Source of the DNA: Stutzerimonas kunmingensis
Lineage (GTDB): Bacteria; Pseudomonadota; Gammaproteobacteria; Pseudomonadales; Pseudomonadaceae
Direction: 5' to 3'
DNA: 64,000 nucleotides
Assembly: GCF_002929225.1 (NCBI RefSeq)
Contig: NZ_PISM01000014.1
Coordinates: 372,001-436,000 of the forward strand
The position numbers and the translations under genes are program-made. Positions 1-64,000 of this stretch are shown in pieces (the first letter of the stretch is position 1; every line of letters begins with the position of its first letter). The notes below the pieces were generated by a model that worked only from the letters and a program-made list of their open reading frames with translations, searched no databases and was not told where the DNA came from.

Positions 1-1366
1 GGCCGTGCGATTGTTGGCTGAATGGGGGCTGGAACCTGCCTCTGGAGGACGCATCGGTCAGGAGCCGCTCTTCGCAGACTGGTGGACCGGCATGCTGTTG
101 GCACCTTCGACGCACCATCAACACTCCGCCGGTGCTCAGAGTCCGTTCGACCCCACTCAGGCAGCGCCGCAGAGCGTGCGCCTCGAACGACGCCCCGACA
201 TTCGCCAGGCGAGCCCCGATGAGGATGAATCGGAGGAAAGCGGACCGCTGATGATCCAGCTGGACGAGCCACATCCCCACGCTGAGGACCCGATGGGCTT
301 GCAGCGGCCCATCGATCGGGACGATGCGGATGCGGAGCTGTTCGGTGAAATGCTCGGCGATCTTCCTCAGGCGCGTTTGGTGGCGTCACCAGGGCGACCC
401 AAAGAGGTGTTGCTGGCTGATGATCCTCCGGATGCCTCTGCTATCGCGCTTGCGCCCGGCGTTTCGGTTCTGCAGCGAGGCATCGCCTATCCCGAATGGG
501 ACTACCGCAGGCAGCATTACCGCGAGCAGAACGCCCTCGTGCAGGTACGCACGGCCCCGCCGGGTAATCCAGTCTGGGTAGCGGAAACGCTCGAGTCCCA
601 TCAGGGATTGCTCGAGGGGATTCGCCGCCGCTTCGAATTGCTGCGCACCCATCGGGCCTGGTTGCGCGGTCAGGTCGATGGCGATGAGCTGGACCTGGAT
701 GCCTATGTGGATGCGGTTGCGAATCTGCGGGCTGGCAGCGGGCTGACCGATCGTCTGTACCGCACGCAGCGTTGCGCGGAGCGGAACCTTGCCATCCTGC
801 TGCTCATCGATGTCAGCGGATCGACGGACAGCTGGATATCCCAGGGGCGACGCGTGATAGACGTCGAGCGCGAAGCCTTGTTGCTGGTCAGCATCGCGCT
901 GCAGAGCCTGGGTGCGCCCTACGCGATCCAGGCATTTTCAGGGCAGGGCAGGGAAGCGGTGGTGGTCCGCGATATCAAGACCTTCGAGGAGGCTTATGGC
1001 CAGGAGGTGGCGCTACGCATCGCCTCCCTGGAGCCGGAGCATTACACCCGCTGCGGTGCGGCTATCCGTCACGCGAGTGCCAATCTCATGCACCAACCGG
1101 CGGCCCGTCGGCTGCTGCTGGTGTTGTCCGATGGAAAGCCTAGCGACAACGATGACTACGAAGGGCGATACGGAGTCGAGGACACCCGCCAGGCGGTTCT
1201 GGAAGCCGTGCTGCAAGGTATATCGCCGTTCTGCCTGACCATCGACCGGCAGGCCAGCGCCTACCTGCCGCGCATATTTGGCGCAACCCGTTATGCACTG
1301 TTACCACGCCCTGAGCTCCTGCCTACCGTTCTACTCGACTGGATGAAGCGTCTGGTGCAGGGATAG
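1..1366 (+). CDS. norD: NorD-type VWA protein (nitric oxide reductase activation), 5' end cut by window
   Basis: The reading frame is open to the left edge, so the first visible GTG at 5 is unlikely to be the start and only about the last 454 codons are present. The C-terminal third is a von Willebrand factor A domain with a MIDAS motif DVSGSTDSW, then SDGKPSD and a helix-strand pattern to the end. NorD proteins of about 600 residues work with the NorQ AAA+ ATPase to insert metal or activate the NorCB nitric oxide reductase in denitrifiers. The acidic, low-complexity stretch before the VWA domain is usual for the family. The upstream nor genes are outside the window. A CbbO-type VWA partner is the alternative. 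Confidence 0.85.
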   Translation, partial: AVRLLAEWGLEPASGGRIGQEPLFADWWTGMLLAPSTHHQHSAGAQSPFDPTQAAPQSVRLERRPDIRQASPDEDESEESGPLMIQLDEPHPHAEDPMGLQRPIDRDDADAELFGEMLGDLPQARLVASPGRPKEVLLADDPPDASAIALAPGVSVLQRGIAYPEWDYRRQHYREQNALVQVRTAPPGNPVWVAETLESHQGLLEGIRRRFELLRTHRAWLRGQVDGDELDLDAYVDAVANLRAGSGLTDRLYRTQRCAERNLAILLLIDVSGSTDSWISQGRRVIDVEREALLLVSIALQSLGAPYAIQAFSGQGREAVVVRDIKTFEEAYGQEVALRIASLEPEHYTRCGAAIRHASANLMHQPAARRLLLVLSDGKPSDNDDYEGRYGVEDTRQAVLEAVLQGISPFCLTIDRQASAYLPRIFGATRYALLPRPELLPTVLLDWMKRLVQG

Positions 1367-1458
1367 TTGGCCAGCATATGTCCTCGATTTTCGGCTGGGC
1401 TGACGTAAGTAGTGATTCGCCGGGCGCGGCTCGGCTTTTGCTCGGCGCGACGGGCAGG

Positions 1459-1487
1459 GTGACTTATGTCAATCGAGCCACTAGAAT
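1459..1487 (+). promoter_or_regulatory. Candidate sigma-70 promoter for tig
   Basis: GTGACT at 1459-1464 and TAGAAT at 1482-1487 are separated by 17 bases, which puts transcription start about 50 bases before the tig ATG. The -35 box matches 4 of 6 and the -10 box 5 of 6 consensus positions. It lies in the only non-coding stretch between norD and tig. Seen by eye only. Confidence 0.5.
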
Positions 1488-1544
1488 GCTTGCCCATTCT
1501 GGGGCCGGAACGCCCGGCTTATGTCTGTGCAACGAGGAAAATCC

Positions 1545-2855
1545 ATGCAAGTTTCTGTTGAAAGCACCTCCGCTCTTGAGCGCCGCATGACCATCGGCGT
1601 GCCGGTCGAGCGCATCGAGACCGAAGTCAACAAGCGTCTGCAACAGACCGCCAGCCGTGCCAAGATCCCTGGTTTCCGTCCCGGCAAAGTGCCGATGAGC
1701 GTGATCCGTCAGCGTTACGAAGAAGCCGCCCGTCAGGAAGCGCTGGGCGATCTGATCCAGTCGACATTCTATGAAGCCGTCGTTGCCGAGAAGCTGAACC
1801 CGGCCGGCGCGCCGTCCGTCGAGCCTAAAGTGTTCGAAAAGGGCAAGGATCTGGAATACGTCGCCACCTTCGAAGTGTTCCCCGAGTTCGAAGTGGCCGG
1901 TTTCGAGGCCATCGAGATCGAGCGTCTGCAGGCCGAAGTCGCCGATGCCGACGTCGACAACATGCTGGAAATCCTGCGCAAGCAGAACACCCGTTTCGAG
2001 AGCGTCGAGCGCGCTGCCGAGAGCGGCGACCAGCTGACCATCGATTTCGTCGGCAAGATCGACGGTGAGACCTTCGCTGGCGGTTCGGCCAAGGGCACTC
2101 AGCTGGTGCTGGGCTCCGGTCGCATGATTCCTGGTTTCGAAGACGCGCTCGTTGGCGCCAAGGCCGGCGAAGAGCGCGTGATCAACCCGACCTTCCCCGA
2201 GGACTATCAGAACCTCGACCTGGCCGGCAAGACTGCCGAGTTCACCGTCACCGTGAATGCCGTCGCCGCTCCGCAACTGCCCGAGCTGAATGACGAGTTC
2301 TTCGCCCAGTTCGGCGTGCAGGAAGGTGGCGTCGAAGGCTTCCGTGCTGAAGTGAAAAAGAACATGGAGCGCGAGCTGCGTCAGGCCATCAAGACCAAGG
2401 TGAAGAATCAGGTCATGGAAGGGCTGGTCGCTGGCAACCCGATCGAGGTGCCCAAGGCGCTGATCGACAATGAAGTGAACCGTCTGCGCGTGCAGGCCGT
2501 TCAGCAGTTTGGCGGCAACATCAAGCCCGAGCAGCTGCCGGCCGACCTTTTCCAGGAGCAGGCCAAGCGCCGCGTTGTTCTGGGTCTGATCGTGGCCGAA
2601 GTGGTCAAGCAGAAGGAGCTCAAGCCTGATGAGGCCCGCGTTCGCGAGCTGATCGAGGAAATGGCCTCGGCCTACCAGGAGCCGGAGCAGGTCGTCGCCT
2701 GGTACTACAAGAACGCCGAGCAGTTGAACGAAGTTCGCTCGGTTGTGCTCGAAGAGCAAGTTGTAGATACTGTCCTGCAGCAGGCTAAAGTGACCGATAA
2801 GTCGGTCTCCTACGAAGAAGCTGTCAAGCCTGCGGAAGCCCCGCAAGCAGCCTGA
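1545..2855 (+). CDS. tig: Trigger factor, ribosome-associated chaperone and peptidyl-prolyl isomerase
   Basis: This 436-residue protein has the trigger factor layout. The N-terminal ribosome-binding domain carries the signature GFRPGKVP near residue 45, followed by an FKBP-type PPIase domain ([14 protein letters not shown] onward) and a long helical C-terminal chaperone region. It binds nascent chains at the ribosome exit tunnel in the cytoplasm. The start at 1545 (MQVSVEST) is preferred over an in-frame ATG 24 bases upstream, because an AGGA Shine-Dalgarno element precedes it at the right distance and the family starts there. It is the first gene of the tig-clpP-clpX-lon block, which couples folding to proteolysis. 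Confidence 0.97.
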
Positions 2856-2880
2856 TTTCTTCATATATTCGAGTGCACAA

Positions 2881-2914
2881 ACATAAGCCAGCCTCGTGCT
2901 GGCTTATGTCTTTT
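2881..2914 (+). terminator. Rho-independent terminator after tig
   Basis: A perfect 12-base stem, ACATAAGCCAGC with GCTGGCTTATGT, closes a five-base loop and is followed by CTTTT. It sits 25 bases after the tig stop and before clpP, so clpP probably also has its own promoter. Confidence 0.8.
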
Positions 2915-2944
2915 GAGGCATGACATAGGGAGTATCGTTGGAAC

Positions 2945-3583
2945 ATGTCCCGCAATCCTTTTATGCAAGCTCCGGACATTCAGGCCGCCGGTGGCCTGGT
3001 CCCGATGGTGATCGAGCAGTCCGCTCGCGGCGAGCGCGCCTATGACATTTATTCCCGACTCCTCAAGGAGCGGGTGATCTTCATGGTCGGCCAGGTCGAA
3101 GACTACATGGCCAACCTGATCGTCGCGCAGATGCTGTTCCTCGAGGCCGAAAACCCCGAGAAAGACATTCACCTGTACATCAACTCCCCGGGCGGCTCGG
3201 TGACTGCAGGCATGTCGATTTACGACACCATGCAGTTCATCAAGCCGGATGTGTCGACCATCTGCATCGGTCAGGCCTGTTCCATGGGGGCTCTGTTGTT
3301 GACCGGTGGCACTGCGGGCAAGCGTTACTGCCTGCCGCATTCGCGGATGATGATCCACCAGCCGCTGGGCGGCTTCCAGGGCCAGGCTTCGGATATCGAG
3401 ATCCACGCACGTGAGATCCTGACCATCCGCGAGCGCCTGAACAAAGTACTGGCTCACCATACCGGTCAGCCGATGGAAGTGATTGCCCGCGATACCGACC
3501 GCGATAACTTCATGAGCGGTGAAGACGCCGTCAAGTACGGCTTGATCGACCAGGTTCTGACCCAGCGCCAACTGGCGGTCTGA
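2945..3583 (+). CDS. clpP: ATP-dependent Clp protease proteolytic subunit
   Basis: ClpP is the serine peptidase barrel of the ClpXP and ClpAP proteases in the cytoplasm. The 212-residue protein has the Ser-His-Asp triad at Ser113 ([10 protein letters not shown]), His138 (MMIHQPLGG) and Asp187 (RDTDRDNFM). The [10 protein letters not shown] loop that lines the oxyanion hole is intact. The first residues resemble the short propeptide that ClpP removes autocatalytically. The gene is 97 bases upstream of its partner clpX on the same strand. Confidence 0.98.
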
Positions 3584-3612
3584 TCCCTGCAGCCTGCGAT
3601 ATGTGGCTGCTC

Positions 3613-3634
3613 CGTGGGCTTGAAAAAGCCCACG
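3613..3634 (+). other. Stem-loop between clpP and clpX
   Basis: A perfect nine-base stem (CGTGGGCTT / AAGCCCACG) closes a GAAA tetraloop. No T-tract follows, so it is more likely an mRNA-stabilising or partial termination hairpin that sets the clpP:clpX ratio than a full terminator. Confidence 0.5.
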
Positions 3635-3680
3635 ATTGCCTTCATCTTGTGTTTCAAGCCTTCCCGATTGGATCGATCGA

Positions 3681-4961
3681 ATGACTGACACCCGCAACGG
3701 CGAGGACTCCGGCAAACTGCTCTATTGCTCTTTTTGCGGCAAAAGCCAGCATGAAGTACGCAAGTTGATCGCCGGGCCCTCCGTTTTCATCTGCGACGAG
3801 TGCGTCGACCTGTGCAACGACATCATCCGCGAGGAGGTGCAGGAAGCGCAGACCGAGAGCAACGCGCACAAACTGCCTGCGCCGAAGGAGATCAGCGGCA
3901 TTCTCGACCAGTACGTCATTGGTCAGGAGCGCGCCAAGAAGATCCTGGCGGTGGCCGTTTACAACCACTACAAGCGCTTGAACCAACGCGACAAGAAAGA
4001 AGAAGTCGAGTTGGGCAAGAGCAACATTCTGCTGATCGGCCCAACCGGCTCGGGCAAGACGTTGCTGGCCGAAACGCTGGCACGCCTGCTCAATGTGCCC
4101 TTCACCATCGCCGACGCCACTACCCTCACTGAGGCTGGCTATGTGGGCGAGGATGTCGAGAACATTATCCAGAAGCTTTTGCAGAAGTGCGATTACGACG
4201 TTGAGAAGGCCCAGATGGGCATCGTCTACATCGACGAAATCGACAAGATATCCCGCAAATCCGATAACCCGTCGATTACTCGGGACGTATCCGGTGAAGG
4301 CGTGCAGCAGGCACTGCTGAAGCTGATCGAGGGCACCGTTGCGTCCGTCCCGCCACAGGGTGGTCGCAAGCATCCGCAGCAGGAATTCCTGCAGGTGGAT
4401 ACGCGCAACATCCTGTTCATCTGCGGTGGTGCGTTTGCCGGTTTGGAGAAGGTCATCCAGGGTCGTTCAACTCAGGGTGGTATCGGCTTCAATGCCGAGG
4501 TTCGTAGTAAGGACCCGGGCAAGAAGATCGGCGAGGCGTTGCGTGCCGTGGAGCCTGATGATCTGGTTAAGTTCGGCCTGATTCCTGAGTTCGTTGGCCG
4601 TCTGCCGGTGATCGCGACGCTCGATGAACTCGATGAGGCGGCGCTGATCCAGATTCTGACCGAGCCGAAGAATGCGTTGACCAAACAGTACGCCAAGCTG
4701 TTCGAACTCGAAGGCGTGGATCTGGAGTTCCGCCCGGATGCACTCAAGGCAGTCGCTTCGCGCGCTCTTGAGCGCAAGACCGGCGCACGTGGTCTGCGTT
4801 CGATTCTTGAAGGTGTGTTGCTCGACACGATGTACGAGATTCCTTCGCAGAAGGAGGTCAGCAAGGTTGTCATCGATGAAAGCGTGATCGAAGGCACATC
4901 TCAGCCGTTGCTGATTTACGAGAACACCGAGCCGCCAGCCAAGGCGGCGCCTGAGGCGTAA
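3681..4961 (+). CDS. clpX: ClpX, AAA+ unfoldase of the ClpXP protease
   Basis: The 426-residue protein starts with the ClpX zinc-binding domain (Cys16, Cys19, Cys38, Cys41), which binds adaptors and substrates. A AAA+ module follows with Walker A GPTGSGKT at 120-127, Walker B VYIDEIDK near 187 and the C-terminal sensor domain. It recognises tagged proteins, unfolds them with ATP and feeds them to ClpP. The start at 3681 (MTDTRNGED) is chosen because an upstream in-frame ATG at 3636 would add 15 residues that are not family-like. Confidence 0.98.
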
Positions 4962-4967
4962 TCGAAC

Positions 4968-4989
4968 AAAGGGGCCTGCGGGCCCCTTT
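4968..4989 (+). terminator. Terminator after clpX
   Basis: AAAGGGGCC pairs perfectly with GGCCCCTTT around a TGCG loop, starting seven bases after the clpX stop. The T-run is short (TTT then GCATTT), but the AAA/TTT base pairs extend it. Confidence 0.75.
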
Positions 4990-5005
4990 GCATTTGGTCC
5001 GCCGC

Positions 5006-5032
5006 CTTGTTTTTTACGGTGTGTGCCCTCAT
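5006..5032 (+). promoter_or_regulatory. Weak sigma-32-like promoter candidate for lon
   Basis: CTTGTTT at 5006-5012 and CCCTCAT at 5026-5032 are 13 bases apart, an arrangement like the heat-shock consensus CTTGAAA-N11-16-CCCCATNT. Lon is a heat-shock protease in proteobacteria, which makes the site plausible, but the -10 half matches poorly. Confidence 0.3.
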
Positions 5033-5092
5033 CTTTGTTGCAAGGGCATCGCCCATCCGTTTACCGCCGAATGGCCGCCGTAGAGCTGAATT

Positions 5093-7489
<2,397 letters not shown>

Positions 7490-7619
7490 TCTGGAAGGCC
7501 ACGTTGACACACTTCAGGCGCCCTTGTTTAATCGGCCTCTTGTGTCATAGCCATCTAGCACCGCTTTGCTTACACCCGAAAATTAAAGATACGACTCAAC
7601 AGAAATAAGGGGACTTAGA

Positions 7620-7892
7620 GTGAACAAGTCGGAACTGATCGATGCCATCGCTGCATCTGCTGATATCCCAAAAGCTGTTGCTGGCCGCGCGCTGGATGCA
7701 GTGATCGAATCCGTCACCGGTGCCCTGAAGGCTGGTGACTCCGTGGTACTGGTTGGTTTCGGTACTTTCGCTGTCAAGGAGCGCGCTGCGCGCACTGGTC
7801 GCAACCCGCAGACTGGCAAGCCGATCAACATCGCTGCTGCCAAGATCCCGGGCTTCAAAGCTGGCAAGGCTCTGAAAGACGCTGTCAACTAA
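7620..7892 (+). CDS. hupB: DNA-binding protein HU-beta
   Basis: A 90-residue nucleoid protein of the HU/IHF family with the typical start [16 protein letters not shown] and the DNA-contacting arm [12 protein letters not shown]. It bends and compacts DNA without strong sequence preference. The start codon is GTG at 7620, preceded by AAGGGG. Its place just after lon is the conserved one in pseudomonads. Confidence 0.97.
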
Positions 7893-8011
7893 GCATCTTT
7901 CTACCCGGCCAGTCAGCTCGCGCTGCACTGGCACGGGGCGGTTGTCGAGCAGGCCTGGCCTGCTGCAATCTGGCTTGGGGGAATAAGCCCAACCGCTCCA
8001 AAAGCTCCGAG

Positions 8012-8040
8012 AAGGCGCATCCCTGGATGCGCCTTTCTTT
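8012..8040 (+). terminator. Terminator after hupB
   Basis: An 11-base inverted repeat (AAGGCGCATCC / GGATGCGCCTT) is followed by TCTTTTAT. It separates hupB from ppiD. Confidence 0.85.
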
Positions 8041-8097
8041 TATCCGGTTTCCACCCGCGTTGCGCATCCGATCGCGCCGCAGACTCCTGGGGGTCGC

Positions 8098-9957
8098 ATG
8101 CTTCAGAACATCAGGGACAATTCGCAAGGCTGGATAGCCAAAACCATCATCGGCATCATCGTAATGCTGCTGGCGTTGACTGGCTTCGAAGCTATCTTCA
8201 ATGCCGCGAGCAACAACCAGAATGCCGCGGAGGTCAACGGCGAGGAGATTTCCCGTTACGACCTTGACCAGGCAGTGAACATGCAGCGGCGCCAGCTGGC
8301 GCAACAGCTTGGCCAGGATTTCGATGCTTCGTTGCTGGATGATCGTCTGCTTCGTGATTCCGCGCTCGGTTCGCTGATTGATCGCATGTTGCTGTTGCAG
8401 AGTGCCAAGAGCGCCAATTTCGCCTTCTCCAGCGAAGCACTCGACCAGCTGATTCTGCAAACCCCCGAATTTCAGGTTGACGGCGCTTTCAGCGCTGCAC
8501 GTTTCGATCAGGTCATCCAGCAGATGGGCTATTCCCGTCTCCAGTTCCGCCAGCTGCTCGAGCAGGAAATGCTCATCGGACAGCTGCGGGCCGGCATCTC
8601 CGGAACCGGATTCGTTACCGATCAGCAGGTTGATAACTTCGCGCGTCTCGAAATGCAGACCCGCGACTTCGCCACTCTCACACTGCCTGCTCAGCAGGAG
8701 GCAATTGAGGTCGGTGACGAACAGATCAAGGAATACTACGAGGCAAACGCTGACCGTTTCCGTACACCTGAGCAGGTCATCGTCGAGTATGTCGAGTTGA
8801 AGAAAGAGTCATTCTTCGATCAGGTCGAAGTGTCTGACGAGGAGCTGCAGGAGCTTTATCAGAAGCAGATCGCCAATCTGGCCGAGCAGCGTCGCGCTGC
8901 GCATATCCTCATCGAGACCGGCGGTGAGCTGAGCGACGACGAAGCCAAAGCCAAGATCGATGAAATTGCTACCCGGGTGAAGAACGGTGACGACTTCGCT
9001 GCAGTCGCCAAGGAAGCCTCTCAGGATCCAGGTTCTGCGAGCGAGGGTGGTGACCTTGGATTCGCCGGACCGGGTGTATATGACCCGGCATTCGAAGATG
9101 CACTCTATGCCTTGAATGAGGGCGAGGTCTCGGCACCGGTCAAATCCGAATTCGGCTGGCACATCATCAAGCTGCTGGGTGTTCAGTCGCCGGAGGTTCC
9201 TGCCTTCGAGAGCTTGAAGCCCCAGCTGGTACGCGAGCTCAAGGCGCAGCAGGTCGAGCAGCGCTTCGTCGAGACCAGCAAGCAGCTGGAAGATTCGGCA
9301 TTCGAAGCATCCGACCTGGCCCAGCCCGCTCAGGAGCTCGGCTTGATGGTGCAGACCACGGAAGCCTTCGGGCGTGACGGTGGCGAAGGCATCACGGCCA
9401 ATCGTCAGGTGATCCAGGCTGCTTTCAGCGACGAAGTACTGGTGGATGGCGCCAACAGCAGCGTCATCGAGCTCGATCCCGATACCTCCATTGCACTGCG
9501 CGTGAAGGAACACCTGAAGCCTGCGGCTATCCCGCTTGCGGATGTGCGTGAGGATATCGTTCAGCAGCTTCAGCGCAGCCTGGCTGCCGAAGCGGCACGC
9601 GCCAAGGGCGAACAGTTGTTGGCGGACCTGCGTAAAGGGCAGCAGCCTAATGACGCCCAATGGCAGGCCGTAGAGGCTGCCACGCGCAGCCAGGAAGGCG
9701 TTGCACCAGCCCTGTTGCAGGCGGTATTCCGCATGCCGCGTCCGGAACAGCAGGATAAGCCGAGCTATTCCGGCGTGGCGCTGAGCAACGGCGATTACGC
9801 GGTTGTACGCCTGAACGGCGTCAATGAGCCGGAAGCGGCGCTGACCGATGAAGAGAAGCTGAATTATCGACGCTTCCTTGCATCTCGCGTCGGCCAGCAG
9901 GACTTCGCAGCGTTTCGGCAGAAGCTGCAGGCTGAGGCGGAAATCGAAAGATTCTGA
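8098..9957 (+). CDS. ppiD: PpiD-type periplasmic folding factor (SurA-N, PpiC)
   Basis: This 619-residue protein is anchored in the inner membrane by one helix (about residues 12-34, TIIGIIVMLLALTGF) and faces the periplasm. A SurA-like N-terminal chaperone region is followed by a parvulin-type PpiC domain around residues 263-365 (RRAAHILIETGG to FGWHIIKLLG). PpiD sits beside the SecYEG translocon and helps newly exported proteins. The ATG at 8098 follows GGGGGTCGC. Parvulin domains in PpiD proteins are often inactive as isomerases; this was not judged here. Confidence 0.93.
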   Translation: MLQNIRDNSQGWIAKTIIGIIVMLLALTGFEAIFNAASNNQNAAEVNGEEISRYDLDQAVNMQRRQLAQQLGQDFDASLLDDRLLRDSALGSLIDRMLLLQSAKSANFAFSSEALDQLILQTPEFQVDGAFSAARFDQVIQQMGYSRLQFRQLLEQEMLIGQLRAGISGTGFVTDQQVDNFARLEMQTRDFATLTLPAQQEAIEVGDEQIKEYYEANADRFRTPEQVIVEYVELKKESFFDQVEVSDEELQELYQKQIANLAEQRRAAHILIETGGELSDDEAKAKIDEIATRVKNGDDFAAVAKEASQDPGSASEGGDLGFAGPGVYDPAFEDALYALNEGEVSAPVKSEFGWHIIKLLGVQSPEVPAFESLKPQLVRELKAQQVEQRFVETSKQLEDSAFEASDLAQPAQELGLMVQTTEAFGRDGGEGITANRQVIQAAFSDEVLVDGANSSVIELDPDTSIALRVKEHLKPAAIPLADVREDIVQQLQRSLAAEAARAKGEQLLADLRKGQQPNDAQWQAVEAATRSQEGVAPALLQAVFRMPRPEQQDKPSYSGVALSNGDYAVVRLNGVNEPEAALTDEEKLNYRRFLASRVGQQDFAAFRQKLQAEAEIERF

Positions 9958-9965
9958 CTGCCAAC

Positions 9966-9997
9966 TGACAGACGAAACCACTCGGTTTCGTCTGTCA
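9966..9997 (+). other. Long perfect stem-loop after ppiD
   Basis: TGACAGACGAAACC pairs exactly with GGTTTCGTCTGTCA around the loop ACTC, a 14-base stem nine bases after the ppiD stop. It has no U-tract on either strand and lies just before a true terminator, so it may protect the 3' end of the mRNA. Confidence 0.7.
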
Positions 9998-10007
9998 AAC
10001 AGAGAGG

Positions 10008-10034
10008 ACGCCCCGACTGGTTCGGGGCGTTTTC
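10008..10034 (+). terminator. Terminator after ppiD
   Basis: ACGCCCCGA and TCGGGGCGT form a nine-base stem with loop CTGGT, followed by TTTCGTTT. It lies in the gap between ppiD and the converging PyrD-like gene and ends plus-strand transcription. Confidence 0.85.
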
Positions 10035-10052
10035 GTTTGAAGCTGTTGAGTG

Positions 10053-10883
10053 TCAGCGGAGCAGTTTGCGCCCCAGCCAAGGCCCTTGGCGGAGCAATGC
10101 CGCGTGAACCTGCACCAGTTCGGCGCCTGCACGCATGCGTGCCTGCAGATGGCTTGCGGTCTGGATGCCGCCAACCGAAAGCAAAGCCATGTTATTTCCG
10201 CAGAATTGACGCAGGTGCTCGATCTGTTCGCAGGCTTGCGCCTGTCGTTGTGGGTCTTGCCAGGCCAGATAACGTTCGCGCGTCGCCGGTGGCCCAGGGT
10301 CATGGGCAGCGAGCAGTCCGTCGAATCCAAGCTCAAGTAGCAGCCCGGCAAGCGAGAAGGGAGTCTGCTCAGGAAGGCAGCGCAGCTTGGCTATCAGCGG
10401 AACCCAACGCTTACCTTTCAGATTAAGCTGATGCTGTTCTTCACGAAGCGCGGTCAGCAGGTTGTGCAACCGTGCGCCCTGATGAAGCAGCGGGGCGCTG
10501 GACGGGCCGATCAGGTTCAACACGAGATAGTCGGCATGCCGCCAGGCACCGCGTAGCAACGCGCAGGTCTCGGCGGTGGAGCATCTGGCGTCCATGGTCA
10601 GATTCACGCCTAGGCGTGCATCGCCTGGCGGGATTGGCTGCAGCCGGGCGAGCGGAGCCGCTGTCAGGCTGCCGATCTCGTTGAAGCCGAATCCCAGCGG
10701 CGCGACACGCCGTCCCAGTGCACCGTGGCGGTCGAAGCCCGCCGCAATACCCAACGGCGTCGGGAATTCCAGCCCCATTACCGTGACCGGGTGGCGCGGC
10801 TCCGCGCTCAGGCGGCACGCGACGCTGGTGAGATTGAGAGCGATACGATCGCGCAGCGCTTGCCAAACCATCGGCTTATCCAT
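10053..10883 (-). CDS. PyrD-like (dihydroorotate dehydrogenase fold) flavoprotein, degenerate active site
   Basis: A 276-residue TIM-barrel protein that aligns with class 2 PyrD: MGLEFPTPLGIAAGFD matches the conserved MGLTFKNPLGLAAG region, and a C-terminal phosphate-binding loop of the SVGGIQTASHL / RAGAELVQVH type should hold FMN. It is about 60 residues shorter than PyrD. The orotate-binding NRMGFNN motif is absent, and the catalytic-serine motif NISSPNTPG is changed to NLIGPSSAP, so it should not oxidise dihydroorotate. It is the last gene of the PqqA-like operon, and its ATG overlaps the SerC-like stop by 8 bases (ATGGATAA). An upstream start at 10982 is less likely. I infer an FMN redox enzyme acting on another substrate. 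Confidence 0.75.
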   Translation of the reverse strand: MDKPMVWQALRDRIALNLTSVACRLSAEPRHPVTVMGLEFPTPLGIAAGFDRHGALGRRVAPLGFGFNEIGSLTAAPLARLQPIPPGDARLGVNLTMDARCSTAETCALLRGAWRHADYLVLNLIGPSSAPLLHQGARLHNLLTALREEQHQLNLKGKRWVPLIAKLRCLPEQTPFSLAGLLLELGFDGLLAAHDPGPPATRERYLAWQDPQRQAQACEQIEHLRQFCGNNMALLSVGGIQTASHLQARMRAGAELVQVHAALLRQGPWLGRKLLR

Positions 10884-11976
10884 GGCGTTGCTCGAAGTCC
10901 GCCATGAACCCCACCAGCTGTTGCACACCCGATACTGGCATCGCGTTGTATAGGCTGGCCCGCACGCCGCCAAAGGCGGCATGCCCGCGCAGATGGGTCA
11001 GGCCGCGTTGCTCGGCCTGGTCAAGAAAGATCTCGGTCAGCCCTGCGTCGGCCAGTTGAAAGCAGACATTGATCGACGAGCGATCCTGGATTTTCTGCGG
11101 GCAGTGGTAGAGATCGCTGTTGTCGATGTAGCGGTACAGCAGCGCGCTTTTTTGTCGAGCAGCCGTTGCCATCGTCTCTGCGCCGCCTCGTTGCTTGATC
11201 CAGCGCAGCATCAATGCAGCGACATACAGGGTGAAGGTCGGTGGTGTATTGAAACGGCTCTGTTGCTCGGCTTGGACCGCATAGCTGAATGCGGCTGGGA
11301 GGCCAGCTGGCGGTGCTTGCAGAAGATCGTCGCGCACGATGACGACGCACAGCCCGGCTGCACCCAGGTTCTTCTGCGTGCTGGCGTAGATCACTCCGAA
11401 GCGCTCGACTGGAACGGGGCGAGTGAGGAAATCCGACGTCATGTCCACAACCAGGGGCACCGGCTGCGCGGGGAACTCCTGCAGTTGCAGTCCATTGGCG
11501 GTTTCGTTGCTGGTGATATGGCAGTAGCCAGCGAGTGGATCGAGCCGCCAGTGCGCTGGTGAGGGCAGGGCGGTGAAGTCCTGATCCGCCCCACTGGCGA
11601 TGACGTTCACTGGTGCGTGACGGCGGCCCTCGGCAATTGCCTTGCGAGCCCAGTGGCCGCTTTCCAGGTAGTCCGCGCCTTGTCCCGGGCGCAGCAGATT
11701 GAGCGGCAACAGGCCGAGCTGAGCCGATGCGCCGCCTTGCATGAAAAGCACGCGATAGTTGCTCGGAATCTCCAGTAGTGCGCGCAGGTCGGCTTCGGTT
11801 TCAGCCATCAGCTGTTTGAAGGCGCTGCTGGTGAAGGGCTGCTCCAGTATGGAGAGTCCGCTGCCACGCCAGTCCTGCATTTCCTCGCGGATCTGCGCTA
11901 GCACTTCGGTAGGCAGCATCGCCGGGCCGGCAGCGAAATTGTAGTGCCCGGACCGCTCAGAATAGATGCAGGCCAT
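10876..11976 (-). CDS. SerC-like PLP aminotransferase with altered substrate pocket
   Basis: This 366-residue protein has the SerC fold from end to end (NFAAGPAMLP, STQKNLGAAG with the PLP lysine Lys202, GGVRASLYNAMP). Residues that bind the phosphate and carboxylate of phosphoserine in E. coli SerC are replaced: His41-Arg42 by Phe48-Thr49, Arg77 by Ser84, and Arg329 by Ala in GHAAFGG. PLP contacts look intact. It therefore is probably not the housekeeping phosphoserine aminotransferase but a paralog acting on a non-phosphorylated substrate. The start MACIYSER at 11976 lies inside the end of the PuuD-like gene, and its own stop overlaps the PyrD-like start, so the three are translationally coupled. 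Confidence 0.8.
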   Translation of the reverse strand: MACIYSERSGHYNFAAGPAMLPTEVLAQIREEMQDWRGSGLSILEQPFTSSAFKQLMAETEADLRALLEIPSNYRVLFMQGGASAQLGLLPLNLLRPGQGADYLESGHWARKAIAEGRRHAPVNVIASGADQDFTALPSPAHWRLDPLAGYCHITSNETANGLQLQEFPAQPVPLVVDMTSDFLTRPVPVERFGVIYASTQKNLGAAGLCVVIVRDDLLQAPPAGLPAAFSYAVQAEQQSRFNTPPTFTLYVAALMLRWIKQRGGAETMATAARQKSALLYRYIDNSDLYHCPQKIQDRSSINVCFQLADAGLTEIFLDQAEQRGLTHLRGHAAFGGVRASLYNAMPVSGVQQLVGFMADFEQRHG

Positions 11977-12466
11977 GACTACCACTCGCCATGAGGAACA
12001 GCAGGGGAAAGGACAGGATCGTGTTGCTGCGCGACGAAAGGAAGGTGATCCGCGAGCAGCGCACACGCTCCTCCAATGCCGCTGGGACGAAGCCGAGTAG
12101 CTTCTTCTGATGCGGCCAGAGCACCAGCCAGAGGTTGAGCAGCATCAGCGTGCCAATCCAGGCACCAAGACCGATCACCGCCAGTGGGCCCTGCAGCAGC
12201 AGCGCGTCGACCAGCCAGCCGCGCTGCCAGAGCATGAGCATGCCGGACGCCCAGACCACCACGGAGGCGTAGCGGAAGATGCCATGCTCACGTTTCATCC
12301 GCGCTTCCAGATCGCTGTTCAGCGTAGCGGTGTCGATGCCGTTCTGCAGTGGCACGAAACGCGGGTTCTGGATGAAGTTGGCATAGTTGTGCCCGACCCA
12401 GACCAGTGCGAACAGTAGGTGCGCATAGCGGGCCAGCAGATCGAGGATCGGCAACTGCATGCTCAC
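11957..12466 (-). CDS. PuuD-like membrane protein (urate hydroxylase membrane-domain family)
   Basis: A 169-residue membrane protein with about four hydrophobic segments. It has the features of the PuuD membrane domain: HLLFALVWVGHNYANFIQNP near the start, GTLMLLNLWLVLWPHQKKLL, and the C-terminal SSRSNTILSFPLLFLMASGSH. In urate hydroxylase this domain precedes a cytochrome c; here it stands alone. Conserved histidines could bind heme or a quinone, which is inference. The start is GTG at 12466 (overlapping the stop of the small frame before it) or ATG at 12460. Its end overlaps the SerC-like start by 20 bases. Confidence 0.75.
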   Translation of the reverse strand: MSMQLPILDLLARYAHLLFALVWVGHNYANFIQNPRFVPLQNGIDTATLNSDLEARMKREHGIFRYASVVVWASGMLMLWQRGWLVDALLLQGPLAVIGLGAWIGTLMLLNLWLVLWPHQKKLLGFVPAALEERVRCSRITFLSSRSNTILSFPLLFLMASGSHGLHLF

Positions 12467-12561
12467 GTCACCAGCCAGTAACGCAGTAACAGGTAGCAGC
12501 CGAGCGTCAGCGCGAGTCCGGCGCTGACGGTGCCGCCGAACGAATCATGGGGCAGTTTCAA
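12463..12561 (-). CDS. Candidate 32-residue membrane peptide in the PqqA-like operon
   Basis: A 33-codon frame exactly fills the gap between the PqqE-like and PuuD-like genes. It starts at a TTG nine bases after AGGGGG, overlaps the PqqE-like 3' end by 17 bases, and its TGA overlaps the GTG of the next gene (GTGA). The product begins MKLPHDSFGG and continues as a single hydrophobic helix (TVSAGLALTLGCYLLLRYW). No family is recognised. Small size and a TTG start leave real doubt; the gap-filling arrangement is the main support. Confidence 0.4.
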   Translation of the reverse strand: MKLPHDSFGGTVSAGLALTLGCYLLLRYWLVT

Positions 12562-13690
12562 GTTCCACCCCCTGGCTGGCCTGTCGGGCGATCAGCGTGC
12601 CTTGCGGGCGCGTGGCATCCTGCGCCAGTTCAACGGCCTGGCGAATCAGCTGATGATGTGGGGATTTACTGCAGGCCGGGTCGGTGTTGGCGCCGTTGCC
12701 AGTCAACAGCAGCGCCTGACAGCGGCAGCCGCCGAAATCCTTCTCCTTGTCATCACAGCTGCGGCAGGGTTCGGGCATCCAGGCGTCGCCGCGGTAGAGG
12801 TTGAACACCGGCGAGTCGTGCCAGATCTGCTCCAGTCGTTGCTGACGCACGTTGGGGAAGGTGAGGTTCTTGAAGTTGCTGGCCTGGGAGCAGGGCAGCA
12901 CGTTGCCGTTCGGCGCGATAGTGACGTGAATGGCGCCCCAGCCATTCATGCAGGCCTTGGGGCGACCTTCGTAATAGTCGGGGATGACAAAGAAGATGGT
13001 CAGGCGATTGCCATAACGCTCACGCGCCTTGTGCACCTCGTCTTCGGCTCTCTGCAACTCGGCATGGGTCGGCATCAGCGCATCGCGGTTGAGCAGTGCC
13101 CAGTTGTAGTACTGCACGTTCGCCAGCTCGAGGTACTCGACTCCCAGTTCGACGGCGAACTCGATGATGTCCGGCACCTGAGCGATGTTCTGCCGGGTGA
13201 TCGGTACGTTGAGCACCATGGGGAAGTCCATTGACTTGATCAGGCGTGCCATGCCGAGCTTGCGCTCCAGGGCATCGACGCCGGCCAGCTGACGCGCCAC
13301 GTCACGGTCGGTGGACTGGAAACCGAGCTGGATGTGGCGCAGTCCGGCATCCTTCAGGGCGCGCAGGCGCGCCTCGGTCAGTCCAATGCCGGAAGTGATC
13401 AGGTTGGTGTAGTAACCCATGCGGTCAGCCTCGGCGACCAGCGTTTCGAGGTCCTTGCGCAGCGTGGGCTCGCCGCCGGAGAAGCCGATCTGCATCGCAC
13501 CCATGGCGCGGGCCTGGGCCATCACGTCGATCCACTCGGCGGTGCTCAACTCATCCTGACGGTAATCGGCAAAGTTGCGTGGATTACTGCAGAACACGCA
13601 TTGCAACGGGCATTGGTAGGTCAGCTCCAGTAGCAGCCAGACCGGGTTGCCGCTGCCGTCAAGCCTTAACTCGGATCCAGCCCTTGCCAT
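12545..13690 (-). CDS. PqqE-like radical SAM/SPASM peptide cyclase (second copy)
   Basis: The 381-residue protein is a clear PqqE paralog. The radical SAM [4Fe-4S] motif is Cys27-x3-Cys31-x2-Cys34 (TYQCPLQCVFCSNP), followed by SAM-binding SGGEP. The two auxiliary clusters keep all ligands: Cys247, Cys267, Cys309, Cys312, Asp318, Cys322, Cys324, Cys340. PqqE links Glu and Tyr side chains of PqqA by a carbon-carbon bond. Against the canonical copy at 19782 it differs in many positions (for example LPCSQASNF for LPCHSARQL). It starts inside the PqqD-like gene (32-base overlap) behind GGAGG. I infer that it modifies the adjacent PqqA-like peptide. Confidence 0.9.
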   Translation of the reverse strand: MARAGSELRLDGSGNPVWLLLELTYQCPLQCVFCSNPRNFADYRQDELSTAEWIDVMAQARAMGAMQIGFSGGEPTLRKDLETLVAEADRMGYYTNLITSGIGLTEARLRALKDAGLRHIQLGFQSTDRDVARQLAGVDALERKLGMARLIKSMDFPMVLNVPITRQNIAQVPDIIEFAVELGVEYLELANVQYYNWALLNRDALMPTHAELQRAEDEVHKARERYGNRLTIFFVIPDYYEGRPKACMNGWGAIHVTIAPNGNVLPCSQASNFKNLTFPNVRQQRLEQIWHDSPVFNLYRGDAWMPEPCRSCDDKEKDFGGCRCQALLLTGNGANTDPACSKSPHHQLIRQAVELAQDATRPQGTLIARQASQGVELETAP

Positions 13691-13955
13691 GGGACACCTC
13701 CAGGAAGTTCAGGACGCCGTTGCGAATCGTGTCGGCGTCGGATGCGTTGTAGCTGAGGGCCAGCTGGTCGATCAGCTCGGCGACGCTGGTCTTGCCGTCG
13801 CAGCGCTGCAGAATCTCGCCGCCGGTGGCGTTCAGCTTGACGATGCCTTCGGGATACAGCAGCACGTGGGCATGCTGTGAGTCTTCCCAACGAAAGAGGA
13901 AGGGCGGGCGGATCTCGTAACAGCTGGCGGGCAAAATTTTTGTCGTTGTCATCAT
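13659..13955 (-). CDS. PqqD-like RiPP recognition element protein (second copy)
   Basis: This protein of about 98 residues has the PqqD pattern: [31 protein letters not shown], then a helical region ending GKGWIRV. PqqD binds the PqqA leader and presents it to PqqE. The canonical copy in this window shares the HVLLYPEG core but differs elsewhere. The start at 13955 places GAGG six bases upstream; an ATG at 13961 is an alternative. The 32-base overlap with the PqqE-like gene mirrors the overlap in the canonical cluster. Confidence 0.88.
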   Translation of the reverse strand: MMTTTKILPASCYEIRPPFLFRWEDSQHAHVLLYPEGIVKLNATGGEILQRCDGKTSVAELIDQLALSYNASDADTIRNGVLNFLEVSHGKGWIRVKA

Positions 13956-14009
13956 GTCCATCCTCGCTCGACCGGCGTGAAGCCATGTGCGATCACGCCG
14001 GTCAGGGGC

Positions 14010-14084
14010 TCAGCGTACGTAGACGTACGCAGTGACTTCGAAGCCCAGACGCAGGTCGCAGAAGTCCGGATTGATCCACTGCAT
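14010..14084 (-). CDS. PqqA-like precursor peptide (second, divergent copy)
   Basis: A 24-residue peptide gene preceded by GAGGAG. It starts MQWINPDF, then CDLR, and carries the core LGFEVTAY, ending VYVR. It keeps the Glu-x-x-x-Tyr pair (Glu16, Tyr20) that PqqE and later enzymes turn into PQQ, and aligns with the canonical PqqA at 17551 ([19 protein letters not shown]). Differences include a cysteine at position 9 and a second tyrosine at 22. It heads an operon of PqqD- and PqqE-like genes without pqqB or pqqC, so its product may be PQQ, a PQQ variant or a new peptide-derived cofactor. It is short enough to be missed by gene finders. Confidence 0.82.
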   Translation of the reverse strand: MQWINPDFCDLRLGFEVTAYVYVR

Positions 14085-14495
14085 GGCGTATCTCCTCATT
14101 GGTTGGTGTCAGGAAAAGCAATGTCGCACCCCGAAGCTAAGGCGCTTTGCCACGGCGACTAATAAGACTTTGGGGTTGGTTTTGCCGGCTTTTGGTCGCG
14201 CTTTTCTTGCGTTGCGGGAGAATTTGCGCTGTGGGTCGGTGTCCTTGTTCGGCGTCATTTTTAAGGTGCTATTCAAGGCCTATTCTGCTCGGCTTTTTTC
14301 TCCCGCTTCGGCCTGCCCGAACCAATCGCAAACCGCCATCAACGCTGCCTCTGCGCCTTGCCATCTACTACCAAATGAGGAGCCCTCCGCTGCCATGGGT
14401 GCATACCGGAGCGAAGACCCCACTGCCTAAGATCGGTCCATGTCCTGTGCACCTTCCGGCACAGGCTCCGACAAGCAGAAGAAGAGAGGCCCATC
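14085..14495. promoter_or_regulatory. Divergent control region between the PqqA-like operon and exaC
   Basis: This 411-base stretch holds no convincing gene and must contain the promoters of both flanking units. I see runs of T (14252-14256, 14293-14299) and a perfect seven-base stem, CCTGTGC / GCACAGG at 14444-14465, in the exaC leader. I could not fix a sigma-70 or sigma-54 promoter with confidence on either strand. Confidence 0.4.
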
Positions 14496-16016
14496 ATGAT
14501 CTACGCCCAGCCCGGTACCGCAGGCGCCGTCGTATCCTTCAAGCCGCGCTACGGCAACTACATTGGTGGTGAATTCGTCCCGCCGGTCAAAGGCGAGTAC
14601 TTCGTCAACACCTCGCCGGTAAATGGTGAAGTCATTGCCGAGTTCCCGCGTTCGGGCGCCGAAGATATCGAGAAGGCGCTGGATGCCGCTCACGCTGCTG
14701 CCGATGCCTGGGGCAAGACCTCGGTGCAGGACCGCGCGCTGATTCTGCTGAAGATCGCCGATCGCATCGAAGCCAACCTGGAAAAGCTCGCTGTCGCTGA
14801 AACCTGGGACAACGGCAAGGCCGTCCGTGAAACCCTGAACGCCGACGTGCCGCTGGCTGCCGACCACTTCCGCTACTTTGCTGGCTGCATCCGCGCCCAG
14901 GAAGGCAGCGCCGCCGAGATCAACGAGCACACCGCGGCCTATCACTTCCATGAGCCGCTGGGTGTTGTCGGCCAGATCATCCCGTGGAACTTCCCGCTGC
15001 TGATGGCCGCCTGGAAACTGGCTCCGGCCCTGGCTGCCGGTAACTGCATCGTGCTCAAGCCGGCCGAGCAGACCCCGCTGTCGATCATGGTATTCATCGA
15101 AGTCGTCGGTGACCTCCTGCCGCCGGGCGTACTGAACATCGTCCAGGGCTTCGGTCGCGAAGCTGGTCAGGCGCTGGCCACCAGCACCCGCATCGCCAAA
15201 ATCGCCTTCACCGGCTCGACCCCGGTCGGCTCGCACATCATGCGCTGCGCCGCCGAGAACATCATTCCGAGCACCGTGGAGCTGGGTGGCAAGAGCCCGA
15301 ACATCTTCTTCGAAGACATCATGAATGCAGAGCCTGCGTTCATCGAGAAAGCCGCTGAAGGTCTGGTATTGGCGTTCTTCAACCAGGGCGAAGTCTGCAC
15401 CTGCCCGTCGCGTGCACTGATTCAGGAGTCGATCTTCGAGCCCTTCATGGAAGTGGTGATGAAGAAGATCAAGGCGATCAAGCGTGGCAACCCGCTGGAT
15501 ACCGACACCATGGTTGGCGCCCAGGCGTCCGAGCAGCAGTTCGACAAGATCCTCTCCTACATGGAAGTCGCTCAGCAGGAAGGCGCGCAGATCCTCACCG
15601 GCGGCGCAGCCGAGAAGCTCGAAGGCGGCCTGGCCTCCGGTTACTACGTGCAGCCGACCCTGATCAAGGGTCACAACAAGATGCGTGTGTTCCAGGAAGA
15701 AATCTTCGGACCCGTGGTCGGTGTGGCGACCTTCAAGGACGAAGCCGAAGCTCTGGCGATCGCCAACGACACCGAGTTCGGCCTGGGTGCCGGCGTCTGG
15801 ACGCGCGACATCAACCGCGCCTACCGCATGGGCCGTGGCATCAAGGCCGGTCGCGTGTGGACCAACTGCTACCACCTGTACCCGGCGCACGCCGCCTTCG
15901 GTGGCTACAAGAAGTCCGGCGTCGGTCGCGAAACCCACAAGATGATGCTCGACCACTATCAGCAGACCAAGAACCTGCTGATCAGCTACGACATCAATCC
16001 ACTCGGATTCTTCTGA
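14496..16016 (+). CDS. exaC: NAD-dependent aldehyde dehydrogenase ExaC
   Basis: The 506-residue aldehyde dehydrogenase has the general base Glu262 (VELGGKSP) and the nucleophile Cys301 ([11 protein letters not shown]), both intact. The sequence from [16 protein letters not shown] to the C-terminal NPLGFF is like ExaC/AcoD-type enzymes of pseudomonads, which oxidise acetaldehyde produced by PQQ-dependent ethanol dehydrogenase. Its position next to pqq genes supports that role. An AGAGAGG element precedes the ATG. A strong terminator at 16136 ends the unit. Confidence 0.92.
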
Positions 16017-16135
16017 TGAGGGCCCCGGCGTGTGAGCTCCAGCGCGCCGGTTTATTTTGCTACGCACGTCATGTGCAGGGACCTGCGCCGCTTCTGCTGT
16101 AATCCCCCTCGAACCGAGCGCAAGGTTCCTATCGC

Positions 16136-16161
16136 AACGCGGCTCCGGCCGCGTTTTTTTT
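16136..16161 (+). terminator. Terminator after exaC
   Basis: AACGCGGC and GCCGCGTT form an eight-base stem with loop TCCG, and eight T's overlap and follow the stem. It lies 120 bases after exaC and before the flavin oxidoreductase. Confidence 0.9.
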
Positions 16162-16255
16162 GCCCGGTGGCGAACCAGCCATCGCGTGCATCGAACTCCC
16201 CGCCGCCGATACGCCTCCCATCAACATGCCCTGTGCCGAAGATGAGGAGAACCCC

Positions 16256-17374
16256 ATGTCGCAACTGCTCGAACCCTGTTCGCTAAAACACCTGAAGCTG
16301 CGCAATCGCGCGGCCGTTGCGCCGATGACCCGCGTCAGCGCCGAAGCCGAGGGTGCTGCCAATGAATTGATGCGCGACTACTACGCCTCGTTCGCCAAGG
16401 GTGGCTTCGGCATGGTCATCAGCGAAGGCATCTATACCGATACGGCCTACAGCCAGGGTTACTTCAACCAGCCGGGGCTTGCTACGGAAGCGCACCGGGA
16501 CAGCTGGCGGCTGGTAGTCGACGCCGTGCACGCTGCTGGCGCCGCTTTCGTTGCCCAGCTCATGCATGGCGGCGCGCAGACCCAGGGCAACATCCATCAT
16601 GCCCGGCACGTTGCGCCATCGGCGGTGCAGCCCGGCGGGTCGCAGCTGACCTTCTACGGTGGCGAAGGACCCTATGCGACGCCCGCGCAGATCAGCGAAG
16701 ACGAGATTCAGGAAGCCATCGCCGGGTTTGCCCAGGCCGCGCGCCATGCCCGTGAGGCCGGCTTCGACGGTGTCGAACTGCACGGCGCGAACGGCTATCT
16801 GCTGCACGAGTTCATCAGCGCCGAGTTCAACCGGCGCGATGATCACTGGGGAGGCGATTACCTCGGTCGACTGCGCTTGCCGCTGGCCGTCATCGCTGCG
16901 GTGCGGGCAGCGGTCGGCAATGACTTCGTGGTTGGCATGCGCCTGTCGCAGAGCATGGTGAGCGACAGCCAGCTGAAATGGGAGGGTGGGGTGGACGAAG
17001 CCCGGCAGCGTTTCCGCGCACTGGCTGATGCTGGCCTAGATTATCTGCACGTTACCGAGCCGGACGCCGCTGCGCCGGCGTTTGGCGACGGGCCGAGCTT
17101 CGCTGCGATCGCAAAGGGCAGCGTGTCGATTCCGGTTATCGGCAACGGCGGCATCGTCACGGGCGAGCAAGCAGAAGAGTTGCTGACTCAGGGAGACATG
17201 GACCTGGTCGCGGTCGGCAAGGCCGCGCTGGCGAACAACGACTGGCCGCAGCGAATCGCGCAGGGACTGCCGCTCAACGAATTCGACGGCACGATGTTCG
17301 TACCCATGGCGACCATCACCAATGAACTGGCCTGGCGTAATGCCAATGGTCGGTCGGCGCTGGGTTCAAGTTGA
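16256..17374 (+). CDS. Old Yellow Enzyme-family NADH:flavin oxidoreductase
   Basis: A 372-residue FMN TIM-barrel protein of the OYE family. It shows KLRNRAAVAPMTR at the N-terminus, QLMHGGAQ, the substrate-contacting GVELHGANGYLLHEF and SAEFNRRDDHWGG, and a C-terminal phosphate-binding loop IGNGGI with the VAVGKAAL segment. Such enzymes reduce activated C=C bonds with NAD(P)H. The ATG at 16256 is preceded by GAGGAG. It lies between exaC and pqqA in the same direction, a position I do not associate with the usual exa/pqq cluster. Its physiological substrate cannot be read from sequence. Confidence 0.88.
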   Translation: MSQLLEPCSLKHLKLRNRAAVAPMTRVSAEAEGAANELMRDYYASFAKGGFGMVISEGIYTDTAYSQGYFNQPGLATEAHRDSWRLVVDAVHAAGAAFVAQLMHGGAQTQGNIHHARHVAPSAVQPGGSQLTFYGGEGPYATPAQISEDEIQEAIAGFAQAARHAREAGFDGVELHGANGYLLHEFISAEFNRRDDHWGGDYLGRLRLPLAVIAAVRAAVGNDFVVGMRLSQSMVSDSQLKWEGGVDEARQRFRALADAGLDYLHVTEPDAAAPAFGDGPSFAAIAKGSVSIPVIGNGGIVTGEQAEELLTQGDMDLVAVGKAALANNDWPQRIAQGLPLNEFDGTMFVPMATITNELAWRNANGRSALGSS

Positions 17375-17550
17375 CAGCGCACCAGGACCGGGCGTTAGCT
17401 GGTAAACGAAACGCAGCAATGACAGCCGTCTGTCGGGCACTACCAAGGCACGGCGCTGTCTCCTTCCAAAGTACCATTCTGCTCGAGGCAGAACAGGGGG
17501 CTTAATTGGGCTGTCGGAATCTTCCGGCACCATAAAAAGAGGACCGACCT

Positions 17551-17622
17551 ATGTGGACTAAACCCGCCTTCACCGACATGCGTATTGGTTTCGAAGTCAC
17601 CATGTACTTCGCAAATCGTTGA
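17551..17622 (+). CDS. pqqA: PQQ precursor peptide PqqA
   Basis: A 23-residue peptide starting [13 protein letters not shown] with the core [10 protein letters not shown]. Glu15 and Tyr19 are the residues that become pyrroloquinoline quinone. It is preceded by AAGAGGA and followed at once by a terminator-like hairpin, as expected for a peptide needed in excess over the enzymes. Confidence 0.96.
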
Positions 17623-17628
17623 TCGATC

Positions 17629-17658
17629 AGCCCCGGCTCCGGCCGGGGCTTCGCTTTT
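17629..17658 (+). terminator. Attenuator hairpin between pqqA and pqqB
   Basis: AGCCCCGGC pairs with GCCGGGGCT around TCCG, followed by TCGCTTTT, within the 47 bases between pqqA and pqqB. It should terminate part of the transcripts and so keep pqqA mRNA above pqqBCDE mRNA. Confidence 0.75.
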
Positions 17659-17669
17659 GGGGGCTGTCC

Positions 17670-18581
17670 ATGTTCATCCGTATTCTTGGTTCCGCTGCGG
17701 GCGGCGGTTTTCCGCAGTGGAACTGCAATTGCGCCAACTGCGCCGGCCTGCGCGCCGGCACGCTCAATGCGAAGGCGCGTACCCAGTCGTCGATCGCCAT
17801 CAGTGATAACGGTGTCGACTGGATTCTGTGTAATGCCTCGCCGGACATCCGCGCCCAGCTGGAATCGTTCCCGACGCTGCAGCCGGCCCGTGCGCCACGC
17901 GATACCGCCATCGGTGCCATCGTTCTGCTGGACAGCCAGATCGATCACACCACCGGCCTGCTGACCCTGCGTGAAGGTTGCCCGCATGAGGTCTGGTGCA
18001 CCGAGATGGTCCATCAGGATCTGACCACCGGGTTCCCGCTGTTCAACATGCTCGAACACTGGAACGGCGGCTTGAAATGGAACCCCATCGCCCTGACCGG
18101 CAGCTTCACCATTCCCTGTTGCCCGAACCTGCACATCACGCCGATTCCGTTGCGCAGCTCCGCGCCGCCATATTCGCCGCACCGCAATGACCCGCATCCC
18201 GGTGACAACATCGGCCTGCTGATCAAAGACCGCAAAACCGGTGGCACGCTGTTCTATGCGCCGGGGCTGGGCAAGGTCAGCGACGAACTGCTGGAAACCA
18301 TGCGCCAGGCGGATTGCCTGCTGGTCGACGGCACTCTGTGGCGTGATGACGAAATGCTCGTGCGCGAGGTCGGCACCAAGCTCGGCAGCGAGATGGGACA
18401 CCTGCAGCAGAGCGGCCCAGGGGGCATGATCGAGGTGCTCGACGGCATGCCTGCGGTTCGCAAGATCCTCATCCACATCAACAACACCAATCCGATCCTC
18501 GATGAAGATTCCGTCGAACGCGAAATCCTCGGCGAGCATGGAATCGAAGTGTCCTTCGATGGCATGAACATCGAGCTATAG
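17670..18581 (+). CDS. pqqB: PqqB, metallo-beta-lactamase-fold PQQ biosynthesis enzyme
   Basis: The 303-residue length is the family norm. The N-terminal [20 protein letters not shown] with its CxCxxC cysteines and [16 protein letters not shown] place it in the PqqB branch of the metallo-hydrolase fold. PqqB is thought to be the iron-dependent hydroxylase acting on the Glu-Tyr intermediate. The start at 17670 (MFIRIL) is chosen over an in-frame ATG at 17619 that would overlap pqqA and the attenuator. Confidence 0.96.
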
Positions 18582-18657
18582 CACCCGAATCGCGGCCTTC
18601 AGCCGCCTGGTGCTGCGATACGAACATCGGAACGATAAGAAAAGGAAAGACACTGCC

Positions 18658-19410
18658 ATGATCCTGCCAGCCATGAGCCCCGCGGAATTCGAACAGGCGC
18701 TGCGCGCCAAGGGCGAGTACTACCATATCCATCACCCGTTCCACCGGGCCATGTACGCCGGGCAGGCGACACGCGAGCAGATTCAGGGCTGGGTCGCCAA
18801 CCGTTTCTACTATCAAGTCTGCATTCCGGTGAAGGATGCGGCGATCATGGCCAACTGCCCGGACCGTGATACCCGTCGGGAGTGGATCCAGCGCATCATC
18901 GATCACGACGGCGCGCCGGGGGAAGAGGGTGGTATCGAAGCCTGGTTGCGACTCGCCGAATCCGTCGGCCTGGATCGCGAGCAGGTGCTATCGCAGGAAC
19001 TGGTGCTGCCCGGTGTGAGGTTCGCCGTGGATGCCTACGTCAACTTCGCCCGTCGCGCCAGCTGGCAGGAGGCCGCCAGCAGCTCGCTGACCGAGCTCTT
19101 CGCCCCGACGATTCACCAGTCGCGCCTCGATAGCTGGCCGCAGCACTATCCTTGGATCGATGCCTCAGGCTACGACTACTTCCGCAAGCGCCTGAAGGAA
19201 GCCCGCCGCGATGTCGAGCACGGTCTGCGGATCACCCTGGAGCACTACCGCACCCGCGAGGCGCAGGAGCGTATGCTGGAGATCCTGCAGTTCAAACTCG
19301 ACGTGCTCTGGAGCATGCTCGACGCCATGAGCATGGCCTACGAACTGGATCGCCCGCCGTACCACACCGTGACCCGCGAGCGTATCTGGCACAAGGGCAT
19401 CAGCCTGTAG
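18658..19410 (+). CDS. pqqC: PqqC, cofactor-free oxidase of the last PQQ step
   Basis: The 250-residue helical protein has the PqqC pattern ([43 protein letters not shown]). It closes the ring and performs the final eight-electron oxidation with molecular oxygen to give PQQ. The start at 18658 (MILPAMSP) follows AAGGAAAG; an ATG 48 bases upstream would add non-family residues. No pqqC copy accompanies the second PqqA-like operon. Confidence 0.96.
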
Positions 19411-19531
19411 GCACGCGTTCCGTGGGCAGATCCTGCCCACCCATGAGGCATCCGGCCCCTGTAGAGTGGACCGCCTGACGACCATGACCACGTGGCCAGG
19501 CAGCAACCTGCCCACTGGCGAGACAATGATG

Positions 19532-19810
19532 ATGAGCGATATTCAACTGACCCAGATTCCAGCGTTGCGCCGTGGTTTCCGCTTCCAGTGGGAGCCCGCG
19601 CAGAACTGCCATGTGCTGCTCTACCCGGAAGGCATGATCAAGCTCAACGAGAGCGCTGCGGCGGTGCTGACCGAAGTGGACGGGACGCGTAGCGTCGGTG
19701 CGATCGTTGCCGATCTGCAGGCTCGCTATCCCGAGGCCGAAGGGATTCAAGAAGATATCGTTGCGTTCCTGGAGGTTGCCGTTGAACGGTTCTGGATCGA
19801 GCTTCGCTAA
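19532..19810 (+). CDS. pqqD: PqqD, PqqA chaperone
   Basis: About 92 residues with the PqqD core [22 protein letters not shown] and C-terminal [10 protein letters not shown]. It binds PqqA and docks it on PqqE. Three consecutive ATGs (19526, 19529, 19532) are possible starts; the last gives the family length and about nine bases to GGCGAG. Its 3' end overlaps pqqE. Confidence 0.94.
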
Positions 19811-20936
19811 ACCCGGCTACGAGCCCGGCCCGCCGCTCTGGCTGCTGGCGGAGCTGACCTATCGTTGCCCGTTGCAGTGCCCGTACTGCTCCAATCCGCT
19901 GGACTTCGCCCGTAGTCATGAAGAACTGAGCACCGCCGAGTGGATCGAGGTGTTCCGCCAGGCACGCGAGATGGGCGCGGCCCAGCTGGGTTTTTCCGGC
20001 GGCGAACCATTGGTGCGCCAAGACCTGGCCGAGTTGATCGAGGCGGCACGGGGACTCGGCTATTACACCAACCTGATCACCTCCGGCATCGGCCTCACCG
20101 AAGAGAAGATCGCCAGCTTCGCCGAGGCCGGCCTGGACCATATCCAGATCAGTTTCCAGGCTGCCGACGAGGAAGTGAACAACCTGCTCGCCGGCTCGAA
20201 GAAGGCCTTTGCTCACAAACTGGAAATGGCCAGAGCGGTGAAGAAGCACGGCTACCCAATGGTGCTCAACTTCGTCACCCACCGGCACAACATCGACAAC
20301 ATCGACCAGATCATTCGGCTGTGCATCGAGCTCGAAGCCGATTTCGTCGAACTCGCCACCTGCCAGTTCTACGGCTGGGCGGAGCTGAACCGTGCAGGGT
20401 TGCTGCCGAGCAAGGAACAGTTGGTACGTGCCGAGCGCATCACCAACGAGTGGCGCGACAAGCTCGCCGCCGAAAACCATCCGTGCAAGCTGATCTTCGT
20501 GACGCCCGATTACTACGAAGAACGCCCGAAGGCCTGCATGAACGGCTGGGGCAACCTGTTTCTCGATATCACGCCGGACGGCACGGCGTTGCCTTGTCAC
20601 AGTGCGCGCCAACTGCCTGTTGAATTCCCCAACGTACGCGAGCACAGCATCGAGCACATCTGGCGACACTCCTTCGGCTTCAACAAGTTCCGCGGCTACG
20701 ACTGGATGCCCGAACCCTGTCGCAGTTGCGACGAGAAGGAGCGCGACTTCGGCGGCTGCCGTTGCCAGGCCTTCATGCTCACCGGCGATGCCGCCAATGC
20801 CGATCCCGTGTGCAGCAAATCGGCGCACCACGGCAAGATACTTGCGGCTCGCGAGCAGGCAGACCACGGCGCGCTGGGGCTCGATCAGCTGCAGCATCGT
20901 AACGAGAAGGCTTCCAAGCTCATCCTCAAGGTATGA
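19782..20936 (+). CDS. pqqE: PqqE, radical SAM enzyme cross-linking Glu and Tyr of PqqA
   Basis: The 384-residue protein has the radical SAM motif at Cys29, Cys33 and Cys36 ([14 protein letters not shown]), SGGEP, and the SPASM auxiliary cluster cysteines in [32 protein letters not shown] and DPVCSK. The likely start is TTG at 19782, because GGAGG stands six bases upstream inside pqqD and no suitable ATG is nearby; the frame then overlaps pqqD by 29 bases. An ATG at 19698 is too far inside pqqD. Its stop overlaps the next gene (ATGA). Confidence 0.95.
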
Positions 20937-22867
20937 AATCGCCCCGCAACGATTCCTCCATGCTTCACCCATCCGCCGAGGTGCTGCCCTACGGTTTCTG
21001 GCCCAGCACCTGGAGCGCCGAGGCCGCCGCGGCCGCCAGCCAGGACTATGCCGAGCTGCGGGCCGGTCACGGGGGGCTGTTCTGGGTCGAGTACGACCCC
21101 GTTCAAGGGCGCTGCACGCTGTGGTTCTGGCAGGCCGGCAGCGCACGCTGCCTGACCCCGGACGGCTTCTCGGTACGCAGTCGCGTCTATGAATACGGCG
21201 GCGGCGCGTTCAGTCTGACCGGTCAGGGCATCGCCTTTGTCAACGAGGCAGATCAGCAGATCTACCTGCAGCTGACCGATGCCGAGACCGCGCCGCCAAT
21301 CGCGCTGACCGCGGCGCCTGAGCGCCGTTATGGCGATCTGCAACATGACCCCGTCAGTGATGCGATTCTGGCGCTGGAGGAATCCCGTGAGGCCGTTGGC
21401 GTCGTGCATCGTCTGGTGAGTATCTCCATGGTCGATGGTGCGCGTCGCGTTGTTGTGGAGGGCGCCGACTTCTATGCCGCTGCGGTGCTCAGTCCGGACG
21501 GTGCACGGCTGGCTTGGATCGAATGGGATCGTCCCGAGCAGCCCTGGACCTCGTCGCGTCTGTGCGCAGCTGAACGCCTGCCTAACGAGCGTTGGGGCAA
21601 CAGGCAATGCCTGGCAGGCACGGATGGAGGCGAGTCCTTGCAACAGCCACGCTTCGCCTCCGACGGCCGGCTGTTCTGCCTCAGCGACCGTCTGGGTTTC
21701 TGGCAGCCTTGCTATGAGGCAGACGGCCAGCTGCATCGGCATTCGCTGACGGCGCCCGGCGAGGCGGACGAGGCACAGGACTTCGATTGTGCCCCGGCAC
21801 CCTGGCAACTGGGCACCACCAGCTACCTGCCACTGGCTGGTGGCGGCCTGTTGTTGACGCATATGGTCGATGGTTATGGCTGGCTGTTCGAGCACGCTGC
21901 CGATGGCAGCCGGCGCCAACTGGCCGAGGACTTCACCCGGTGCCGCCAATTGGCCGCCAACCAGACCCACGTGTTCTGTATCGCTGGCGCTCCGGAACGA
22001 GCGCCAGCGGTACTTGCCATCGAAAGGGCCAGTGGAGCGGTGCAGATTCTCGCCGGCGGAGCGCAGCCGCTGGCCGGCGATCAACTGTCGCGCCCGCAGC
22101 CCATGCGCTTTCCGACCGGCTATGGCGAGGTCGCACATGCTTTCTTTTACCCACCCGCCAATGCGAACTGCCGCGGCGAGCCGGGGGCCTTGCCACCGCT
22201 GGTGGTATTCGCACATGGCGGGCCGACTTCGGCGAGCTATCCGGTATTCGATCCACGCATTCAGTACTGGACCCAACGCGGCTTCGCCGTGGTCGACGTG
22301 AACTATCGCGGGAGCAGCGGCTTCGGGCGGGCCTATCGACAACGATTGCGCGAGCAGTGGGGCATTGTCGACGTGGAAGACACCTGCCAGGCCGCACGGG
22401 CATTGGTGGAGCAGGGCGCGGTCGATCCGCAGCGCTTGTTCATCCGTGGCTCCAGTGCCGGTGGCTTCACGGCCTTGAGTGCGCTGGCTGCGACAGCACT
22501 GTTTCGCGGCGGCGCCAGTCTGTACGGCGTTAGCGATCCGCTGGCGCTGCGGCGGGTAACGCACAAGTTCGAAGGCGATTACCTCGACTGGCTGATCGGC
22601 GATCCGCAGCAGGTGCCGGAGCGCTTTCGGGAGCGCGCCCCTCTGCACAATGCCGACCGAATCGGTGCGCCGGTCATCTTCCTGCAGGGCGGGCAGGACG
22701 CGGTGGTGCTACCTGAGCAGACCGAATCGATGGTCGCGGCGTTGCGTGATCGTGGCATTGAGGTGGAATACCGCCTGTATCCCGATGAGCGCCACGGGTT
22801 TCGACAGGCAGCCAACCTTGCGGATGCGCTGCAAGGGGAATTGGGCTTCTACCAACAGCTGCTCTGA
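20933..22867 (+). CDS. pqqH: Prolyl-oligopeptidase-family (S9) peptidase of the pqq operon
   Basis: A 644-residue protein with an N-terminal beta-propeller-like half and a C-terminal alpha/beta hydrolase. The catalytic serine is Ser508 in RGSSAGGF, with the acid in GGQDAVVLP and the histidine in DERHGF. It overlaps pqqE by ATGA, so it is part of the pqq unit. The corresponding gene follows pqqE in P. aeruginosa, where I recall the name pqqH. A role in trimming the cross-linked PqqA peptide is plausible but is inference. No signal peptide is evident, so it is probably cytoplasmic. Confidence 0.88.
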
Positions 22868-22976
22868 CGCGTTCCGCCGTACGGGTGGCGCGGCCAGCCA
22901 TTTGACGCATTGCTTTACCTGATCAATGCAGTAGGCTTGCGCCCGTTAGTTACAAAAAATAAAAAAGGCCGTAGTC

Positions 22977-24140
22977 ATGAGCCCGAATATCAGCCTCCAG
23001 CGCAAGTTCGTCTCTCCAGAAATCATCTTCGGTGCCGGCTGTCGCCACAGTGTCGGAACCTGTGCGGCCAACTTCGGCGCGCGAAAGGTGCTGGTGGTAT
23101 CCGACCCCGGCGTCGTGAAGGCGGGCTGGGTGGCTGACGTGCAGGCCAGTCTCGACCGGCAGAACATCGAACACTGCTTGTTCACCGGCGTTTCACCCAA
23201 TCCCCGTTGCGAAGAGGTGATGCTCGGCGCCGAGCTGTATCGCAGCGAAGGCTGCAACGTGATCGTCGCGGTAGGCGGTGGCAGCCCGATGGACTGCGCG
23301 AAGGGCATCGGCATCGTCGCGGCGCATGGGCGCCATATCTATGAATTCGAAGGGGTGGATACGCTGCGCGTGCCCAGCCCACCGCTGATCCTGATTCCAA
23401 CGACTGCCGGGACCTCGGCGGATGTTTCGCAGTTCGTGATCATTTCCAACCAGGAAGAGCGGATGAAGTTCTCCATCGTCAGCAAGGCAGCCGTGCCGGA
23501 TGTCTCGCTGATCGACCCGGAAACCACGCTGAGCGTGGACCCGTTCCTTTCCGCCTGTACCGGCATTGACGCGCTGGTGCATGCCATCGAGGCATTCGTG
23601 TCGACTGGTCATGGGCCGCTGACCGACCCGCACGCGCTGGAAGCCATGCGACTGATCAACGGCAATCTTGCGCAGATGATCGCCAATCCGGCGGATATCG
23701 CGCTGCGCGAGCAGATCATGCTCGGCAGCATGCAGGCCGGGCTGGCGTTTTCCAACGCGATCCTCGGTGCGGTGCATGCCATGTCCCACAGCCTCGGCGG
23801 CTATCTCGATCTGCCCCATGGCGTTTGCAACGCCGTGCTGGTCGAACATGTCGTCGCATTCAATTACGACGCCTCGCCGGACCGCTACCGCAAGGTCGCT
23901 GAAACGTTGGGCATCGATTCGCGCGGGCTGAATCACCGTCAGGTTCGCGAGCGCTTGGTGCAGCATCTGATTGATCTCAAGCAGCAGATCGGCTTCCGTG
24001 AAACGCTCAGCCTGCACGGGGTGAACCTTTCCGATATTCCGTTCCTGTCGCAACATGCGATGCAGGACCCCTGCATCCTGACCAATCCACGCTCGTCGAC
24101 GCAGCGGGACGTCGAGGTCGTCTATGCCGAAGCCCTCTGA
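22977..24140 (+). CDS. ercA: Iron-containing alcohol dehydrogenase ErcA
   Basis: The 387-residue protein belongs to the Fe-dependent (group III) alcohol dehydrogenases, with the NAD-binding GGGSPMDCAKG and metal-site segments HAIEAFVSTGHGPLTDPHA, HAMSHSLGGYLDLPHGVCN. In P. aeruginosa ErcA takes part in the regulatory cascade that controls ethanol oxidation. Its neighbour and overlap partner ercS' (17 bases) supports the same role here. Confidence 0.92.
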   Translation: MSPNISLQRKFVSPEIIFGAGCRHSVGTCAANFGARKVLVVSDPGVVKAGWVADVQASLDRQNIEHCLFTGVSPNPRCEEVMLGAELYRSEGCNVIVAVGGGSPMDCAKGIGIVAAHGRHIYEFEGVDTLRVPSPPLILIPTTAGTSADVSQFVIISNQEERMKFSIVSKAAVPDVSLIDPETTLSVDPFLSACTGIDALVHAIEAFVSTGHGPLTDPHALEAMRLINGNLAQMIANPADIALREQIMLGSMQAGLAFSNAILGAVHAMSHSLGGYLDLPHGVCNAVLVEHVVAFNYDASPDRYRKVAETLGIDSRGLNHRQVRERLVQHLIDLKQQIGFRETLSLHGVNLSDIPFLSQHAMQDPCILTNPRSSTQRDVEVVYAEAL

Positions 24141-25842
24141 TGACCAGCATCAGGCCCTGGCGCAACTGCTCGGCTTCGGCAGCCATTCCGCACGCAAGAG
24201 TCACTACCCTGAACTGGTGGCGCGCCTGGAAGAGCTGGAAGGGGAGCGCAATCGCTACAAATGGCTGTTCGAGCACGCCGTGCACGGCATCTTCCAGGCC
24301 AGCATCCACGAAGGTATTCGTGCCGCCAACCCCGCCTTGGCGCGCATGCTCAATTACGACACCCCGGAAGAGGCGCTGTGGGCGCTGACCGATCTGTCCC
24401 ATCATCTATTCATCGGCGGCGAGGAGGAGCTTCGGCAGATCCGCCATACCCTGAGCCAGCAACATGGCCTGTTCGGCTACGAGACGCGCCTGCGCCGAAA
24501 GGACGGCAGCGCCATCTACGTGATCATGAACCTGTTGCTCAAGCCGGACGAAGACGGTCTGGTGGAGGGCTTTGTCGCCGACGTGACCGAGCGCAAACTG
24601 GCGCAGTTGCGGCTGTTGCAGCTCAACGAAGAGCTCGAGCAGCGCGTCGCCGAGCGCACCTGTGAACTGCGTGAAGCCCGCGATGCGGCGGAAGCTGCCA
24701 ACCTGAGCAAGGACAAGTACCTCGCCGCAGCCAGCCACGACCTGCTGCAGCCGCTCAACGCCGCGCGCCTGCTGATCTCGACCTTGCGCGAACGCAAACT
24801 GCCGCAGAACGAGTTGCATCTGGTGGAGCGGGCCCACCAGGCCCTGGAAGGTGCCGAAGACCTGCTGACCGATCTGCTCGACATCTCCAAGCTCGATCAG
24901 GCCGCGATAAAACCGGATATCGATATCTATTCGCTGGACGATGTCCTGCTGCCGCTGGTGTCGGAGTTCCAGTCGGTCGCTGCTGCCGCAGGGTTGCAGT
25001 TGAAGCACTACATCCCGCGAGTTGCTATCAAGACCGATTTCCGCCTGTTGACGCGAATTCTGCGAAATTTCCTCAGCAATGCCTGCCGTTATACCGATCA
25101 GGGCTGCGTGCTGGTAGGGGCGCGCATGCGCGCCGGGGCGCTGCGTATCGAGGTCTGGGACACCGGCCGGGGCATCCCTGAGGAGGAGCTGCAGTCGATC
25201 TTTCTCGAATTCAACCAGCTCGGGATCGGTCGATCCGCGAAACGCAGTGGAGTAGGGCTGGGACTGGCCATCGTCGACCGTATCGCCAGCATGCTCGGCT
25301 ACCAGGTGCTGGTGCGCTCGAAACCGGGGCGTGGTTCGGTGTTCAGCATCGACGTGCCGCTGGCCGAAGCGATGCCCCGCGAGCGGGTTGCGGCTCCGGC
25401 AGTCGTGCCGCAGCTGGGCGATCCGTTGCCTGGGCGGCGCCTGCTGGTAATCGACAATGAGGAGAGCATCCTGCTGAGCATGGCTGCCTTGCTCGAACAG
25501 TGGGGCTGCACGGTGGTGACTGCCACCGACGAGCAAAGCGCATTGACGGCGCTGGATGGAGTCGCGCCGGACGCGATCCTCGCCGATTACCATCTGGATC
25601 ACGGGCTGACCGGCTGGGATGTCGTGCTCGCGGTGCGCGGACGCTTCAACCAGGCGCTTCCGGTGGTGATGATCACTGCCGATCGCAGCGACCAGTGCCG
25701 CCAGCAGCTGCAGGGCTGCGGCGTGCCGGTGCTGAACAAACCGGTCAAGCCCGGCAAGATGCGTTCGGTGCTCAGCCATCTGCTCGCCGCCAACGCCAAC
25801 GGCAATGGCAATGGCAATGGCGGCGGACAGGATTCGGGCTGA
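24124..25842 (+). CDS. ercS': ErcS'-type hybrid sensor kinase (PAS-HisKA-HATPase-REC)
   Basis: This 572-residue soluble sensor has a PAS domain at about 45-160, a coiled coil, and a dimerisation domain with the phosphoacceptor His205 (AAASHDLLQPLN). An ATPase domain follows (FLSNACRYT, DTGRGIP, GVGLGLAIV), then a C-terminal receiver domain (LLVIDNEESI, ADYHLDHG). No membrane segment is seen, so it senses a cytoplasmic cue. It belongs to the cascade controlling PQQ-dependent ethanol oxidation. The extreme C-terminus is an Asn-Gly repeat coded by a GGCAAT hexanucleotide run (25800-25818). Confidence 0.9.
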   Translation: MPKPSDDQHQALAQLLGFGSHSARKSHYPELVARLEELEGERNRYKWLFEHAVHGIFQASIHEGIRAANPALARMLNYDTPEEALWALTDLSHHLFIGGEEELRQIRHTLSQQHGLFGYETRLRRKDGSAIYVIMNLLLKPDEDGLVEGFVADVTERKLAQLRLLQLNEELEQRVAERTCELREARDAAEAANLSKDKYLAAASHDLLQPLNAARLLISTLRERKLPQNELHLVERAHQALEGAEDLLTDLLDISKLDQAAIKPDIDIYSLDDVLLPLVSEFQSVAAAAGLQLKHYIPRVAIKTDFRLLTRILRNFLSNACRYTDQGCVLVGARMRAGALRIEVWDTGRGIPEEELQSIFLEFNQLGIGRSAKRSGVGLGLAIVDRIASMLGYQVLVRSKPGRGSVFSIDVPLAEAMPRERVAAPAVVPQLGDPLPGRRLLVIDNEESILLSMAALLEQWGCTVVTATDEQSALTALDGVAPDAILADYHLDHGLTGWDVVLAVRGRFNQALPVVMITADRSDQCRQQLQGCGVPVLNKPVKPGKMRSVLSHLLAANANGNGNGNGGGQDSG

Positions 25843-25893
25843 CACGATCTGGATCAAGTTTTACCGGGCGCCGGCTCGGCTAGACTCCTCTCC

Positions 25894-26238
25894 ATGAAAG
25901 CCCATCTGCGTCTGCTACTCGTCCTGTTGATCAGCCTCGCGCTCCCCGTGAGCAGCATGGCTGCGCTCGAACAGAGCGCAGAATCGTGCCAGATGCAAAG
26001 CGACATGGAGAGCTCGGGGCATCTCGCACACCAGGCTGAAGCTCAGGAAGAGGATGCGCATTCGCACGAGGGCAATCCACTGTGTGAAAGCGGCCACCAG
26101 TGCAAGACCGGCAGCATGTTGCAGGCGGGCATAGCGCAGCCGCATCTGACCGCCTCGCTGCCGCAACTCGCAGTTCATTACCCCGAGTTCTTTCCCGCCC
26201 GCTCCAACGCCGACGTCTGGCGCCCTCCGCGTTACTGA
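25894..26238 (+). CDS. Small exported Cys/His-rich protein upstream of cus genes (CopL-like)
   Basis: A 114-residue protein with a clear signal peptide (MKAHLRLLLVLLISLALPVSSMA) and a mature part rich in His, Cys, Met and acidic residues (CQMQSDMESSGHLAHQ, HSHEG, CESGHQCKTG). Such proteins often precede metal efflux operons in pseudomonads and may bind copper or silver in the periplasm. It lies about 90 bases before the outer membrane efflux gene. The family name is a guess from composition and place. Confidence 0.7.
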   Translation: MKAHLRLLLVLLISLALPVSSMAALEQSAESCQMQSDMESSGHLAHQAEAQEEDAHSHEGNPLCESGHQCKTGSMLQAGIAQPHLTASLPQLAVHYPEFFPARSNADVWRPPRY

Positions 26239-26329
26239 TTCCATCGCTGACCTGACTCGCCCCACGCTCATGCGTTGAGGCGCTGTAGGCATGCCGTTGC
26301 GGTATGCAGGAAACCGAGGAATCCAATCC

Positions 26330-27583
26330 ATGATCTCCCGATTGATAGGGAAATACCGGCCGTTCGCGGGCGTGGTTTTTGTCGCCGCGTTCGGCCTGCC
26401 CGGCGCAGCCACCGGGCTGACATTCGACGATGCCCTGAACCTCGCGCAACAGCAGGCGCCGTCGCTACGTGCCGAGGCATTGAGGCTGCAAGCCGCGCGT
26501 AGCGAAGCCGTCGCTGCGGGCGAGCTGCCCGACCCGAAACTGCTGCTGGGCCTGCAGAACGTGCCGATTGAAGGCGCCGAGCGCTGGAGCCTCGATGAGG
26601 ACGGCATGACCATGCGCATGGTTGGCCTCATGCAGGAAGTTCCGAACCGCGACAAGCGCAAGGCACGCAGCGATGCGGCACAGGCGTCTGTCCAGCGCGC
26701 AGGTGCCTCTCGCGAGGTGGAAGCCCTCAGGGTGCGTCTGGCGACTGCCCAGGCGTGGATCGCCACCCACGCGGTGGAACGCAAGATTCGGCTGTTCGAC
26801 CAGTTGTTCGAGGAGAACCGCCTGCTCGCCGAAGCAATTCGGGCGCGTATCGCCGGCGGGCGAGGGCAGCTGACCGACAGCGTCGCGGCGAAGCAACAGG
26901 CGGCGTTATTGGCTGATCGCCAGGACGAACTGGAGCAGCAGCGCCGCCAGGCACGCGCGGCGCTGGTGCGCTGGGTTGGCAGCGATGGCAATCGACCGCT
27001 GTTCGGCGAACCGCCGCGCTGGGCGATTGCCCCTGAACAACTGGCGCAGCGGGTCGGCCAGCACCCGCAACTGACCGCCTATGCGCCGATGACCCAGGTG
27101 GCGCAGGCACGCATCCGTGAGGCGACCGCCGAGAAACAGGTCGACTGGAGCTGGGAGGTCAGTTACCTCAAGCGCGGTCGCGAGTACGGCGACATGGTCA
27201 ACCTGCAGTTCAGTTTCGACCTGCCGGTGTTTCAGCGCTCGCGGCAGAACCCGCGGATCGCCGCCCGCTACGCCGAGCTTGAACAACTGGAAGCCGAACG
27301 CGAAGCCATGACGCGCGAATTCGTGGAGCGGCTGGACGTCGAGCTGGCCGAGCTGGACCGTTTGCAGCGCGCTCTTGAACGTAACGCCGACGTGCTGCTG
27401 CCGCTGGGAGAGGAAAAGGTGGGGCTGGCCATGGCCGGCTATCGCGCCGGGACCAGCGAGCTTGAAACGGTGCTGGCAGCGCGCAACGAGCTGATCGAGA
27501 CCCGCCTTGAACACATCGAGCTGCAAGGTCTGGTAGCCGTCGCGGCTGCGCGCCTGCACTTCGCTTACGGAGAAGCCAGATGA
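26330..27583 (+). CDS. cusC: CusC/CzcC-like outer membrane efflux channel (TolC family)
   Basis: The 417-residue protein has an N-terminal signal region (GVVFVAAFGLPGAATG) and two repeats of the long helical TolC-type hairpin; LTFDDALNLAQQQAP is the usual start of the mature family domain. It forms the outer-membrane exit duct of an RND pump. The ATG at 26330 follows GAGGA. Its stop overlaps the adaptor gene by ATGA, giving a cusCBA operon. Confidence 0.88.
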   Translation: MISRLIGKYRPFAGVVFVAAFGLPGAATGLTFDDALNLAQQQAPSLRAEALRLQAARSEAVAAGELPDPKLLLGLQNVPIEGAERWSLDEDGMTMRMVGLMQEVPNRDKRKARSDAAQASVQRAGASREVEALRVRLATAQAWIATHAVERKIRLFDQLFEENRLLAEAIRARIAGGRGQLTDSVAAKQQAALLADRQDELEQQRRQARAALVRWVGSDGNRPLFGEPPRWAIAPEQLAQRVGQHPQLTAYAPMTQVAQARIREATAEKQVDWSWEVSYLKRGREYGDMVNLQFSFDLPVFQRSRQNPRIAARYAELEQLEAEREAMTREFVERLDVELAELDRLQRALERNADVLLPLGEEKVGLAMAGYRAGTSELETVLAARNELIETRLEHIELQGLVAVAAARLHFAYGEAR

Positions 27584-29061
27584 GCCGGAATGTTCTCGTA
27601 AGCGTCACCCTGGCCGGGGTGACGGCGCTGATCGGCGCGGGTGCCGGCTACTGGCTGGCCAGCTCTGATGACCAGGTTTCCGAACCAGTCGCATCCGCGG
27701 TCGAGAGTGACGCCCAGGTGCTGTACTGGTACGACCCGATGGTGCCGCAGCACCGTTTCGAAAAGCCCGGCAAGTCACCGTTCATGGATATGGACCTGGT
27801 GCCGCGCTACGCCAATGAGGACGGCGATGTCGCCACCATCAGTATCGATGCCGGCATCACGCAGAACCTTGGTATTCGCCTGACAACCGTCAGCCGCGGA
27901 CAGCTGGTGAATGTGATCGAAGCGGTCGGCGTGCTCGAATACAACGCGCGTGATGTCGCGCTGGTTCAGGCTCGAGCCGGCGGGTTCGTCGAGCGCGTCT
28001 ATCGGCATGCGCCAGGCGATGTGCTGGACAAGGGCGCAGCGCTGGCCGACCTGCTGATTCCCGAGTGGTCGGCCGCTCAGGAGGAATACCTGGCCCTGCG
28101 GCGAATCGGCGAACCAGCGCTGCTGGCGGCCGCACGGCAGCGCCTGCGTCTGGCCGGCATGCCGGCATCGACCATCAGCCAGCTCGAGCGCAGTGGCAAG
28201 GTCAACGCGTCCATTACCATTTCCACCCCGATCGGCGGCGTACTGCAGGAGCTGGATGTTCGCGAAGGGATGACGCTTGCGGCCGGTGCGCCGCTCGCGC
28301 GGATCAATGGGCTGGACAGCGTCTGGCTGGAAGTGGCGGTGCCAGAGGCGCAGAGCCAGGGTGTCCGCGTCGGCCAGCGCGCCACTGCGCGGCTGCCGGC
28401 GCTGCCGGGCCAGCTCATCGAGGGTGAGATCACCGCGGTGCTGCCGGAAGCCAATGCTGCAAGCCGTACCCTGCGTGTGCGGGTAGAGCTGCCCAATCCG
28501 GACGGACTGCTGCGGCCCGGGCTGACGGCTCAGGCCAGCCTGGCCGGTGGCGACGATGCGTCGGTTCTGCTGATTCCCGGCGAGGCGGTCATTCGAACCG
28601 GGCGTCGCAGCCTGGTGATGCTGGCCGAGCCCGGCGGCCGCTATCGCCCGGTGGAAGTCGAGACCGGGCGGGAGAGCGGCAGCCAGACTGTCATCCTCCG
28701 CGGCCTGGAGGAAGGCCAGCAGGTGGTTGCGTCCGGCCAGTTCCTGCTGGACTCCGAAGCCAGCCTGCGCGGCATCGTCGCGACGCCCGCGGCCAGGGAT
28801 GTGCAGCACGACCATGCTCAGCCGGCACCGGTGCTGCATGAATCCGAAGGCCGCGTCATGGCGCTCGCCGATGCCCGCGTGAAGATCGCACACGGCCCAT
28901 TCCACACGCTTGGCATGCCCGGCATGACCATGGCGTTCGCGGTGGCCGATGCGGCATTGCTGCAGGACATCGAGGTCGAAGACCGGGTCCGTTTCGCCGT
29001 TCGGGAAACCGATGCGGGCCTGCTGGTCGAGCGAATTCAACCGCTGGAGAAGCAGCCATGA
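27580..29061 (+). CDS. cusB: CusB-like periplasmic adaptor with metal-binding ends
   Basis: A 493-residue membrane fusion protein with an N-terminal anchor. A short heavy-metal-binding domain follows ([19 protein letters not shown], then MDMDLVPRY), then the barrel-sandwich and beta-barrel domains. The C-terminus is fused to a CusF-like domain (residues about 415-490, with [14 protein letters not shown] and [10 protein letters not shown]). The Met-rich loops point to Cu(I)/Ag(I). CusF is a separate chaperone in E. coli; here it is part of the adaptor, as in many pseudomonads. Confidence 0.9.
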
Positions 29062-32000
29062 TCGCCGCGCTGATTCGCTGGTCCGTCCTCAATCGGTTCC
29101 TGGTGCTGATGGCGACATTGCTGATGACTGCCGTGGGCATCTGGGCAGTGCGTACCACGCCGATCGACGCGCTGCCTGACCTGTCGGACGTGCAGGTGAT
29201 CATCCGCACGCCCTATCCGGGGCAGGCGCCGCAGATCGTCGAGAACCAGGTGACCTATCCACTGACCACCACCATGCTTTCGGTGCCTGGGGCAAAGACG
29301 GTGCGCGGCTATTCGTTCTTCGGCGACAGCTTCGTCTATGTGCTGTTCGAGGACGGTACCGATCTCTACTGGGCGCGTTCGCGGGTGCTGGAGTACCTGA
29401 GTCAGGTGCAGAGCCGGCTGCCGGCCGGTGCCAAGCCATCCCTTGGGCCGGATGCCACCGGTGTGGGCTGGATCTACCAGTACGCGCTGGTCGACCGCAG
29501 CGGCACGCACGATCTCGCGCAACTACGCAGTCTGCAGGACTGGTTCCTCAAGTACGAACTCATCACGCTGCCCAACGTGGCCGAGGTGGCGACCATCGGT
29601 GGCATGGTCAAGCAGTACCAGGTCGTGCTCGACCCACTGAAGATGGCCAGCCTTGCCGTCACTCAGGCGCAGGTCATCGAGGCCATCGGCATGGCCAACC
29701 AGGAAACTGGCGGCGCAGTACTCGAATTGGCCGAAACCGAATACATGGTCCGCGCCTCCGGCTACCTGCAGACGCTCGAGGATTTTCGCCAGATTCCACT
29801 GCAGCTGAGCGCCAGGGGCGTGCCGGTCACGCTGGGCGATGTGGCGCATATCCAGCTCGGCCCGGAAATGCGTCGGGGCATTGCTGAGCTCGACGGGGAT
29901 GGGGAAACGGTCGGCGGGGTGGTGATCCTGCGCAGCGGCAAGAACGCGCGGGAAACCCTGGCCGCCGTGCACGCCAAGCTCGAAGAGCTGAAAAGCAGCC
30001 TGCCCGAGGGTGTCGAAATCGTCACCACTTACGACCGCAGCGAGCTGATCGACCGCGCGGTGGACAACCTCAGCTTCAAGCTGCTGGAGGAATTCGTCGT
30101 CGTCGCACTGGTGTGCGGCATCTTCCTCTGGCACCTGCGCTCGTCGCTGGTGGCGATCGTCTCGCTGCCCATCGGCATATTGATCGCCTTCGCCGTGATG
30201 CGTTACCAGGGCATCAATGCCAACATCATGTCGCTGGGCGGCATTGCCATCGCCATCGGTGCGATGGTCGACGCGGCGGTGGTGATGATCGAGAACGCGC
30301 ACAAGAAGGCCGAGGCCTGGCGCCACGCCAATCCGGGCAAGGAGCTGGAGGGTGAAGAGCACTGGCAGGTCATGACCAGCGCAGCGCAGGAGGTCGGCCC
30401 GGCGCTGTTCTTCTGTCTGCTGATCATCACCCTGTCGTTCATTCCGGTGTTCACCCTCGAAGCGCAGGAAGGCCGTTTGTTCGGCCCGCTGGCCTTTACC
30501 AAGACCTATGCCATGGCCGCAGCGGCGGGGCTTTCGGTGACCCTTGTGCCGGTGCTGATGGGCTACTGGATTCGCGGCAAGCTGCCGGACGAGTCGCGCA
30601 ATCCGCTCAACCGCGGGTTGATACGGGTCTACCGCCCTGCGCTGAATGCGGTGCTGGATCACCCGAAATCGACCATTGGCGTAGCCGTGTTGATCCTGGC
30701 TACCACGCTGTGGCCGATGTCACGCTTGGGTGGGGAGTTCCTGCCACCGATGGACGAGGGTGATCTGCTCTATATGCCTTCGGCACTGCCAGGGCTGTCA
30801 GCACAGAAAGCCGCGCAGCTGTTGCAACAGACTGACCGCATGATCCGCACGGTTCCGGAAGTCGAAACCGTGTTCGGCAAGGCCGGCCGCGCCGAGTCGG
30901 CGACCGATCCGGCACCGCTGGAGATGTTCGAAACCACCATCCGCTTCAAACCGCGTCGGGAGTGGCGTGCCGGCATGACGCCGGAAAAGCTGATCGACGA
31001 GCTGGACCGGGCTGTGCAGGTGCCAGGCCTGACCAATATCTGGATCCCGCCGATCCGCAATCGCATCGACATGCTTGCCACCGGCATCAAGAGCCCGATC
31101 GGCGTGAAGATCGCCGGCGCCAATCTGGAGGAGATCGACCGTGTCAGCCAGCAGGTCGAGGCCGTTGCCAGAAAGGTGCCGGGTGTCAGTTCGGCGCTGG
31201 CCGAGCGCCTGGTCGGCGGGCGTTACGTCGATATCGATATCGATCGTCAGGATGCCGCCCGCTATGGGCTGAACATCGCCGATGTGCAGTCCATCGTTTC
31301 CAGCGCCATCGGTGGCGAAACCGTCGGTGAGACCATTGAGGGCCTTGCGCGATATCCGATCAGCGTTCGCTATCCTCGTGAATGGCGCGATACCCCCCAG
31401 CGGCTGGAGCAGCTACCGATCCTCACGCCGCGGGGCAGCCAGATCACCCTGGGCAGTGTGGCGCGAGTGCGCATAAGCGACGGTCCGCCGATGCTGCGCA
31501 GCGAGAATGCGCGGCTGGCGGGTTGGGTTTACGTCGACGTGCGCGGCCGGGATATCGCGTCGGTCGTCGCCGATCTGCGCGATGCGGTCAGCAGCGAAGT
31601 CAGTCTGCTGCCCGGCATGAGCCTGGCCTACTCGGGACAGTTCGAGTTTCTCGAGCGCGCCAACGAGCGCCTCAAGCTGGTGGTGCCCGCGACGTTGCTG
31701 ATCATTTTCTTCCTGTTGTACCTGACCTTTGGCCGGATGGATGAGGCGGTGCTGATCATGCTGACCCTGCCGTTCGCGCTGACTGGCGGCGTCTGGTTTC
31801 TCTATCTGATGGATTACAACCTGTCGGTGGCCACCGGCGTCGGCTTCATCGCACTGGCGGGAGTCGCTGCGGAATTCGGCGTGATCATGCTGCTATATCT
31901 GAAGAACGCCTGGGTCGATCAGCAGCGCGACGGGCTGACCGGCGAGGCCGCGCTGTGCGAAGCAATCCGCGAAGGTGCGGTGCAGCGGGTACGCCCGAAG

Positions 32001-32195
32001 GCGATGACCGTTGCAGTGATTGTCGCCGGTCTTTTGCCGATCCTGCTGGGAGCGGGCACCGGCAGCGAAGTGATGAGCCGCATCGCGGCACCGATGGTCG
32101 GCGGCATGCTGAGTGCGCCGCTGCTGTCGCTGTTCGTCATCCCGGCCGCCTATCGTTTGATGCGCAGGCCCAGGAGAGGAACACAGGCGCGGTAG
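29058..32195 (+). CDS. cusA: CusA/CzcA-family heavy metal RND transporter
   Basis: The 1045-residue inner-membrane pump has twelve predicted transmembrane segments and two large periplasmic loops. The proton-relay segment [21 protein letters not shown] is typical of heavy-metal RND proteins. Of the three methionines that bind Cu(I) in E. coli CusA, the ones equivalent to Met573 ([12 protein letters not shown]) and Met672 (PPMLRSENA) are present. The Met623 position reads Thr (GGETVGET). Specificity for copper or silver is likely from context but slightly uncertain. It overlaps cusB by ATGA. Confidence 0.92.
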
Positions 32196-32201
32196 GCTCG
32201 G

Positions 32202-32918
32202 CTACATCAACAATAGGAGGAAGGAGTAGCCGAGCGACCCGAGCAGGAATGCCCCGAATCGGCTGTTCCTTTCCGTCGGCAGCTCCTCCTTCAGGACGTT
32301 GAGGATGATCGCGCCGGCAATGAAGGCGGTTACGGCCGACACACCCAGCTCCGAGAGTTCGATGACCGAGCCGAACGCCCAGCCGATCAGGGTTGCCCCC
32401 GCCAGGATCCAGCGGCCGCGTCGGGCAAACAGGTCCTGGTGATCATGCTGAAGGGCCACATCGTTGACCATGAAGTGCAGCGACATGGCCACGGTGTACC
32501 AGACCAGTTCCAGCGCCTGACCGGAATCACGGTTGGCGAGGATATGGCCGATCAGTGCGTTGTAGCCGGCAAACGCACCTATGTGCAGCCAGAACACGCC
32601 CGCGTGGGAGGGTGCACCTTCAGGCCGCTCGTCGCGGTGCTGCTTGATCAGCCGCTCGAGCCCGTAGAAGCAGACCAGGCCGACCAGTGCCAGCAGATAG
32701 GCATGGTGCTCCAGGTAGCGCAGCGGGTGAAACCCGCTATCCTCCATCACCCTCTGCCCGTCGGCCAGCTCGGGGAGCAGGTGGACGAAGACGTAAGCAA
32801 CGGCGACGCCGCCGGCTGCGGATAGCCAGCGGCTACGCGGTAACTGGTGGAGTTTGCTCAGTCTGCCGGCCAGCATGTGAGTGGCCGTCAGCACCAGTGC
32901 GGCGATCAGGGTAAGCAT
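32202..32918 (-). CDS. ZIP-like multi-pass membrane protein
   Basis: About 238 residues with seven or eight hydrophobic segments. It has histidines inside or near membrane helices (HLLPELADG, LEHHAYLLALVG, SLHFMVNDVALQHDHQD) and a C-terminal pattern seen in ZIP-type metal permeases (ITAFIAGAIILNVLKEELP-like). It converges on cusA with a six-base gap. Zinc or another divalent metal is a guess. A start 48 bases upstream at 32966 is also possible. Confidence 0.6.
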   Translation of the reverse strand: MLTLIAALVLTATHMLAGRLSKLHQLPRSRWLSAAGGVAVAYVFVHLLPELADGQRVMEDSGFHPLRYLEHHAYLLALVGLVCFYGLERLIKQHRDERPEGAPSHAGVFWLHIGAFAGYNALIGHILANRDSGQALELVWYTVAMSLHFMVNDVALQHDHQDLFARRGRWILAGATLIGWAFGSVIELSELGVSAVTAFIAGAIILNVLKEELPTERNSRFGAFLLGSLGYSFLLLLM

Positions 32919-33125
32919 GGGAAATCCAGGTAAATGGCCATCTGGTTTGTGACTTTGGCCGTTCATCGGCGTTCAGCATGCAATTCGTCGGCAGAGGGGA
33001 TGGACTTATGATCTCGATCAGTTACCTGCGTCGTGATCGGCCAGGCCGATGATTTTTTTGATAGAGTTCGCTCCTGAAAAAGCGAGCAGCCAGCCAGCTT
33101 TTAGTACGGTCAATGAGGTGTCTGC

Positions 33126-33770
33126 TTGATTAGGGTGCTGGTGGTCGATGACCACGATCTGGTTCGCACGGGCATCAGTCGCATGCTGGCGGACATCTCC
33201 GGTCTTCAGGTGATAGGCCAGGCGGATTCCGGCGAAGACGCCATCCGCAAGGCGCGGGAACTGAAGCCTGATGTGGTGCTGATGGACGTCAAGATGCCGG
33301 GCATCGGTGGCCTCGAGGCGACCCGCAAGCTGCTGCGCAGCTACCCCGATCTGAAGGTCATCGCTGTGACGATATGTGAAGAAGACCCTTTCCCGACGCG
33401 CCTCCTGCAGGCTGGCGCGGCGGGTTATCTGACCAAAGGTGCGGCACTGGAAGAAATGGTGCAGGCCATTCGCATGGTATTTGGTGGTCAGCGCTACATC
33501 AGCCCGCAGATCGCCCAGCAACTGGCGCTCAAATCCTTCCAGCCGCAGCTCAGCGAATCGCCATTCGATCTGCTCTCGGAGCGGGAAATCCAGATCGCAT
33601 TGATGATCGCCAACTGCCAGAAGGTGCAGAGCATCTCCGACAAGCTCTGTCTCTCGCCGAAAACAGTCAACACCTACCGTTATCGCATCTTCGAAAAGCT
33701 GTCGATTACCAGTGATGTCGAGCTTGCCCTGCTGGCGGTTCGCCACGGGATGGTCGACACCGTCAACTGA
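33126..33770 (+). CDS. gacA: GacA/UvrY response regulator
   Basis: The 214-residue protein has a receiver domain with Asp8, Asp9, phosphoacceptor Asp54 ([10 protein letters not shown]) and Lys104, and a LuxR-type helix-turn-helix ([31 protein letters not shown]). It is the global regulator that, with GacS, drives Rsm small RNAs. The start codon is TTG at 33126 behind TGAGGTG; a TTG start is known for gacA in pseudomonads. Its stop overlaps uvrC by one base, the conserved gacA-uvrC arrangement. Confidence 0.97.
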
Positions 33771-35593
33771 TGAGCGAAACCTTCGACCCATCGGCGTTCC
33801 TGGCCGCCTGCAGCGGCCGGCCGGGCGTCTACCGCATGTTCGACGCACAGGCCAAACTGCTCTACGTCGGCAAGGCCAAGAATCTCAAGAAGCGTCTGGC
33901 CAGCTATTTCCGCAAGACGGGCCAGGCGCCGAAGACCGCCGCCCTGGTGGCCAAGATCGCGCAGGTCGAAACCACCATCACCGCCAACGAGACCGAGGCG
34001 CTGCTGCTCGAGCAGACCCTGATCAAGCAATGGCGACCGCCTTACAACATCCTGCTGCGGGACGATAAGTCCTATCCCTATGTGTTCCTCTCGGCCGGTG
34101 AGTTTCCACGACTGAGTATTCACCGGGGTGCGAAGAAGGAGCCGGGACGCTACTTCGGCCCCTATCCGAGCGCCGGCGCGATCCGCGAAAGCCTGAGCCT
34201 GCTGCAGAAGGCCTTCTTCGTACGCCAATGCGAAGACAGCTACTACCGCAACCGCACACGTCCCTGCCTGCAGTACCAGATCAAGCGCTGCAAGGCGCCT
34301 TGCGTGAATCTGGTCGAGCCGGAGGAATACGCCGAGGACGTACGACATTCGGTCATGTTCCTCGAAGGCCGTAGCAATGCGCTGGCCGAAGAGCTGTCAC
34401 GCAATATGGAAAAGGCGGCGATGAACCTCGATTTCGAGCGTGCCGCCGAGATTCGCGATCAGATCGGCATCCTGCGTCGCGTGCAGGATCAGCAAAGCAT
34501 GGAGGGCGGCACTGGCGACGTGGATATCGTCGCCGCGGTGGTCAGCCCGGGCGGCGCCTGCGTTCACCTGATCACCGTGCGTGGCGGCCGAGTGCTGGGG
34601 AGCAAGAATTTCTTCCCGCAGGTGGCTATCGAGGAAAGTGTCGCCGAGGTGCTGCAGGCGTTTCTCGAACAGTACTACCTGGGCGCCGCCGAACGCGATC
34701 TGCCGGGAGAGCTGATCGTCAACGTCGTGCACGAGGACTTTCCGACGCTGATCAGTGCCATCGCCGAGCTGCGCAGCTTCGATCTGACCATTACCCATCG
34801 CGTACGTGGCACGCGTGCGCGCTGGCAGCAGCTGGCGCTGACCAACGCGGAACAGGCGATGGCTGCACGCCTGGCCAATCGTCAGCATCTGTCCGCGCGG
34901 TTCGACGCGCTGGCCGAAGCGCTGGAACTCGACGAGCCGCCGATGCGCCTGGAATGCTTCGACATCAGTCACTCCAGCGGCGAGGCGACGGTGGCGTCCT
35001 GCGTGGTCTTCGGGCCGGAGGGGCCGCTGAAGTCGGACTATCGACGCTACAATATCGAGGGTGTTACCGCGGGCGATGACTATGCGGCGATGCACCAGGC
35101 GCTGTCCCGGCGTTTCCGCAAGGCAGCGGAGGGCGAGGGCAAGCTACCGGACATCCTGCTGGTCGATGGCGGCAAGGGCCAGCTGAACATGGCGCGTGAG
35201 GTGCTCGAAGAACTGGCCGTGCCGGATCTGATCCTGCTCGGCGTGGCCAAGGGTGTGACGCGCAAGCCGGGGCTGGAAACCCTTTACCTCAACGATGCGG
35301 CTCACGAGTTCACGCTTCCCGCAGACTCGCCGGCGCTGCACCTGATCCAGCAGGTGCGCGACGAGGCGCACCGTTTCGCCATTACCGGCCACCGTGCCAG
35401 ACGCGGAAAAGCGCGGCGAACCTCGACGCTCGAAGGTGTCCCTGGCATCGGACCGAAGCGCCGTCGCGAACTGCTTACGCATTTCGGCGGTCTTCAGGAA
35501 CTGTGCAGAGCCAGCCTCGACGAGATCGCCAAGGCTCCCGGCATCAGTAAAAAGCTTGCCGAGTCGATTTATGCCGCCCTGCACAGTGAGTAA
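33770..35593 (+). CDS. uvrC: UvrC, excinuclease ABC subunit C
   Basis: The 607-residue nuclease of nucleotide excision repair has an N-terminal GIY-YIG domain ([20 protein letters not shown]). A Cys-rich patch follows ([14 protein letters not shown]), then a UVR motif binding UvrB, the RNase H-like C-terminal nuclease ([23 protein letters not shown]) and helix-hairpin-helix repeats at the end. It cuts on both sides of a lesion. It is translationally coupled to gacA. Confidence 0.98.
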
Positions 35594-35626
35594 ACTGTCC
35601 CCGAATTCCGCCGATCAGTGGTACCG

Positions 35627-36184
35627 ATGAATATCCCGAACTTGCTCACCGTTCTACGCGTGCTGCTGATACCCATCTTCATTCTGCTGTTCTATCTCCC
35701 GTTCTACTGGAGCTACCTGGCCGCGAGTGCAGTATTCACCGTTGCGGCGCTGACCGACTGGCTCGATGGCTACCTGGCGCGCCGTCTCGAGCAAAGCACG
35801 CCGTTCGGTGCCTTTCTCGATCCGGTGGCCGACAAGCTGATGGTCGCTGTAGCGCTGGTGTTACTGGTCGAAGAGCATTCGAACCTCTGGCTGACATTGC
35901 CGGCAGCAATCATCATCGGTCGGGAGATCGTCGTCTCGGCCTTGCGCGAATGGATGGCCGAGCTGGGCGCTCGCGCGCAGGTGGCGGTGTCGAACCTGGG
36001 CAAGTGGAAGACCGCTGCGCAGATGGTCGCGTTGGTGATCCTGCTGGCCAATCCGCCGCAGCCAACAATCTGGGTCGGGCTGGGTTATGCGCTGTTGATC
36101 GTGGCGGCGGGGCTGACGCTTTGGTCGATGATCAATTACCTGATGGCTGCCTGGCCGCACCTGAGCACCTCAGAAAAGAAATAA
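35627..36184 (+). CDS. pgsA: CDP-diacylglycerol-glycerol-3-phosphate 3-phosphatidyltransferase
   Basis: The 185-residue membrane enzyme makes phosphatidylglycerol phosphate. The CDP-alcohol phosphotransferase motif, D-x2-D-G-x2-A-R-x8-G-x3-D-x3-D, is complete in [14 protein letters not shown] followed by [10 protein letters not shown]. The ATG at 35627 (MNIPNLLT) is the family start; a GTG nine bases before is unneeded. It closes the gacA-uvrC-pgsA block. Confidence 0.97.
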
Positions 36185-36204
36185 AAACTTTTTTAATCAA
36201 GGGG

Positions 36205-36232
36205 TTGACGGCAGCATTCGATCGTATAGAAT
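36205..36232 (+). promoter_or_regulatory. Promoter of the tRNA-Gly/tRNA-Cys unit
   Basis: TTGACG at 36205-36210 and TAGAAT at 36227-36232 are 16 bases apart, and a GC-rich discriminator (GGCGCCCG) follows, as in stringently controlled stable RNA promoters. Both boxes match five of six consensus bases. Confidence 0.8.
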
Positions 36233-36253
36233 GGCGCCCGTCACCAAGACAAC

Positions 36254-36329
<76 letters not shown>

Positions 36330-36375
36330 GTTTGTAAGATCGCGCCGCAGTAATAATGCGGCGCCTTCGTTTTGA

Positions 36376-36449
36376 GGCCGGTTGGCAGAGTGGTTATGCA
36401 GCGGATTGCAAATCCGTGTACGCCGGTTCGATTCCGACATCGGCCTCCA
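36376..36449 (+). tRNA. tRNA-Cys (GCA)
   Basis: A 74-base tRNA with acceptor stem GGCCGGT / ATCGGCC, anticodon stem-loop GGATTGCAAATCC (GCA) and an encoded CCA. It shares a transcript with tRNA-Gly and is followed by a terminator. Confidence 0.97.
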
Positions 36450-36454
36450 TATTG

Positions 36455-36489
36455 AAAAGCCCCAAGCAACTAGTTGCTCGGGGCTTTTT
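36455..36489 (+). terminator. Terminator of the tRNA unit
   Basis: AAAAGCCCC-A-AGCAAC and GTTGCT-C-GGGGCTTTT form a long stem with one mismatch and a TA loop, ending in five T's. Confidence 0.9.
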
Positions 36490-36601
36490 CTTTTGCGCGG
36501 CTAAAAGCCAAGCATCTTGATACCCCAATTAGTTTGGCAACGAGCGACTCCGTAAAGGCTATCTATACTTCGAGAGCGCCTTTCGCGCGAGGAGAACAGC
36601 C

Positions 36602-36847
36602 ATGCGACGCCTCACAGCTTTTACCCTTGCCGTCCTGTTCAGCACGCCGCTGCTGGCGATGCACTGTCCCATGGACATGGCCAAGATTGATGAGCAGCTC
36701 GAAACCAATCCGCCCAAGGATGCCGCTACGCTGCAGCAAGTTCGTGAGTTGCGTGCTGAGGGCGAGCAGCTGCATCAGGCTGGCAAACATGCCGATTCGG
36801 TAAGGGTGCTGGGCAAAGCGCTGTATCTGTTGGGGCTGAAGCCCTGA
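36602..36847 (+). CDS. Small exported protein of unknown function
   Basis: An 81-residue protein with a signal peptide (MRRLTAFTLAVLFSTPLLA) and a helical, charged mature part starting MHCPMDMAKIDEQL. GAGGAG precedes the ATG. I recognise no domain; the regular helices resemble a tetratricopeptide-like hairpin (EGEQLHQAGKHADSVRVLGKAL). Confidence 0.75.
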   Translation: MRRLTAFTLAVLFSTPLLAMHCPMDMAKIDEQLETNPPKDAATLQQVRELRAEGEQLHQAGKHADSVRVLGKALYLLGLKP

Positions 36848-37042
36848 TCAGCGCGCCCGGCGCAAGCCGACCAGCAGCCAGAACAGCAGTCCCAGTATCG
36901 GGAAGACGGCAATACCGATTGCCCAAAGCGCCTTTGCGCTTACGGTTCGCTCACTTTTGAAGACGCTGATGATCGCAAGCAGATTCGCGGCTATCAGCGC
37001 TACCGCGGCCGCTATGGCCAGGTACGTCATCGAATCGGACAC
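36848..37042 (-). CDS. Small two-helix membrane protein (PLDc_N-like)
   Basis: A 64-residue protein with two hydrophobic helices and a middle KSERTVSAKALWAIGIAVFPILG motif typical of the phospholipase D-nuclease N-terminal (PLDc_N) family. The GTG at 37042 follows AGGAGG, which decides the start over frames at 37066 and 37030. It converges with the preceding gene, with no gap between the two stop codons. Function unknown. Confidence 0.65.
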   Translation of the reverse strand: MSDSMTYLAIAAAVALIAANLLAIISVFKSERTVSAKALWAIGIAVFPILGLLFWLLVGLRRAR

Positions 37043-37141
37043 TTCTCGCTCCTCCTGACAGTTCAACTATGAGGCCGTGAACTGCACAGGACGGTTCCGT
37101 TCGACAGTCGCGCCGCATTTGCAGCATTGCGACGAGATCAC

Positions 37142-37372
37142 TCAGCCCAGCAGCTGCTCAAGCTCATCGCTGCTCGGCACCTTGCCCTCCACGACAATCT
37201 CCTCATCAACTGCGAGCGCAGGGGTGCGCATGACGCCCGCGTCGATGATGGCGTTTACGTCGGTGACTTTCTCGACCTCGAACTCCAGGCCGAGTCGCCG
37301 CGCGGCAGCTTCGGCGTTGGCGCAAAGCTGTTGGCACTTGGCGCAGCCAGACCCATAAACAGTCAGTTTCAT
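37142..37372 (-). CDS. Thioredoxin-like redox-active disulfide protein
   Basis: A 76-residue thioredoxin-fold protein with CAKC in GSGCAKCQQL near the N-terminus and the cis-proline strand VMRTPALAV. This family is usually coded next to ArsP/DUF318-type permeases, as here, and may deliver reductant or bind the permease substrate. The gene is eight bases downstream of the permease. Confidence 0.85.
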   Translation of the reverse strand: MKLTVYGSGCAKCQQLCANAEAAARRLGLEFEVEKVTDVNAIIDAGVMRTPALAVDEEIVVEGKVPSSDELEQLLG

Positions 37373-37380
37373 TGTCGTCC

Positions 37381-38757
37381 TCACATCAGTTGGCCATAGA
37401 GATAGCCGCTGAGCGTGGCCATGACCACTACCAGCGAGCAGTACACGATCGTTTTCTGCGTGCCGAGCACGGTACGAATCACCAGCATGTTCGGTAGCGA
37501 CAATGCAGGCCCCGCCAACAGGATTGCCAGTGCCGGGCCCTTGCCCATTCCTGCGCCCAACAGACCTTCCACGATGGGCACTTCGGTCAGGGTAGAAAAA
37601 TACATGAAGGCGCCGAGGACCGAGGCGAGGAGGGTGGACGTGAAGCTGTTGTCGCCCACAGCCCAGACGACCCACTCGCTGGGAATCAGCCCTTCGTGGC
37701 CGGGGCGGCCGAGCAGCATGCCGGCGATCAGCACCCCGCCAAGCAGTAACGGCATGATCTGTTTGGTGAAGTCCCAGCTCTGACCGACCCATTCCTGGCT
37801 TGCTGCGTTCTGGCGACTGGCCTGTAGCATCAACCCCGCGATGCCTATGACCATGGCAAGCTCTGGCCATTGAGGCGCAAGCAGAGCGCTCGCAGCGACC
37901 AGCGCGCCAATCATGAACAACGGTCGTACCGACCAGTTCCAGCGACGCACCAGCAATGACGCCAGCAAGATGGCGAGGGTTGCGGTGATCGGCCACTTCC
38001 AGGCATGCACGGCCATCCAGGCCGAGTTCTCCGCGCTGGCCCAGTTGGCGAATACCAGAATGCCGATCATCAAGCTGAACAAGGCGACGATGTCGCCGAG
38101 CGGGTGCCCGTCGTCGTCACCGGCGAAACCGCGGGCACTTTTGGCCGCACGTGCAGCCTCCTCGCGGCGGTAGAGCAGGTGCATGATGGCGCCGATTACC
38201 AAGGCGAACACGATGGCACCAACGGCTCGAGCGATCCCGAGCTCGGCGCCAAGCACCTTGGCGGTGACCACGATGGCCATGACGTTGATCGCCGGCCCCG
38301 AATAGAGAAAGGCGATTGCTGCACCCAAGCCGGCACCGCGCCTGTAGATGCCGCCAAACAGCGGCAATACGGTGCAGGAGCACACCGCCAGCAGCGTGCC
38401 GGCGATGGATGCCACACCGAACGCCACGGGCTTCGGCGAAGCCGGGCCCAGGTGCTTCATCACTGCGCCCTGGCTGATGTAGACGGCCATTGCGCCCGCG
38501 ATGACGAAGGCTGGCAGCAGGCAGAGGATCACATGTTCACGGGCGTACCACTGCGTCAGGCGCAGGCCTTCCAGTACTGCGTTTTCGAAACGGGGCTGGC
38601 CCATCGGCAGGAAGAAGATCAGCAGGAACGCCGCGCACATTCCGAGCAGCACTTTGGCTTCGGTGGGATGGCGCCGCCAGAAATTACCCAAGTGCGCTCT
38701 CAGCGAAATTGGTGTGTCACTGGTCGAGGCAGGCTGCTCTTGTGCGGGGCTGTCCAT
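37381..38757 (-). CDS. DUF318/ArsP-family permease
   Basis: About 458 residues with ten or more hydrophobic segments. It has the family motifs AVCSCTVLPLFGGIYRRGAGLG and YSGPAINVMAI, and a second-half repeat around GAFMYFSTLTEVPIVEGLLG. ArsP proteins export trivalent organoarsenicals, and the CSC pair is thought to bind the metalloid. The place beside acr3 and the thioredoxin-like gene supports an arsenic-related role. Start at 38757 is behind GAGAGGA; an ATG nine codons upstream is less likely. Confidence 0.8.
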   Translation of the reverse strand: MDSPAQEQPASTSDTPISLRAHLGNFWRRHPTEAKVLLGMCAAFLLIFFLPMGQPRFENAVLEGLRLTQWYAREHVILCLLPAFVIAGAMAVYISQGAVMKHLGPASPKPVAFGVASIAGTLLAVCSCTVLPLFGGIYRRGAGLGAAIAFLYSGPAINVMAIVVTAKVLGAELGIARAVGAIVFALVIGAIMHLLYRREEAARAAKSARGFAGDDDGHPLGDIVALFSLMIGILVFANWASAENSAWMAVHAWKWPITATLAILLASLLVRRWNWSVRPLFMIGALVAASALLAPQWPELAMVIGIAGLMLQASRQNAASQEWVGQSWDFTKQIMPLLLGGVLIAGMLLGRPGHEGLIPSEWVVWAVGDNSFTSTLLASVLGAFMYFSTLTEVPIVEGLLGAGMGKGPALAILLAGPALSLPNMLVIRTVLGTQKTIVYCSLVVVMATLSGYLYGQLM

Positions 38758-38848
38758 GTCTGTGGTCCTCTCAGGCGTCTGCATCGATGGTAGTCAGCCT
38801 GCGCGCCGCCCTGCTGATCAGGGTCAAGCGAAGGTGAGTGGTTCCAGC

Positions 38849-39928
38849 TCAATCAGCCGGCAACGCCCGGTTGTACCAGTCACGGCTGCGGTTGATGCTG
38901 CGCACCAGCCAGAGCATAACCGGCACCTCGATCAACACGCCCACAACAGTCGCAAGGGCCGCACCGGAATTGAAACCATAGAGCACGATTGCAACGGCAA
39001 CCGCTAGTTCGAAGAAATTCGAAGCACCGATCATTGCAGATGGGCCGGCAACATCATGGCGAACCAGGAAGCGACGGTTGAGCCAGTAGCCGAGCCCGGC
39101 GATGAATAGTGTTTGCAGCAGGATCGGTACTGCGAGCATGGCGATGATCAACGGCTGGGCCACGATCGCTTCGCCCTGGAAGGAGAACAGCAGGACGAGG
39201 GTCGCCAGCAACGCCACGATGGAAAATGGCTGCACCTTCGCCAGTGCCGCCTGAAAGGCCGGCTCACCGCGCTTCATCAGCCTGCCGCGAATGAACTGGG
39301 CGATGGCCAGCGGAATGACGATGTACATCACTACCGAGAGCAACAGGGTATCCCAGGGCACTGGAATCGACGACACGCCGAGCAGCAGGGCGACGATTGG
39401 CGCAAAGGCAAATACCATTACAACGTCGTTCAGCGCCACCTGGGTCAGCGTGAAATTGGCGTTGCCGTTGCAGAGATTGCTCCAGACGAAAACCATCGCC
39501 GTGCAGGGTGCGGCGCCCAGGAGGATCAGGCCAGCCATGTAGCTATCGAGCTCGGAAGCCGGGAGCCACGGCGCGAAGACATGCTTTATGAATACCCAGC
39601 CGAGCAGGGCCATGGTGAATGGCTTGACCGCCCAGTTGACGAACAGCGTGATGCCCATGCTCGCCCGTTGTGCATAAACCTCCCGCAGCGCCGAGAAATC
39701 AATCTTCATCAGCATCGGGATGATCATCACCCAGATCAGCAGGCCGACCGGAATGTTCACATGGGCGATTTCCAGCGCGCCGACCGCTTGTGCGGCAGCA
39801 GGCAGTCCCAGACCGAGGAGGGTGCCGGCGACGATGCAGAGAAAGACCCAGAGCGTCAGATAACGCTCGAAGAATCCGAGCGGGACGCCGGCCGCTTTCT
39901 TCCCGGCCACTTCACATTGACTGGACAT
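38849..39928 (-). CDS. acr3: Acr3 arsenite efflux permease
   Basis: The 359-residue protein with ten predicted membrane segments has the Acr3 signatures IPMLMKIDFSALR and GAAPCTAMVFVWSNLCNG, with the essential cysteine in the latter. It exports As(III) driven by the membrane potential. In many pseudomonads this permease is annotated arsB, but the sequence is Acr3-type. Confidence 0.93.
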   Translation of the reverse strand: MSSQCEVAGKKAAGVPLGFFERYLTLWVFLCIVAGTLLGLGLPAAAQAVGALEIAHVNIPVGLLIWVMIIPMLMKIDFSALREVYAQRASMGITLFVNWAVKPFTMALLGWVFIKHVFAPWLPASELDSYMAGLILLGAAPCTAMVFVWSNLCNGNANFTLTQVALNDVVMVFAFAPIVALLLGVSSIPVPWDTLLLSVVMYIVIPLAIAQFIRGRLMKRGEPAFQAALAKVQPFSIVALLATLVLLFSFQGEAIVAQPLIIAMLAVPILLQTLFIAGLGYWLNRRFLVRHDVAGPSAMIGASNFFELAVAVAIVLYGFNSGAALATVVGVLIEVPVMLWLVRSINRSRDWYNRALPAD

Positions 39929-39976
39929 CGCTAATTACACCTTTTCGCATGATGATCGGGATTGCATCGGAGGTTG

Positions 39977-41056
39977 CTAGGGGCGCTGCAGGGACGTTGC
40001 GGCAAGTGCCTGAACGACCTCATCGACGGTACTTCGCGCCGTGCGAGTGACGCCGATCAGCGTGGCGGATGCCATGCCGGTCCAGTCGCCGTAGCCCACC
40101 AGCCAGAGATTGGGTTGCTTCACGACACGGGTGCCTTCTACCTGTACTTTGCCATCGGCCTCGATGATGCCGAGTTCACGAAGATGATCCAGTGCCGGGC
40201 GGAAACCTGTGCACCAGATCACCGCGTCCAGGTCCTCACGACGCCCATCCCACTCGACTCCCGTTTCGGTGAAGCGCGCGAAGGGGCGCTCGGCCACCAA
40301 AACGCCACGCTCGCGGGCTTCGCGCACCGGCGGCACCATGACGATGTCACCGAAGCCGCCGGCCGGCTCGTCGATGCTGCGCCCCTCCTGCTGCGCCTTC
40401 CAGCGCGCGGTGGCGCGCTCGAACAGCACGCGGCCGTCGACATCGTCGGGCAGAAACGCAGGTGGCTCCTGAGTGACCCAGCGTGTCTCGCTGACTCTGG
40501 ATAGCTCGGCGAGGACCTGCGCGCCGGAGTTTCCACCGCCTACCACCATCACCCGTTTACCTGCGAAGGGACCAGGGTCACGGTAGTGAGCCGAGTGAAT
40601 CTGCGTACCCTGAAAAAGCTCGCGCCCTTCATAAGGCGGAATGAAAGGCTTGCTCCAGGTGCCCGTCGCACTGATGACTGCGCGAGCCAGCCAATGCTGA
40701 TCGCCTGCTCGCACAAGCCAGAGATCGTCGAGGCGGCTGATCGTATCGACTCGAACCGATCGCTGAATGGGAAACCGGTAGCGATCTTCGTAGCGTCGCA
40801 AATAATCGATAACATCGCTGCGCGTGGGATTGCCCGGCTCGACCGGAGCAGGCATCGGCCAGCCGGCAATCGAGCTCCAGGCGGCGGGTGAGAACAGTCT
40901 CAGCGACTCCCAGGCGTGCAGCCATGCGCCGCCGGGACTGGGCTGTTCATCCAACAGCAGATAGGACAGCGACGCGCGGCGCAGAAAGTACGCAGTCGTC
41001 AGGGCGGACTGTCCTGCGCCAATGATGATGACATCGAGAACATTGGGTGCTGTCAT
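39977..41056 (-). CDS. arsO: ArsO-like flavin monooxygenase (FAD/NAD(P)H)
   Basis: A 359-residue two-dinucleotide-binding protein with FAD motif [18 protein letters not shown] at the N-terminus and NADPH motif [17 protein letters not shown] in the middle. It resembles the ArsO flavin-dependent monooxygenases found in ars operons; the reaction is not settled. The ATG at 41056 is the family start. It diverges from the ArsC-like gene at 41251, sharing a control region with palindromic sites. Confidence 0.78.
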
Positions 41057-41079
41057 CAAGCGGCTCCCGTGAAGGCGGA

Positions 41080-41093
41080 TATTCGTTCGAATA
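41080..41093. promoter_or_regulatory. Palindromic operator candidate (ArsR-type)
   Basis: TATTCG-TT-CGAATA is a perfect six-base inverted repeat in the 194-base region between arsO and the divergent ArsC-like gene. A related TATTCG occurs again near 41216 with flanking ATAT. ArsR dimers bind such AT-ended palindromes, and arsR lies downstream. Binding is inferred. Confidence 0.5.
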
Positions 41094-41250
41094 AATATAT
41101 GCGATGCGGAATATACGCCTCTTGTTCCGGCGCAACAAACTCGCCTTCGACAGCGCCCAGTAAATAGCCAGCCTAGCTCGAGAGAGAGCTTTACTTGCTT
41201 ATGCGCTAAGCAATATATTCGCCCAAGCATATCTTATGGGGAACGGCTTC

Positions 41251-41664
41251 ATGGCCTACAAATCGCGTGTCCTGTTCGTCTGCGTCGCCAACTCGGCACG
41301 CTCCCAGCTCGCCGAGGCGTTGCTGCGGCATACCGATTCGGAGCACTTCGAGGCGTTCAGTGCAGGCACCGCTCCCACCCAGGTCGATCTACGAGCGTTG
41401 GCAGCGCTCGAGCAGCTTGGCGTTGCGACAGTGGGATTGCACAGCAAATCGCTGGAGGAAGTGGAAGGGCAACCGTTCGATTTCGTGATCACGCTGTGTG
41501 ATAAGTCGTCATTGGAATGCCTTGCACTGCCTGGTGCGGGCGAGTACATCGCCTGGAACTTCGAAGACCCTGCCACCAGCAACCAGCCGGATGCCTACCG
41601 GCACACGCTTCACGAGATACATGAGCGGATCAAGATATTCGTGTTGGTCAAGAACAAGCGCTGA
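41251..41664 (+). CDS. LMW-phosphatase-type arsenate reductase-like protein
   Basis: A 137-residue protein with the low-molecular-weight phosphatase P-loop CVANSARS (C-x5-R) at the N-terminus and a distal cysteine pair in TLCDKSSLEC. It is in the arsenate reductase branch. The position often holding a second cysteine in the P-loop (NSCRS) is alanine here, unlike in the other ArsC at 42045. First gene of the ars run on the plus strand, 10 bases before arsR. It may be an arsenate reductase or a related phosphatase. Confidence 0.8.
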   Translation: MAYKSRVLFVCVANSARSQLAEALLRHTDSEHFEAFSAGTAPTQVDLRALAALEQLGVATVGLHSKSLEEVEGQPFDFVITLCDKSSLECLALPGAGEYIAWNFEDPATSNQPDAYRHTLHEIHERIKIFVLVKNKR

Positions 41665-41674
41665 GAAGATATCA

Positions 41675-42031
41675 ATGGTCGAGCACCTGACACCTACCAC
41701 TGTATTCAAATGCCTGGCAGACGAGACTCGCGTGCGGATCGCGTTGCTCGTCGCCCGTGAAGGCGAATTGTGTGTCTGCGAGCTGACCTGTGCGCTGGAT
41801 GAAAGCCAGCCAAAGATCTCGCGGCATCTGGCGCTGCTGCGCGGATGCGGAATTCTGGAAGACCGCCGTCAGGGCCAATGGGTTTACTACCGACTCCACC
41901 CGCACCTGCCTGACTGGGTGACCGACATGCTGCAGCCGATCCTGGCCGCCAACAAGAATTGGCTGGGCGATAACGTGCAGCGCCTCGAAAGTATGCGCAA
42001 CCGCCCAGAACGCGCCAGCTCATGCGCCTGA
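41675..42031 (+). CDS. arsR: ArsR/SmtB-family arsenic repressor
   Basis: The 118-residue winged-helix protein has the metalloid-binding ELCVCELTCAL motif in the recognition helix region and SQPKISRHLALLR as the DNA-binding helix. It should release the ars promoters when As(III) binds its cysteines. The start at 41675 (MVEHLTP) follows GAGAAG; frames further upstream overlap the ArsC-like gene. Confidence 0.94.
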   Translation: MVEHLTPTTVFKCLADETRVRIALLVAREGELCVCELTCALDESQPKISRHLALLRGCGILEDRRQGQWVYYRLHPHLPDWVTDMLQPILAANKNWLGDNVQRLESMRNRPERASSCA

Positions 42032-42044
42032 ATCAAGAACGACC

Positions 42045-42515
42045 ATGAAGATTCTCTTTCTCTGCACCGCCAACAGCTGCCGCAGCATTCTGGCCGAGGC
42101 GCTGTTTAACCATCTCGCGCCGGCCGGCATGCGCGCGTTCAGCGCCGGCAGCGAGCCAAGAGGCGAAATCAATCCACTGACGCTTGAGGCGCTGGCGCGG
42201 GCCGGCATTGCGGCTGATGGCTTGTATAGCAAGAGCAGCTATGCGCATCAGGCGCTGAATCCCGACTTCGTCATTACCGTCTGCGACAAGGCCGCGGGCG
42301 AAGCGTGCCCGGTACATTTCGGTCCAGCCACCAAGGCGCACTGGGGGCTTGCCGATCCTTCCGAGAGCGTCGGTAGTCCGGAGGAAGTAAAAGCGGCGTT
42401 CGATGCCACGCTGTTCAGGCTCAAGCTACGTTTCACCGCGTTTCTCGCGCTACCGCTCGCTCAACTGGATGCCGCTACGCTGAGAACCGAGCTGGCGCGC
42501 ATCGGCACACTTTGA
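42045..42515 (+). CDS. arsC: Arsenate reductase ArsC (LMW-PTP / thioredoxin type)
   Basis: The 156-residue protein has the P-loop CTANSCRS near the start and two further cysteines in [13 protein letters not shown], the redox triad typical of this ArsC class. It reduces arsenate to arsenite for export by Acr3. Located 13 bases after arsR and 19 bases before arsH. Confidence 0.93.
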
Positions 42516-42534
42516 ACCTAGCAGGACATGCCTA

Positions 42535-43248
42535 ATGAACGACGATCTGCCCAATATCGACCCAGATCTGCTGGATATGCCTGACCTGGACAAGCTTGCT
42601 CTGCCGGCAGGTCCAGAACACAGGCCACGCATCCTGCTGCTCTATGGCTCTAACCGGGAGCGCTCCTACAGTCGCTTGCTGGTACAGGAAGCTGCGCGCC
42701 TGCTCGAGCGTTTCGGTGCCGAGACGCGCATCTTCAATCCGTCGGGATTGCCGCTGCCGGACGATGCACCGGACAGCCATCCGAAGGTGCAGGAGCTGCG
42801 CGAGCTGATGCAGTGGTCGGAAGGTCAGGTGTGGTGTTCGCCGGAGCGTCACGGCTCGATGAGCGCGGTGTTCAAGGCGCAGATCGACTGGGTGCCGCTG
42901 GCCATGGGCGCGGTGCGGCCGACACAGGGCAAGACGTTGGCGATCATGCAGGTCAGTGGCGGCTCTCAGTCGTTCAACGCGCTGAACCAGATGCGCGTGC
43001 TGGGCCGCTGGATGCGCATGATCACCATCCCCAACCAGTCCTCGGTGGCCAAGGCCTTTCTCGAATTCGACGACGCCGGCCGGATGAAGCCCTCGGCCTA
43101 CTACGACCGCGTGGTGGATGTGATGGAGGAGCTGATCAAGTTCACCCTGCTGGTACGCGGTCGGGCCGACTACCTGGTCGATCGCTATTCGGAACGCAAG
43201 GAGTCGGCCGAAGCGCTGTCCCGTCGCGTTAATCAACGCTCCATCTGA
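42535..43248 (+). CDS. arsH: ArsH, FMN-dependent organoarsenical oxidase
   Basis: The 237-residue flavodoxin-fold protein has [18 protein letters not shown] and the FMN-contacting [20 protein letters not shown]. ArsH oxidises trivalent methyl and aromatic arsenicals to less toxic pentavalent forms with NADPH. Together with the ArsP-like permease it suggests handling of organoarsenicals in addition to arsenate. Confidence 0.95.
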
Positions 43249-43266
43249 CTTTCAGGAATCGTCCGC

Positions 43267-43761
43267 GTGTCCCATCCCTACGACATCCTCGATGTACCCG
43301 GCGGCGCCGGTCAGCTGATCTTCACACCGTGCCCCGGCAGCAAGGGCACCAGCGTCGATGAGGCGCTGGCTACCCTGCAAGCGGCCGGCGCTGACGCGCT
43401 GATCACCCTGATGCCTGCTGAAGAGCTGGCGCGCAACGAAGCGACGCAGCTGGCGCAGCTCTGCGCCGAGCGCGGCCTCGAGTGGTTTCACCTGCCGGTG
43501 GCTGACGAACAGGTGCCGCTGGCGGACTTCGACCAGGCCTGGGAACAGTCGGCGGATCGGATCAATGAGCTGCTGGATGCCGGCAAGCGCATCGCCATTC
43601 ACTGCAAGGGCGGCTCCGGTCGTACGGGACTGATCGCAGCGCGCATCCTGATAGACCGCGACGTGCCGCGCGCAACCGCCATCGCCAGCGTCCAGGCGTT
43701 GCGCCCCAAGGCTATCCAGCATCCGGCGCATGTCGGCTGGATCGAACGCTTCGGCGCATGA
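43267..43761 (+). CDS. Dual-specificity / tyrosine phosphatase-like protein of the ars cluster
   Basis: A 164-residue protein with the cysteine phosphatase loop [11 protein letters not shown] (H-C-x5-R-T) and upstream general-acid region [12 protein letters not shown]. It resembles CDKN3-type phosphatases that recur in proteobacterial ars gene clusters. It could act on arsenylated or phosphorylated metabolites, but this is inference; the start is GTG at 43267, behind CAGGAA. Confidence 0.75.
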
Positions 43762-43771
43762 CGGGCTTCGC

Positions 43772-44098
43772 ATGCTGAATACGCTTGGCCTGTTCGTCAT
43801 TACCGCGATAGCGGAGATCGTCGGCTGCTATCTGCCATACCTCTGGTTGAAACAGGGCAAGAGTATCTGGTTGCTGCTGCCAGCTGCGCTTTCCCTGGCG
43901 CTGTTCGCCTGGCTGCTGTCGCTGCATCCCACCGCCGCTGGGCGCGTGTATGCGGCGTACGGCGGCGTGTATGTCGGCGTGGCGCTGGTCTGGCTGTGGC
44001 TGGTCGATGGTGTTCGCCCGACCTTGTGGGACCTGCTTGGCTGCGCCGTTGCGATGCTGGGCATGGCGATCATCATGTTTGCGCCACGAACTTCCTGA
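43772..44098 (+). CDS. YnfA/UPF0060 family small membrane protein
   Basis: A 108-residue protein with four hydrophobic helices. It has the YnfA motifs [31 protein letters not shown] and [17 protein letters not shown]. The family is related to small multidrug resistance transporters. It lies between the phosphatase and the GAPDH gene in the ars cluster, so a transport role in metalloid resistance is possible but unproven. Confidence 0.88.
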
Positions 44099-44123
44099 TT
44101 CACCTTTTAAAAGCGAGTCATCC

Positions 44124-45128
44124 ATGAGCATCAAAGTTGGCATCAACGGCTTCGGCCGCATCGGACGTCTGGCACTGCGCGCGGCATGGGATTGGCCGGA
44201 GCTGGACTTCGTGCAGATCAACGATCCGGCAGGGGACGCGGCGACCCATGCGCACCTGCTGAACTTCGACTCCATTCACGGTCGCTGGCAACACGAAGCG
44301 GGATCCGATGGCGACTGTCTGGTGATCGACGGCCAGCGGGTAAAGGTCAGCGCCAACAAGGCGATCAGCGAAACCGACTGGTCGGGCTGCGATCTGGTCA
44401 TCGAGGCCAGCGGCAAGATGAAGACCGTTGCCGTGCTGCAGCAATATCTGGAGCAGGGCGTCAAACGCGTCGTGGTCAGCGCGCCGGTGAAGGAGCCGGG
44501 TGCACTGAACATCGTCATGGGCGTCAACGATAGTCTGTTCGATCCGGCGCAGCATCGCATCGTCACCGCGGCATCCTGCACCACCAACTGCCTGGCGCCG
44601 GTGGTCAAGGTGATCCATGAGCAGCTCGGCATCCGCCACGGTTCGATCACCACCATCCATGACCTGACCAATACCCAGAGCATTCTCGATCAGCCGCACA
44701 AGGACCTGCGCCGCGCTCGGGCCTCGGGCATGAGCCTGATTCCCACGACTACCGGCTCGGCCACGGCGATCGCTGAAATCTTCCCGGAGCTGCGCGGCAA
44801 GCTGAACGGCCATGCCGTGCGCGTGCCGCTGGCCAATGCCTCGCTGACCGATTGCGTGTTCGAAGTGGAGCGCGCTACCGATGCCGCTGAGGTGAACCAG
44901 CTGCTCAAGGCCGCGGCAGAGGGCGAGCTGAAGGGCATCCTCGGGTATGAGGAGCGGCCGCTGGTTTCCATCGATTACCGCACCGACCCGCGCTCGTCGA
45001 TCATCGATGCGCTGTCGACCATGGTGGTCAACGGCACTCAGGTGAAGATCTACGCCTGGTACGACAACGAATGGGGCTACGCCAACCGCACCGTGGAACT
45101 GGCGCGCATGGTGGGGCTGGCAGGGTGA
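44124..45128 (+). CDS. ArsJ-associated glyceraldehyde-3-phosphate dehydrogenase
   Basis: The 334-residue protein is a complete GAPDH: NAD-binding [14 protein letters not shown], catalytic cysteine in [10 protein letters not shown] and [11 protein letters not shown]. In arsenic clusters this enzyme makes 1-arseno-3-phosphoglycerate from arsenate, which the neighbouring ArsJ exports. It is not the housekeeping copy judging by place. An ATG far upstream at 43950 in the same frame overlaps the YnfA gene and is not used. Confidence 0.92.
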
Positions 45129-45184
45129 GATGCCGCTGAGAGGCGTTCGCTGAGAGCGGTGCGGGCTATGGAAGAAGGGCAGGG

Positions 45185-45206
45185 AGGGTGGGCTGGAGCC
45201 CACCCT
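45185..45206. repeat. REP-like palindrome between GAPDH and arsJ
   Basis: AGGGTGGGCT and AGCCCACCCT form a perfect ten-base inverted repeat with a two-base loop. GGGTGGGC-type palindromes are common intergenic repeats in this bacterial group. It sits in the 182-base gap between two functionally linked genes and may lower read-through. Confidence 0.6.
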
Positions 45207-45310
45207 ACGGCAAATCCGTGACTCGAATCCCCGACTCTTGTTTCTCGGCATGCCACGCCATCGCCAATCTAGCTGCGCAGTACACCTGCTCAATCAATCC
45301 GGAACCGACC

Positions 45311-46525
45311 ATGCAAGCCTTTGCCAGACTGTCCCCCGAGGTGCGCCAGTACCTGATCGTCACCGGTAACTACTGGGGGTTCACGCTCACCGACGGCGCG
45401 CTGCGCATGCTGGTGGTGCTGCATTTCCATTCGTTGGGCTACACGCCACTGCAGATCGCGGCGCTGTTCCTGTTCTACGAGGTGTTCGGTGTCGTCACCA
45501 ATCTGCTTGGCGGCTATCTCGGCGCTCGACTCGGCCTGAACCGGACGATGAACCTTGGCCTGGCGATGCAGGTGGTGGCGCTGCTGATGCTCACTGTGCC
45601 AGCGGTGTGGCTAACGGTGCCTTGGGTGATGGGTGCGCAGGCGTTGTCCGGTATCGCCAAGGACCTGAACAAGATGTCGGCCAAGAGCTCGATCAAGCTC
45701 CTGGTACCCGACAGCCAGCAGGGCACGCTGTACAAGTGGGTGGCCATCCTCACCGGCTCGAAGAATGCGCTCAAGGGCGTGGGATTTTTCCTCGGTGGCG
45801 CACTGCTGACGCTGCTGGGATTCGGCGGCGCGGTCCTGGCGATGGCTGCGGTGCTAGCCGTGATCTGGATCGGCAGCCTGGTGCTGTTGAAAAAGGATCT
45901 TGGCAAGGCGAAGGCCAAACCGAAGTTCAAGGACATCCTCTCCAAAAGCCAGGCAATCAACGTGCTGTCGGCAGCGCGGCTATTTCTCTTCGGGGCTCGT
46001 GATGTCTGGTTCGTCATCGCGCTACCGGTGTACCTGAGCACCGTCTTCGGCTGGAATTTCTGGATGGTCGGTGGCTTTCTGGCCTGCTGGATCATCGGCT
46101 ATGGCATCGTCCAGTCGATGGCGCCGGCCATTACCGGCAAGCACAGCGGCAACGTGCCGGATGGACGTGCGGCCTTCATCTGGGCCGCGCTGCTGGCGGC
46201 GCTACCGGCGGCAATCGCTGTGGGCCTGACAACTGATGCTTCGCCGCAATGGGTGCTGATCGGCGGGCTGCTGCTATTCGTTGCGCTGTTCGCAGTGAAT
46301 TCCTCGCTGCACAGCTATCTGATCGTCAGCTACGCCAAGGAAGACGGCGTTTCGCTGGACGTGGGCTTCTATTACATGTCCAACGCCATGGGGCGGTTGA
46401 TCGGTACCCTGCTCTCCGGCTGGGTGTTCCAGGCCTATGGGTTACAGGCTTGCCTGTGGGTTTCGTCACTCTTCGTGCTGCTCGCCGCGATTATCTCGCT
46501 GCGCCTGCCTCGTCACACGCGATAG
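45311..46525 (+). CDS. arsJ: ArsJ, MFS exporter of 1-arseno-3-phosphoglycerate
   Basis: A 404-residue MFS protein with twelve predicted membrane segments, starting MQAFARLSPEVRQYL. Motifs such as GNYWGFTLTDGALRMLVVLHF and SGIAKDLNKMSAKSSIK are typical of ArsJ. With the GAPDH at 44124 it forms a two-gene arsenate resistance route that needs no reduction step. The product is unstable outside the cell and releases arsenate. Confidence 0.92.
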   Translation: MQAFARLSPEVRQYLIVTGNYWGFTLTDGALRMLVVLHFHSLGYTPLQIAALFLFYEVFGVVTNLLGGYLGARLGLNRTMNLGLAMQVVALLMLTVPAVWLTVPWVMGAQALSGIAKDLNKMSAKSSIKLLVPDSQQGTLYKWVAILTGSKNALKGVGFFLGGALLTLLGFGGAVLAMAAVLAVIWIGSLVLLKKDLGKAKAKPKFKDILSKSQAINVLSAARLFLFGARDVWFVIALPVYLSTVFGWNFWMVGGFLACWIIGYGIVQSMAPAITGKHSGNVPDGRAAFIWAALLAALPAAIAVGLTTDASPQWVLIGGLLLFVALFAVNSSLHSYLIVSYAKEDGVSLDVGFYYMSNAMGRLIGTLLSGWVFQAYGLQACLWVSSLFVLLAAIISLRLPRHTR

Positions 46526-46536
46526 CTGAGTAGGAA

Positions 46537-46558
46537 GGTCGGGCGCGAACGCCCGACC
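46537..46558. terminator. Bidirectional hairpin between arsJ and porin
   Basis: GGTCGGGCG and CGCCCGACC pair perfectly around CGAA in the 41 bases between two converging genes. There is no strong T-tract on either side, so Rho-independent termination may be partial. Confidence 0.65.
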
Positions 46559-46566
46559 CGTATCGC

Positions 46567-47820
46567 TTAGTAGCTGTACTGCAGCTGTGCCCAAAGTTTC
46601 TCGGTGTCCACCGAATAGTCGTCCGCGTCGTAGCCGGCGTACTTGACCGTTGCGACCAGCCCTTTGACCAGCGGGATGGCGCGGCTGTAACCGATGTTGA
46701 TCTCTTCCCCGTACTGCTCGCTGCCACGCTCGGCGCGGAAGTCGTGGTACCAGGCCTGCAGCGTGCCGCCGAAGAGCGGCAGGGTGCCGCCGAGATAGAC
46801 GTCCTGAACGCCGTCTGCCGGCGTCAGCAGGAAGGTATCGGCCCAGCCCTGAAAAACGTGCTTGGTGGCCAACGGCGTCTGGAAGGCGCGATTGCCCGGC
46901 CCCGAGTCGCCGTCCAGTACTTCCACGCCCGCTTTCAGAGTCGCGCCCTTGAGGGCATAGCCTAGCTCGGCCAGGTAGTACTCGCTGCTCAGCTCCTGAG
47001 GATTGCCGGCGTAGTCCTGCTGGCGTGCATATTCAAGCGCATAGCTGATGCCGTGGAGGGCACCGTTCAGACGCAGACCTGTGGTCTTGCTGGACAGGGT
47101 GCCGAGCGCAGCGGCGGGTGCAGTGGCGATGTTGTCCAGTCCCAGCAGATAGCTGTAGGCGGTGGCCGTCAGCGCCGGTGAGTGAGCGTAGCGGGCGTTG
47201 AACAGATGGCTGTGGCCTTCGATATTGGCCGGGTTGGTGCGATTGTCGAAACGGTTGTCGCCCGGGCCGAAGATCGTGTTGATGTTGTTGATGTAGGCGT
47301 AAGTCAGGGTCAGCTTGTCGAGCGGTTGCAGCTGGCCCAGCACGCCGTCGTAGGTTTGTTCGTTCTGCCGCCAACCGACGCCACCGACGAAGCGCTGGTT
47401 GTCCAGATTGATGCGCTGACGGCCGGCAATGGCGCTGCCGAACGCGTGGTCGTAGCGCAACAGCGCCTGGTTGATTTCGCTGCCGTCGGGGTCGGCTACC
47501 ACGGAGTAATCGGTCTGGCCGTTGCGTGTGCTGTTGTAGGCCGCATCACCCAGGCGGCTTACGTTGTCTGCCTCGACCAGAGCCGACAGGCCGTACCACT
47601 TGCCGGTCTGAAAGCCGACGCGGGTGCGTAGCGTCTGGGCGTTGGCGTGCTCAAGTGTGTTGTCCTGATCGACGTGCTCGTAGCGATAGCGCACATCCAG
47701 AATCGGTTTCGCGTCGGTGAACAAGCTGCTGAAGGTTTCCTGAGCGAAAACCGCCGGACTGCATAACAGCCCAGCGCTCAGCAGGTAGGGGGTCAGATGA
47801 TGGGGATGCAGGTTCTTCAT
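46567..47820 (-). CDS. Outer membrane porin of the alginate-export-like family
   Basis: The 417-residue protein has a signal peptide (LLSAGLLCSPAVFAQ) and an even pattern of amphipathic strands ending in an aromatic residue (LWAQLQYSY). The N-terminal PILDVRYRYEHVDQDNT and later LRTRVGFQTGKWYGL match AlgE-like porins. The start at 47820 follows AAGGAG. Its substrate is unknown; the convergent position next to arsJ may be chance. Confidence 0.8.
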   Translation of the reverse strand: MKNLHPHHLTPYLLSAGLLCSPAVFAQETFSSLFTDAKPILDVRYRYEHVDQDNTLEHANAQTLRTRVGFQTGKWYGLSALVEADNVSRLGDAAYNSTRNGQTDYSVVADPDGSEINQALLRYDHAFGSAIAGRQRINLDNQRFVGGVGWRQNEQTYDGVLGQLQPLDKLTLTYAYINNINTIFGPGDNRFDNRTNPANIEGHSHLFNARYAHSPALTATAYSYLLGLDNIATAPAAALGTLSSKTTGLRLNGALHGISYALEYARQQDYAGNPQELSSEYYLAELGYALKGATLKAGVEVLDGDSGPGNRAFQTPLATKHVFQGWADTFLLTPADGVQDVYLGGTLPLFGGTLQAWYHDFRAERGSEQYGEEINIGYSRAIPLVKGLVATVKYAGYDADDYSVDTEKLWAQLQYSY

Positions 47821-47911
47821 GTGCCGCTCCTTGGTTGACATCGGAGCGAAAGATAGGCTGCTTACTATTTTTGCCATTGACAGCCGTCAAGGCCATAGAA
47901 AAGCTCTGGAA

Positions 47912-47940
47912 CAGGCCTTGCGACCCGTTCGCGAGGCCTG
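47912..47940 (-). terminator. Stem-loop after the 59-codon gene
   Basis: CAGGCCTTGCGA and TCGCGAGGCCTG form a 12-base stem with one G-U pair and a CCCGT loop. It lies 13 bases past the stop of the small minus-strand gene; only scattered T's follow. Confidence 0.45.
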
Positions 47941-47953
47941 ACAGGAGTCGAGC

Positions 47954-48133
47954 TCAGCTGTGTACAGCGGTTCTCAGCATGCCGATATCATGTGCGGCGC
48001 GCTGAATCAGTGCGGCAGCGTTCGGCCCGGCCTTGTCATGACCGTTACGACGCCCGCGGCGCCAATGCACCATGGGCTGGAGTGCACTGATATCCGATCG
48101 GGTAACCAGTTCTTCGAGTGATCGCTTGCTCAT
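47954..48133 (-). CDS. Small protein of unknown function
   Basis: A 59-residue basic protein starting MSKRSLEELVTRSDI, behind GAGGACGCGAAC. No domain recognised; the C-terminal half (NAAALIQRAAHDIGMLRTAV) looks helical. It lies between the porin and the toxin-antitoxin pair. Coding status rests on the ribosome site and codon use. Confidence 0.45.
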   Translation of the reverse strand: MSKRSLEELVTRSDISALQPMVHWRRGRRNGHDKAGPNAAALIQRAAHDIGMLRTAVHS

Positions 48134-48285
48134 GTTCGCGTCCTCACGTCGTGAGTTCGGTGGAGCGTCCTTGCGCCATGGGGAGTCCATGAGCAGACGA
48201 TGCGCGATGATTGTTACAGCGGTTTGGCAGCACGGCGCAATCGGATGGCCGGTGCAGGGAGGAGAAGACGGCTAACGCGCCAGCA

Positions 48286-48978
48286 TCAGACTTCGGTGAT
48301 CGCGCTGACGCTGGTGATGCCAGCGTTCCAGATCATCTCGTAGTGTGCGGTCTGAACGATGGACAGTACGCGCCGCGGCGTCATGAGTGCCCAGCAGTGC
48401 CGGCCTGGGCTACGTACCGAGTGATACCGCAACCCGGGGAATCCCTCTTGCCTGGCGAGGCGACCGAACTGGCGGGACTGGAAGTAATCATCCGCGTCGT
48501 AGATCGGATCCGACATCGACACGCTCGTGGCATCCAGCAGCCCGGCCTCGTTGAATTGACATGACAACCCGCGGAAAACGAACCGCTCGAAGTTCAAGCC
48601 TACGACATTCGACCAGTAGTGCTCTTGGTGATACCGCACCTCGGCCAGTGCCGTTTCCATGCTGTCGGCCAGATACAACACGCCGTAGCTGCCATCGCTG
48701 AAACGAGAGCCGGCTGGATTCACGTGGGTGAACGGCGCCGTAGCGTAGGAGCAGCCCGGAATGCCGAATGGTATTTCTGACCGAGGAATCAGCTCGAGGC
48801 GGCCAGTCTCGTTGTGCAATCTCGGGTTTGTCAGCGCCTGCAACTGATAGAGGATTTCAAATTCCTCCGCGTCGGCTACGTCATCGAACAGATCGATGGG
48901 GGGATACTTGGAGTTCACCAGCCGGTACGACTGGCACCGGGCATCTGCCCGTATCGGCAGTCGCTGCGGCACTACCAC
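48286..48978 (-). CDS. RES-domain toxin (NAD+ phosphorylase family)
   Basis: A 230-residue RES-domain protein: YRLVNSKYPP at the start, RFSDGSYGVLYLADSMETALAEVRYH in the core (the R and E-x-R residues bind NAD+), and a C-terminal strand-rich part. RES toxins degrade NAD+ and stop growth. It overlaps its upstream partner by seven bases, the usual antitoxin-toxin coupling. Confidence 0.9.
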   Translation of the reverse strand: MVVPQRLPIRADARCQSYRLVNSKYPPIDLFDDVADAEEFEILYQLQALTNPRLHNETGRLELIPRSEIPFGIPGCSYATAPFTHVNPAGSRFSDGSYGVLYLADSMETALAEVRYHQEHYWSNVVGLNFERFVFRGLSCQFNEAGLLDATSVSMSDPIYDADDYFQSRQFGRLARQEGFPGLRYHSVRSPGRHCWALMTPRRVLSIVQTAHYEMIWNAGITSVSAITEV

Positions 48979-49376
48979 TGCGCGCCTCGCAGGCTGTCGA
49001 TACGGCGGAACGACTCGTACAGGGAAATCATGTCCCCCTGAGCCATTACCTCCAGCGGCGATCGCCCGTTGAAGAATTCGTTGTGATTGGGCATTGCCGC
49101 AAAGCCGTAAGTGTTTTCCGGGTTATCGAAGATCAGCCGCAGTGCTGCGTGGATGTTGAGAATGAAACTGACGCGCTGCATCTGGTCGGGGTCCAGGCTG
49201 ACCGACCAATCTGCATTGCGGAGCTTGGCCCGTGCGTGAGTACTGCGGGAGATACGCAATATCCGACAGGCCTGTTCGGTAGACGCCTGCCATTTTTCGA
49301 GAATGTTCACCGCAGTACGAAGGCCGGCGGCGCACTGGTCTTTGGTAAACGCGGGTGCCTGAAGAGTCGCAGTCAT
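48972..49376 (-). CDS. Xre/MbcA/ParS-type antitoxin
   Basis: The 134-residue protein has an N-terminal helix-turn-helix region ([20 protein letters not shown]) and a C-terminal toxin-binding domain with HEFFNGRSPLEVMAQGDM, the usual pattern of RES-associated antitoxins. It should neutralise the RES toxin and repress the operon through the palindrome at 49420. Confidence 0.9.
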   Translation of the reverse strand: MTATLQAPAFTKDQCAAGLRTAVNILEKWQASTEQACRILRISRSTHARAKLRNADWSVSLDPDQMQRVSFILNIHAALRLIFDNPENTYGFAAMPNHNEFFNGRSPLEVMAQGDMISLYESFRRIDSLRGAQW

Positions 49377-49419
49377 GGCAATTGCTCGATTAATTCCATG
49401 GACTCAGCATAGCATCTTA

Positions 49420-49435
49420 TGTGTCTTTAGACACA
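49420..49435. promoter_or_regulatory. Palindromic operator before the antitoxin gene
   Basis: TGTGTCT-TT-AGACACA is a perfect seven-base inverted repeat centred about 50 bases upstream of the antitoxin start, next to TAAGAT and TATGCT -10-like boxes on the minus strand. Autorepression by the Xre-type antitoxin is the likely use. Confidence 0.6.
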
Positions 49436-49461
49436 ATTATGCACACGCTATCTTTCTGGAC

Positions 49462-49483
49462 ACTCAGTTTGAGGAAACTGAGT
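49462..49483. repeat. Perfect nine-base inverted repeat
   Basis: ACTCAGTTT-GAGG-AAACTGAGT lies between the antitoxin promoter and the nuclease gene. It has no T-tract; it could be a regulator site or structured leader. Confidence 0.5.
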
Positions 49484-49653
49484 CTCCAAGTCACTTTTAC
49501 TTGTGAGCGGCCGTCACCTGTACCGGCCCAGCCCGCTTGGCGTTTGCCCAGCAAAGCGACCGATTACCGCGACTTCTTGCCTATCGCAACTGCTCACCAC
49601 TGATGGCAGAATCGAATCAAAGGATTGCCAACAGCGGTATCAAGGAGGGGGTT

Positions 49654-50748
49654 ATGGAGTTTCAAGAGAAACTGGCCAGTCTGGCTGCGAAGATCCGTCA
49701 GCAAAAGTCGGTCATTCAGACCGAAGAAGCTACCAAGAACGCCTTTGTCATGCCCTTCATACAGAGCGTGCTCGGCTACGACGTCTTCGACCCTACAGAA
49801 GTGGTTCCCGAGTTCGTTTGTGACGTCGGAACCAAGAAAGGCGAGAAGATCGACTATGCCATCCTCAAGGATGGGCAGATCCAGATACTGATCGAAAGCA
49901 AGAAGATCGGCGAGCCACTGAATATCAACCACGCCAGCCAGCTCTTCCGCTACTTCCACGTTACGACAGCCAGAATCTCGATCCTCACCAATGGCCAGGT
50001 CTACCGCTTCTTCACTGACCTGGACGCCCCAAACAAGATGGACGAAAAGCCGTTCCTAGAATTCGACCTTCTCGACATCGATGACCACGTCGTGCCGGAG
50101 CTGCAGAAGCTGACCAAGAGCGCATTCGATGTCGACTCGATCATCAGCGCCGCGGGCGAGCTGAAGTATGTAGGGCAGATTAAGCGTGTCCTCGCCGCCC
50201 AGTTCAGCGAACCCGACGATGACTTTGTCCGGCTCGTAGCTTCCCGCGTGTATGACGGTGTCATCACTCAGAAGGTGCGCGAGCAGTTCGCCCAGCTCAC
50301 TCGAAAGGCTACGGCGCAGTTTCTGGGGGATCAGATAAATGAGCGCCTGAAGTCAGCGATGACCGGTGCCGTAAGACCTGTGATCCCTGCCCAAGTATCA
50401 CCTGAGACACAAGAGCCGGCCGAAAACTCTCCCGATAGCGATGCTGAGAAGACCAAGATCGAAACCACGGTTGAAGAAATCGAGGGTTTCAACATCATCA
50501 AGGCGATCGTACGGTCGGAAGTCGACGTGAAGCGCATAGCCGCCCGCGACACGCAAAGCTATTTCGGCGTACTGCTCGATGACAACAATCGTAAGCCGCT
50601 GGCCCGCCTGCACTTCAACCGTCAGCAAAAGTACCTCGGTACCTTCGACGCGGACAAGAACGAGACCCGCCATCCGATCGACGCGCTCGACGACATTTTC
50701 GAGTTCGCAGACATTTTGAAAGACACAGCCAAAAGCTACGCCTGCTGA
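49654..50748 (+). CDS. Stand-alone HsdR-N (type I restriction R-subunit N-terminal) nuclease-like protein
   Basis: A 364-residue protein whose first 170 residues form an HSDR_N-type PD-(D/E)xK nuclease: KIDYAILKDGQIQILIESKK gives Asp67, Glu81, Lys83. The rest is a helical region, an acidic linker and a small beta domain (AARDTQSYFGVLLDDNNRKP). It lacks the motor domains of HsdR, and no HsdM or HsdS is nearby. The ATG at 49654 follows AAGGAGGGG. A defence role is possible given the neighbours, but such single proteins are widespread and uncharacterised. Confidence 0.75.
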   Translation: MEFQEKLASLAAKIRQQKSVIQTEEATKNAFVMPFIQSVLGYDVFDPTEVVPEFVCDVGTKKGEKIDYAILKDGQIQILIESKKIGEPLNINHASQLFRYFHVTTARISILTNGQVYRFFTDLDAPNKMDEKPFLEFDLLDIDDHVVPELQKLTKSAFDVDSIISAAGELKYVGQIKRVLAAQFSEPDDDFVRLVASRVYDGVITQKVREQFAQLTRKATAQFLGDQINERLKSAMTGAVRPVIPAQVSPETQEPAENSPDSDAEKTKIETTVEEIEGFNIIKAIVRSEVDVKRIAARDTQSYFGVLLDDNNRKPLARLHFNRQQKYLGTFDADKNETRHPIDALDDIFEFADILKDTAKSYAC

Positions 50749-51337
50749 GCGCCCGCTAGGAGGCACGCACCCGGCCTAGTGCAATTCAGGCTGGGTGCAT
50801 TGGCACCCCCAATATCAACACATCCGCAAGGAAGCCTTGGTCTGTCCCGGGCTGAGTGGACACTGACTTAAGGTGGATAATGTCCGCCGCAAGGAGTGTT
50901 CATGACCCAGACCACTTGGCCAGCGAATAATTTCCAACGTCGAGGCCGCCTCGAACGAAAGCGGCGAGGGCGCCAAAATAGTGCGGGGCACCCTCGGAGT
51001 GAGCGTTCGAGATATTGAGCGTTACGGAATACTCGGAGGGCCGATTCCTACTTAAGGCAGATAATGCCTAACTGGGACAACGGAGAGCGATTCTTAGGTG
51101 GGGAAAACAGCTTTTTCAGAAAGAACCTAGGCTTGCCTTGGTAAAAGCAGATTGTGGAGCCGGACCGATGGCCTTCTCGCTTCAGATGATTCACGGCGGC
51201 GGGAGGTCGCGATCCGGGTCGCGTAGTTGCACAAGCCCAGAGCTCAAACTGCAATCAGGTGATTGACTGGTGATTGACCGTACTCTGGCTTGCAGATGGA
51301 AAAATGCACTAGGTGACGCTTAAGCCCGCGTGGTGAC
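50749..51337. other. Gene-poor stretch with degenerate repeats left of the element
   Basis: No convincing gene. A 20-base motif occurs twice: ACTTAAGGTGGATAATGTCC at 50866-50885 and ACTTAAGGCAGATAATGCCT at 51050-51069 (16 of 20 identical). The first is followed by AAGGAG and a short frame (MTQTTWPANN...) that stops after about 38 codons, possibly the decayed start of an insertion sequence gene. Confidence 0.4.
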
Positions 51338-51359
51338 TGGTGCCGGAGCGGGGATCGAA
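51338..51359. other. Distal attachment site (imperfect copy of tRNA-Leu 3' end)
   Basis: TGGTGCCGGAGCGGGGATCG-AA matches the tRNA-Leu end at 60862-60884 with one missing C and one G-to-A change, in the same orientation. This is the expected left junction after integration. Confidence 0.65.
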
Positions 51360-51413
51360 TATAGCTCCTCCAGGCCACTGATTACGGCGTTTCGCTCCGG
51401 TTATAGATAGACC

Positions 51414-51436
51414 GTACCCCTAAGCGTACCCCTAAA
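51414..51436. repeat. Left copy of a 23-base direct repeat (arm-type integrase site candidate)
   Basis: Two tandem GTACCCCTAA units 13 bases apart. The same double motif occurs at 60729-60751 (21 of 23 bases identical, same orientation). Tandem short repeats inside both element ends are typical arm sites of tyrosine integrases. Confidence 0.65.
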
Positions 51437-51589
51437 AACAAAAGTACCCTGCCGAACAGAGGCTATGGCCTAACGGTGAGCATCCGACGTCGGTGCGGTG
51501 CTGGTCTACGCCTCGAATTCAGGTTTTCGGCGCTTAGCGATAAAACGGAGGGTTCCTAGCGGTCGTGCTGCTGTCGGTTGCTGGTGATC

Positions 51590-51787
51590 TTAGAGCTCCA
51601 TCTGCCGAACAATCTCAGCAGGGTCGGCGCCTCGCTGTAATGCGCGTCGGGCATCGCGGGTCATGGTGTCGATTGCTTCGCTCTCGAACCTCTCTGCCAT
51701 TCGGCAAGCCTTGCGGACGATCAGCACAGCCAGTTCGCGGGGAAACTCGGTTTTCTGCTGCTTCGGTCGGCCATAGCTAATCGACAT
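51590..51787 (-). CDS. Small element protein of unknown function
   Basis: A 65-residue helical, charged protein (MSISYGRPKQQKTEFP, then AVLIVRKACRMAERFE and a C-terminal DPAEIVRQMEL). GGAG lies eight bases before the ATG. It follows the small terminase and is the last gene of the element. No family recognised. Confidence 0.65.
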   Translation of the reverse strand: MSISYGRPKQQKTEFPRELAVLIVRKACRMAERFESEAIDTMTRDARRALQRGADPAEIVRQMEL

Positions 51788-51818
51788 GCGTTTACTCCAG
51801 GATGAAAGATTGTTTCGG

Positions 51819-52202
51819 CTAGAGATCGGCGAAGGGGTTCGCACTCGGCTTTGCACGGGTCGCAATACTGACCTTTGACCGGTCGGATGGCGTCATGCCG
51901 AACTTGCCCAGCAGCACCTCCAGTCGAACAAGGCGCATTGAAGTAAATTCCAGCGGATCAGCCCGGAATTGGGCGAGAAGATTTGCCGCTATCTCCAGCG
52001 CGATTCGGTCGGAGTCTGTCAGTACTCCAGGCGGCGCAGAGACGGCTATATCGTTCCAGCATTCAAGCGCCTGCTCAGTCAAATGATCCGGCGCGGCGGA
52101 TAGCGGGCCGGCGGTGTCTGGATCTACACGCTTGCGCTCGGGGTGCTTACGGAATGAACCGCGGGCGTCGAGTACGTTGGTTGGGGTTCTTGGCCTGGCC
52201 AT
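51819..52202 (-). CDS. Phage terminase small subunit (P27-like)
   Basis: The 127-residue protein starts MARPRTPTNVLDARGSF and ends with LLGKFGMTPSDRSKV, the pattern of P27-type small terminases. These bind packaging sites on phage DNA. Without a large terminase in the element, it may redirect a helper's packaging motor. The start at 52202 has GGAAG upstream. Confidence 0.82.
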   Translation of the reverse strand: MARPRTPTNVLDARGSFRKHPERKRVDPDTAGPLSAAPDHLTEQALECWNDIAVSAPPGVLTDSDRIALEIAANLLAQFRADPLEFTSMRLVRLEVLLGKFGMTPSDRSKVSIATRAKPSANPFADL

Positions 52203-52401
52203 ATTCAAAACTTCCATTACGGAGAGACAGGAAAATTACTGGATGGGCGGTGTCCGCTTTCGTCTTGCCTGAACAATGAGTCCACCCCCCCGGCAGGTGC
52301 TTCCAGAGAGGTTCGCTTTTCGCAAAAATTGTGGCGGTTTATGGTTGCCGAGTTTTGGGACCGGTTACCGCAACGAAGGCCTTGAGCTCTCACATGGCCC
52401 C

Positions 52402-52602
52402 CTATGCCTGCTCGATGACTCCGCTTCCGTCAGGCAGCAGTACGTCAGCCAATCGCTGTGCTCGGTCGTCCGCCTCTTGCTGCGAGTCGCCTTGCAGGAT
52501 GGCAAGTGTTCTGCCGCCTTGTTTCAGTCGGGTGTGATACTTCGGCGGAAGGCCAAGCATTGCTCTGTGCAATACCTGGCCGTGTTCAATGGGTCTAAGC
52601 AT
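52402..52602 (-). CDS. Small element protein of unknown function
   Basis: A 66-residue protein starting MLRPIEHGQVLHRAML with a helical DSQQEADDRAQRLADVLLP. Its ATG overlaps the stop of the frame before it by eight bases. No family recognised; the stretch 52218-52401 after it holds no gene I can support. Confidence 0.5.
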   Translation of the reverse strand: MLRPIEHGQVLHRAMLGLPPKYHTRLKQGGRTLAILQGDSQQEADDRAQRLADVLLPDGSGVIEQA

Positions 52603-52885
52603 GGTCGTTGCGTTCTGAGATCGTGGTTAACGTCGAGTTAACAGCTTTCGTTAACCCAGAAATAATCCGCAGATGCGGGAGGTGGCGGTTTCCGCTTGAG
52701 TGGGGCTTCGAGCTTTCGATCCGCCCCCCCCCCCTTGGAATTGGTGCCTGCCACCAGCGCCGTTCGCATTCGGCTCGGAATTGCTGCGCAGGCTGTCGAG
52801 GTTCTTTAATGTCTGGTGACTCACGACTGTACCCAGTCCGGCCGTTCCCTTGCGGGCCGCGCCGGCTACGGAACCAACCCGTCAA
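52595..52885 (-). CDS. Short frame containing an 11-G tract, possibly frameshifted
   Basis: A 96-codon frame begins two bases after the capsid stop. It runs through eleven consecutive G's (C's at 52724-52734 on the plus strand). One G more or less would give different tails (for example ending ADYFWVNESC or SRICGLFLG). Such a tract can be phase-variable, programmed for slippage, or a sequencing error. No domain recognised in any version. Confidence 0.35.
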   Translation of the reverse strand: MTGWFRSRRGPQGNGRTGYSRESPDIKEPRQPAQQFRAECERRWWQAPIPRGGGRIESSKPHSSGNRHLPHLRIISGLTKAVNSTLTTISERNDHA

Positions 52886-52886
52886 C

Positions 52887-54002
52887 TCACGGGGTAGGGT
52901 TCAGCTCCACGCGCAGCACAGCGCCCGGGGCGAATACAGCCAGGCCGAAACGTCCTTCAGCCAAGATCGTGGTTTGGTTGGTGACGAAGTTGTCCCGGTC
53001 TTCACGGCTCGCCATCACGGTGACCTGCTCGCGATCCAGCAGCGCAACCTGTGAGGTATCCATGACCAGTGCGGCGCCAGCAGTGATGCCCGGAGAGGTC
53101 ACGACAGGCAGGCCCCAAAGGTTCTGGCCGGACGGGTCTCGAGGTGAGCCCAGCACATACTGGCCATTGCCTGTCTCGGCACGCTCTGAGGCGATGGAGA
53201 ACCAGTCGCTTGGGTGCATGACGATAACGGACGGGCTCCACCCGGCAGACTGAAGCGCGGTCATTGCCTGGCCTACCCGGTCGGATGCGTGCGTTGCGGT
53301 CGGGGTGTGCTCGGTAGCCTGAAGCTCAAGTCCGAGAATGTGGCCGGTGGTGCCGTCACCCTTCATCAGCTCCGCTTCCAGCTTGGCCTGCACACCGTAG
53401 CGCAGCAGGTTGTCCAGCTGGTTCTGAAGCGCGGGCGCATCGGACAGGATCTGGTTTGACGCTCGTACCCAGTGCGCGATGGTGATGATGTTGGAGGTCT
53501 TCACCTCGAACGCCGGGGCGGACTCAGCTTTCAAGTCGCCCTCTGCAACCTGGACTGCGGCACCGTTGGCAGCGGTGGTCAGGCTCATGAACTCGAACGA
53601 GGAGCTGTTTACCGGCACAACCGGCAGCAGATCCAGCAGCGAGAGTCGCACCTGGGGATTGTTGAACAGTCCTTGAGCCCGCTGGGGTTGCACATCCACG
53701 TCAGCGCCGGTCAATGACTTGCGCAGCGTGGGCAGATCGCCGTTCTTCAGCACTACGCGGCCGGTGCTGTTAGCGCCGCCGATCAGGCTTTCAAGCTGTG
53801 CCGATTCGATGAACGAGGCGACCGGGCTGGACTTGCGGCCGAAGTAGCCTGGCTCCTCAGCGCCACCCCGGCGCGCCATCTTTTGTTCAAGGTCTTCGAT
53901 GCGTGCCGTGACGCCTTTAACTTCCTTGGTTAGATCGCTTTTCATGGATTGGACGGCGGCACCGTGTTCTTCCAGGGACTTGGCTACGATTTCAAAACTC
54001 AT
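52887..54002 (-). CDS. HK97-fold major capsid protein
   Basis: The 371-residue protein has an N-terminal coiled scaffold (KSLEEHGAAVQSMKSDL, ARIEDLEQKMARR), expected to be cut by the protease. The HK97 capsid fold follows: LLPVVPVNSSSFEFMS, WVRASNQILSDAPALQ, VIVMHPSDWFSI and LRVELNPTP at the end. It follows the prohead protease gene by six bases. A satellite with its own capsid can build particles of its own size. Confidence 0.93.
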   Translation of the reverse strand: MSFEIVAKSLEEHGAAVQSMKSDLTKEVKGVTARIEDLEQKMARRGGAEEPGYFGRKSSPVASFIESAQLESLIGGANSTGRVVLKNGDLPTLRKSLTGADVDVQPQRAQGLFNNPQVRLSLLDLLPVVPVNSSSFEFMSLTTAANGAAVQVAEGDLKAESAPAFEVKTSNIITIAHWVRASNQILSDAPALQNQLDNLLRYGVQAKLEAELMKGDGTTGHILGLELQATEHTPTATHASDRVGQAMTALQSAGWSPSVIVMHPSDWFSIASERAETGNGQYVLGSPRDPSGQNLWGLPVVTSPGITAGAALVMDTSQVALLDREQVTVMASREDRDNFVTNQTTILAEGRFGLAVFAPGAVLRVELNPTP

Positions 54003-54008
54003 AATGAA

Positions 54009-54683
54009 TTACCTCTGCCCTTGAAGGGCTTGTGTGATGCTTTGGAGTTTTGCCGCGATTGCGGCTAGTTCTGCGCTGTCGTCGGGCTGCTCGTCTCGAA
54101 CAAGTCCGTTCCAGCCACCCGCCATAAGCCGTTTAGCTTCGCGGGCGCTTAATCCCAATGCATCACGCACTGAGCGTTCAAAGTCGCGGGGGTTGGGGTT
54201 TACCGGGTCGAAGCTCTTCACGCTGGTGATGCGTGCGCTGGTGTTCGCCGGCAGTGCCACTAGGGAAACTTCGACCAGATCGATCTGCTTCAGCAGTCGG
54301 GCGCCGTTCTTAATCTCAGCGCCTCCGGCCGGGATCATGTAGCCGATCGACAGGGCCAGAGCGCCGTCACGCATCAGGGCATGGGCGGCTTTGGCTTGGG
54401 GTACGTCGGTGGTCAGTTTGCCGTGAGCCAGCAAACCTTCCGGGGTGTCCTCGAACTTGAGCCAGACGCCGACCGGATTTGATTGGTCGTGCTGCCAGAG
54501 CAAGGCCGGGCGGGTCTTGTTGGCTTCGTGCTGGGCAAGGGTCTTGGTGTACGCACCAGGTGCGATCAGGTCGCCGTGGGCATCAGGTTCGCCGCCGTAT
54601 GGGCTGGCAATACCGGAGAAGGTGCCGGCTTCATCGCCAGCAGAAAACTTGAATTGGATCGGGGCGGCTTGGAATGCGCGCAT
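54009..54683 (-). CDS. HK97-family prohead protease
   Basis: About 224 residues with the U35 protease pattern: SGIASPYGGEPDAHGDLIAPGAY, ALLWQHDQSNPVG with the catalytic histidine, LSIGYMI with the serine, and LVEVSLVALPAN. It matures the capsid by removing the scaffold. The start MRAFQAAP at 54683 is family-like; an ATG 33 bases upstream is possible. Confidence 0.92.
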   Translation of the reverse strand: MRAFQAAPIQFKFSAGDEAGTFSGIASPYGGEPDAHGDLIAPGAYTKTLAQHEANKTRPALLWQHDQSNPVGVWLKFEDTPEGLLAHGKLTTDVPQAKAAHALMRDGALALSIGYMIPAGGAEIKNGARLLKQIDLVEVSLVALPANTSARITSVKSFDPVNPNPRDFERSVRDALGLSAREAKRLMAGGWNGLVRDEQPDDSAELAAIAAKLQSITQALQGQR

Positions 54684-54816
54684 AAGTACGTTCTCACTTG
54701 AGCAAATAGGGATCATTTGCCGCTCAGGGAACGCATCACGCGCAACTGGGACGGGGCGCAGCGCATCACGCGCTGACCTGTCCAGTTTAATGACATGTCA
54801 CCAGAGCGGCAAGTGG

Positions 54817-55110
54817 CTAACTGATATTGGCGTCCGGCCAAATACGGTGTGCGTTCGCCAGCGCCTCGGCATGAGTTGTCGGTTCGCCGGTCATCCTGAA
54901 TGGCTGATATCCCGGCGCCGTGACATCCCAATATCGGCGGCGCTCGGCTCCGTCATTCGCTGCCAGCTCGGCCAGCAATTCCAGGCGGTGTGATCGAACG
55001 TACCGGCGCACGTCTTCGGTGATGCCCGACTTCGGCGTGACGAAAACCCGGTTGCCTCGTCGCTTCGCGGTCAGGCCATGACGGTGTAGAAAATCAATTG
55101 CGGCAGCCAT
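54817..55110 (-). CDS. Small element protein of unknown function
   Basis: A 97-residue protein: MAAAIDFLHRHGLTAKRRG, then VRRYVRSHRLELLAELAANDG, and a C-terminal part ending HRIWPDANIS. It overlaps the DUF3631 gene by one base. The N-terminal half looks like a small winged or swapped helix pair often found at the end of phage replication proteins (TubC-N-like), but I do not assign it. Confidence 0.6.
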   Translation of the reverse strand: MAAAIDFLHRHGLTAKRRGNRVFVTPKSGITEDVRRYVRSHRLELLAELAANDGAERRRYWDVTAPGYQPFRMTGEPTTHAEALANAHRIWPDANIS

Positions 55111-56627
55111 CAGATTTCCTCCCCGTCTTCGTCTTCCGACTGTAGGGGTGAAAAATCCTCTACACTTCTACAAGCCCCGCCAGTCGTGGGTTTCAGGCCG
55201 TTTTCTTTCTCTACACCGACATTGCTTGTAGAGGTTTGAAAATCGCTGTAACCCGCGCCAGCCGTGGGCTGTAGAGGTGTAGAGGTTTTCAGGGGGGTGT
55301 CAGCCGAAAGGTAACGATCCCAAGCCTCTACAAAGTCGCTCCGGTCATATCCCATCTTCCCGGTTTCGGTACCAATACGGACTTGGTGCGACTTTATGCC
55401 GAACTCCTCGATCTTCGTTTTCAGCTGGCGGGGAGTGATTGGCTTGCCGCGATTCCACGTTGCCCAGGGGGCTTCGTCGTTCGCGTTGAGTGCGTCAAGC
55501 AGATGCGAGCTGAACATCTTGCTGGCGCGTTTTTCGTCGAATACCGCCTTGATATCCGCCAGCAGCTCGGCACCGATGCTTGGCGTTTCCTCTTCGATAC
55601 CGTGCAAGGCGATGGCGGACTGCCTGGCGATGCGCGGCCAATCCCCGCCAGCAACATCAGCGATTGCCAATAGCGGCTCCCAGCAGTCGTTGGCGCGGTC
55701 GTTCAATCCCTCGATGATCGCTGGCCGTGCTGCTCCAATAGTGATGGCGTTGTCATCAGCGAAACGGGCGACTCGGCTGCGCAAGCGATCCCACATTGCC
55801 GGATCGGAATGGCGCAGACGTTCTACGCTCTCGCCTGGCTTCTTCCGGCGCAGTCGCAGCGGAATGCTGCGGTCTGCCAGGGTGTCAGCGATCTTGCCGA
55901 TACCGCAGAGCGCCTTCGCCCCCCATACGTTAAATTTGGTCGGCATGTGGTCATCACCAACACAGCGAACAACGAATGCGCTGTCGCGAGTAAACCCGGC
56001 ATTTAGAATGCCGCGTGCCTCCTCGTTATCACGCATGAAGGCATCTGCTTCATCGATATGCAAAGTCGGTGACCATAGTTCGATTGAGCGAAACAGCGCG
56101 GCGTTAGCGATGCCCGAAACCTGCATTGGCCGATAGGTCAGCTTGCTCAATACCGAAAGCATGATGGTCTTACCGCAGCGTTTTTCCGGTGCCGTGATGT
56201 TGGCGATTGGCGCGACTTGTACCGCGTCGATTAACCAGGTGAACGTCGCCCATAGCGCGGCGGCGCGGATCGTCTCCCGGTCTGCGATGACGTGGCGTCC
56301 GATGGCCTCCACCAGCTCGTCGAGTAGGTCAGCCCCGTTTACCTTTTCCGGCCACGGCTCCACCTCGTCGAAGATCCCGTCATTGGCCGATGCCTTGCCT
56401 TCAACCGCTGGCGCGGTGATCCGGTCGAAGTCGGCCATGCTCAGCACGTTGGCTTTTTTGACTTGGTGACGGAGCCGCGCCCATGCGGCCGGGTCGGTGT
56501 CGCGGGTACGCTTCAGTTCGTCGAGGATCGCCGGCACATACAGCGCACCAGGATCGACGGACAGCTGGTCGATGGCCTCTTGGAGCGGGCTTTTAGGCTC
56601 CAGGACGAAAACCTTTTCAGATCCCAT
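55110..56627 (-). CDS. DUF3631-domain replication ATPase
   Basis: The 505-residue protein has a nucleotide-binding region with APEKRCGKT as a variant Walker A, LHIDEAD as Walker B and the arginine-rich ADRSIPLRLRRKK. The middle and C-terminal part are the DUF3631 domain. Such proteins accompany Toprim primases in phages and satellites and probably act as the replicative helicase. It overlaps the primase by 11 bases. The acidic C-terminal tail contains short Thr/Ser-Pro repeats. Confidence 0.85.
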   Translation of the reverse strand: MGSEKVFVLEPKSPLQEAIDQLSVDPGALYVPAILDELKRTRDTDPAAWARLRHQVKKANVLSMADFDRITAPAVEGKASANDGIFDEVEPWPEKVNGADLLDELVEAIGRHVIADRETIRAAALWATFTWLIDAVQVAPIANITAPEKRCGKTIMLSVLSKLTYRPMQVSGIANAALFRSIELWSPTLHIDEADAFMRDNEEARGILNAGFTRDSAFVVRCVGDDHMPTKFNVWGAKALCGIGKIADTLADRSIPLRLRRKKPGESVERLRHSDPAMWDRLRSRVARFADDNAITIGAARPAIIEGLNDRANDCWEPLLAIADVAGGDWPRIARQSAIALHGIEEETPSIGAELLADIKAVFDEKRASKMFSSHLLDALNANDEAPWATWNRGKPITPRQLKTKIEEFGIKSHQVRIGTETGKMGYDRSDFVEAWDRYLSADTPLKTSTPLQPTAGAGYSDFQTSTSNVGVEKENGLKPTTGGACRSVEDFSPLQSEDEDGEEI

Positions 56628-57543
56628 GCGAAGCCCTCCAGCACAGCAAGTCGTTGAAGTCGCTTAGCTCCAGCGGGGCGTCGGTCGGCCATACAGGGAA
56701 AGCCACCTCCGCACCGATGGCGAGCGCGGCGGCTGTCGCTGCGGTGCGCCCCGGATTGCCCGCGGTCATGCGGTCGTCGTCGCCGGCGATGATGATCTGC
56801 TGCGAATCGCCGTACTTGGCGCGCAGGGCTTGCGCCACTGGCTTGAGGTTGCCCGCATTCATGGCGCAGGCCACGGCGGCGCCGGTTTCAGCGTGGATCG
56901 TTGCGCCCGTTGCCCAGCCTTCGACGATGTACAGCGGCTGGCCAGAGTCGATGCAACCCAGCGCGGCATAGGCACCACGAACTTGACCACCAAACAGGAA
57001 ACGCTTCGCTCCGTCCGACTCAATGCGCTGAATATTCACCAGACGGCTATCAGCGAACAACGGCACCAATAGCACGTCGCCAGACTGGCGCAGGCTGTGC
57101 GGCTTGGCTCGCTTTCGTATCAGATATGGGTGATCGGCGTCGGCACGGCTTGCTTCGCGCCAAAGGCGAGCGGCACGTTCAGCAGCGCTCTGCTGGCGTT
57201 GCTGCTGCTCTGATTCGCGCTGCTCTCTCGCCTTCTCGATGCGCTGTGCGATCAACTGCGCTTCCATCGGGTCGGCCGGCTTGCGGCTGCTCCAGGTTTG
57301 CGAGCCGTTAGCCTTCCAACTGCCGAACGCACCAGATGCGATGCCGTCCAGATACAAGACGTACCATCCGTTTTGCGAACCTGGCTTGTCCTCCGGTACG
57401 CGGAAACGATGGATTGCGCCGTCTGGCACAGGGAGCCAATCCAATTGCCCGAATGTGGTCTGTAGCGCGTCACGGAAGGCCAGTTCAGCTTTTTCAGGCA
57501 AGCCGATCCCGTTCAGCGCATGGGCGCCGTTTTGAATAGTCAT
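56617..57543 (-). CDS. Toprim-domain primase of the element
   Basis: A 308-residue protein with an N-terminal helical region rich in Gln/Glu (EKAREQRESEQQQRQQ) and a C-terminal Toprim domain: IVEGWATGATIHAETG (the conserved glutamate) and IIIAGDDDRMTAGN (the Asp-x-Asp). It should make primers for satellite replication. The first ~70 residues resemble the DUF7146/PriCT-like fold of plasmid primases. Confidence 0.88.
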   Translation of the reverse strand: MTIQNGAHALNGIGLPEKAELAFRDALQTTFGQLDWLPVPDGAIHRFRVPEDKPGSQNGWYVLYLDGIASGAFGSWKANGSQTWSSRKPADPMEAQLIAQRIEKAREQRESEQQQRQQSAAERAARLWREASRADADHPYLIRKRAKPHSLRQSGDVLLVPLFADSRLVNIQRIESDGAKRFLFGGQVRGAYAALGCIDSGQPLYIVEGWATGATIHAETGAAVACAMNAGNLKPVAQALRAKYGDSQQIIIAGDDDRMTAGNPGRTAATAAALAIGAEVAFPVWPTDAPLELSDFNDLLCWRASHGI

Positions 57544-57546
57544 GGT

Positions 57547-57864
57547 TTAGCCCTCTGCGGTCGGGTTCGGTGCGGTGGCCTTGCGGCGCTCCAGCTCGTA
57601 CTCGGCGCCGTTCGCAACGTCCACGAGCCTGCCGGATAGCGTGCCCAGCGAGTTGATAAGCCAGCCGATATTGCGGGCGGCGTCGTTGGATAGCTCGCCA
57701 GCGTCGGCAGTGTTCGCCAGTAGCTCGCCAATGGCGGAAATGCCGTGGGCCACCGTCAGCGCCTCGCATTCAGCGGTGCGCTCGATGGCGTCCAGATCAT
57801 CAGTGGACAGACGGCCCATGCGCAAAGGATCGGGTAGCAGGTGACTCCAGCAGACGGAGCTCAT
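57547..57864 (-). CDS. Small element protein of unknown function
   Basis: A 105-residue helical protein (MSSVCWSHLLPDPLRM, ERTAECEALTVAHGIS, NIGWLINSLGTLSGRL). It overlaps the gene before it by four bases and ends three bases before the primase. The pattern is like small phage proteins of the DUF3077/DUF-type that precede primases; no function assigned. Confidence 0.6.
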   Translation of the reverse strand: MSSVCWSHLLPDPLRMGRLSTDDLDAIERTAECEALTVAHGISAIGELLANTADAGELSNDAARNIGWLINSLGTLSGRLVDVANGAEYELERRKATAPNPTAEG

Positions 57865-58028
57865 TGGGCACCCCCTGCAACTTCCAGAGCGCGGGCACGT
57901 GTCATCGCTTCGTTGTAGCGGCGCAGGCGAACGGATAGGGACGAATCAGCGCGCAGAGCGGCGAAGGCGCGGGCCTTCCACGCGGCGGCGTGGGATTTGG
58001 ACGGATTGAGGGTAAGGGTGGTGCGCAT
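57861..58028 (-). CDS. Short basic element protein
   Basis: A 55-residue, Ala/Arg-rich protein (MRTTLTLNPSKSHAAAWKAR, RRYNEAMTRARALEV). AAGGAG stands about nine bases before the ATG, and the stop overlaps the next gene by four bases. Function unknown. Confidence 0.65.
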   Translation of the reverse strand: MRTTLTLNPSKSHAAAWKARAFAALRADSSLSVRLRRYNEAMTRARALEVAGGAQ

Positions 58029-58297
58029 GGGTGTAGCTCCTTTTGCTGAGGAACTACCGGCATCACTTGGCGATGATGGGCGGTAGCACTGTACGGGCCG
58101 CCAAGATCGGGGCAAAAGGAACCCGATAGGGCCGAAACCCTCCCGCACAGCGCCACCATAAAACGCAGGCGAAAAAAAACTCCGCGCTGGTAGGTGGGAG
58201 CTTGTGCTCCTTTTGCTCTCCGGGCTTGGCGTCCCGGTCGCTGAATTTGCAGCGACGGGCAAACGATACATGCGGACGCATACGGGGGCAAGCGTAA
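58029..58297 (-). other. Leader region of the element's replication operon
   Basis: This 269-base gap holds no gene. On the minus strand it has a stem-loop at 58054-58086 (CTACCG ... CGGTAG outside, CATCA ... TGATG inside) just before the ribosome site of the 55-codon gene. Further upstream are a small GGAGC/GCTCC hairpin and an eight-T run at 58171-58178 (A's on plus). The AGCAAAAGGAGC string occurs twice. It may be a regulatory leader with transcription termination, as in P4-type satellites. Confidence 0.4.
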
Positions 58298-58582
58298 TCA
58301 TTGCAGACCCTCCGGCGCGGCATGAATCGGAAGACGTGAAGCATCAATCGCAGTGATTAACGTGGCGCGGCTCAGTCCTTTGGCTTGCAGGACCGTCGAT
58401 AAGCTCAAAAACGAAGACAGCGCCACTACTTCGCTCGGCGTGCCGCTGGCGCGGGCATAGCCGACGATCAGCGGGAGAAGCTGTTCGAGGATAAACTGCT
58501 CATGATCTTCGACGTGGTGCTGGCTATAATCGGCTGGCATGTTTTGCAGGCCGCTATCCTTCGCCGGGGCGGCCTTTTTCAT
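58298..58582 (-). CDS. Small element protein of unknown function
   Basis: A 94-residue protein starting MKKAAPAKDSGLQNMPADYS, with a helical, hydrophobic middle (FILEQLLPLIVGYARASG). It overlaps the AlpA-like gene by four bases. No family recognised. Confidence 0.6.
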   Translation of the reverse strand: MKKAAPAKDSGLQNMPADYSQHHVEDHEQFILEQLLPLIVGYARASGTPSEVVALSSFLSLSTVLQAKGLSRATLITAIDASRLPIHAAPEGLQ

Positions 58583-58800
58583 GCTGCGTCCCTCGATTCG
58601 ATCTTGGCCCGGAGCCAATTCTCAACCTCAGCGACCACATAGAATGCGGCAGCCTGGCGGGAGTCGCCATCTTTGATCGGCTTAGGAAAAGTCGGATCTT
58701 TCTTGCTGAGCTTGTCCAGCCCGGAGCGGGACAGGTCGAGCCAGATGCAGAGCGCGGGCTTACGAATCAGGGCTTTGCTTGGAGCGGCAAGTGGGTGCAT
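58579..58800 (-). CDS. AlpA-like small DNA-binding regulator / excisionase
   Basis: A 73-residue winged-helix-like protein with the AlpA pattern LDLSRSGLDKLSKKDPTFPKPI and a C-terminal VVAEVENWLRAKIESR. AlpA-type regulators control integrase and satellite gene expression and may act as excisionases. Confidence 0.78.
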   Translation of the reverse strand: MHPLAAPSKALIRKPALCIWLDLSRSGLDKLSKKDPTFPKPIKDGDSRQAAAFYVVAEVENWLRAKIESRDAA

Positions 58801-58881
58801 TTGAACGCCTCCGTATGGGTACGGAAGCTAAGTTATGCGGGAAGACCTTAGGCTAAAATACCGCGTGCTAGCACAGGCCAA

Positions 58882-59394
58882 TCACTGCTTTATATGGTCA
58901 GCCAGCCACCGGCGGATTGTTCTTTCGGTATATGGAACCACTCGCTGAATCTCTCTCGCGGCTTCCGATACGTTTCCTTTGAACTTGTCTCGATGCAGTG
59001 TGAAATAGTCGATAGCCTGGTCCTTCGCCGATCGGTTTTCTTGGTGTATGCGATCCGACCCGGCGGCACGTCGCATGTATTCCGCTTGCTTATGCTGCAA
59101 ACCGAACCATGTAGCGATCAGCTTGTTAGTGTTTTCACAAAGCACACCGAGCCTAAATCCAGCTGTCATCGCAGCTTCCGCGTCGGAGCCTTCGATAAGC
59201 CACAAACATTCTCGCGCCTGGCTAGCTACGGCATGTGCGATGCCGTGAATATTGGCTGGTAGATTGTCCTCCGAGTTGTACGGGCGGTTTGCCAGCTCTT
59301 CCGCTTGAGCGAGTACCGCTTCTAGTCCCTTTCTGCCTTCCAGCATCTCGAAGTAGAAGGTCTTGAGCGTGATGCTGTTCCTTCCAGCCGTCAT
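58882..59394 (-). CDS. Element protein of unknown function with C-terminal helix-turn-helix
   Basis: A 170-residue protein directly after the integrase (four-base overlap). The N-terminal two thirds are helical. The last 45 residues (NVSEAAREIQRVVPYTERTIRRWLADHIK) look like a DNA-binding helix-turn-helix of phage regulators. Function unknown. Confidence 0.65.
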   Translation of the reverse strand: MTAGRNSITLKTFYFEMLEGRKGLEAVLAQAEELANRPYNSEDNLPANIHGIAHAVASQARECLWLIEGSDAEAAMTAGFRLGVLCENTNKLIATWFGLQHKQAEYMRRAAGSDRIHQENRSAKDQAIDYFTLHRDKFKGNVSEAAREIQRVVPYTERTIRRWLADHIKQ

Positions 59395-60701
59395 GCCCGC
59401 AGCTCCACCACGTTGCTGGCACTTTTGCCCCGATGCGCAAACTCGTATGGCGTGACGTGCCGTTGCCGGTTGGCGTCGAGGTAGTCAGCCCACCAGGTCA
59501 TCATCAGCCGGCGTTCTTCCAGGTGCTCGGCCTTGTGGATATAAGCAGCGCGGACTCCGTTGCGCTCTTGGTGGCTCATCTGCCGTTCAACCGCGTCGCG
59601 GCTCCACAAGCCCGATTCCACTAATGCAGAACACGCCATCGTGCGGAAACCGTGCCCGCAAACGTCCACCTTCGTGTCATAGCCCATACGGCGCAGCGAC
59701 TTGTTAACGGTGTTTTCTGAAAGCGGCTTCCAGTGGTGGTGGTCGCCAGCAAATACCAGATCGAAGCGGCCAGTAAGCGGCTTGATTGCGTCCAGGGTGG
59801 CCAGCGCCTGGCGACTCAGCGGGACCATGTGCGGCGTGCCCATCTTGGCGCCACGGTGCGAGTGCTTCACGCCTTCGATGGGCTTGCGCTCGCCTGGGAT
59901 GATCCACATGGATCGGCCGAAGTCGAACTCATCCCAGCGGGCAAATCGGAGTTCACTTGAGCGGATGAATACCAGCAGAGTGAGCTGGACGGCAAGACGG
60001 GTCAGAGGCCGGCCGGTGTCCGCCTCGATGCGCACCAGCAGCTCGGACAGCCGTTCGAGGGGTAATGCCGGCCTGTGCCTTGTCTTCGGCGTGGCGGTGC
60101 CTCCCAGCAGATCAAGCGCCGGGTTGTAGTCGATCATGTTGCGCTGGACGCCAGTTCGCATGATGCCCACCACACGTTGGCGCAACCGGCCGGCAAGATC
60201 CAGAGCGCCGCGCTTCTCCACCAGTTTCAGCGCAGCCAGCAGGTCGCTTGTTTTCAGGTCGGCAATAGGTCGGTGCCCCAGCAACGGAAATAGATCCGCT
60301 TCGGACTCATTCATCACTCGGGTAGCGTGACCCTTAGACCACTTGCCGGCCATGCTGGCGTGCCACTCTAGGGCGACAGCCTTGAAGGTATTGCAGGACG
60401 ACTGCGCCGCCTCGATGACTTTCCGGTGTTCGTGCTCGATGGGGTCTACGCCCTTCGCCAGCAGCTCCAGCGCCTCGGCTCGCTTACCCCTGGCTGCCTT
60501 CAACCCGGTCGCCGGATAGCCGCCGAAAGTTGCAAGCCCTTCCCTGCCATTGGGGCGCTTGAACTTGAACCGCCATACCTTGCTCCCGTTCGCCTTCACC
60601 AGCAGGAACAGACCGCTGCCGTCGAACAGCTTGTAGTCCTTGTCGCGGGGGCGTGCGGCATCGCACTTGGAGTCTGTGAGGGGCGTTACTGTGCGCGCCA
60701 T
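59391..60701 (-). CDS. int: P4-type tyrosine integrase
   Basis: The 436-residue recombinase has the N-terminal DUF4102 arm-binding domain (DYKLFDGSGLFLLVKANGSK), a core-binding domain, and the catalytic set. That set is Arg in FIRSSELRFARWDEF, His-x-x-Arg in GHGFRTMA, His in MSHQERN and Tyr in AAYIHKAEHLEERR. It sits next to tRNA-Leu, its likely target. Its start codon is followed upstream by an inverted copy of the TACCCCTA motif. Confidence 0.95.
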   Translation of the reverse strand: MARTVTPLTDSKCDAARPRDKDYKLFDGSGLFLLVKANGSKVWRFKFKRPNGREGLATFGGYPATGLKAARGKRAEALELLAKGVDPIEHEHRKVIEAAQSSCNTFKAVALEWHASMAGKWSKGHATRVMNESEADLFPLLGHRPIADLKTSDLLAALKLVEKRGALDLAGRLRQRVVGIMRTGVQRNMIDYNPALDLLGGTATPKTRHRPALPLERLSELLVRIEADTGRPLTRLAVQLTLLVFIRSSELRFARWDEFDFGRSMWIIPGERKPIEGVKHSHRGAKMGTPHMVPLSRQALATLDAIKPLTGRFDLVFAGDHHHWKPLSENTVNKSLRRMGYDTKVDVCGHGFRTMACSALVESGLWSRDAVERQMSHQERNGVRAAYIHKAEHLEERRLMMTWWADYLDANRQRHVTPYEFAHRGKSASNVVELRA

Positions 60702-60728
60702 AGGGGTACGCTCCTAAATCGAACCGGC

Positions 60729-60751
60729 ATACCCCTAAACGTACCCCTAAA
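60729..60751. repeat. Right copy of the 23-base direct repeat
   Basis: ATACCCCTAA-ACG-TACCCCTAAA, 21 of 23 bases identical to 51414-51436. It lies between the integrase start and tRNA-Leu. Candidate integrase arm site. Confidence 0.65.
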
Positions 60752-60791
60752 GAACGGGCATGTACAGACGCATGTGGATTCATACGGGCAC

Positions 60792-60818
60792 AAAAAAACC
60801 GGCTCAGGGGCCGGTTTT
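60792..60818 (-). terminator. Terminator downstream of tRNA-Leu
   Basis: AAAACCGGC and GCCGGTTTT pair around TCAGGG; on the minus strand the stem ends in seven T's. It stops tRNA-Leu transcripts from entering the element and can also act in the plus direction. Confidence 0.8.
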
Positions 60819-60861
60819 ACTGGGCTTCAGGTTCATATGGGAACATCTGAAATCATGTCCA

Positions 60862-60948
60862 TGGTGCCCGGAGCGGGGGTCGAACCCGCATACCCTTTCG
60901 GATGAGAGATTTTAAGTCTCTTGCGTATACCAATTTCGCCATCCGGGC
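60862..60948 (-). tRNA. tRNA-Leu (TAA)
   Basis: An 87-base class II tRNA with acceptor GCCCGGA / TCCGGGC, anticodon TAA in CAAGAGACTTAAAATCTC, a long variable arm and encoded CCA. Its 3' end is the element's attachment site and is left intact. Confidence 0.96.
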
Positions 60949-60992
60949 GGAGGCTGCGTAGCAGTGCGCCGATGGGGAATCGGCGGCGCAGG

Positions 60993-61021
60993 ACTATAGC
61001 GAGCCTCCGGACACCACGCAA
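60993..61021 (-). promoter_or_regulatory. Promoter of tRNA-Leu
   Basis: On the minus strand TTGCGT (61021-61016) and TATAGT (60998-60993) are 17 bases apart, about 45 bases before the tRNA 5' end. Confidence 0.65.
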
Positions 61022-61045
61022 CCCGAACGGCGCCGTTGCGTGGCC

Positions 61046-63325
61046 TCAGTCGCTGGAAACTGGCGAAAGCTGCCACCAGCTCGGCAGCAGGCGGCGTATC
61101 TGCGACCGGCCGAAACGGTCGTCGATCAGGTGCACGACGCCTTCATCGCTCTGTGTGCGAATAACCCGTCCCGCAGCCTGCACGACTTTCTGCAGCCCGG
61201 GGTAGAGGTAGGTGTAGTCGTAACCCAGGCCGCGGCCGAATAGCTGCTCAAGGCGTGCCTTGAACTGCTCGTTGACCGGATTGACCTGTGGCAGGCCGAG
61301 GGTGGCGATAAAAGCGCCAATCAAGCGGTTGCCTGGCAGGTCGATGCCTTCGGCGAATGCGCCGCCGAGCACCGCAAAACCGACGCCCTTGCTGTGTTCG
61401 GTGAATCGGTCGAGAAATGCACTGCGGGCCGCTTCCTGCATGCCGCGAGTCTGCTCCCAGAAGGGCACGTCCGGATACTGCTCGCGCAGCAGGGAGGTCA
61501 CCTGTTGCAGGTAATCAAAGCTGCTGAAGAACGCCAGGTAGTTGCCGGCGCGCTCGCGATATTGCTGGGCGATGAGCTCGACCACGGCACCTAGCGAGGC
61601 CTGGCGGTGCTGATAGCGGGTCGAGACATGCTCGGCCAGGCATACCCGCAGCTGATCGGCCTGGAATGGCGATTCGACCTCGATCCAGGCGCTACCCGTG
61701 GGCAGGCCCAACATATCGGCATGGAACCGGCGCGGGTTCAGCGTGGCCGAGAACAGCACCGTCGAACGAGCCTGTTCTAACCGTGGCGCGAGGAAGGGCG
61801 CCGGAACCACATTGCGCAGGCACAGCATCGAACGCTTGGTCTTGCTGCGGCCAGTTGCGGGTAACAGGCTGATATCGAACAACGAATGCTCGCCGAACAG
61901 CTCGGCGATCCGGCAGAAATGCATGGCATCGAAATAGGCCCGTTGCAGCTCTGCATCCAGCCCGCCGGGCTGTTCGCCAAGGTAATCGGTGACGGCGCTG
62001 ACGGCCTGCTGCAGCGCGCCGAGCAGCTTGAGCGGCAGCTCGGGTTGCACCTGATAATTCGCCAGCTGCTCGCGATGCAGGTCGTTCCAGCAGCGCTGTA
62101 CCCGACCCAGCGGGCGTTTCAAGGGCGCCGGCGCCTTGCCGCCGAGACCGGCAAAGACCCGCTGATCGAGCTCGGCGCTGTACATGCCGCGCGCGCGTTC
62201 GAGCAGGTTGTGCGCTTCGTCCACCAGCACGCTGATACGCCAGTCATTGTTGAGCGTCAGGCCGTAGAGCAGGGCGCTGATGTCGAAATAGTAGTTGTAG
62301 TCGCCGACCACTGCGTCCGCCCAGCGCGCCAGCTCCTGGCTGAGGTAATAGGGGCAGACCTGATGGGCGAGGGCGACCTCGCGCAGGGCCGCTTGGTCGA
62401 GCATGCTTTGCTGCAGTGCCGCTGCTCGGGCTGCAGGCAAACGATCATAGAAGCCCTTCGCCAACAGGCAGGATTCGCCGTGACAGGCCTTGTCCGGGTG
62501 CTCGCAGGCCTTGTCACGTGCGATCAACTCGAGCACACGCAATTCACCCGCGCCGTTGCGCTGTAGCGTTTGCAGTGCATCCAGCGCCAGGCGGCGGCCG
62601 GAGGTCTTGGCAGCGAGAAAGAACAGCTTGTCGAGCTGCTGGCCGGGAAACGCCTTGAGTTGCGGAAACAGCGTGCTCAGGGTCTTGCCGATACCGGTCG
62701 GCGCTTGCGCCATGAGCGTGGTGCCGGTACAGGCTGCCTTGTACACCGCCTCGGCGAGTTGCCGCTGGCCGGTGCGGAAATCGGCATGAGGAAAGCCCAG
62801 CGCGGTGAGCGCCTGATTGCGTGCGTCGCGATGGGCCAGTTCCTGTTCGGCCCAGTCGAGAAACACCTGACACTGGGTTTCAAAAAAAAGGCGCAGGCTC
62901 TGTGCTCCGTGGCGTTCGACGAAGAGGGTTTCCTTATGGCTGGCGATGTCGAAATAGACCAGTGCCAGCTCGATCTCTTCGAGCTGGCGTGTCTGACACA
63001 ATAGCCAGCCGTAGATCCTCGCCTGTGCCCAGTGCAACTGCCGATGGTTGCCCGGCTGGCGTTCCAGATCACCACGAAAGGTCTTGATTTCCTCCAGGCG
63101 GTTCCGCGCCGGGTCGTAGCCATCGGCACGGCCGCGCACCAAGAGCTTTCCGTATTGGCCCTCAAGCGCAACTTCACGTTCGTAGCCCTCGCCGCGCCTG
63201 GCGCTGACCTGGGCGTGGCCGGCGATGCCTTCCAGCGCGGTGGGTGAGGGTGTGAAGCGCAGGTCCAGATCGCCGACCTTGGCGGTGAATTCGCAGAGCG
63301 CGCGCACCGCGACCCGATAGCTCAC
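61046..63325 (-). CDS. XPD/DinG-like DNA helicase with N-terminal PD-(D/E)xK nuclease
   Basis: The 759-residue protein begins with a nuclease-like domain: RADGYDPARNRLEEIKT gives Asp68 and Glu79-x-Lys81, followed by a Q...Y motif (QLHWAQARIYGWLL). The helicase part has Walker A APTGIGKT at 208-215 and DEAH (LVDEAHNLLERARG). It also has four cysteines (KACEHPDKACHGESC and HQVCPYY) matching the XPD iron-sulfur cluster, and GRVIRTQSDEG motif VI. It overlaps the VRR-NUC gene by ATGA. A DNA repair role is likely. Confidence 0.88.
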   Translation of the reverse strand: MSYRVAVRALCEFTAKVGDLDLRFTPSPTALEGIAGHAQVSARRGEGYEREVALEGQYGKLLVRGRADGYDPARNRLEEIKTFRGDLERQPGNHRQLHWAQARIYGWLLCQTRQLEEIELALVYFDIASHKETLFVERHGAQSLRLFFETQCQVFLDWAEQELAHRDARNQALTALGFPHADFRTGQRQLAEAVYKAACTGTTLMAQAPTGIGKTLSTLFPQLKAFPGQQLDKLFFLAAKTSGRRLALDALQTLQRNGAGELRVLELIARDKACEHPDKACHGESCLLAKGFYDRLPAARAAALQQSMLDQAALREVALAHQVCPYYLSQELARWADAVVGDYNYYFDISALLYGLTLNNDWRISVLVDEAHNLLERARGMYSAELDQRVFAGLGGKAPAPLKRPLGRVQRCWNDLHREQLANYQVQPELPLKLLGALQQAVSAVTDYLGEQPGGLDAELQRAYFDAMHFCRIAELFGEHSLFDISLLPATGRSKTKRSMLCLRNVVPAPFLAPRLEQARSTVLFSATLNPRRFHADMLGLPTGSAWIEVESPFQADQLRVCLAEHVSTRYQHRQASLGAVVELIAQQYRERAGNYLAFFSSFDYLQQVTSLLREQYPDVPFWEQTRGMQEAARSAFLDRFTEHSKGVGFAVLGGAFAEGIDLPGNRLIGAFIATLGLPQVNPVNEQFKARLEQLFGRGLGYDYTYLYPGLQKVVQAAGRVIRTQSDEGVVHLIDDRFGRSQIRRLLPSWWQLSPVSSD

Positions 63326-64000
63326 GCCATGACCTCAGCCCATTGCACATGGCAGACCGCGATAGGCAGACCGTGCTGATGGGCGTAATCGATCCAGCGC
63401 TTCTGGTTGTCCTGCAGGCGATCGCCTGGGCCTTTCACCTCGATCATCCGGTAGCGGCGTTCTTCGGGCCACAGCTGGATGAGGTCCGGCAGGCCAGTAC
63501 GATTGCCGCAAACATCGGCGAGGATGCGCTGAAACATCAGCTTCAGATGCGCGGCGGGAATGCACGCTAGGGCATGGGTCAACAGCTTCTCGTCGAGCAG
63601 CCCCCAGGCAACGAACGCGTTATGAATGCCGAGCTTTGCCTGGAAGGTGCGCCAGATGCAGTCGCGGTAGTCGTCACTGTCGAGACAGGCCAAGCAGGCG
63701 GCAAACAGGTCGGCGCGCCGTTGATGAAAATCCGCACGATTCAGATCGGCCGGGGCCCAGTGGAAAGGGTGGAAGAACGCACCGGGCAAGGGTGCGAAGA
63801 TCGCGTCCCAGCAAAGCAGGCCGAACAATGAGCCGACCAGGGCATTCTCGACGTAGTAGACCGGCGCGTCTGGTGTCGACAGGTGCTCGCGCACCGCATG
63901 CTCGACGCTACAGCCGGCCCGGAACAGCACCAGGTCGAGCTGCTCCGGGTTGCGGTTGAGTGAGCGCAGCGTAGGAATGCCAAGGCTGCGCTGCAGGCGC
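63322..64000 (-). CDS. VRR-NUC domain nuclease (FAN1-like), 5' end beyond window
   Basis: The frame stays open to the right edge, so the N-terminus is missing. The C-terminal VRR-NUC nuclease has GNRTGLPDLIQLWPEERRYRMIEVKGPGDRL, with Asp and Glu-x-Lys as metal ligands, and QKRWIDYAHQHGLPIAVCHV. FAN1-type enzymes act on branched or cross-linked DNA. It is translationally coupled to the nuclease-helicase, which implies joint action. Confidence 0.9.
   Translation of the reverse strand, partial: RLQRSLGIPTLRSLNRNPEQLDLVLFRAGCSVEHAVREHLSTPDAPVYYVENALVGSLFGLLCWDAIFAPLPGAFFHPFHWAPADLNRADFHQRRADLFAACLACLDSDDYRDCIWRTFQAKLGIHNAFVAWGLLDEKLLTHALACIPAAHLKLMFQRILADVCGNRTGLPDLIQLWPEERRYRMIEVKGPGDRLQDNQKRWIDYAHQHGLPIAVCHVQWAEVMA

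Follow-up and report, generated by a model that had tools for sequence, protein, structure and literature searches.

Within approximately 9.5 kb of the genome of Stutzerimonas kunmingensis, genes for an integrase, a primase, a prohead protease, a major capsid protein and a small terminase subunit (TerS) lie together. The locus raises the question of whether it is a helper-dependent satellite that carries its own capsid gene, as the original prediction held, or the remnant of a prophage. It was analysed within a window of 64 kb (the whole stretch of DNA under study) and compared with related loci of other genomes.

The island in tRNA-Leu and its genes

The element forms an island of approximately 9.52 kb (51340–60861) inserted in tRNA-Leu(UAA) (60862–60948, minus strand), with attR at the 3′ end of the tRNA gene. 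In the same-species genome L275 the site is empty: the same left flank (98.8%, approximately 1.5 kb) passes straight into an intact tRNA-Leu, which sets the extent of the island close to the limits first proposed (51338–60884). The attL (51340–51361), also delimited by this empty site, repeats the 3′ end of tRNA-Leu imperfectly, and the best ungapped match between the two is weak (17 bp, E = 0.01). A pair of repeats of 95% identity lies near the two ends (51415–51436 and 60730–60751), the former possibly an integrase arm site. This pair and the cos-like site at 52247–52256, described below, are features that the original prediction did not include.

All listed genes are on the minus strand, with the integrase at one end, followed by a replication zone and a late zone. 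The tyrosine integrase (59391–60701, 436 amino acids; Phage_integrase 7e-15, arm domain 3e-22) is 93% identical to that of locus L079, which lies beside the same tRNA gene, and 40% identical to that of the satellite phiAH14b of Pseudomonas sp. ANT_H14 (KU708005). It is followed by orf170 (58882–59394), known from the ORF listing, a small AlpA-like regulator (58579–58800), orf106 (58298–58618), which has relatives in loci of the family, orf146 (57861–58301; 49% identity with a phiAH14b ORF) and orf105 (57547–57864), a member of a phage family (PHROG 9173, 3e-7). The element has replication genes of its own, comprising a TOPRIM primase (56617–57543, 308 amino acids; Toprim_3 1e-12, PHROG 2249 2e-62; 61% identity with the phiAH14b primase) and a DUF3631 protein (55110–56627, 505 amino acids; Pfam 9e-55), a putative helicase. 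Next to these lies orf97 (54817–55110), a family gene with profile matches in 25 loci.

The remaining genes are an S78 prohead protease (54009–54716; Peptidase_S78 6e-21, TIGR01543 5e-24), an HK97-type major capsid protein (52887–54002, 371 amino acids; Phage_capsid 2e-41), a small ORF (52595–52885) that by eye appears frameshifted relative to an 80-residue ORF of the relatives and includes an 11-base C run (52724–52734), a P27-type TerS (51819–52217, 132 amino acids; PHROG 83, 3e-17), which stays under the cut-offs of the Pfam and NCBIfam profiles, and orf91 (51590–51865; 58% identity over 55 residues with an ORF of phiAH14b). Of the gene set originally proposed, profiles recover the integrase, primase, DUF3631 protein, protease and capsid protein, and PHROG 83 the TerS; the AlpA assignment is weak, as the protein has no Pfam match. 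Among relatives, the AlpA profile is above its cut-off in L098, L064 and L062, reaches 17.4 bits in L079 (cut-off 21) and has no match in L057.

Capsid neighbourhood and capsid lineage

Searches with Pfam, PHROG and portal/TerL profiles found no complete virion gene set in the window element. Of 50 loci examined, including the window, 47 could be judged, and none of these has a portal or large terminase (TerL) gene within 5 kb of the capsid gene, compared with 55 of 56 phage controls; a capsid fragment, L086, and two copies, L094 and L103, had been removed beforehand. This agrees with the predicted lack of both genes. In 11 capsid-bearing genomes, portal/TerL matches are on another contig or at least approximately 90 kb from the capsid gene. 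The genome of the window itself contains no match to the HK97-type TerL family and a single weak portal match, in a region whose ORF order appears P2-like. The S78 protease is directly upstream of the capsid gene in only 17 of the 50 loci (a few of which end early), so many of the satellites would need the protease of a helper.

A search of other genomes for the same gene order, suggested at the outset, revealed islands of the same plan adjoining several different tRNA genes, in hosts that are mostly Pseudomonas, Stutzerimonas and their kin. Some relatives have one tail gene added, for either a tape measure protein (TMP) or tail-assembly protein I (TAPI), which the window element lacks. A capsid search at a loose cut gave matches in 21 of 194 genomes, ordinary phage capsids included. 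Among the matches listed in further searches (20 of 963 records in one, 80 of 421 in another), no close capsid relative belongs to a complete prophage.

In the capsid tree, 35 satellite capsids are separated from 26 phage capsids on a branch with 100/100 support, the labels denoting whether portal/TerL is nearby. Loci L078, L103, L100, L094, L086, L092, L120, L138 and L185 were left out before tree building, as were near-copies by identity. The tree lacks the prophage capsids of G028, G020 and G146, which the capsid profile missed, and also those of the G196, G206, G221 and G203 prophages. The candidate satellite L122, whose capsid is 100% identical to that of a phage, was rejected and excluded from the second tree.

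The HK97 cross-link positions K169, N356 and E363 are conserved in all 23 aligned satellite capsids, and an AlphaFold model of the window capsid (pLDDT of 70) has HK97 Head II as its best PDB match (E = 1e-26). Purifying selection on the window capsid is indicated by dN/dS values of 0.06–0.29 across the five pairs that yielded a value, all with dS close to saturation: 0.06 with both L041 and L056, and higher, 0.21–0.29, with L185, L057 and L060; the pair with L079 yielded none. Satellite and prophage capsids that were compared are only 24–39% identical, leaving the fit of the satellite capsid to helper portals unproven. Satellite and helper capsids of the same genome are 25–33% identical (11 comparisons, 10 satellites), and by eye unmatched pairs are at least as close.

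The cos-like site and links to candidate helper prophages

A cos-like core, CGGACACCGC (52247–52256, minus strand), begins 39 bp ahead of the start codon of terS, with a G-run (52285–52291) upstream. The motif CGGACACCG[CT] precedes terS in 36 of the 57 loci with TerS relatives that were entered, most of them sharing the 39-bp spacing, and the site in the window resembles the genome end of D3. It was recognised after the TerS relatives had been gathered; neither of the two kinds of cos site identified earlier in relatives is present in the window element. The window TerS is 100% identical to that of L185 and 54–66% identical to those of the other 79 listed loci. As the 10-base core by itself is unspecific (three copies in L066 and scattered ones in L056, L057, L059, L076 and L078), the assignment in the window rests on its position and on its being the single exact copy in 64 kb. 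Packaging of the window element by its own TerS from a D3-type cos-like site, a criterion for PICIs, is predicted on this basis.

A second link to phages is a block of 20–80 bp that lies at most 1.3 kb after the capsid gene in 14 of 23 satellites and matches sequence preceding terL in HK97-type prophages. Three more satellites have such a block before the capsid gene, which we read as cos sites placed elsewhere; the pre-capsid stretch had been planned as a control, and with these three matches the reverse strand (0/23) is the sole control. The other six have no shared block with prophages. When satellite and prophage come from the same genome or record, 9 of 17 satellites share a block with that prophage, the best matching at 44 of 44 bases, and 8 have none in common.

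Two relatives, L078 and L100, are inserted within the terL of an apparently complete HK97-type prophage, at the codons for KKN[SG]KST, which we take to be the Walker-A motif. Both prophages retain their own capsid gene, and portal/TerL follow approximately 7 kb downstream of the satellite capsid, in the enclosing prophage. The laboratory strain Pseudomonas capeferrum WCS358 has a satellite placed in this way, within the terL of its prophage. The window element, in tRNA-Leu, is not inside a late gene of a helper prophage. Membership in IMG/VR was rejected as proof of packaging, since L041 continues into host genes.

Proposed cycle, alternatives and known systems

We consider it probable that the window element is a Gram-negative PICI-type satellite that parasitizes cos-type, HK97/D3-like siphophages. 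The sequence evidence for this reading comprises the island with its empty site, the family of islands, the gene set, the candidate cos site at the position found in phages, the cos blocks shared with prophages, the separate capsid branch with its cross-link positions and apparent purifying selection, the helper-embedding of two relatives, and a backbone in common with the packaged satellite phiAH14b; it favours the helper-dependent satellite of the original prediction. We infer induction, use of the helper's portal and TerL, the composition of the shell and transfer, in the following cycle. Infection by a helper or induction of a prophage would activate the satellite, the integrase would excise a circle from tRNA-Leu, and the primase and DUF3631 protein would replicate it to concatemers. 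The satellite capsid protein and protease would build a prohead on the helper's portal, while the satellite TerS would bind its own D3-type cos and recruit the helper's TerL, which would cut and pack the satellite DNA. The packed molecule, cut at cos, would have terS at its start and the protease and capsid genes at its end, and the helper's connectors and tail would complete a chimeric particle. More tentatively, and with somewhat more doubt than belief, we propose a third kind of satellite head, in which a satellite-only lineage of cross-linking HK97 capsids forms the whole shell on the portal of a distant helper and is packed through satellite TerS/cos and helper TerL, some members swapping one tail protein and capsid cassettes passing between satellites.

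The same satellite could instead use its capsid protein to redirect the size or shape of a shell co-assembled with the helper capsid, rather than to build the shell alone. Such a role has a precedent in Ccm of SaPIbov5, a cos-type PICI whose HK97-fold capsid homologue enters phi12 shells (excerpts of PMC8569155), and the lack of an adjacent S78 protease in most of the 50 loci would accord with it; the conserved cross-link positions would presumably suit mixed shells too. Against co-assembly, the satellite capsids are, by eye, no nearer to those of their helpers (25–33% identity) than to unmatched ones, and we regard it as unlikely. Considerably less likely is that capsid and TerS chiefly interfere with the helper, poisoning its assembly, and are dispensable for the spread of the satellite. 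The lone TMP or TAPI genes of relatives could poison tails likewise, but a decoy need neither conserve three cross-link positions in 23 of 23 capsids nor have terS with a cos site at phage spacing, and deletion of the EcCICFT073 capsid gene left interference in place (excerpts of PMC6092414).

Least credible, and in our judgement very improbable, is decay from a prophage whose portal, TerL and tail were lost. It would account for head genes of phage type standing alone and for the apparently frameshifted small ORF, but not for the recurrence of one layout next to several tRNA genes, nor for a separate capsid branch under apparent purifying selection and an empty site. Relatives within prophages had been named as the sign of decay; the two that were found are satellites inserted in terL, within prophages that have their own head genes.

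The PICI-type satellite that we favour resembles known Gram-negative PICIs in its order of integrase, tentatively assigned AlpA-type regulator, primase and late genes, in having its own chromosomal site and in cos or TerS packaging, and a capsid gene is common among them (excerpts of PMC6092414 and PMC10111431). The proposal that it is more reduced in type than the known satellites with a capsid gene was not supported, as 21 of 29 reference Gram-negative PICIs have a capsid gene (excerpts of PMC10111431). It differs from them in its weak AlpA, in its HK97-type capsid on a branch of its own and in hosts that are mostly Pseudomonas/Stutzerimonas kin. With capsid-bearing PICIs already known, what is new is a family centred on Pseudomonas and possessing a separate capsid lineage, to which such PICIs would be extended. 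We found no description of this capsid-bearing family in the open-licence literature, where PMC4936722 describes a capsid-less relative. Candidate helpers are indicated by the common cos blocks and by insertion in a helper's terL, and it would become testable how a satellite capsid assembles on the portal of a phage whose capsid is only approximately 30% identical.

cfPICIs carry portal and TerL genes and borrow only tails; the window element, having neither gene, was rejected as a member. Satellite capsids of cfPICIs likewise form separate clades inside the phage capsid tree (excerpts of PMC11389934), and some cfPICIs bear putative tape-measure genes (excerpts of PMC12987554). SaPIbov5 with Ccm is, unlike the window element, Gram-positive, with no protease identified and with Ccm only in pentamers, according to the excerpted text of PMC8569155. 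The capsid-less relative, phiAH14b, shares integrase, primase, orf146 and orf91 with the window element at the identities given above, and its TAPI is up to 76% identical to that of the window's relatives; unlike the window element, it has no annotated capsid gene. Purified particles attributed to the helper of phiAH14b yielded the satellite's DNA, and headful packaging as trimers in helper-size heads was inferred (PMC4936722); the annotated head genes of that helper are not in HK97 order. Terminase-gene sites are known for helper-embedded PICIs (excerpts of PMC10111431), a pattern that L078 and L100 fit, whereas the window element lies in a tRNA gene. PLE satellites, like some relatives, have a TMP of their own, shown in PLE to yield chimeric tails, but their virions are built of ICP1 capsid protein (excerpts of PMC12987554), whereas in the relatives TMP or TAPI adjoins a satellite capsid gene. 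The TMP-or-TAPI pattern in relatives also connects this satellite family with the chimeric PLE tails reported recently.

Gene content and boundaries of the island

The island is encoded on the minus strand throughout, and open reading frames (ORFs) and profiles identify an integrase, a TOPRIM primase, a DUF3631 protein, an S78 protease, an HK97-type capsid protein and a P27-type small terminase (TerS). This recovers the gene set of the original prediction with the exception of its AlpA-like regulator, which remains a tentative assignment. The gene for tRNA-Leu(UAA) occupies 60862–60948, and its 3′ end recurs in imperfect form at 51340–51361. In one locus of the same species (L275, among 21 compared, including the window's own), the left flank of the window (98.8% identity over 1,523 bp) runs directly into an intact tRNA gene, and therefore represents the empty site and delimits an island of approximately 9.52 kb. 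Repeats close to both island ends may be integrase arm sites.

Adjoining the island, a 1.9-kb stretch (49463–51337) with an HsdR N-terminal-like ORF is mostly kept beside the empty site of L275, and loci L270–L273 and others carry approximately 190 bp instead at this tRNA; the stretch may reflect an earlier insertion there. The neighbouring RES-domain and Xre-like/MbcA-type genes (48286–49376) are likely to form a toxin–antitoxin pair. Inside the island, the small gene after the capsid contains a run of 11 C (52724–52734), which is either a frameshift or a sequencing slip; relatives retain an 80-residue ORF there.

Relatives of the island and their downstream genes

Capsid matches were detected in 21 of 194 related genomes (E 1e-20). 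A single scan of GTDB genomes yielded 38 capsid loci, and the best 80 of 421 loci were taken from IMG/VR, 13 at 41–89% identity and the others at 34–37%. The satellite set comprises all GTDB loci regardless of content, minus one capsid fragment, with the IMG/VR loci divided at the identity gap. Fifty loci were examined, including the window and a second island of its genome, and 47 were judgeable, having a capsid ORF with at least 4 kb upstream. None of these 47 has a portal or large terminase (TerL) gene within 5 kb of the capsid on the same strand, versus 55 of 56 judgeable controls (from 67 IMG/VR loci at 34–37% identity), which bears out the predicted capsid without portal or large terminase; the profiles derive from prophages of this analysis and may overlook distant types, and Pfam searches concur for 11 genomes. 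A Phage_portal match is present anywhere in 16 of the 35 genomes or records carrying satellite loci. The window genome has a single one (2e-15), in a region whose ORF order reads as P2-like, and no match to the HK97-type TerL family.

The islands adjoin genes for tRNA-Leu, Arg, Val, Phe, Met, Gly, Ser or Thr, or no tRNA gene, and measure approximately 8.7–13.9 kb where end repeats are convincing (at least 14 bp; 29 loci tested, several without any). The second island of the window's genome (L028, G000:C13:179501-199500) adjoins tRNA-Arg(CCG) and has a protease–capsid pair, the capsid being approximately 50% identical. In several Pseudomonas satellites, a further integrase-like protein is encoded just ahead of the capsid, at the place that the protease occupies in others (L070:8351-9646; similar ORFs in L078 and L100). 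Cargo downstream of the capsid in the satellite loci of alignment A3 matches the defence families ThsA, AriA, GajA and PtuA and candidate PDC systems, with each of these matched in a single member.

Among 46 loci with at least 2.5 kb downstream, 12 carry a tape measure gene and 15 a lambda-I-type tail assembly protein (TAPI), with PHROG matches at 6e-156 and 2e-69, respectively; none carries both. TerS is present in three, including the window, whose element has neither tail gene. Across 45 loci (150 downstream ORFs), tape measures and TAPI, the latter with 21 ORFs, are the most frequent families, and the 25 families listed, of 98, include no portal or TerL family.

Capsid lineage and the decay reading

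In a maximum-likelihood tree, one branch with 100/100 support parts 35 satellite capsids from 26 phage capsids. A single origin of the satellite capsids is likely, but not proven, because the root is not known and long branches meet at the satellite/phage join, as the program warned. A quick tree gave the same split except for L122, an HK97-like IMG/VR contig mislabelled as a satellite and rejected because its capsid is identical to that of a phage. Portal and TerL were not detected within 4 kb upstream in L122, possibly through deletion or misassembly.

The original prediction named as its refutation relatives in which this region belongs to a complete prophage, as a sign of simple decay. Against this reading stand the capsid branch, the dN/dS values and the retained HK97 positions. 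Compared with L041 and L056, the window capsid has a dN/dS of 0.06 (dS of approximately 1.1), and compared with L185, L057 and L060, one of 0.21–0.29 (dS of 1.3–1.5); the value was not computable against L079. The positions of HK97 K169, N356 and E363, the cross-link residues, are kept in all 23 satellite capsids of alignment A4, hand-picked from the satellite loci. The AlphaFold model of the window capsid (pLDDT of 70, moderate confidence) best matches HK97 Head II (E 1e-26), and the closest capsid among 20 matches listed from 50,697 phage records has 37% identity. From its sequence, the window element appears to be a real and intact PICI-type satellite whose capsid occupies a separate branch.

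Capsid genes seem, from identity patterns, to have been exchanged between satellites. L185, in a 9,254-bp IMG/VR contig, shares an identical TerS and a 99% identical protease with the window, versus 67% identity in the capsid; in L041 and L056, the capsid is 89% and the protease approximately 45% identical.

Putative packaging signals, likely helper prophages and known satellites

A cos-like site of the D3 type, CGGACACCGC, is located at 52256–52247 on the minus strand, beginning 39 bp upstream of the TerS start codon, and is the sole exact copy on both strands of the 64 kb. Of 80 TerS-relative loci, 57 were entered for the motif count: CGGACACCG[CT] precedes terS in 36, mostly at 39 bp, and one of four variants does so in 54. 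The linear D3 record ends with AGGACACCGCGCCCCCA and starts with GGTCTTTTTCC, which gives the position of the cut, and 16 IMG/VR contigs, picked for this feature, start 21–61 bp before the terS match. A second cos type, CCGAACGACGGGGGGAGCC, is common to six satellites (L028, L041, L058, L059, L062 and L064) and two phages (L183 and L123).

For a block search, the 1.3 kb after the capsid of 23 satellites was compared with 19 prophage regions that carry a portal gene, each represented by the 2.3 kb before terL or, in one case, by the 4.5 kb before the portal. Six satellites (L070, L073, L101, L104, L059 and L062) were included for a previously seen match and 17 for a portal-bearing prophage in the same genome or record, several of the latter also with a previously seen match (for example, L058, L064, L071, L074, L077, L078, L080 and L100). 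With this selection, 14 of 23 matched at least one prophage region after the capsid and three others before it, versus none in the reverse-strand control. Satellite and prophage of the same genome or record share a block of 24–80 bp in 9 of 17 pairs, each pair having a match at 490–890 bp before the end of the prophage stretch, where terS begins.

In P. capeferrum WCS358 (L078) and IMG/VR 2919155634 (L100), the satellite splits terL after its first approximately 90 codons, at KKNS/KKN[SG]KST codons. The surrounding prophage encodes a portal, a capsid of its own and an approximately 1,100-residue tape measure; portal and TerL lie approximately 7 kb downstream. In both composites, a block of 37–39 bp that precedes terS in the prophage is found again after the capsid gene of the satellite. 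The P. capeferrum satellite has 15-bp identity at its two ends, and no end repeat longer than 10 bp was found in the IMG/VR composite. In each composite, TAPI was detected only in the satellite, and the helper part had no match. Helper-embedded PICIs are described from lambda-type helpers, some at terminase sites (PMC10111431).

PLEs were recently reported to make chimeric tails with their own tape measure protein, and putative tmp genes are described in some cfPICIs (PMC12987554). In EcCICFT073, interference is reported to persist after deletion of the capsid gene (PMC6092414), and in SaPIbov5, Ccm is described as making the pentamers of mixed shells (PMC8569155). The capsid protein of the window element may form an entire shell, contribute pentamers or serve in interference. 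The element phiAH14b, whose DNA was sequenced from purified particles and is probably packed as trimers (PMC4936722), has four proteins in common with the window element at 40–61% identity and has no annotated capsid gene. Capsid-bearing PICIs are already known, the gene being reported in 21 of 29 reference Gram-negative PICIs (PMC10111431); judged from its genes, the window element would be of this kind, with its capsid on a separate branch.
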